A stretch of 8,756 nucleotides of DNA from Planctomycetota bacterium (GTDB lineage: Bacteria > Planctomycetota > Phycisphaerae > WQYP01): positions 1 to 8,756 of the forward strand of contig JAJZGH010000215.1 in assembly GCA_021798635.1 (NCBI GenBank). Reading direction: 5' to 3'. The translations under genes and the position numbers were made by a program. Positions 1 to 8,756 of the stretch are shown piece after piece (positions within the stretch are counted from its first letter, which is position 1; every line of letters begins with the position of its first letter). A model generated the notes under the pieces. That model did no database searches, was not told where the DNA came from, and was given only the letters and a program-made list of their open reading frames with translations.

Positions 1-578
1 GCAGCATCCGCATTATCCCGGGGCATCATCCACATGGCGAAAACAAACGGCAGGCCCGTCAGCAATTTCCATTGCTCGCCCAGGTCAAGTTGAAATGGAT
101 AATCTTTTTCCGCCGGCGCCCCGTTGACCACCTTATCACCGATTAGTAGTAGCGTTTGTGCATCAGCCGGCGGCGGGTCGTACATATTGGCGGGCAATAG
201 TTCGGGAGCGCGGTTATAAAGTTCCCGCAAAATGACCTGTGCCAGAATAACACTGGTGTGGCTGTCGGTATCGGCATACAGATGCGTTATTTCATGCGCG
301 GGCACTTTGGAAAAAATCCGCACCGTCAGGGTTGGCCCGTTACAACAGATCGCACCGCCCGGGGAAAGTATCACTGGTACCGGGCAATTTTGATAATCGA
401 CGATCGGCATGAGGGCCGCATCCACTTGCCGGGCGGCCATCAGGTCCACCAGCCGCGCGGGAACCGCGAAGTGAACTTCCACGTCCGGCCGATCCACCAG
501 CGGATCAATCAGCGGCTTGGAATTCAGATAAGAAACGCACCCTACCACAAAACGTTTACCTGGAGCATATTGAGGCAC
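1..578 (-). CDS. mqnA: Chorismate dehydratase MqnA (partial, 3' end beyond window)
   Basis: MqnA converts chorismate to 3-enolpyruvoyl-benzoate, the first step of the futalosine pathway to menaquinone; it is a cytosolic enzyme with a periplasmic-binding-protein-like fold. Translation of the minus strand gives 192 residues before the window edge. Family hallmarks are VGCVSYLNSKPL (residues 12-23), the DTDSHTS stretch (104-109), LLIGD (144-148) and DLGEQW..LTGLPFVFAMW (165-183). The start is a GTG at 576-578, chosen because AGGAG lies 6 bases upstream and the conserved N-terminus begins a few residues later. The usual length is about 270-290 residues, so roughly a third is missing only because the window ends. 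No fluoride aptamer precedes it, so it is probably not part of the fluoride regulon, although it lies downstream of crcB on the same strand. Identity is confident. Confidence 0.93.
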   Translation of the reverse strand, partial: MPQYAPGKRFVVGCVSYLNSKPLIDPLVDRPDVEVHFAVPARLVDLMAARQVDAALMPIVDYQNCPVPVILSPGGAICCNGPTLTVRIFSKVPAHEITHLYADTDSHTSVILAQVILRELYNRAPELLPANMYDPPPADAQTLLLIGDKVVNGAPAEKDYPFQLDLGEQWKLLTGLPFVFAMWMMPRDNADA

Positions 579-625
579 GTACAACTCCTGTGTTTGCCGA
601 CATTAACAGTGGCAATAGTATTATG

Positions 626-683
626 CAGTATAAATCAGTATTGGGCAGTATTGGGCAGTATTAAATCAGTATTAAATCAGTAT
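626..683. repeat. Helically phased CAGTATT tandem repeats upstream of mqnA
   Basis: Six consecutive copies of a CAGTAT-starting unit are visible at 626, 636, 646, 656, 667 and 678, with periods of 10, 10, 10, 11 and 11 bases. The units alternate between CAGTATTGGG and CAGTATTAAAT forms. Read on the minus strand this is a run of AATACTG elements ending about 50 bases upstream of the mqnA GTG start, and it contains several TATACT/TAATACT strings that resemble -10 boxes. One repeat per DNA helical turn would suit cooperative binding of a regulator, but slippage-generated repeats are an equally simple reading. I cannot choose a promoter inside it. Confidence 0.7.
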
Positions 684-690
684 CCAGCGG

Positions 691-712
691 AAGCGATCCC
701 GCGCGGGGGCTT
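691..712. other. GC-rich hairpin after the DUF190 gene, possible terminator without U-tract
   Basis: AAGC (691-694) and GCTT (709-712) flank a CCC-GCGC-GGG core, giving an imperfect hairpin about 30-50 bases past the DUF190 stop codon. On neither strand is it followed by a clear run of T, so it is only a weak candidate for the end of the crcB transcript. Confidence 0.25.
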
Positions 713-740
713 AACAGGGGTACTCTTGAGTGAAAATAAT

Positions 741-1511
741 TTACGGTGCGGTTTTCTTCGCTTCATCGGCAGGATTATGGCGATACATGACAATGCGAAC
801 CTCTTCCATCGTGATCATGCCATCCCGCACCATGGTGTCCAGAAATGGCAGTAATTTTTCAATTTTGTCGCGGGCGTCCACAATTTCAATGACAATCGGC
901 AGGTCGGAGGACATTGCCAGCACACGATCATTATGGATCACACTGTTGGCACCAAACCCCATCGAGCCTTGCAACACGGTGGCCCCGCTGATGCCCAGTT
1001 CGCGTGCTTTCTTAACGATGGCCTCGTGAAGCGGTTGGCGTTCAAAGCTGTCAGATTCACCAATGAATATCCGCAACAAAACGCCGGTGGAATCGGTGTG
1101 CATGTTCAATACCCCTTGAATATCAGGCAATGTGCTTAAGGGTTTAATTCCGCTTAACAGTTGGCTCTGGTTGTGTGCTTCATGTTCGCCGGTACGGTAC
1201 ATCACCACACCGGCCCGTTCCAGTGTGGCCAAGCCGTGCTGCACAATTTTTAAGGAAATATCGCGAAGAAATGCCGTGATCTTATCGCCGTCATCCACGC
1301 ATTCAACAATGACTGGAGAATCTCCCACGAGTTTGAATTCGCTATGGCTTATAAGGCCGCGGGATCCAAAGCCCATGATGCCTCGTAACACCGTTACGCC
1401 TGACAGTTTATGCTTGGCCGCCTGCTGCACAACACGCTCATAAGCCGGTGCGAAATGATAAAGATCCGCACTTCGCATATAGAGTCGCAGGAGAACTTTT
1501 TCGCCGATCAT
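741..1511 (-). CDS. Tandem DUF190 (PII-like fold) protein
   Basis: The product is about 256 residues and consists of two DUF190 domains, whereas the usual family member is a single domain of about 110 residues. Domain 1 covers roughly residues 1-107, with GVTVLRGIMGFGSRG and SPVIVECVDDGDKI. Domain 2 covers about 140-246, with GATVLQGSMGFGANSVIH and LPIVIEIVDARDKI. Each ends in an MYR string (VVMYR, IVMYR). DUF190 proteins are recurrent neighbours of crcB and have a PII-like ferredoxin fold, so a ligand-sensing or channel-modulating role is plausible but unproven. I prefer the ATG at 1509-1511, with GGCGGA 7 bases upstream. A TTG at 1524-1526 would add five residues. It lies about 28 bases after the crcB stop, in the same transcript, and so should be fluoride-inducible through riboswitch 1. 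Confidence 0.9.
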   Translation of the reverse strand: MIGEKVLLRLYMRSADLYHFAPAYERVVQQAAKHKLSGVTVLRGIMGFGSRGLISHSEFKLVGDSPVIVECVDDGDKITAFLRDISLKIVQHGLATLERAGVVMYRTGEHEAHNQSQLLSGIKPLSTLPDIQGVLNMHTDSTGVLLRIFIGESDSFERQPLHEAIVKKARELGISGATVLQGSMGFGANSVIHNDRVLAMSSDLPIVIEIVDARDKIEKLLPFLDTMVRDGMITMEEVRIVMYRHNPADEAKKTAP

Positions 1512-1539
1512 TTGTTTATCCGCCAATATACATCCGTCA

Positions 1540-1926
1540 CTAACTCATGCGCTGACCAAGAATAACACCCAGGCGCACCGCGATGATGCCAATCATGACG
1601 CTGCCAAGAATGTAGAGCATTCCGCGAACCGCCTGCCCTTCACTTAGCATTCGATCCGATTCAAACATATACGTTGAAAAGGTGGTGTAGGCACCCACGA
1701 AACCCACGGCAATGCCCAGGCGGATCGGATCGGGAATATTCATCCGGGGTTGGGCCCAGGTCAGAAACCATCCGAGAATGAAACATCCGGTGATATTGAT
1801 GAAAAATGTGCCAAATGGGAACAGTGCAGAGAACCGACCGAACAGCCGGGCGATACCATAACGGGCCATGGCACCAAAGAATCCGAAAGCCCCGATCGAC
1901 AGCCAAATCAAAACTGCTTTTTTCAC
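1540..1926 (-). CDS. crcB: Fluoride ion channel CrcB/Fluc
   Basis: CrcB/Fluc forms a dual-topology dimeric channel in the inner membrane that lets fluoride leave the cell. The protein is 128 residues, the normal length, with four hydrophobic segments. Visible motifs are GAMARY (18-23), FGTFFINITGCFILGW (38-53) with the pore Asn at 44, and GFVGAYTTFSTY (75-86). In the last motif the first Phe of the usual GGFTTFSTF is Tyr (residue 80), while the second Phe (83) is kept. The start is GTG at 1924-1926, with AGGA 8 bases upstream. The longer reading from ATG 1992 would run through the riboswitch terminator and its U-tract, encoding an implausible RGFFVFV string. ATG 1935 has no room for a ribosome site. 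It is the first gene after riboswitch 1, and a DUF190 gene follows. Confidence 0.95.
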   Translation of the reverse strand: MKKAVLIWLSIGAFGFFGAMARYGIARLFGRFSALFPFGTFFINITGCFILGWFLTWAQPRMNIPDPIRLGIAVGFVGAYTTFSTYMFESDRMLSEGQAVRGMLYILGSVMIGIIAVRLGVILGQRMS

Positions 1927-1956
1927 GCCGTACATCCTGCCATGGATCACGAAAAC

Positions 1957-1988
1957 AAAAAAACCCCGATGGATTATCTCCGCCGAGG
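1957..1988 (-). terminator. Intrinsic terminator of riboswitch 1 expression platform
   Basis: In the RNA, GACCUCG (1990-1984) can pair with CGGGGUU (1968-1962), with an inner GGA/UCC stem (1981-1979 with 1973-1971) and a GAUAA loop. The next transcribed bases are a run of seven U (1963-1957). This sits between the fluoride aptamer and the crcB start, as expected for a transcription-terminating riboswitch that is relieved by fluoride. Confidence 0.65.
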
Positions 1989-2003
1989 TCACAACAATAA
2001 TCC
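1971..2003 (-). promoter_or_regulatory. Candidate antiterminator stem of riboswitch 1
   Basis: GGAUUAU (2003-1997) is perfectly complementary to AUAAUCC (1977-1971), a 7-bp stem that encloses the 5' arm of the terminator and consumes its inner 3' strand. It is therefore mutually exclusive with the terminator hairpin. How the aptamer state is passed to this stem is not obvious; a small hairpin, GCGA-AUGAAG-UCGC, lies in between. Confidence 0.45.
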
Positions 2004-2019
2004 CAGCGACTTCATTCGC

Positions 2020-2072
2020 CAGGAGTCATCAGTTCCGGAAAACCGGAACGGTTCAGGTGAACTCCATCACCC
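2020..2072 (-). promoter_or_regulatory. Fluoride riboswitch 1 (crcB motif), upstream of crcB
   Basis: The aptamer fits the crcB-motif fold base by base. P1 is GGUG/CACC (2071-2068 with 2059-2056), followed by the loop A-U-G-GAGUU. The second stem is a perfect 7-bp GUUCCGG/CCGGAAC (2049-2043 with 2038-2032) with a UUUU loop. The conserved 3' strand CUGAUGACUCCU spans 2032-2021. The pseudoknot pairs GGAGUU (2065-2060) with GACUCC (2027-2022). In Thermotoga petrophila numbering the key bases A6, U7, G8, U38, A40, U41, G42 and U48 are all present. It is followed by a terminator and crcB. Confidence 0.95.
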
Positions 2073-2086
2073 TTAAACACAGAGAC

Positions 2087-2116
2087 ATATTAGCCGATGA
2101 CGCGCCTCAACGTCAA
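2087..2116 (-). promoter_or_regulatory. Sigma70-type promoter of crcB-DUF190 unit
   Basis: On the minus strand TTGACG (2116-2111) and TAATAT (2092-2087) are separated by 18 bases, each close to consensus. Transcription would begin near 2080, about 8 bases before aptamer 1, exactly where a riboswitch leader should start. Confidence 0.75.
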
Positions 2117-2178
2117 ATCTCGCCAACATCTCGCCAAAGTTCCACGGGACGCAGAGTTTCGTAACGCGGCAGTCCGAC

Positions 2179-2206
2179 TTAAAACGTCACGGCGTTCTCC
2201 CGTGAG
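2179..2206 (-). terminator. Weak terminator candidate at end of MutS-like operon
   Basis: CACGG and CCGTG flank a 7-base loop that overlaps the stop codon of the second MutS-like gene, followed by ACGTTTTAAG with only four T. It is a modest candidate; read-through toward the crcB unit on the same strand is possible. Confidence 0.3.
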
Positions 2207-3752
2207 TGCTGCCCCCCACGGTCAACGGCTCCATTTTTCCGCCGCCGGCGATCTCATGTCCGCCAAATATCCGCTCATACAGATCAGCGCCGAAACTTGT
2301 CTGCAAAGGTTGGCCGGGAAGCAGCTTAAAGGGGCGTGAGCCATCAGTTCCTCTTTCGGCCTTGAGAAACAGGACGTTGCTCTCCGGGCCTTTCCAGAAA
2401 CTACTGGCAAATTCGTATAAATGTGTGATGAAGAAAACTTTCACGTGAGCCTCCAACAGCGCGTTGACAATCTGTCTGGCGATTTCGGATCCCTCCAGTT
2501 CATTGGTCGCCGCGAAAGATTCATTAAACAGCAGTATCGAATTTGGAACCAGCATATCGGCGATATGACTCATACGGGAAAGTTCCTCGGCAAATTTTCC
2601 GCTGGCCATGGTGGCGTCTTCTTCATGTTTGTAATGGGTGAACAGACCGCCGCATATCTCCGCTTCAAACGCTTCCGCTGTCACAAACATCCCCGCCTGC
2701 ATCATGAGCTGGGCCACGCCGATGCCACGCAGAAAAGTTGTTTTGCCACCCTGATTGGCACCGGTGATGATCACAAGACTTATTCCATCGGCGTCTAAAC
2801 CATTCCCGACCACGTTTCGGCCTGTGTGCAGGATCAGACAAATATCGCATAAGGACACCGCTTGACGGATTGCTGATCCGATTGCTGCGGGAGCGGGAAA
2901 ACATACCGGCACCTCCATTGCCGCAAGTTTGCGGTGCAGGTTCACGCAGCCCAGATAAAACGCCAACTCGGTTTGCAGCGTGACAAAAAAACTCTGGATG
3001 TGGTCGGCCGACTGTGCCACCGCATTGGCCACCTGATTGATCCCCCGATCCCGCAGGTCGGAAAATGCCCTGGCCCCCGCCTCATCGCGTGGATGAATGC
3101 GAATGGTCAGGGCACGCGGCTTTTTGGAAAACAGACGGCCCAGCCAGGACCGGCGCGGATCCGGGGTTTTGCGTAATACGTAATGGATTCCCTGATTTTC
3201 GTCCCCCAATCCGGCGCTTACCAGAACACCCCGCCTGAATTGAAGATCCTGGAGATCATTTTTAATCCGGCCCGAATATTCTTCCGTTAATTCTGTTTTT
3301 ATTTGGTCAAATAGAGCCTTAAATCCCTCTGAATTAAAGGCGTCAGAATGGCCATCCGCCAAGCCTCTCAACCTGTCAAGCAGACCGGTTAACATCCGCA
3401 AATGGCCAATTGCGTCTGATAAAATGCCGCCGGGATACCGGCTGAAAATCCCCAACCAATGCTGTTGCTTGCTGTCGGTGGCTTCGCGTGCCAGATCATA
3501 AATACATTTGACAACGGGATAGTGCCGCAGACAATCCTGCAGAACCGCCTGGCGGTAAAGGATCGTTTCCAGATCATTATATACGCCGGTTACAATGGCC
3601 TGTCGGGCTGCCTGATATACGAATTCATCACCAGCGGCCATGGCCTCAAACAAAATGGGCAACTCCAGATCCCGCGTCAAAGCATCTTCATTGGGCGGCT
3701 TTTTTTCTCCGGCATGGAGGTCACGATCACGGAACATCAAATGCACTTTCAC
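2187..3752 (-). CDS. Short MutS-like ATPase B (MutS core/ATPase domains only)
   Basis: The product is 521 residues, with a C-terminal MutS-family ABC ATPase. Walker A is TGANQGGKTT (about 330-339), the signature region is ASGKFAEEL (383-391), Walker B is SILLFNE (405-411), the D-loop is AATN (414-417) and the H-loop is ITHLYEF with His 444. The N-terminal half is helical, like a MutS core/lever region. There is no recognisable mismatch-binding domain with its Phe-x-Glu motif, and no Smr or nuclease domain, so classical mismatch repair is unlikely. The Walker B Asp is replaced by Asn (FNE instead of LDE). I chose the GTG at 3750-3752: GGAGG sits 8 bases upstream, and the start overlaps the previous stop as GTGA. 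The ATG at 3776 would give 529 residues with no good ribosome site. It probably acts with the preceding ATPase A. Confidence 0.85.
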   Translation of the reverse strand: MKVHLMFRDRDLHAGEKKPPNEDALTRDLELPILFEAMAAGDEFVYQAARQAIVTGVYNDLETILYRQAVLQDCLRHYPVVKCIYDLAREATDSKQQHWLGIFSRYPGGILSDAIGHLRMLTGLLDRLRGLADGHSDAFNSEGFKALFDQIKTELTEEYSGRIKNDLQDLQFRRGVLVSAGLGDENQGIHYVLRKTPDPRRSWLGRLFSKKPRALTIRIHPRDEAGARAFSDLRDRGINQVANAVAQSADHIQSFFVTLQTELAFYLGCVNLHRKLAAMEVPVCFPAPAAIGSAIRQAVSLCDICLILHTGRNVVGNGLDADGISLVIITGANQGGKTTFLRGIGVAQLMMQAGMFVTAEAFEAEICGGLFTHYKHEEDATMASGKFAEELSRMSHIADMLVPNSILLFNESFAATNELEGSEIARQIVNALLEAHVKVFFITHLYEFASSFWKGPESNVLFLKAERGTDGSRPFKLLPGQPLQTSFGADLYERIFGGHEIAGGGKMEPLTVGGSTHGRTP

Positions 3753-5299
3753 GGATTGAGCCTCCGGCTGAGCCATTGGTAAGTTACCCGATGCTTCTCG
3801 GCAATTGCCAAGGCATAGGCCAGTCCGTCTGCGGGCTTTCTTTCGATGCGATACGTGCGCAATACCGGATTTTCGGTCACGATAGCCGCGACCATGCTGA
3901 CGGTTTTCTCATTCAATCGTGAAAGTTCATCGAGAAATGTCACACAAACGCCCAGAACATCAAGTTCAGATAGACGTTGCATGATCTTTTTACCCAGATA
4001 CAGCCCGTCCTCCACGCTGGTAGAGGAGAATATTTCGTTCATGATGATAATACTGCTCCCCGTGGCCTCCTGAAGAATCCGATGAATCCGGATCAGATCA
4101 TCCTGCAGCTTACCATGCAGTGTTGCGATATCTTCTGTTTTTTCAAAATGGGTAAACAGACGGTCACAGAGAAAAATGCGAGCCTCGGCCCCGGGAACCG
4201 GATATCCAAGGCTTGCCAGATAATGCAACTGCCCGAACATGCGGGCAAAGGTCGTCTTTCCGCCCTGGTTCGGCCCGGAAATAACACATATTCTTTCGCA
4301 GCCCTTCAGGCTGAAATCATTGCGGACAACCATGGAGCCTTCGCGGATAAGTTTCCCGGCCAGCGCCAAATCAAATGTTTCACGGCCGCTTATATGCTTA
4401 TCCGTGGCTGAAACATCGGGATAGCAGAACTGCAATCCTGCCCGTTTGAATACTTCGGCGTATTCGTGAAAGGCCACGTAAAACTGTATCTCCCGGTCAA
4501 ACACAACAATCACATCATCGAGAAAATCGACGTGTTTTGCGCAGAAAAGATCCAGGGATTTGAATACATCAGGGTTCAGCGCCGCCACCCGGTCCAGTAT
4601 CTGCGCTTCAATATGATTCATGCCCGAGGAATCCGGTAGTTTGACTTTATAATCCTTGGCCGCACCTTGCTTGAACTTCTCGAATGTCTTCTCAATGACT
4701 TCACCATAGTCAATGTCGGAATCATCATTTCGCACGGTGATCCAGCCGTCACCAAGCACCAGGCTATACTTGATGGCGGAAAGGTCGGTACGCAGTTGTG
4801 CTGAATGGCGGCCAAGCGTTTCGAAGTCACCGGAATGCAAATATTGCTGCAGATACGTATAGAACGCCCGAAGGCCGGGTGAATTTACCCCGGTCTCATG
4901 CAGATCGCGGCACAGCTGTAACACCGCACGGCAGTAAATTTCGACAGCGTGCAGAAAATAGCCCTGTTGATAGTACTTGTAGGTTGGTTTTTGCCATGCC
5001 GCAAGATGCATACGCACAGAACGCATCTGCTGCGAAAATGATTTGATGCCCGTAAAAAGAGAGTGATTTTCAAGTTCAAGCATAACCGCTTGACGATACC
5101 GCACTTGGGCGGGATTGGTCAGGCGCGTGTAATAAAGTGGAAGAAGATTATATTCTTCGCGTCCGGATGTAATGGCACCAACAATTTGGTCGAGATTCAG
5201 ATCACGGAAATACGCCGGTGGCTCAATTGTTATCGGGGTGCGTTCGTCGTTCGATGGCTCAAAGAGAATGCTGCGGAAGTTCGTGGGTAAATTCTGCAT
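3749..5299 (-). CDS. Short MutS-like ATPase A, with degenerate ATPase motifs
   Basis: The product is 516 residues of the same build as its neighbour: a helical N-terminal half and a MutS-type ATPase at about 335-500. Walker A is intact, SGPNQGGKTT (341-350). Other positions depart from the family: the signature serine region reads LHGKLQDDL (394-402), Walker B is IIIMNE with Asn 421 for Asp, the D-loop is SSTS (425-428), and the H-loop histidine is Phe 455 (VTFLDEL). It looks like the less active half of a pair whose partner keeps the signature Ser and the His. No mismatch-recognition domain is seen. The start is ATG 5297-5299 with GGUGG 6 bases upstream, 30 bases after fluoride aptamer 2. 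Gene B follows through a GTGA overlap, which suggests stoichiometric synthesis and a hetero-oligomer. The cellular role is unknown. Confidence 0.85.
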   Translation of the reverse strand: MQNLPTNFRSILFEPSNDERTPITIEPPAYFRDLNLDQIVGAITSGREEYNLLPLYYTRLTNPAQVRYRQAVMLELENHSLFTGIKSFSQQMRSVRMHLAAWQKPTYKYYQQGYFLHAVEIYCRAVLQLCRDLHETGVNSPGLRAFYTYLQQYLHSGDFETLGRHSAQLRTDLSAIKYSLVLGDGWITVRNDDSDIDYGEVIEKTFEKFKQGAAKDYKVKLPDSSGMNHIEAQILDRVAALNPDVFKSLDLFCAKHVDFLDDVIVVFDREIQFYVAFHEYAEVFKRAGLQFCYPDVSATDKHISGRETFDLALAGKLIREGSMVVRNDFSLKGCERICVISGPNQGGKTTFARMFGQLHYLASLGYPVPGAEARIFLCDRLFTHFEKTEDIATLHGKLQDDLIRIHRILQEATGSSIIIMNEIFSSTSVEDGLYLGKKIMQRLSELDVLGVCVTFLDELSRLNEKTVSMVAAIVTENPVLRTYRIERKPADGLAYALAIAEKHRVTYQWLSRRLNP

Positions 5300-5307
5300 G
5301 GCCGGCC

Positions 5308-5331
5308 ACCGATCCTGAAGTCAGTTTCGGT
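5308..5331 (-). promoter_or_regulatory. Possible ribosome-site sequestering hairpin of riboswitch 2
   Basis: ACCGA (5331-5327) can pair with UCGGU (5312-5308), with an inner CUG/CAG stem. The 5' arm uses the last two bases of the aptamer and the 3' arm takes the GGU of the GGUGG ribosome site of MutS-like gene A. No U-tract is present, so translational control is favoured. This is inference from pairing only. Confidence 0.35.
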
Positions 5332-5388
5332 AGGAGTCATCAGCGCGGCCTGCGAAGTAGCCCGCATTTTCGGCGAACTCCATCGCCG
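5330..5388 (-). promoter_or_regulatory. Fluoride riboswitch 2 (crcB motif), upstream of MutS-like pair
   Basis: P1 is CGGCG/CGCCG (5388-5384 with 5375-5371), enclosing the loop A-U-G-GAGUU. A GC-rich second stem spans about 5364-5343 and includes GCG/CGC and GGC/GCC with one bulged G. The 3' strand is CUGAUGACUCCUAC (5343-5330). The pseudoknot pairs GGAGUU (5381-5376) with GACUCC (5338-5333). A6, U7, G8, U38, A40, U41, G42 and U48 all match the known fluoride-binding core. The first start codon is 30 bases downstream. Confidence 0.95.
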
Positions 5389-5389
5389 A

Positions 5390-5409
5390 GTGACGAAAAC
5401 GTTCGTCAC
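5390..5409. repeat. Perfect 8-bp inverted repeat at the start of the MutS-like transcript
   Basis: GTGACGAA and TTCGTCAC are perfect complements around a 4-base centre. The element lies between the -10 box (5413-5418) and aptamer 2, so it covers the expected transcription start. It could be an operator or a 5' stabilising RNA hairpin directly abutting aptamer P1. Confidence 0.6.
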
Positions 5410-5412
5410 ATG

Positions 5413-5441
5413 ATTACAACTATATCTGTTTCACGTGCCAA
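5413..5441 (-). promoter_or_regulatory. Sigma70-type promoter of MutS-like operon
   Basis: On the minus strand TTGGCA (5441-5436) and TGTAAT (5418-5413) each match consensus at five of six bases and have the optimal 17-base spacer. The start site would be near 5406, just ahead of riboswitch 2. Confidence 0.7.
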
Positions 5442-5450
5442 AGCAAATTG

Positions 5451-5478
5451 GCCCGGTTGAATTGATACTCCGCCGGGC
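5451..5478. repeat. GCCCGG/CCGGGC inverted repeat between divergent promoters
   Basis: Two 6-bp arms (5451-5456 and 5473-5478) are separated by 16 bases and placed between the leftward -35 box (5441) and the rightward -35 box (5501). It could be a shared operator, though chance is not excluded for arms this short. Confidence 0.3.
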
Positions 5479-5500
5479 GTCGTCGTTTCAACTGACTGAT

Positions 5501-5529
5501 TTGACTATTAGATAATCCGGGGATATTGT
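5501..5529 (+). promoter_or_regulatory. Sigma70-type promoter of phosphoesterase-enolase-hyf unit
   Basis: TTGACT (5501-5506) and TATTGT (5524-5529) are spaced by 17 bases. The start site would be near 5536, about 5 bases before aptamer 3. The -10 box is weaker than the -35 box. Confidence 0.65.
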
Positions 5530-5540
5530 CCATACATCGC

Positions 5541-5594
5541 AGGTGGTGGAGTCCGCCTTGAAACCGCTTCTGTTCTGGAAGCCAATGACTCCTG
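5541..5594 (+). promoter_or_regulatory. Variant fluoride riboswitch 3 (crcB motif), upstream of phosphoesterase-enolase
   Basis: The fold is AGGUG/CGCCU P1 (5541-5545 with 5554-5558), loop G-U-G-GAGUC, a second stem GCUUC/GAAGC (5566-5570 with 5578-5582), and a 3' strand CCAAUGACUCCU (5582-5593). The pseudoknot GGAGUC (5548-5553) with GACUCC (5587-5592) is fully Watson-Crick, better than in the other two copies. Relative to them, position 6 is G instead of A, 38 is C instead of U and 39 is A instead of G. U7, G8, A40, U41, G42 and U48 are kept. It lies right after a promoter and 58 bases before the first start codon. The freed 3' strand CUCCU (5589-5593) could pair with the AGGGG ribosome site (5642-5646), suggesting translational control. 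Confidence 0.85.
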
Positions 5595-5651
5595 AGGCAT
5601 GGTTTGGCTGTGCTCAGGTTGGTGAATTGGTCCAAGGGAACAGGGGTGTCC

Positions 5652-6362
5652 ATGCGGATTATGCTCATTTCAGATGTACATGCCAATCCTTGGGCGCTAA
5701 AGGCCGTGGCCGAAGATGCGGGGGATGTCGATCACATTCTGTGTGCCGGTGATTGCGTTACGTATGGTACGCGCCCGGCCGAGGTAATCGCATGGCTGCG
5801 AGAGCGCGGAGCCATTACAGTGCGGGGAAATCATGATGACGCGGTAGCTTTTAATCATCATCCGCGCGCGGCCCCTGCCAAAGCGCATTTGGCGCTGACC
5901 TTGCGTGACTGGACACAGACGAAACTTGAAGCGGCACAGATTCAATGGCTGGCGCGGTTGCCGCTGATTATTACATGGGAAATATCCGGGGCGCGGTTTG
6001 TGATGGTTCACGCCACGCCACCCGATCCGCTGTACGACTATCGGCTCACGCCCAACGCCCCGCATTCTATCCTGACCGAAACGCTGACGGGTTTTGAAGC
6101 GGATTTTGTGGTTCTGGGCCACACGCATCTCCCCTTTATACGAAAGCATAACCGAATGACTGTGGTTAATCCCGGATCCGTCGGGCAACCGCTGGATGGT
6201 GATCCGCGAGCGGCCTACGCTATCTGGGAGGATGGTGAAATTACATTGCATCGCGCAGCGTATGACCATCGGGAATTAATCAGCACCCTGGATGAATTGG
6301 CTTTAACGGATGATCTGTACTGCAGCTTAAGGCGATCCTTTGAACTTGGAAGAATGATTTAG
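5652..6362 (+). CDS. Calcineurin-like metallophosphoesterase
   Basis: A 236-residue single-domain protein with the full metal-site set of the superfamily: DVH (Asp 8, His 10), GD (Asp 34), GNHD (Asn 60, His 61), His 120 in VMVHATPP, and GHTH (157, 159), followed by the NPGSVGQP motif typical of the YfcE/MJ0936-like branch. Members hydrolyse phosphomono- or phosphodiesters using two divalent metals; the substrate here cannot be told. No signal peptide is visible, so it is probably cytosolic. The start is the ATG at 5652, with AGGGG 5 bases upstream. An in-frame TTG at 5604 lies in the riboswitch leader and is rejected. It is the first gene after riboswitch 3 and is 25 bases from enolase, so it should be fluoride-controlled. 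Confidence 0.9.
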   Translation: MRIMLISDVHANPWALKAVAEDAGDVDHILCAGDCVTYGTRPAEVIAWLRERGAITVRGNHDDAVAFNHHPRAAPAKAHLALTLRDWTQTKLEAAQIQWLARLPLIITWEISGARFVMVHATPPDPLYDYRLTPNAPHSILTETLTGFEADFVVLGHTHLPFIRKHNRMTVVNPGSVGQPLDGDPRAAYAIWEDGEITLHRAAYDHRELISTLDELALTDDLYCSLRRSFELGRMI

Positions 6363-6387
6363 TTGATGTGACACAGGAGTATTTCCC

Positions 6388-7683
6388 ATGACTGGAAAAA
6401 TAACCCATGCCCGTGCTGTTGAGATTCTGGATTCGCGCGGCAACCCCACGTTGAAGGTGTATGTCACGCTTTCCTCTGGAGTCACGGGCGCGGCGGCGGT
6501 TCCTTCCGGTGCATCCACGGGTGAAAATGAGGCGGTGGAATTACGTGATGGGGACGCCCATCGGTATGGAGGTAAAGGCGTTTTGATTGCGGCAGAAAAT
6601 GTCAACAGCCGAATATCTCCCAGGATTACGGGGATGGAGTCGCACAACCAGGCTGAATTGGATCGCACGCTGTGCGAACTCGATGGAACGGATAATTACA
6701 GCAAACTCGGGGCCAATGCGATACTGGGAGTTTCCATGGCCGTAGCGCGGGCGGCGGCAGCGCAATCCGGGCAGGCGCTGTATGAGTATCTCGGCGGCGC
6801 GTCGGCGTGCACGCTTCCGCTACCGATGATGAATGTCCTCAACGGGGGCAAACATGCGGCCAATAGCGTCGATTTCCAGGAATATATGATTGTTCCCCTT
6901 GGAGCACCCAACTTTGCGGAGGCCTTGCGCTACGGTGCGGAAACGTACCATGCTCTGGCGGCTATTCTGCGCAATCGGGGATATGCAACCGCCGTGGGCG
7001 ATGAAGGCGGTTTTGCCCCGAACCTCACGAGCAACGAAGAGGCGTGTGAACTGCTGGTGGAGGCCATCACGCATGCCGGGTATGAGCCGGGGGCGGATGT
7101 GGCAATAGCGATTGATCCTGCGGCGAGTTCGTTTTACATCAAGGGGGAATATGATTTGAGCCGGTCCGGTCAAGGCCGCCGCACTGCCGAAGAAATGTGC
7201 CGACTCTATGAGTCGTGGGCGAATAAGTACCCCCTGGTCTCCATCGAAGACGGGTTTGCGGAAAATGACTGGGAAGGGTTTCAGGCGCACACGGCGTCGT
7301 TGGGTGCAAAGATTCAGATTGTCGGTGATGATATCTATGTGACCAATACCAAATTTATCCAACGTGGTATCGCCGCCAAAGTCAGCAACGCGGTGCTCAT
7401 TAAACTCAATCAAATTGGTACTGTAACGCAGACTATCGAAGCCATTACACTATGCCGCAAAGCGGGCTGGAATTTTATTATTTCTCATCGTTCCGGTGAA
7501 ACAGAGGATGCGTTTATCGCCGATTTTGCTGTGGCGATGGGCGGGGGGCAAATTAAAACCGGTGCCCCGTGCCGCAGCGAGCGGGTAGCAAAATATAACC
7601 GACTGCTGGAAATAGAACTGGAATTAGGATCCAAGGCCAAATTTAAGAATCCGTTCAAAGTTCAGGCAACTCCGGCGAGATAA
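6388..7683 (+). CDS. eno: Enolase (phosphopyruvate hydratase), fluoride-riboswitch-controlled
   Basis: Enolase interconverts 2-phosphoglycerate and phosphoenolpyruvate in glycolysis and gluconeogenesis. The protein is 431 residues, full length. Catalytic and metal residues are all present: the mobile loop PSGASTG (39-45), His 156, Glu 165, Glu 206 (GDEGG), Asp 243, Glu 287 (IEDG), Asp 314 (VGDD), Lys 339 (LIKLNQIG), ISHRSGE (365-371) and Lys 390 (GQIKTG). Small departures from E. coli enolase near the active site are NGGKHAAN for NGGEHADN and GDDIYVTN for GDDLFVTN. AGGAG lies 8 bases before the ATG. Enolase is strongly inhibited by fluoride with phosphate and magnesium, which explains its place behind riboswitch 3. 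Whether this is the only enolase of the genome or an inducible second copy cannot be seen here. Confidence 0.97.
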
Positions 7684-7700
7684 GGTAAGCTACAGACATT

Positions 7701-8651
7701 ATGGTACGGATGATACTGTTCAATCTGATCCAAGTCGCGGTGGTGATGTTTTTGTCACCCTTGGGGGTGGGCATTTTGAATCGACTCAAAGAGCGTGTGG
7801 CCGGCAAAAAAGGCTCCAGCATTTTTCAGACCTATCGGGATATATGGAAACTTTTTCATAAAGACCAGATACTTTCCAGTGAAAGCACCTGGATTTTCCG
7901 GGCAACGCCTTATGTCTGCTTTGCGGCACCGATTCTGGTCACGATGCTGATTCCCGTGCTTACAAGCTATCCGCTATTTTTTGCGTTCATGGGGGACATG
8001 ATCGGCGGCGGCTTTGTTCTGGCGCTGGGTGGATTTTTCGCCACGATTGCCGCAGTGGACACCGCCAATCCCTACGGAGCCATGGGCGCCAGCCGCACGC
8101 GCATGGTGGGTTTCCTGGCCGAGCCGGTGTTTATGGTGGTGTTTTTTACGGTCTGCTTCGTGGCGAATTCGACAATTCCCTACATTGTGCAGCAGAAATG
8201 GGTGCATCCCGAATCCAATTTCTTCAACCCCGCGCATATTCTTGTGGCGGTGGCTTTTTTTATGCTGATTCTGGCGGAGACCGGGAAAATTCCAGTGGAT
8301 AATCCATCGGGTCATTTTGAACTGGCCATGATTGACGAATCCAAGTCCCTGGAATATTCCGGCTCCGGGGCGGCGTTGATGAAATGGGCCGGCAGCATGA
8401 AGTTCATTGTGCTTCTGTGCATTTTTCTCAATGTTCTTATTGCGCCGTGGGGGCTGGCATCGGGGACCGCTTTGGGCGACGTGCTTTTGGCAATACCGCT
8501 GATATTTATCAAAATCCTGATGGCTATAGGGGTGATCGTGATCGTGGAAAGTTCGCTGGCTAAGTTGCGACTTTTCCGTATTACCGCGTTTTTGGGCCTG
8601 GCGTTTGTGGTGGCGGTGGCCGCCGTGCTGACGCGGATGATGACCACCTGA
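7701..8651 (+). CDS. hyfC: HyfC/HycD-type membrane subunit (NuoH family)
   Basis: A 316-residue integral membrane protein with about eight hydrophobic segments. It belongs to the complex I subunit 1 family, in its hydrogenase-4/formate-hydrogenlyase branch. FQTYRDIWKLFHKDQI (42-57) matches the QDYRDIHKLFKR pattern of HyfC rather than the GPNRVGP pattern of NuoH. AETGKIPVDNPSGHFELAMIDE (192-213) and LEYSGSGAALMKW (217-229) are the branch's cytoplasmic-loop signature with conserved Glu residues. Such subunits link the hydrogenase-like arm to ion-translocating subunits. It starts 17 bases after the enolase stop. No good ribosome site is seen for ATG 7701; ATG 7710 is an alternative. A hyfB-like gene usually precedes hyfC and is absent here, so the module may be reduced or rearranged. 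Confidence 0.88.
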   Translation: MVRMILFNLIQVAVVMFLSPLGVGILNRLKERVAGKKGSSIFQTYRDIWKLFHKDQILSSESTWIFRATPYVCFAAPILVTMLIPVLTSYPLFFAFMGDMIGGGFVLALGGFFATIAAVDTANPYGAMGASRTRMVGFLAEPVFMVVFFTVCFVANSTIPYIVQQKWVHPESNFFNPAHILVAVAFFMLILAETGKIPVDNPSGHFELAMIDESKSLEYSGSGAALMKWAGSMKFIVLLCIFLNVLIAPWGLASGTALGDVLLAIPLIFIKILMAIGVIVIVESSLAKLRLFRITAFLGLAFVVAVAAVLTRMMTT

Positions 8652-8669
8652 TCGGGGAAAGGTACGGCG

Positions 8670-8756
8670 ATGACTCCGGATAAAGTTGCATGGATTCATG
8701 AACTGATTCTGCTGGTGGCGGGCTTTTTTCTGCTATGCAGTTTCGGGCTTATCGCG
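8670..8756 (+). CDS. hyfE: Probable HyfE-like small membrane subunit (partial, 5' end only)
   Basis: Only 29 codons are in the window. They start at ATG 8670 after GGGGAAAGG and 18 bases past the hyfC stop. The peptide has a short polar start (MTPDKVAWIHE) followed by a hydrophobic segment (LILLVAGFFLLCSFGLIA). The position directly after hyfC, and a first transmembrane helix of this kind, fit HyfE, the NuoK-like subunit of Hyf-type complexes. The identification rests mostly on gene order and is tentative. Confidence 0.55.
   Translation, partial: MTPDKVAWIHELILLVAGFFLLCSFGLIA

Follow-up and report, generated by a model that had tools for sequence, protein, structure and literature searches.

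Introduction

Genes associated with the crcB motif have been described before. The excerpted text of PMC2864571 names mutS and formate hydrogenlyase among the neighbours of the motif, and that of PMC11139923 names enolase and formate hydrogenlyase among the neighbours of fluoride riboswitches, which agrees with the neighbours that an earlier note on the present DNA had named. E. cloacae FRM has, on a genomic island, an operon that contains ppaC, uspA, eno, gpmA and crcB, carries a riboswitch and is induced by fluoride; knockouts showed that it confers fluoride resistance (PMC5533749). This kind of cluster is thus already known, both the neighbours and a fluoride-resistance island being in print. 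Energy-converting hydrogenase-related (Ehr) complexes, which have no Ni/Fe-coordinating residues, have also been described (PMC6349859). Since 2010, the literature has labelled neighbours of fluoride switches with names taken from elsewhere, DNA repair and formate hydrogenlyase, and these names can now be tested. None of the papers searched combines fluoride riboswitch, MutS and enolase or joins fluoride riboswitch with dynamin, and among the matches listed none is on divergent fluoride switches or on a MutS-like pair.

Here we report on a locus of a Phycisphaerae-type planctomycete that we take, with high confidence, to be a fluoride-response island, in which three aptamers would direct export, enolase replacement, Ehr pumping and a MutS-core ATPase. 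Computation shows its aptamers, the identities of its genes, the conservation of the setting, the enolase clade, the Walker-B Asn-Glu motifs and, in relatives, the absence of [NiFe] ligands.

Organisation of the locus

The window, meaning the whole stretch of DNA analysed, is 8,756 nt long and derives from a Planctomycetota bacterium (Phycisphaerae; WQYP01), assembly GCA_021798635.1, contig JAJZGH010000215.1, positions 1-8,756, forward strand. Its features are as follows.

741..1526 (-), tandem DUF190 (PII-like) protein; PF02641 matches two stretches of the one protein
1540..1935 (-), crcB (Fluc fluoride channel); TIGR00494 over cut-off, PF02537
1957..1989 (-), terminator-like hairpin T2; folding, letters checked
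2001..2024 (-), terminator-like hairpin T1; terminator scan, folding
2013..2080 (-), fluoride riboswitch aptamer R1, upstream of crcB-DUF190; RF01734, 49.4 bits
2187..3776 (-), MutS-like ATPase B, 529 aa; PF00488, hhalign with A
3749..5299 (-), MutS-like ATPase A, 516 aa; PF00488, model, alignments
5306..5333 (-), post-aptamer hairpin of R2; folding, letters checked
5324..5396 (-), fluoride riboswitch aptamer R2, upstream of the MutS-like pair; RF01734, 46.3 bits
5533..5601 (+), fluoride riboswitch aptamer R3, upstream of phosphoesterase-enolase-hyf; RF01734, 34.5 bits, co-variation
5591..5618 (+), post-aptamer hairpin of R3; folding
5652..6362 (+), YfcE-type metallophosphoesterase; PF12850, TIGR00040 over cut-off
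6388..7683 (+), enolase of the fluoride-linked clade; TIGR01060, tree 97/91
7701..8651 (+), HyfC/NuoH-like membrane subunit; PF00146, identity to HyfC of relatives
8670..8756 (+), start of a hyfE-like gene that runs out of the window after its first 29 codons; short local alignments to HyfE N-termini

The Pfam and NCBIfam matches returned the three gene sets read earlier, crcB-DUF190, the MutS-like pair and phosphoesterase-enolase-hyfC, and the earlier reading of three riboswitches, three transcription units and a dedicated fluoride island is supported.

The three aptamers

The covariance search of the window with RF01734 (the Rfam fluoride riboswitch, gathering score 34) matched R1 at 2080-2013(-) (49.4 bits, E 1.5e-11), R2 at 5396-5324(-) (46.3 bits, E 1.6e-10) and R3 at 5533-5601(+) (34.5 bits, E 1.1e-6), the last being 0.5 bit above the cut-off. 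Each of the aptamers claimed in the earlier note, at 2020-2072(-), 5330-5388(-) and 5541-5594(+), is enclosed by one of these matches, and the covariance-model check which it had proposed hence places 3/3 sites over the threshold. The pseudoknot strand said to be common to them, AUGACUCC, is indeed present in R1, R2 and R3. In the aptamer alignment, the pseudoknot strands GGAGU(C/U)C and GACUCC are both present, and the pair counts show the tertiary pair to be conserved or compensated. The position of the tertiary A-U contact is the one that we take to follow from the numbering of the T. petrophila crystal structure. R3 has G-C in place of A-U there, and this deviation is a compensated change; the column pair is A/U in 120, G/C in 5, U/A in 2 and A/C in 1 of 128 aptamers, counted irrespective of relatedness.

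It is very unlikely that only two switches of the locus work and that R3 is a chance match or a decayed aptamer. The score so close to the cut-off and the folded leader with no U-run terminator would suit such a reading, but the E value, the compensated pair, whose G-C version is found in four further aptamers, and the place of R3 in a divergent doublet of a type seen 20 times all speak against it.

Promoters and leader hairpins

The promoter scan found 14 sigma-70-like sites in the window, against 9.8 +/- 3.5 in shuffles. Sites at 2116-2087(-) and 5501-5529(+) are suitably placed for R1 and R3, respectively, while the site nearest to R2 (5532-5504(-)) lies about 110 bases upstream. The claim that each aptamer follows its own promoter has only partial support.

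The fluoride response and the switch modes of the three leaders are what we infer from these data. Intracellular fluoride, bound with Mg2+, would stabilise the three aptamers sharing the GACUCC strand. In the crcB-DUF190 leader, the 5' arm of T1 overlaps this strand of R1, and the aptamer would withhold the strand that completes the terminator-like hairpin, which would be a transcriptional mode. The U tract of T1 is imperfect (UUAUUGUUGU), and folding with the pseudoknot strands held out removes its outer pairs, with the inner pairs persisting. The second hairpin behind it, T2, lies between R1 and crcB, is stronger than T1, has a U run and is predicted in both states, which a simple R1 switch model leaves unexplained. 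Antitermination of T2 by GGAUUAU-AUAAUCC pairing was dropped (probability 0.01). For crcB, the in-frame GTG at 1992 offers a second choice of start, and escape from T2 through translation from this codon is only an idea.

The R2 hairpin (5306..5333(-)) begins in the pseudoknot strand and contains GGUGG directly before the ATG at 5299. It is likely a platform that sequesters the ribosome site, which fluoride would probably free in a translational mode; in full-leader folds, the ribosome sites were no more and no less accessible with the pseudoknot strands held out. The R3 hairpin (5591..5618(+)) also overlaps the pseudoknot strand and has no U run, and R3 shows no recognisable terminator. This hairpin is a candidate platform for the phosphoesterase-enolase-hyf genes.

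Channel and enolase

The physiological roles of all the island genes are those that we infer from the present analysis. CrcB belongs to the Fluc channel family (TIGR00494, 94.2 over a cut-off of 80.45), and fluoride export through it would be one output of the island. The enolase belongs to its family (TIGR01060, 632.8 over 300) and groups in a fluoride-linked clade (tree 97/91), a placement that is new here. Its catalytic motifs align to PDB enolases and look normal, and on this ground a fluoride-specific active-site change was rejected. The extra enolase may replace a fluoride-poisoned Mg enzyme.

The MutS-like pair

A and B are paralogues (hhalign probability 100, E 9e-41), and in both of them MutS_V (PF00488) is the only Pfam match over cut-off. 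A consists of the MutS core only (model pLDDT 89), and the sole part of E. coli MutS with which its fold model aligns is 260-772, the mismatch and connector regions being absent. The Walker B motif reads Asn-Glu in both proteins (N421-E422 in A, N418-E419 in B), in the alignments of relatives of A (72/72) and B (79/79), and in all 120 database relatives of A among the matches listed (118 recognised by pattern and 2 by eye). In the survey genomes, by contrast, the motif is Asp-Glu in ten genes for MutS, MutS2 and KamC. The same Asp-to-Asn change, D693N, was reportedly made in E. coli MutS in a Mg-coordination study. The Asn-Glu Walker B together with the missing mismatch-recognition region is new here. 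Scores were far under the family cut-offs for mismatch-repair MutS (equivalog 82.3 for A and 58.5 for B against 480, the domains and Walker B Asp-Glu also being absent), endonuclease MutS2 (TIGR01069, 63.5 and 59.6 against 400) and the KamC reactivase ATPase (NF052383, 66.8 and 50.2 against 300). A viral origin was also rejected, the 15 pattern matches in viral contigs including no relative. Judged by sequence and model, the pair is not a mismatch-repair MutS and its label needs correction; a heteromeric MutS-core ATPase, one with no mismatch-repair role, would be among the island outputs.

What the pair does can be read in several ways. That it is a DNA-maintenance factor, a short MutS-like clamp meeting fluoride-linked DNA damage, is a reading in line with a suggestion of the first crcB-motif paper, and one that we regard as unlikely. 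The MutS_V domain and core fold are in its favour, as is the placing of mutS under DNA repair in the excerpts of the first crcB-motif paper (PMC2864571), but the lost mismatch/connector region and the Asn in place of the Walker-B Asp in A and B argue against it, and 14/14 scanned genomes already hold two further long MutS/MutS2-type frames (783-938 aa). It also seems doubtful that the pair is an ATP-driven reactivase of Mg-fluoride-trapped enzymes such as enolase and pyrophosphatase. KamC, named as the reactivase for lysine 5,6-aminomutase, would be the analogue: it is the best NCBIfam match of B and matches A too, both below cut-off, the pair is heteromeric, and in 8/80 loci enolase is on the same strand at a distance from the pair of about 310 bp or less. 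However, the KamC scores are those given above, KamC reads Asp-Glu at Walker B, enolase proximity may reflect a shared regulon only, and the excerpted text of PMC3848065 states that a Walker-B change in E. coli MutS abolishes its ATPase. An action on ribosomes that keeps translation going under fluoride, by analogy with MutS2 on collided ribosomes, is quite unlikely, since extra MutS2 domains are not seen in A or B, where no Pfam match outside MutS_V is over cut-off.

The hydrogenase-like operon

The HyfC of the window has 68-73% identity to HyfC of 12/80 survey genomes. Operons of relatives run hyfC-E-F-G-I-F2, with hyfC first. The CxxC pairs of [NiFe] hydrogenases are absent from the large subunits of relatives, at L1 in 0/26 distinct sequences and at L2 in 0/24 reaching it, with alignment to PDB HycE as the sole positive control and with the window's own hyfG lying beyond the window. 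This absence is new here and is in keeping with an ion pump of the Ehr type. In two loci (L096 and L097, operon only), none of the labelled genes, hyfC through hyfF2, codes for a formate dehydrogenase partner. The relatives' operons combine hydrogenase-like and antiporter-like subunits with no Ni/Fe ligands, as in Ehr, and the window joins them by HyfC orthology only; its own complex may accordingly be called a putative Ehr. On sequence grounds, the 'formate hydrogenlyase' label needs correction, and a complex of this type would pump ions across the membrane.

A riboswitch is found at most 600 bp upstream in 34/48 close HyfC relatives, against 3/27 remote ones, and 14/48 close relatives have no listed riboswitch within this distance. 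The idea that switch-less HyfC-like loci are true hydrogenases was rejected, as 13 fetched loci also have no CxxC at L1/L2; missing ligands alone are therefore no mark of fluoride-linked complexes.

The MutS-like pair and the hydrogenase-like complex may be unexplored fluoride-tolerance machines. It is possible, though we hold it only tentatively, that both of the following apply: that A and B form an ATPase machine dedicated to fluoride rather than to DNA repair, whose Walker-B Asp-to-Asn change in both subunits suits its Mg-nucleotide site to a cytoplasm loaded with fluoride and which remodels fluoride-poisoned targets, and that the 'formate hydrogenlyase' of the fluoride regulon lacks the [NiFe] site and works as an Ehr ion pump, restoring membrane energetics after HF entry. 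If true, this machine and this pump would replace two long-standing labels of the regulon.

Conservation

The survey proposed earlier was run on 80 genomes from many phyla, for which presence of the second MutS-like gene was the sole selection criterion; the baseline was 199 random Pseudomonadota under stricter filters, its centre genome having 13 switches in both runs. Fluoride switches (RF01734) are present in 77/80 survey genomes against 32/199 Pseudomonadota, over cut-off in 71/80 against 28/199, and number three or more in 52/80 (maximum 20) against 0/199. Back-to-back (divergent) doublets recur 20 times, tandem and convergent ones not at all (0 each). The gene of A has a switch at most 600 bp upstream in 39/74 cases and none directly upstream in 35/74. 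The expectation that finding all these neighbours together would be unusual is not supported, given the 52 multi-switch genomes and, for example, the locus L051 with enolase, the MutS-like pair, DUF190, crcB and hyfC within 18 kb, switches interspersed. The MutS-core pair marks multi-switch genomes and breaks the Walker-B rule in both subunits. Correct names would lead to different assays for how bacteria survive intracellular fluoride, strains for organofluorine chemistry included.

Comparison with known systems

The locus shares with the published regulon, as excerpted from PMC2864571 and PMC11139923, the aptamer itself and crcB, mutS, formate hydrogenlyase and enolase; it differs from those accounts in having three switches in 3.6 kb on both strands, and their MutS and formate-hydrogenlyase labels fail in detail here. 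The island GI3 of E. cloacae FRM likewise has a fluoride-switch operon with crcB and enolase, but with one switch and a six-gene operon including pyrophosphatase, uspA and gpmA according to the excerpts, and the word MutS is absent from the main text (PMC5533749). The MutS-like pair has the core fold and ATPase in common with the MutS2 core and KamC, and is unlike them in its side-by-side paralogues, its Walker-B Asn-Glu and its scores below all family cut-offs. Among PDB entries, the relatives' large subunit is best matched by HycE of E. coli formate hydrogenlyase (7z0s, PMC9474812), and the NuoH-like and antiporter subunits of that enzyme also occur here, whereas the CGIC of HycE at L1 and its C-terminal cysteine pair are missing in the relatives examined. 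With Ehr (PMC6349859), the relatives' operons share group-4-hydrogenase-like and antiporter-like subunits and the lack of Ni/Fe ligands; unlike Ehr, the complex here sits behind a fluoride riboswitch.

Identification of the riboswitches and their genes

When the entire window was searched with covariance models, the three fluoride riboswitches that an earlier note had read in this one locus were confirmed: three matches to RF01734 exceeded the curated cut-off of 34 bits, and the next-best family reached E 0.73. The three aptamers are real, and each heads a different gene set, as had also been claimed.

2080-2013, minus: R1, aptamer, 49.4 bits; followed by crcB and a tandem DUF190 gene
5396-5324, minus: R2, aptamer, 46.3 bits; followed by two overlapping MutS-like genes (A and B)
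5533-5601, plus: R3, aptamer, 34.5 bits; followed by genes for a YfcE-type phosphoesterase, enolase and HyfC, then by the first 29 codons of a HyfE-like gene
2024-2001, minus: T1, hairpin of the R1 leader
1989-1963, minus: T2, second strong hairpin, terminator-like, then a U run (1957-1989 overall), between R1 and crcB
5333-5306, minus: hairpin of the R2 leader

A covariance model built from 40 aptamers, R1, R2 and R3 themselves being in its training set, gave 55.4, 51.9 and 43.8 bits. The RF01734 score of R3 is borderline, yet R3 is backed because its deviation, a G-C at the long-range contact that is usually A-U, is also found in other aptamers (A/U 120, G/C 5, U/A 2 and A/C 1 across 128 aptamers, kinship among the sequences being ignored). 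We take this contact to be A6-U38 in crystal-structure numbering.

R2 and R3 are arranged back to back, 139 bases apart. The 128 hits of the model at E 0.05 or better, which come from 55 of 81 sources, include 20 such doublets, with gaps of 68-175 bases, against a mean of 1.7 and a maximum of 8 in 1000 trials of random placement; neither tandem nor convergent neighbours were found within 300 bases among these hits. A phosphoesterase 3' of a switch is also present in L069 and, as two pieces, in L029. DUF6062-like proteins were observed within fluoride-switch operons (L028:13275-13904, L029:11556-12221). The source is probably a planctomycete of the Phycisphaerae: its MqnA fragment is 93% identical to the nearest database protein, the next (90%) being named Phycisphaerae.

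Predicted switch modes

T1 is built partly from pseudoknot-strand bases of R1, and docking of the pseudoknot would remove the T1 pairs beside an imperfect U tract; in folding, the inner T1 pairs are still likely with the pseudoknot docked. PMC13273304 describes such strand exchange as the usual mechanism. T2, predicted by folding in both switch states, is beyond what that mechanism explains. Immediately ahead of T2 there is an in-frame GTG at 1992, and GGGA occurs in the 3' arm of T1. The R2 hairpin begins in the pseudoknot strand and contains GGUGG immediately 5' of the ATG at 5299, an arrangement that suggests translational control, although accessibility was unchanged in full-leader folding, counter to this prediction. 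R3 has a stable hairpin overlapping its pseudoknot strand, without a U run.

Genomic setting

The setting was surveyed in 80 loci of other genomes, the best 80 of 149 found, selected on MutS-like B similarity only. RF01734 matched at E 1e-3 in 77 of these 80 genomes (40/40 and 37/40), and over the cut-off in 71; 52 had three or more switches (upper median 4, maximum 20). In 199 random Pseudomonadota, a baseline of that phylum only, which excludes the centre genome and was run with stricter filters (the centre genome still gave 13 switches in both runs), 32 had at least one switch, 28 over the cut-off, and never more than two. Full-length MutS-like A (>600 bits) occurred in a single baseline genome; of the two switches in this genome, one lies about 2 kb upstream of the MutS-like A gene. 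From these counts the MutS-like pair is a marker of fluoride-rich regulons. A switch lay within 600 bases directly upstream of 39 of 74 MutS-like A genes, six loci being omitted for too little upstream sequence or weak matches. One MutS-like A relative, P0058, has a precomputed enolase N-terminal domain match at its start (protein search), which suggests that an enolase, adjacent or broken, lies in frame with it.

Two or more enolase matches were found in 22 of 30 genomes searched, taken from the 80. A tree of 48 enolases places the window copy in a 12-row clade made solely of fluoride-linked copies (97/91); these lie no more than 10 kb from a model hit or, for L130, in a switch-rich contig. 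Of 18 enolases fetched as copies elsewhere, 16 form a separate clade (100/99). Since eight other fluoride-linked enolases lie outside the window's clade, recruitment took place more than once. The catalytic motifs of the window enolase are intact, which is in line with a putative role in extra enzyme supply and not with a known resistant site.

Fourteen genes for Dynamin-family GTPases (PF00350), each Pfam-confirmed, stand in predicted transcription units behind fluoride riboswitches at ten of the 80 loci (L009, L011, L016, L019, L022, L055, L058, L065, L077, L080); the window has none, and no co-mention of 'fluoride riboswitch' and 'dynamin' was found in the literature searched.

The hyf operon and comparison with known systems

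The window HyfC shares 68-73% identity with its counterparts in 12 of the 80 genomes. A same-strand RF01734 match lies at most 600 bases upstream in at least 34 of 48 HyfC relatives (E 1e-60 or better; one of the 34 rests on a hit of the 40-aptamer model) versus at least 3 of 27 weaker ones. The fetched operons have the order hyfC-hyfE-hyfF-hyfG-hyfI-hyfF2, some genes not being recovered in some loci. The best PDB match of the large subunit is E. coli HycE; in the alignment, RVCGICGFAH of HycE corresponds to ERFSGIAAFAH of the large subunit. In 30 large-subunit rows from hyf operons of the surveyed genomes (26 distinct; a switch upstream of most, none for L080 and the second operon of L095), the [NiFe] cysteine pair CxxC was found at the L1 position in 0 of 26 and at the C-terminal L2 position in 0 of the 24 reaching it; two CxxC are present in the L098 row, a long way upstream of the domain. 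Since the pairs are also absent at L1 and L2 in 13 HyfC-like contrast loci (L131-L143), hydrogenase-like complexes of the [NiFe]-less type look common among the surveyed genomes. The iron-sulfur-cluster cysteines of the small subunit are mostly kept, but not in L035 and L073.

The relatives' complexes fit the definition of energy-converting hydrogenase-related (Ehr) complexes quoted in PMC6349859, and judged from sequence they are Ehr complexes by that definition; the window runs to the start of the HyfE-like gene, its own HyfG lying outside. The review PMC11139923 counts formate hydrogenlyase among the commonest enzymes under fluoride-switch control, a statement that may therefore have to be revised, at least where this lineage is concerned. 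The island, whose fluoride response is a prediction, belongs to an already known type of fluoride-response locus, and what makes it of interest is its conserved architecture, together with two members of the regulon that appear to be misnamed.
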